Shown here piece by piece: positions 1 through 8,220 of a DNA stretch of 8,220 bases; within the stretch, counting starts at the first letter, position 1, and the number at the start of each line of letters is the position of its first letter. The position numbers and the translations under genes were made by a program. Under the pieces are notes generated by a model. The model was not told where the DNA came from and did no database searches. It was given only the letters and a program-made list of their open reading frames with translations. The stretch is from a bacterium (GTDB lineage Bacteria > Thermosulfidibacterota > Thermosulfidibacteria > Thermosulfidibacterales > Thermosulfidibacteraceae), in the NCBI GenBank assembly GCA_027022065.1, contig JALVZS010000133.1, positions 316 to 8,535 of the forward strand. Reading direction: 5' to 3'.

Positions 1-970
1 AAAGTGTCTGTTGAGCTGGCCCTAAATTAGACTCAACGCCAGGAATCCCTCCCGCTCCTGGAACCTTACCCTGGGCCTTTTCAATTATCTGCTGCTCGCT
101 TCTCACAACATTTTCAGGATCGTAAAGCTCCTTGTAGCGCTCTATCTTGCTGAAATCCAGCTCCACACTGACCTTGGCCACCGCTTTGCCTGGTCCAAGG
201 GCCTCGTTCAACATGGACATTATCTTCTTCTCATAGAGCTTCTCCAGCTTCCTCCTGTACTCAAGCCTGTCCAGAGCAACTTTACCTAGGTTCTCCTTCT
301 CCTCGGCGAGCATCTCGGTGAGATCAACACCGTTTGTGTCAACCACGGTAACGTTCTGGGGCTTCAATCCCTCAACGGCACTTGCCACAAGATGCACAAT
401 TGCCCTGACCTGTTCTGGCTTTAGAGTGTATCCAGGTTTTAGTTTAACCACCACCGTAGCCTTGGGGGGCTGTTGCTCCTCAAGAAAGACGCTTTTCTTA
501 GGAAGGACGAGAAGAACTCTGGCGTCTTCTATGGGCTTGAGCTCCATTATGGTCCTTGCAAGCTCACCCTGAAGGGCCCTCACATAGTTCACATGCTCCA
601 TAAACTCGGTCATTCCTATGTTGGTCTTGTCAAATATCTCAAACCCCACACCTGGTCCTCTGGGCAAACCTTTAGCGGCAAATTCTAGCCTTAAGGCGTA
701 CACCCTGTTTTTAGGAACGAGAATGGTCTTGCCGTTCTTCTCAAGCTTGTAAGGTATGTTTCTGGCCTGAAGCTCCTTTACGATTTCTCCGGCATCCTTG
801 GGGGAAAGGTTAGAAAAGAGAACCCCGTACTCCTGCCTGTTGCCCACAAAGGCTACCGCTATGAGCGCAATAAAGGCACTTAGAGCTGCACCCAGAATAA
901 CATACCTCTGCCACTTAGGCAGGTTCTGAATAGGCTCAACGATGCCCTTCAGCCAGCGGGGAAGCTCCAT
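1..970 (-). CDS. fliF: FliF, flagellar MS-ring protein (N-terminal 323 residues; C-terminus cut by window edge)
   Basis: FliF builds the inner-membrane MS ring that carries the rod, the C ring and the export gate. Reading leftward from ATG at 970, the frame stays open to base 1, giving 323 residues of a protein that normally has about 500-560. There is one N-terminal membrane helix (about 23-43). It is followed by the first ring-building motif (YGVLFSNLSPKDAGEIV at 48-64, NIPYKL at 71-76), then FEIFD (110-114) and ALQGELARTI (132-141). A further conserved stretch (SVFLEEQQPPKATVVVKL, 160-177) leads to VVDTNGVDL. The ENVVRSEQ segment at 286-293 belongs to the third ring domain. The missing part would hold the second membrane helix and the FliG-binding tail. 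The start lies 6 bases after the fliE stop, with an AGGTG ribosome site inside the end of fliE, so it is last of the visible operon genes. Confidence 0.97.
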   Translation of the reverse strand, partial: MELPRWLKGIVEPIQNLPKWQRYVILGAALSAFIALIAVAFVGNRQEYGVLFSNLSPKDAGEIVKELQARNIPYKLEKNGKTILVPKNRVYALRLEFAAKGLPRGPGVGFEIFDKTNIGMTEFMEHVNYVRALQGELARTIMELKPIEDARVLLVLPKKSVFLEEQQPPKATVVVKLKPGYTLKPEQVRAIVHLVASAVEGLKPQNVTVVDTNGVDLTEMLAEEKENLGKVALDRLEYRRKLEKLYEKKIMSMLNEALGPGKAVAKVSVELDFSKIERYKELYDPENVVRSEQQIIEKAQGKVPGAGGIPGVESNLGPAQQTL

Positions 971-976
971 TTAAGA

Positions 977-1279
977 TTACACCTGCATGCGCATTATCTC
1001 CTGATAAGCCTCAAGGGCTTTGTTTCTAACCTCCATCAGCATCCTAAGGGAGACATCAGCCTTCTGTAGGGTTATCATAACCTTCTGTATATCCTTCTCC
1101 TTCCCTGTGGAGAGCGCTTTCAAGGCCTCCTCGGCTTCAAGCTGCATCTTGTTCACCTCCGCCAGGCTCTCCTTCAGAACATCCGCAAAGGATTTAGAGC
1201 TGGACTTCCCCTGCTTTTTTACACCATCGGTGGCCTGCTGGGCCATCTGGCCGTATATTTTAGCCACCCTGTTGTTCAT
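977..1279 (-). CDS. fliE: FliE, flagellar hook-basal body protein at the MS ring-rod junction
   Basis: FliE is the small protein that joins the MS ring and export gate to the proximal rod. The 100-residue length is typical. The N-terminal third is polar and low in complexity (KKQGKSSSKS, 21-30). The rest is predicted helical and ends in the family signature region VMITLQKADVSLRMLMEVRNK (67-87) followed by ALEAYQEIMRMQV. The ATG at 1279 follows a purine-rich GGGGG site that overlaps the flgC stop codon (stop at 1293-1291, 11 bases between genes), which suggests coupled translation. It sits in the usual flgB-flgC-fliE-fliF order. Confidence 0.96.
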   Translation of the reverse strand: MNNRVAKIYGQMAQQATDGVKKQGKSSSKSFADVLKESLAEVNKMQLEAEEALKALSTGKEKDIQKVMITLQKADVSLRMLMEVRNKALEAYQEIMRMQV

Positions 1280-1290
1280 GAAACGCCCCC

Positions 1291-1746
1291 TTAGACTCGG
1301 GCTATATCTAAAGTTCTTAATATCATATCCTTCGCAGAATTAAAAGCGGTGACATTTGCCTCAAAGGAACGGGAAGCGGAAATAAGGTTTACCATCTCCT
1401 CCACCACATCCACATTGGGATAGGTTACGTAGCCATCCTTATCAGCATCGGGGTGATAGGGATCGTAAACCTTCCTGAAAGGCTTTTTGTCCTCCACAAT
1501 CTCCACCACCTTGACACCCTCAGGCTGGTAGCTGGGAGATATAAGGCTTTCAATGTAATCCCCAAAACTCTTATAAGGCTTATCAAGCCTAACGGCCGCA
1601 AAAACCACATCCTTCCTACGGTAGGGCCCGCCCTCTGGAGTTCTTGTAGTGTCAGCGTTGGCAAGATTTGAGGATATAACATTCATCCTCAAACGCTGAG
1701 CGGACATCCCACTTGCGGATATCTTAAATATATCAAAGAAGCCCAT
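1291..1746 (-). CDS. flgC: FlgC, flagellar proximal rod protein
   Basis: FlgC is a subunit of the proximal flagellar rod, exported by the flagellar type III system and assembled in the periplasm. The N-terminus FKISASGMSAQRLRMNVISS (7-26), followed by NLANADTTRTPEGGPYRR (27-44), is the standard rod/hook-family signature. The C-terminal half DGYVTYPNVDVVEEMVNLI (104-122) continues into SASRSFEANVTAFNSAKDM, the conserved C-terminal coiled-coil segment that pairs with the N-terminal helix. At 151 residues it is slightly longer than many FlgC proteins, the extra being in the middle domain (about 55-105). ATG at 1746 lies only 3 bases after the flgB stop and is preceded by a GGAGGGAG ribosome site inside the flgB end. 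Confidence 0.97.
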   Translation of the reverse strand: MGFFDIFKISASGMSAQRLRMNVISSNLANADTTRTPEGGPYRRKDVVFAAVRLDKPYKSFGDYIESLISPSYQPEGVKVVEIVEDKKPFRKVYDPYHPDADKDGYVTYPNVDVVEEMVNLISASRSFEANVTAFNSAKDMILRTLDIARV

Positions 1747-1749
1747 TAC

Positions 1750-2163
1750 TTACTCCCTCCCCCTTATGGCATACTTCAGCCTGGCAAGCTGCATTGAGTA
1801 GGCCTGAGCTATGGCGTCGTAGAGCACCTGATTTTCAGCAAGCCTCGCCATCTCTCTATCTATATCAACGGAATTGCCGTCGTTCCTCACAGGCCAAAGT
1901 ATCCTTTCCACACTTCCCTTAACATCCTCCAAACTGGCAGGAACATTTCTTATATGCCTGGGATTTGTTACATAAAGGGGTAACTCATCCGTTCCATAAA
2001 CCACCTGTTGCAGTTGCTTCTCAAAGTGGAACCTCCTCGCCTTGTAGCCCGGGGTGTCAACATTGGCTATGTTTGCTGCTATGTATTCGTGTCTTTTTCT
2101 GAGAAGCCTTAAAGCAGCTTCCGCCACATCCAGAGCCATGCCGCTGTAGATTCTCTCAAGCAT
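1750..2163 (-). CDS. flgB: FlgB, flagellar proximal rod protein
   Basis: FlgB is the proximal rod subunit next to FliE. The protein has 137 residues from the chosen ATG, the normal family size. It carries the rod-family signature HEYIAANIANVDTPGYKARR (25-44) and the C-terminal NSVDIDREMARLAENQVLYD (97-116), both strongly conserved in FlgB. The frame also allows GTG starts at 2172 and 2169, but GGAGGT (minus strand, 2176-2171) would touch or overlap those codons. It stands 7 bases before the ATG at 2163. The predicted sigma-54 transcript start near 2179 also leaves no room for a start at 2172. It is the first gene of the flagellar operon. Confidence 0.97.
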   Translation of the reverse strand: MLERIYSGMALDVAEAALRLLRKRHEYIAANIANVDTPGYKARRFHFEKQLQQVVYGTDELPLYVTNPRHIRNVPASLEDVKGSVERILWPVRNDGNSVDIDREMARLAENQVLYDAIAQAYSMQLARLKYAIRGRE

Positions 2164-2170
2164 AGCCACC

Positions 2171-2176
2171 ACCTCC
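2171..2176 (-). promoter_or_regulatory. Ribosome binding site of flgB (decides the start)
   Basis: GGAGGT on the minus strand, 7 bases upstream of ATG 2163, is a near-perfect Shine-Dalgarno sequence. It lies within the 3' half of a small inverted repeat (2169-2182), so it could be masked in a longer transcript. Confidence 0.85.
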
Positions 2177-2189
2177 AGGTGGCAATGTT

Positions 2190-2205
2190 AGCAAGAATAA
2201 TGCCA
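2190..2205 (-). promoter_or_regulatory. Sigma-54 (RpoN) -24/-12 promoter of the flgB-flgC-fliE-fliF operon
   Basis: The minus strand reads TGGCATTATTCTTGCT. The known RpoN consensus is TGGCAC, five bases, TTGCA/T. Here the -24 element is TGGCA followed by T in place of C, and the -12 element is TTGCT. Exactly 10 bases separate the invariant GG and GC. It sits in the 45-base gap between the SDH-protease stop (2209) and flgB, and predicts a transcript start near 2179-2180 and a leader of about 16 bases that begins just before the flgB Shine-Dalgarno. RpoN control of early rod/basal-body genes is known in other bacteria such as Helicobacter and Campylobacter. I could not identify activator binding sites upstream. 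Confidence 0.75.
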
Positions 2206-2208
2206 ACT

Positions 2209-3060
2209 TTAAGAAGCCCCTTTAGAATGCTTGTAAGGAACGGGTATATACTGAACGGAAGAACGCATGCTCATGGGCTGCTCATATAGATCCATAAGCT
2301 CGTAAACCTCCTCTGGCATATCGGTGCTGACCTTTATACCCAGAGCCTCAAGGTCCTTCTTCATTAAAGGATAATCGTGGGTCCACCTGCCCTGAGAGAG
2401 GATCTCCGCCACCTCCTCGGCCTTCTTCTCATCCCATCCCTTGTGAAGCAGTATCTCCTTAACCGTCTCTTTCATCTGGGCAAGGGCCTTTGCGGCCATA
2501 TCTGCCATTATAAGGGTATTGTCATCTATCTTTTCCACAGGCTTTTTCTCCAAAACGGACATAATGCTTGCAGCAGGCATCTGACCAAGCTGAGGATCCA
2601 CAGGTCCCAGAACGGCATTTTCATCCATAACGATCTCATCCGCCGCCAAAGAGATGAGGGTCCCGCCCGACATGGCAAAGTGAGGCACAAATACCGTGAC
2701 CTTAGCCGGGTGCTTCATCAAGGCGTAAGCTATCTGTTTGGCTGCAAGCACAAGCCCCCCTGGAGTGTGGATGATAAAATCTATGGGCACATCTGGAGGC
2801 GTCATCCTTATCGCCCTAAGCACGCTTTCTGAATCCTCCATATCAATGAACTTCATAAAAGGAATGCCCAACAAACTCCTGGATTCCTGCCTGTGGATCA
2901 TGGTTATAACCCTTGAACCGTGCTTCTTCTCCAGTCTCCTCATAACCCTCAAGCGGGCAGCTTCCAGCATCCTTTGGCGCATCAAAGGCATGAAGGAGAG
3001 GATTATGAGGAAAAGCCAGAATAGATCAAATATGCTGATGTGAGGGACCTGATACTGCAT
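2209..3060 (-). CDS. SDH-family (PF01972) ClpP/SppA-like membrane-anchored serine protease
   Basis: This 283-residue protein belongs to the 'serine dehydrogenase proteinase' family, a crotonase/ClpP-fold group related to signal peptide peptidase SppA. Residues about 8-27 form one hydrophobic anchor, followed by a basic, helical stretch (28-50). The protease core shows HTPGG (98-102, oxyanion-hole type glycines), then VTVFVPHFAMSGGTLISLAA (121-140) with the probable nucleophile Ser131. After it come DEIVMDENAVLGPVDPQLG (141-159) and the later GRWTHDYPL (224-232), all family landmarks. The core probably faces the cytoplasm, given the basic residues after the anchor. ATG 3060 has GGAGGT 7 bases upstream. 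It is transcribed toward flgB and divergently from the PAP2 gene. The substrate is unknown; quality control of membrane proteins is a reasonable guess from the fold. A flagellar role is not shown. Confidence 0.88.
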   Translation of the reverse strand: MQYQVPHISIFDLFWLFLIILSFMPLMRQRMLEAARLRVMRRLEKKHGSRVITMIHRQESRSLLGIPFMKFIDMEDSESVLRAIRMTPPDVPIDFIIHTPGGLVLAAKQIAYALMKHPAKVTVFVPHFAMSGGTLISLAADEIVMDENAVLGPVDPQLGQMPAASIMSVLEKKPVEKIDDNTLIMADMAAKALAQMKETVKEILLHKGWDEKKAEEVAEILSQGRWTHDYPLMKKDLEALGIKVSTDMPEEVYELMDLYEQPMSMRSSVQYIPVPYKHSKGAS

Positions 3061-3112
3061 GCTCTACACCTCCAATACATGGGTCTTGGATTAAAGATAA
3101 GGTCAAAGAGTA
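3061..3112. promoter_or_regulatory. Divergent intergenic region between the SDH protease and PAP2 genes
   Basis: These 52 bases must hold or abut the promoters for both directions. GGAGGT on the minus strand (3073-3068) serves the protease, and AAGGT on the plus strand (3099-3103) serves the PAP2 gene. A TTGACC hexamer on the minus strand (near 3106-3101) could be a -35 element, but I see no convincing -10 at the right distance. No clear terminator or operator is visible. Confidence 0.4.
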
Positions 3113-4018
3113 TTGAAGGCAACAAGCTTCTTAGTTACTGTAAATGGCATGCTTAAGAAACTCCGTCCAGAAGAGCTTGTGACGCTGCTTTTTGGCCTTT
3201 TTATGAGCACTTCAATTCTTCTGTGCCACCAAAGGATATCCTTTTGGTTTTTAAAGCTTTCCGTAACCCTATCTACTGTGCTCCTTGTGTTAGTGACAGC
3301 AAACAAAGCCAAAGACACAGGTTTTTGGTTTCACTTTAGGAACTGGTATGTGGGCGGACTTGTTCCCGTTTTCTTCATGGATCTTAAAGGGGTGATTGAG
3401 GGGGTTAATCCAGTAAACTGTGATCTTCTGCTTATGCATATAGATAAGTGGCTGTTCTTTGGACACTACCCTGAGTTACTGATAGAGAAGATCTATCATC
3501 CCGTATTAACCGAGCTTTTACAGCTTGCTTATGTGAGCTACTACTTTATACCAGTGGGCATCGGCATCGCCCTTTATAGAAAGGATATTAGAAAGTTCAG
3601 AATAGGCACCACCATGGTGCTTATGAGCTTTTACCTATCCTACATAGGATACTTCATTGTGCCCGCAATAGGTCCAAGGTTCACCATGACTGAGATGTTC
3701 ACAAAGCCTCTGAAGGGCATTCTTTTGACACCTATACTTAAGTACCTGATAAACATACTGGAACCCACGCCACACGACTGCTTCCCCAGCGGCCACACGG
3801 CAGTTTCTCTAGTGTGTCTGTACATATCCAAAAAGTATAATGTGGGATACAAAATCGTTCTCCCCCTAGTTACAGGCCTTGTGATATCCACCGTTTACCA
3901 CAGGTATCACTATGTAATAGATGTCATTGCGGGTATATTCCTAGCCCTGTTCTGCATATGGGCAGGGCCAAGGTTCTTTGAAGTATGGGAAGAAAAGAGA
4001 TTACAAAAAACACGCTGA
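3113..4018 (+). CDS. PAP2-superfamily integral membrane phosphatase/phosphotransferase (PAP2_3/Aur1-like type)
   Basis: This is a 301-residue multi-spanning membrane protein. The acid-phosphatase signature is complete but of the inositol-phosphotransferase-like kind. Motif 1 is PAIGPR (184-189) rather than the KxxxxxxRP form. Motif 2 is CFPSGHTA (223-230). Motif 3 is HRYHYVIDVIAG (263-274), with the likely nucleophile His266 and supporting Asp270. Helices lie at about 22-38, 48-63, 77-90, 137-154, 165-184, 247-261 and 268-284. Such enzymes transfer or release phosphate on lipid (di)phosphates at the outer face of the membrane. The 34-base overlap with murJ hints at lipid-carrier or envelope-lipid chemistry, for example undecaprenyl diphosphate recycling, but this is inference. 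The TTG start at 3113 is chosen because AAGGT sits 9 bases upstream; ATG 3149 (residue 13) has no ribosome site and is the alternative. Confidence 0.85.
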   Translation: MKATSFLVTVNGMLKKLRPEELVTLLFGLFMSTSILLCHQRISFWFLKLSVTLSTVLLVLVTANKAKDTGFWFHFRNWYVGGLVPVFFMDLKGVIEGVNPVNCDLLLMHIDKWLFFGHYPELLIEKIYHPVLTELLQLAYVSYYFIPVGIGIALYRKDIRKFRIGTTMVLMSFYLSYIGYFIVPAIGPRFTMTEMFTKPLKGILLTPILKYLINILEPTPHDCFPSGHTAVSLVCLYISKKYNVGYKIVLPLVTGLVISTVYHRYHYVIDVIAGIFLALFCIWAGPRFFEVWEEKRLQKTR

Positions 4019-5508
4019 TCTTCTCTGGAGCAACACTAGTATCTCGCATCTTGGGCTTTGTAAGGGACATACTTATAGCCCGCTATTTTGGTGCGTCCGT
4101 TGTTACCGATGCGTTCTTTGTGGCATTCAGAATACCAAACCTATTCAGAAGGCTCTTGGGTGAAGGAGCCTTATCTTCATCTTTCATGCCCATATTTGCA
4201 GAGGAAGAAAGGAAAAAGGGAAGTATAAAAGATGTATTAAACAGCGCCACATCATCGCTGCTCATAGTGCTAACTTTACTACTTTTAGCCGCTGAATTGT
4301 TTACTCCTTTACTGGTAAAGCTTGTAGCACCAGGCTTTTCAAAAAACCCACATGTATTTTCTCTAACTGTGCGCCTCACAAAGATAACATTCCCCTACAT
4401 ATTTTTCATGGGCACAGCCATCCTCGTTGGAGCTGCTTTAAACTATAGAGGCGATTTTTTCTATACCTCCTTCTCTCCCTGCCTGCTCAACATATCTCTT
4501 ATAGTAGCCATTTTGTTTTTCTATCAGAAATTTAGAGAGCCCGTCTTTTGTCTGGCGTGGGGCGTATTTGTGGGAGGAGTCTTGCAGATAGCCTTTCACT
4601 TTCTTGGTGCCTTCAAACTAGATGTAATCCCCAACCCCCTAACAAGACCCTTCTCCCCTCCAGTTTTAGAAGCCTTGAAACTTATGGCACCCGCCACCAT
4701 TGGGCTAGCGGTGCACCAGATAAACACACTTGTTGATACGGTTATTGCGTCCTTTCTTCCCAAAGGTAGCGTTTCTTTCCTTTATTACGCAACCAGACTG
4801 TTTCAACTACCTTTGGCACTCTTCGGGATAGCCATAGGAACTGTGCTTCTGCCCTACGCCTCCAGATATGTGGCAGATGGAAGGGAAGATGAAGTCATTG
4901 AAAACGCCAGATTCAGCTTAACCTTTGCCCTATCCCTAACCATACCAGCAGCCATAGGATTGGTGACCTTCTCCACCCCTATAATAGATGTGCTTTTCAG
5001 AAGAGGGGTCTTTCACACCAGCGATTCCATTAAAACCGCCGCCGCCCTTTCCATGTATGCCTTGGGACTTCCCGTAATATCCGCCGGCAAGGTGATAACG
5101 AGCATATTCCACGCACATAAAGACATGAAAACCCCCGTTAAAGCAGCATTTGGAGCCCTTGTAGCAAACATCATACTAAACATAATCCTCATGAAGCCGT
5201 TAAAGCACGCAGGTCTAGCCCTGGCAACATCCATTGCCTCTTACCTTCAGTGCAGCTATCTCTTTTTTAAGCTCAAGGCATTCTGGAACCCTAAAAGATT
5301 ACTTTCAAGAACCCTTCTAAAGGTTGCTTTGTTAAACCTTGCCATGATTCCCTTAGCTTTAGCTTTAAAAGGCTTTATTCCATACCACATGGGAGATGCA
5401 TTCTGGAAAAGAGGTGCACATTTGGCTCTCTATATTCTCACATTTTCGGCTATATACTTTCCAGCCCTTTTCCTAATTGTGCCCTTGCAAAAACTACGCA
5501 CCAGATAG
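3985..5508 (+). CDS. murJ: MurJ (MviN), lipid II flippase
   Basis: MurJ moves the peptidoglycan precursor lipid II from the inner to the outer face of the cytoplasmic membrane. The 507 residues and repeated hydrophobic segments (about 14 helices expected) fit the family. The N-terminus TLIFSGATLVSRILGFVRDI (10-29) and VTDAFFVAFRIPNLFRRLLG (40-59) with EGALSSSFMPIF (60-71) are diagnostic. Arg21, Arg27, Asp42 and Arg55/56 match residues essential in the E. coli protein (R18, R24, D39, R52). Arg271 in YYATRLFQLPLALFGIA corresponds to the essential R270 of the central cavity. ATG 3985 lies inside the end of the PAP2 gene and has only a weak AAGG 11 bases upstream, so translation is probably coupled to PAP2. 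The last 59 bases overlap the convergent comF gene. Confidence 0.96.
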   Translation: MGRKEITKNTLIFSGATLVSRILGFVRDILIARYFGASVVTDAFFVAFRIPNLFRRLLGEGALSSSFMPIFAEEERKKGSIKDVLNSATSSLLIVLTLLLLAAELFTPLLVKLVAPGFSKNPHVFSLTVRLTKITFPYIFFMGTAILVGAALNYRGDFFYTSFSPCLLNISLIVAILFFYQKFREPVFCLAWGVFVGGVLQIAFHFLGAFKLDVIPNPLTRPFSPPVLEALKLMAPATIGLAVHQINTLVDTVIASFLPKGSVSFLYYATRLFQLPLALFGIAIGTVLLPYASRYVADGREDEVIENARFSLTFALSLTIPAAIGLVTFSTPIIDVLFRRGVFHTSDSIKTAAALSMYALGLPVISAGKVITSIFHAHKDMKTPVKAAFGALVANIILNIILMKPLKHAGLALATSIASYLQCSYLFFKLKAFWNPKRLLSRTLLKVALLNLAMIPLALALKGFIPYHMGDAFWKRGAHLALYILTFSAIYFPALFLIVPLQKLRTR

Positions 5509-6160
5509 AGGCAGTACCTCTATCCTTAAGCACCCTTGAGGCCTCTCTCAAAGTGGAAAGTGTGGTGGCAACATCGTCCACAAGGACAACATTAAGGCCT
5601 TTTACCCCTTCAGCTTTAAAAGAGCCTTCTTGATTTCTCAACCTTTCTCTTCTTGGAAGGCCTACCTGGCTTTTGACGTTTTTCACCCTCTTCAAAAGAT
5701 TAGCCGTGGGAATGCCAGTAGCCTCAGAGATAAGTTTTGAAAAAACTTCTGCGTGGTTGAACTCTCTAACTAAGCGCTTTCTCCAATGCATGGGGACAGG
5801 CACGATTACATCACAACCTTTGAAAATATCGGCAAACACATCCATCCTTCCAAGGGCCTTTTCCACGAGCAGCTCCATAGCCCTGTGAGCAGCAACGGAA
5901 GCTGTATATTTAAAGGAGTAAAGTATTCGCTTTACAGAATCGTAAGGGTACATGGCTACCACACCGTTAAAGGGAAACTCCTCAGCTATGCACAAGCCAC
6001 ATCCGTGAAAAAAACCAGACTTAAGGAAGCTTCCGCACTTAAGGCAGAGTCCCTCAAAGCAGTCTATGGCACTGTAGCAAGAAGAACACAGATAATACCC
6101 CTTTTCGCCGCACACAACACACCTTTTTGGAAAAATTATATCAAGGGGATTAACATGCAT
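5450..6160 (-). CDS. ComF-family protein: zinc-ribbon plus phosphoribosyltransferase domain
   Basis: The 236 residues follow the ComF plan. The N-terminal double zinc ribbon has Cys14/17 with Cys25/28, and Cys39/42 with Cys54/57. The type I phosphoribosyltransferase domain follows: VIVPVPMHWRKRLVREFNHA (118-137), then KSQVGLPRRERLRNQEGSF (163-181), and the PRPP-binding loop VVLVDDVATT (191-200). Relatives are needed for DNA uptake in naturally competent bacteria, but the biochemical reaction of the family is not settled. The usual RGFNQ is REFNH here. ATG 6160 is the only usable start in frame and has no proper Shine-Dalgarno, only GGA directly before it. The gene is divergent from the DHOD-like gene (26 bases between) and convergent with murJ, overlapping it by 59 bases that include the conserved WCVVFARA end. 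Confidence 0.93.
   Translation of the reverse strand: MHVNPLDIIFPKRCVVCGEKGYYLCSSCYSAIDCFEGLCLKCGSFLKSGFFHGCGLCIAEEFPFNGVVAMYPYDSVKRILYSFKYTASVAAHRAMELLVEKALGRMDVFADIFKGCDVIVPVPMHWRKRLVREFNHAEVFSKLISEATGIPTANLLKRVKNVKSQVGLPRRERLRNQEGSFKAEGVKGLNVVLVDDVATTLSTLREASRVLKDRGTASIWCVVFARAQLGKGLESI
5504..5524 (+). terminator. Hairpin spanning the murJ stop codon (terminator-like, no U tract)
   Basis: GATAGAGG, loop CAGTA, CCTCTATC form a perfect 8-base-pair stem with a 5-base loop. The murJ stop TAG (5506-5508) is in the left arm. A second, weaker stem (CTTAAG, loop CACC, CTTGAG, 5525-5540, one G-U pair) follows at once. No run of T follows on the plus strand, so it is not a canonical intrinsic terminator. 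It might end or protect the murJ mRNA, or help separate convergent transcripts. The same bases encode comF codons for DRGTASI. Confidence 0.4.
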
Positions 6161-6178
6161 TCCAATTTGTGTTTAAAT
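6150..6178 (+). promoter_or_regulatory. Candidate sigma-70-type promoter for the DHOD-like gene (leaderless)
   Basis: TTAACA (6150-6155), 17 bases, TTAAAT (6173-6178) match the -35/-10 consensus at 5/6 and 4/6. Transcription would start about 6185, at the ATG (6187), fitting the absence of any Shine-Dalgarno there. The same AT-rich core read on the minus strand (ATTTAA, with TTGAGC 16 bases upstream) could serve comF. This is a pattern match only. Confidence 0.3.
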
Positions 6179-6186
6179 AACAAGCC

Positions 6187-7245
6187 ATGGGAAAGCTCAA
6201 GCCTACTTATGACATTTCAAGAGATTATCTATTCAACTTTGAAAACGGTCCATTCCTTGAAGGCCCCTTCCCAGAAAAGCTGAGGGAAGAACCTGTAAAG
6301 CTCTTTGATGTGGAGGTTGCATTTCCTCTAGGAGTTCCTGCAGGGCTGTTATTAAACGGAAGGTGGGTGCTATGCTATGCAAGGCTGGGTTATCCTGTAG
6401 TTGTATATAAAACGGTGAGAAGCAAAAAACACCCGTGCCATCCCTGGCCTAACTGTCTCTTTGTTAAGACTTTCATGATAGATCCGTACAACCCTCCAGA
6501 TACGATACTTGCACCAAGTAACTACACCCCAGAAGACCCAAAAAAAATTACCATCACCAATTCTTTCGGCATGCCTTCCATGGATCCGAGGTGGTGGCAG
6601 GAGGACATAGATAGACTTAAAAGCGAGCTGCCAAAGGGGACACTGCTTATAGGATCCTGCGTGGGCACGTACACGGGAACCTCCTGGGAGCTGAAAAGGG
6701 ACTTTGCAAGGTGTGCCGCCATGCTAAAAGAAGCGGGGGTCCAGGCTGTAGAGTTGAATCTGTCCTGCCCCAATGTGGGAAATGGTGAAGGCTCCATTTA
6801 TACGGATCCTGACCTCTCAAGAGAGATACTGCAGGAGGTAAGAAGGGAGGTTAAAGGGATCCCCCTGCTTGTTAAGATAGGTCTGCTTTTGGGCAAGAAG
6901 TTGGAGGAGTTTGTAAAAGCCTGCGTTTTTTATGTTGAAGGGATAGCTGGAGTAAACTCTCTACAGGCGAGGGTGGTAAGGGAAGACGGAAGCCCTGCCC
7001 TTGGAAAGGACAGGGAGAAAAGCGGTGTGTGCGGCTGGGCATTGAGAAGGTGTGCCTTGGAGTTCACAAGACAGCTCTCCCAGCTCAAGAAGGAGCTAAA
7101 AGCCGAATTTCTTATATTTACCAGCGGGGGAGTAACTGATAGAGAAAGTTTTTTCATGATAAGGGAGGCAGGAGCAGATGTGGTTATGACCTGCACAGCC
7201 GCCATGTTCAACCCTCTTCTCGCCAGAGAAATAAGAAAACCTTAG
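6187..7245 (+). CDS. Dihydroorotate dehydrogenase family FMN oxidoreductase (class 1-like)
   Basis: This 352-residue protein has the FMN-binding TIM-barrel landmarks of class 1 dihydroorotate dehydrogenases. These are FPLGVPAG (46-53), VYKTV with Lys75, TNSFGMPS (124-131) and ELNLSCPN (189-196). In the last, Cys194 is in the place of the class 1 catalytic cysteine and Asn191/Asn196 of substrate ligands. LVKIG (Lys230), GVNSLQ (Asn257) and the phosphate-binding TSGGVTD (312-318) followed by AGADVVM complete the set. It could oxidise dihydroorotate to orotate in pyrimidine synthesis. However, it is longer than the usual ~310 residues, with about 40 extra N-terminal residues ([15 protein letters not shown]), and has no pyrK or other pyr gene beside it. 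It may therefore be a paralogue with another substrate. No ribosome site precedes ATG 6187; translation may be leaderless. The next gene starts 10 bases downstream. Confidence 0.85.
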
Positions 7246-7250
7246 GGAGG
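7245..7250 (+). promoter_or_regulatory. Ribosome binding site of the CsgG-like lipoprotein gene
   Basis: GGGAGG starts at the last base of the DHOD-like stop codon and lies 5 bases before ATG 7256. The close spacing points to one transcript for both genes. Confidence 0.75.
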
Positions 7251-7255
7251 CAGAT

Positions 7256-8220
7256 ATGAAAAAGCTTTGGAGTCTTTTTGCAGTGGTACTTTCCCTGATG
7301 CTCGTCTCAGGATGCACAGAGATAGAAACCACGGTGCACAGCTCAGGCCCCACTGTACAACAGGTTGCCACCTATCAAGGGCCAAAGGCAAGGATAGCGG
7401 TGGCAAGCTTCAAGTGTAAGGCCGCCAAGTGTAACGGAGAGATAGGAAGTGGACTTTCAGACATGTTGGCAACAGCCCTTTTCAAATCGGGAAGGTTCAT
7501 CGTCCTAGAAAGAGGCGAAGGGCTTGAGGAGCTAAAGAAAGAGCTGAACCTAGGCCAGTCTGGATACGTTGAGGCAGGTAAAGCTCCGAAGATAGGACTA
7601 ATGGAAGGAGCAGACATACTGGTTATAGGAGCCATTACCGCCTTTGAACCTAACGCCTCGGGCATAGGTGGAGGTGGAGTTGTTGCACCCTTTAGAGTGC
7701 CTCTTATAGGAGCCGTGGGAGGTGCCAAAAAGGAAGCTTATATAGCAGCAGATATAAGGCTTGCTGATGTCAGAACCGGCAGGATAATCAATGCCACCAG
7801 GGTTGAGGGGAAGGCATCCAGTTGGAAGCTGGGAGGACTTGGAGGAACCATAATCGGAAGTGTAGCACTGGGGGCAGGGCTTGGAGGCTACAAAAACACA
7901 CCCATGGAAAAGGCCATAGCCGTAGTGCTTGATAGAGCTGTTCAGGAAATAGCTAGGATGGTCCCCGAAAGCTATTATAGATACGGAGGGGGAGCGGGAT
8001 ACCACGGATACAAAAGTAGCTCCCAAGCAAGGTATGTGGCCTTTGAAGAAGCCCGATACATCACCATAGCGGGAAGCAGGGTAAACATAAGGAAAGGTCC
8101 CGGAACAAACTATCCCATAATAACCTCGCTTGTTAGAGGCACCAGTGTAAAGGCCATAGGCAAGCAGGGCAGGTGGTATCAGATAGAGCTTCCCGATGGT
8201 AGAATAGGGTGGGTATATGG
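7256..8220 (+). CDS. CsgG-like lipoprotein with C-terminal SH3b domain (C-terminus cut by window edge)
   Basis: The frame runs from ATG 7256 to the window end (321 codons visible, no stop). The start is a lipoprotein signal: a KK pair, a hydrophobic core and lipobox LVSG-Cys20. Residues about 44-235 resemble the CsgG/curli-assembly family: KARIAVASF (44-52), GSGLSDMLATALFKSGRFIV (64-83), GADILVIGAITAF (118-130), DIRLADVRTGRIINA (166-180) and AIAVVLDRAVQEIA (220-233). Gly-rich stretches at 134-157 and 192-211 lie where CsgG forms its membrane hairpins. Residues about 267-321 are a bacterial SH3 domain (AGSRVNIRKGPGTNYPIITS, then GRWYQIELPDGRIGWVY), often peptidoglycan-binding. A periplasmic or outer-membrane lipoprotein is likely; secretion-pore function is unproven and no csgA/B/E/F partner is present. 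Cys54 and Cys59 (CKAAKC) might form a disulfide. Confidence 0.82.
   Translation, partial: MKKLWSLFAVVLSLMLVSGCTEIETTVHSSGPTVQQVATYQGPKARIAVASFKCKAAKCNGEIGSGLSDMLATALFKSGRFIVLERGEGLEELKKELNLGQSGYVEAGKAPKIGLMEGADILVIGAITAFEPNASGIGGGGVVAPFRVPLIGAVGGAKKEAYIAADIRLADVRTGRIINATRVEGKASSWKLGGLGGTIIGSVALGAGLGGYKNTPMEKAIAVVLDRAVQEIARMVPESYYRYGGGAGYHGYKSSSQARYVAFEEARYITIAGSRVNIRKGPGTNYPIITSLVRGTSVKAIGKQGRWYQIELPDGRIGWVY

Follow-up and report, generated by a model that had tools for sequence, protein, structure and literature searches.

A conserved sigma-54 promoter ahead of the flgB–flgC–fliE–fliF flagellar operon in a member of the Thermosulfidibacteraceae

In polar flagellates, promoters of the sigma-54/FlgR type serve the middle (rod and hook) class of flagellar genes. 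The flgB and flgF genes of Vibrio cholerae have separate sigma-54 promoters, flgBp and flgFp, under FlrBC, which provides an experimental precedent for the arrangement described here, and in Campylobacter jejuni sigma-54 activation is preceded by a signal that FlgS receives from FliF/FliG and the export gate (PMC7064773). Here we analyse an 8,220-nt stretch of DNA (the window) from a bacterium of the Thermosulfidibacteraceae and confirm that a 16-mer directly upstream of flgB, TGGCATTATTCTTGCT, is a sigma-54 promoter. Together with a second sigma-54 site at flgF it fits the known polar-flagellate programme and is thus a site of an already known kind (PMC7064773). We consider it very probable that the site starts transcription of flgB–flgC–fliE–fliF near 2179 after awaiting an activator, that a second promoter of this class acts at flgF and that flagellin follows later through sigma-28.

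Read directly, the minus strand around the site runs 5′-...TCTTAAAGT TGGCATTATTCTTGCT AACATTGCCACCTGGAGGTGGTGGCT ATG-3′, with the 16-mer extending from 2205 to 2190 (Table 1). A preliminary description of this DNA had noted, in the narrow space before flgB, TGGCA and TTGCT with a spacing of 10 bases between GG and GC; reading of the sequence, scanning and simulation bear this out and place the element on the minus strand. The GG-to-GC spacing is exactly 10 bases, as in the TGGCAC-N5-TTGCW pattern of such promoters. Compared with the consensus TGGCACRNNNNTTGCW, the 16-mer agrees everywhere except at two weakly conserved positions, C and R, where it has T; that the two T's following TGGCA differ from the commonest bases counts against a sigma-54 promoter. 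When the window was scanned with TGGCAYRNNNNTTGCW, TGGCATTATTCTTGCT had one mismatch and the 7 other matches had two each. The predicted transcription start at 2179 lies 16 nt ahead of the ATG at 2163, which is most likely the flgB start rather than the GTG at 2172 given by a mechanical open-reading-frame call, and the GGAGGT sequence stays in the resulting 16-nt leader. Its GGAG core is unchanged in all six flgB and flgF leaders from this genome (G000) and two relatives (G002 and G003).

Table 1 Features of the flgB region, in window coordinates
Feature	Position	Strand	Basis
Sigma-54 −24/−12 promoter TGGCATTATTCTTGCT	2190..2205	minus	Read directly; only window match with ≤1 mismatch; kept in G002 and G003
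Predicted +1	2179..2180	minus	12 nt past the −12 C at 2191; inferred from sigma-54 geometry
Shine–Dalgarno GGAGGT of flgB	2171..2176	minus	Read from sequence
5′ arm GCCACC of flgB inverted repeat	2178..2183	minus	Mostly upstream of predicted +1
3′ arm GGTGGC of flgB inverted repeat	2165..2170	minus	Directly before ATG
flgB, rod protein, first operon gene	1750..2163	minus	TIGR01396 FlgB 102 bits (cut-off 59)
flgC	1291..1746	minus	TIGR01395 186 bits
fliE	977..1279	minus	TIGR00205 97 bits; PF02049
fliF, MS ring, continues beyond window edge	2..970	minus	TIGR00206 297 bits; PF01514
ClpP-like SDH serine protease gene, upstream of flgB	2209..3060	minus	NF047768 430 bits

The genes flgB, flgC, fliE and fliF all exceed their NCBIfam cut-offs and are spaced by 3–11 bp, with fliF fourth behind the sigma-54 site. 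That a sigma-54 promoter drives this operon, as had been proposed, is supported by the genome's own rpoN, by the conserved GG/GC in relatives and by the flgF site. The accompanying proposal that the operon is transcribed separately from the upstream protease gene holds in part: the operon has a promoter of its own, but no terminator-like structure was found on the minus strand between the two genes, and read-through from the protease gene into flgB could therefore occur. The protease stop codon (2211–2209) is separated from the promoter by 3 bp, and no good sigma-70 promoter was found on the minus strand of the gap. With this gene order, fliF would have no earlier transcription of its own apart from the sigma-54 rod promoters; an additional promoter that escaped detection is possible. 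Elsewhere in the window, 7256–8218 encodes a CsgG-like lipoprotein that carries a bacterial SH3 domain at its C terminus.

Among eight other genomes of the same order that were searched, flgB was recovered from two. The flgB site is present in both, as TGGCATATCCTTTGCT in G002 (same family), 40 bp before the start codon, and as TGGAACGGTTCTTGCT in G003 (same order), with GG and GC kept as the preliminary description would have it. Upstream of flgB, G000 has the SDH protease gene, G002 encodes an NtrC-family regulator and G003 has an unrelated gene on the opposite strand; the core thus persists while its surroundings do not. At flgF, too, position and core are kept, with a site preceding the gene in 3 of 3 genomes (41, 43 and 43 bp ahead in G000, G002 and G003, respectively). 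More distantly, 14 of 27 flgF loci carry a site scoring at least 0.9 inside 200 bp, as do 8 of 80 flgB loci, many of them from Firmicutes, against 7 of 1,154 control tiles. These counts indicate that sigma-54 control of rod operons is common.

Scanning our genome for the same motif at other flagellar genes, as earlier suggested, revealed a perfect sigma-54 consensus, TGGCACGCATTTTGCT, ahead of flgF (L178, contig C44, 1758–1773; flgF start 1799), where it heads the flgFGAHIJMNKL–fliW operon. The flagellin gene has a promoter of the form TAAAGTTT-N11-GCCGATAC, with one mismatch to the sigma-28 consensus (L189, contig C73, 5841, minus strand), and fliA and flgM reading frames were recognised in the same genome by inspection of sequence and gene order. 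At the level of promoter sites, the rod genes at flgB and flgF are therefore of the sigma-54 class and flagellin of the sigma-28 class, with FliA and FlgM present. The description of RpoN-controlled flagellar genes as early is loose, rod and hook genes being of the middle class in polar flagellates. A candidate fliA site, TGGTATGCTGTTTGCT (L188, 8344–8329, minus strand), is off-consensus, apparently lies inside a small reading frame (...FFGMLFAIT...) and is probably a chance occurrence.

Sigma-54 sites were also observed ahead of other genes. A gene of about 280 codons carries one in three genomes of the family (L180, G000 contig C69, 2393–2378; L240, G001 contig C12, 1461–1476; L236, G002 contig C240, 3784–3769); the three genes look orthologous by inspection, and no Pfam family scores above cut-off, with a weak BNR-like match in one. 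Two sites (L179, G000 contig C39, 609–624 and 3023–3038) precede genes for apparently secreted proteins. A type IV pilin gene adjoining a kinase–regulator pair is preceded by a site in G002 (L184, contig C160, 3602–3617), and further sites occur in G003 (L233, contig C89, 2850–2865; L234, contig C166, 4448–4463 and 2547–2562). These G002 and G003 sites lie ahead of type IV pilin genes and, in G003, of glnK/amtB-like genes beside a NifA-like activator.

The organism has RpoN, as the preliminary description had supposed. The gene, on contig C225 in the classical lptB–rpoN–hpf–ptsN neighbourhood, is intact and encodes activator-interacting, core-binding and DNA-binding domains with an exact RpoN box, ARRTVAKYRE (TIGR02395, 326 bits; cut-off 277). 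The assembly, 88% complete, yielded two full NtrC-family proteins. The one encoded on C100 has an intact GSFTGA loop and is the only intact GAFTGA-type activator found there; its gene is not beside flagellar genes and lies between a histidine kinase gene upstream and a TonB-type receptor gene downstream, both recognised by inspection. The gene at the first L179 site resembles by eye a G001 gene that follows an activator and a TonB receptor (L181, 4457–4780), which suggests that the C100 activator serves the L179 secreted-protein genes. The second protein, encoded on C233, is NtrX-like and adjoins an NtrY-like kinase; its GAFTGA loop is lost and, given the known function of this loop, it is unlikely to open sigma-54 promoters. 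Across the NtrX-like regulators of this order (L059, G000 contig C233, 1257–2597, and the genes of G003–G008), the loop is likewise lost, except in genus g2, in which it persists as GSFAGA/GAFGGA.

In G002, an NtrC-family regulator with receiver, GAFTGA ATPase and Fis-type helix–turn–helix domains is encoded immediately upstream of flgB (L054, 4213–5541), and G003 has its ortholog (61% identity); both fall below the cut-offs of the FlgR, FlbD and NtrC models. The proposal that an NtrC-type activator controls the operon accordingly gains from the G002 gene order. Our own assembly, at 88% completeness, yielded no ortholog of this FlgR-like regulator, perhaps because it is incomplete, and no activator-binding palindrome common to the flgB and flgF upstream regions was found in G000, G002 and G003.

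In the model that we propose, RNA polymerase with RpoN would occupy TGGCA/TTGCT as a closed complex. Opening of the flgB promoter would await a phosphorylated NtrC-family activator, in function of the FlgR/FlrC/FlbD type, and transcription of the operon would then begin at about 2179. The second sigma-54 promoter would likewise switch on flgFGAHIJMNKL–fliW, and flagellin would come next under sigma-28 (FliA), with FlgM as the restraint. Against this model stand the position of fliF inside a sigma-54 operon, which conflicts with a strict FliF-first checkpoint, the missing FlgR-like gene and the lack of a shared palindrome. We regard it as highly improbable that the 16-mer is a functionless chance match and that flgB owes its expression to a sigma-70 promoter or to transcripts running on from the protease gene. 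The terminator-free junction with the protease gene would suit such a reading. In the genome (1.57 Mb in 251 contigs; motif statistics from whole-genome counts plus selected contigs), TGGCN7TTGCW occurs 22 times, compared with 7 for the reversed pattern as control. Most of the 22 do not lie directly ahead of a gene; strings fitting this loose pattern thus do arise by chance, which would also suit that reading. By reading-frame analysis, a plausible start codon follows within about 65 bp for about 5 of the 22, among them the two sites that head the flagellar operons. In first-order Markov simulations, so high a score arises with P = 0.0004 in the 44-bp flgB gap and P = 0.0017 in 150 bp. This low probability, the retention of sites at both flgB and flgF in three genomes with different upstream genes, and the want of a good sigma-70 promoter on the minus strand of the gap all speak against chance and for the sigma-54 promoter.

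The sigma-54 promoter may have an additional property, which would add to this explanation rather than replace it. In the window, an inverted repeat with 6-bp arms spans −4 to +15 around the Shine–Dalgarno sequence (shuffle P about 0.05; RNA fold z = −2.1). Perfect arms of 11 and 14 bp are present in the flgF leaders of G000 and G002, respectively; the repeats extend from the GC in the −12 element into the first codons, with the ATG inside the 3′ arm, and their RNA folds have z = −6.1 and −5.1, with 0 of 200 shuffles equally stable. Stem positions 12–14, the loop-proximal pairs, are U-G, G-U and G-C in G000 and U-A, A-U and A-U in G002. Most of the 5′ arm precedes the predicted +1, so folding would be confined to read-through RNA; by calculation, the energy needed to open the start region falls from 23.5 kcal/mol in a long RNA to 9.6 in RNA from +1 at flgF, and from 17.2 to 10.8 kcal/mol at flgB. 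It is conceivable, if somewhat doubtful, that the sigma-54 flagellar promoters of this lineage double as insulators, with the 5′ arm (−13 to about −1) in untranscribed promoter DNA and the 3′ arm over the Shine–Dalgarno sequence or AUG. Protease read-through RNA would then hide the Shine–Dalgarno sequence, whereas RNA started at +1, having no 5′ arm, would be translated; we hold this tentatively. If true, read-through RNA would keep flgB and flgF silent and could still supply fliE and fliF, and densely packed genes would be compactly insulated without terminators. For the start of flgM (L178, 6190), strong masking within a longer RNA is likewise predicted (opening cost 19.6 versus 4.2 kcal/mol), and this start has no sigma-54 site.

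The evidence for such an insulator is strong at flgF and suggestive at flgB. In its favour are the long flgF arms, their fold scores and the stem-pair changes between G000 and G002, as well as the repeats at the six flagellar sigma-54 heads, which exceed in length those at the starts of other genes (P = 0.0001 in a rank test, and 0.003 when the flgF genes of G000 and G002 are left out). Upstream genes in G000 moreover stop 2–3 bp short of the sites, and no terminator was found at flgB. On the other hand, the flgB repeat is just 6 bp and ranks about 8th of 65 starts by opening-energy difference, the G003 flgB has no repeat, flgM reaches a similar value although it lacks a sigma-54 promoter, and the pattern was spotted post hoc. 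In other phyla, neither the 15 distant flgB sites nor the 27 distant flgF loci showed the hairpin, and a literature search on read-through with Shine–Dalgarno sequestration gave nothing relevant. It is unlikely that the repeat instead acts as DNA, binding a regulator (repressor or activator) across the start site: the flgF arm sequence is identical over 11 bp in two genera, as such a site would be, but the flgB and flgF repeats are unrelated in sequence within one genome, the G-U wobbles in the flgF stem are compatible only with RNA and the flgF arm is linked to the beginning of the coding region.

Fold-back inhibition of read-through translation operates in IS10 and in gene e of phage T4. The likeness lies in a promoter in or beside one inverted-repeat arm, such that only transcripts from outside hide the start signal; the candidate here differs in being a chromosomal sigma-54 flagellar promoter and not part of a mobile element or a phage gene. 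As for the promoter itself, our locus shares with V. cholerae the separate sigma-54 promoters at flgB and flgF and probable control by an NtrC-family response regulator; in that species, however, the operon led by flgB is flgBCDE, and the master regulator FlrA directs earlier expression of the MS-ring gene, whereas here fliE and fliF belong to the flgB operon (PMC7064773). The putative pairing of an NtrC-family, FlgR-like regulator with sigma-54 for rod genes recalls the FlgSR–sigma-54 rod and hook regulon of Campylobacter and Helicobacter (PMC7064773). The sigma-54-to-sigma-28 flagellar cascade, familiar mainly from Campylobacter and from Proteobacteria with polar flagella, would thus extend to an order with only nine genomes in the set searched. 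The locus differs from C. jejuni in that fliF lies downstream of the sigma-54 promoter and the G002 regulator has no adjoining kinase gene; a strict 'MS ring first' checkpoint would forbid such an MS-ring gene within a sigma-54 operon.
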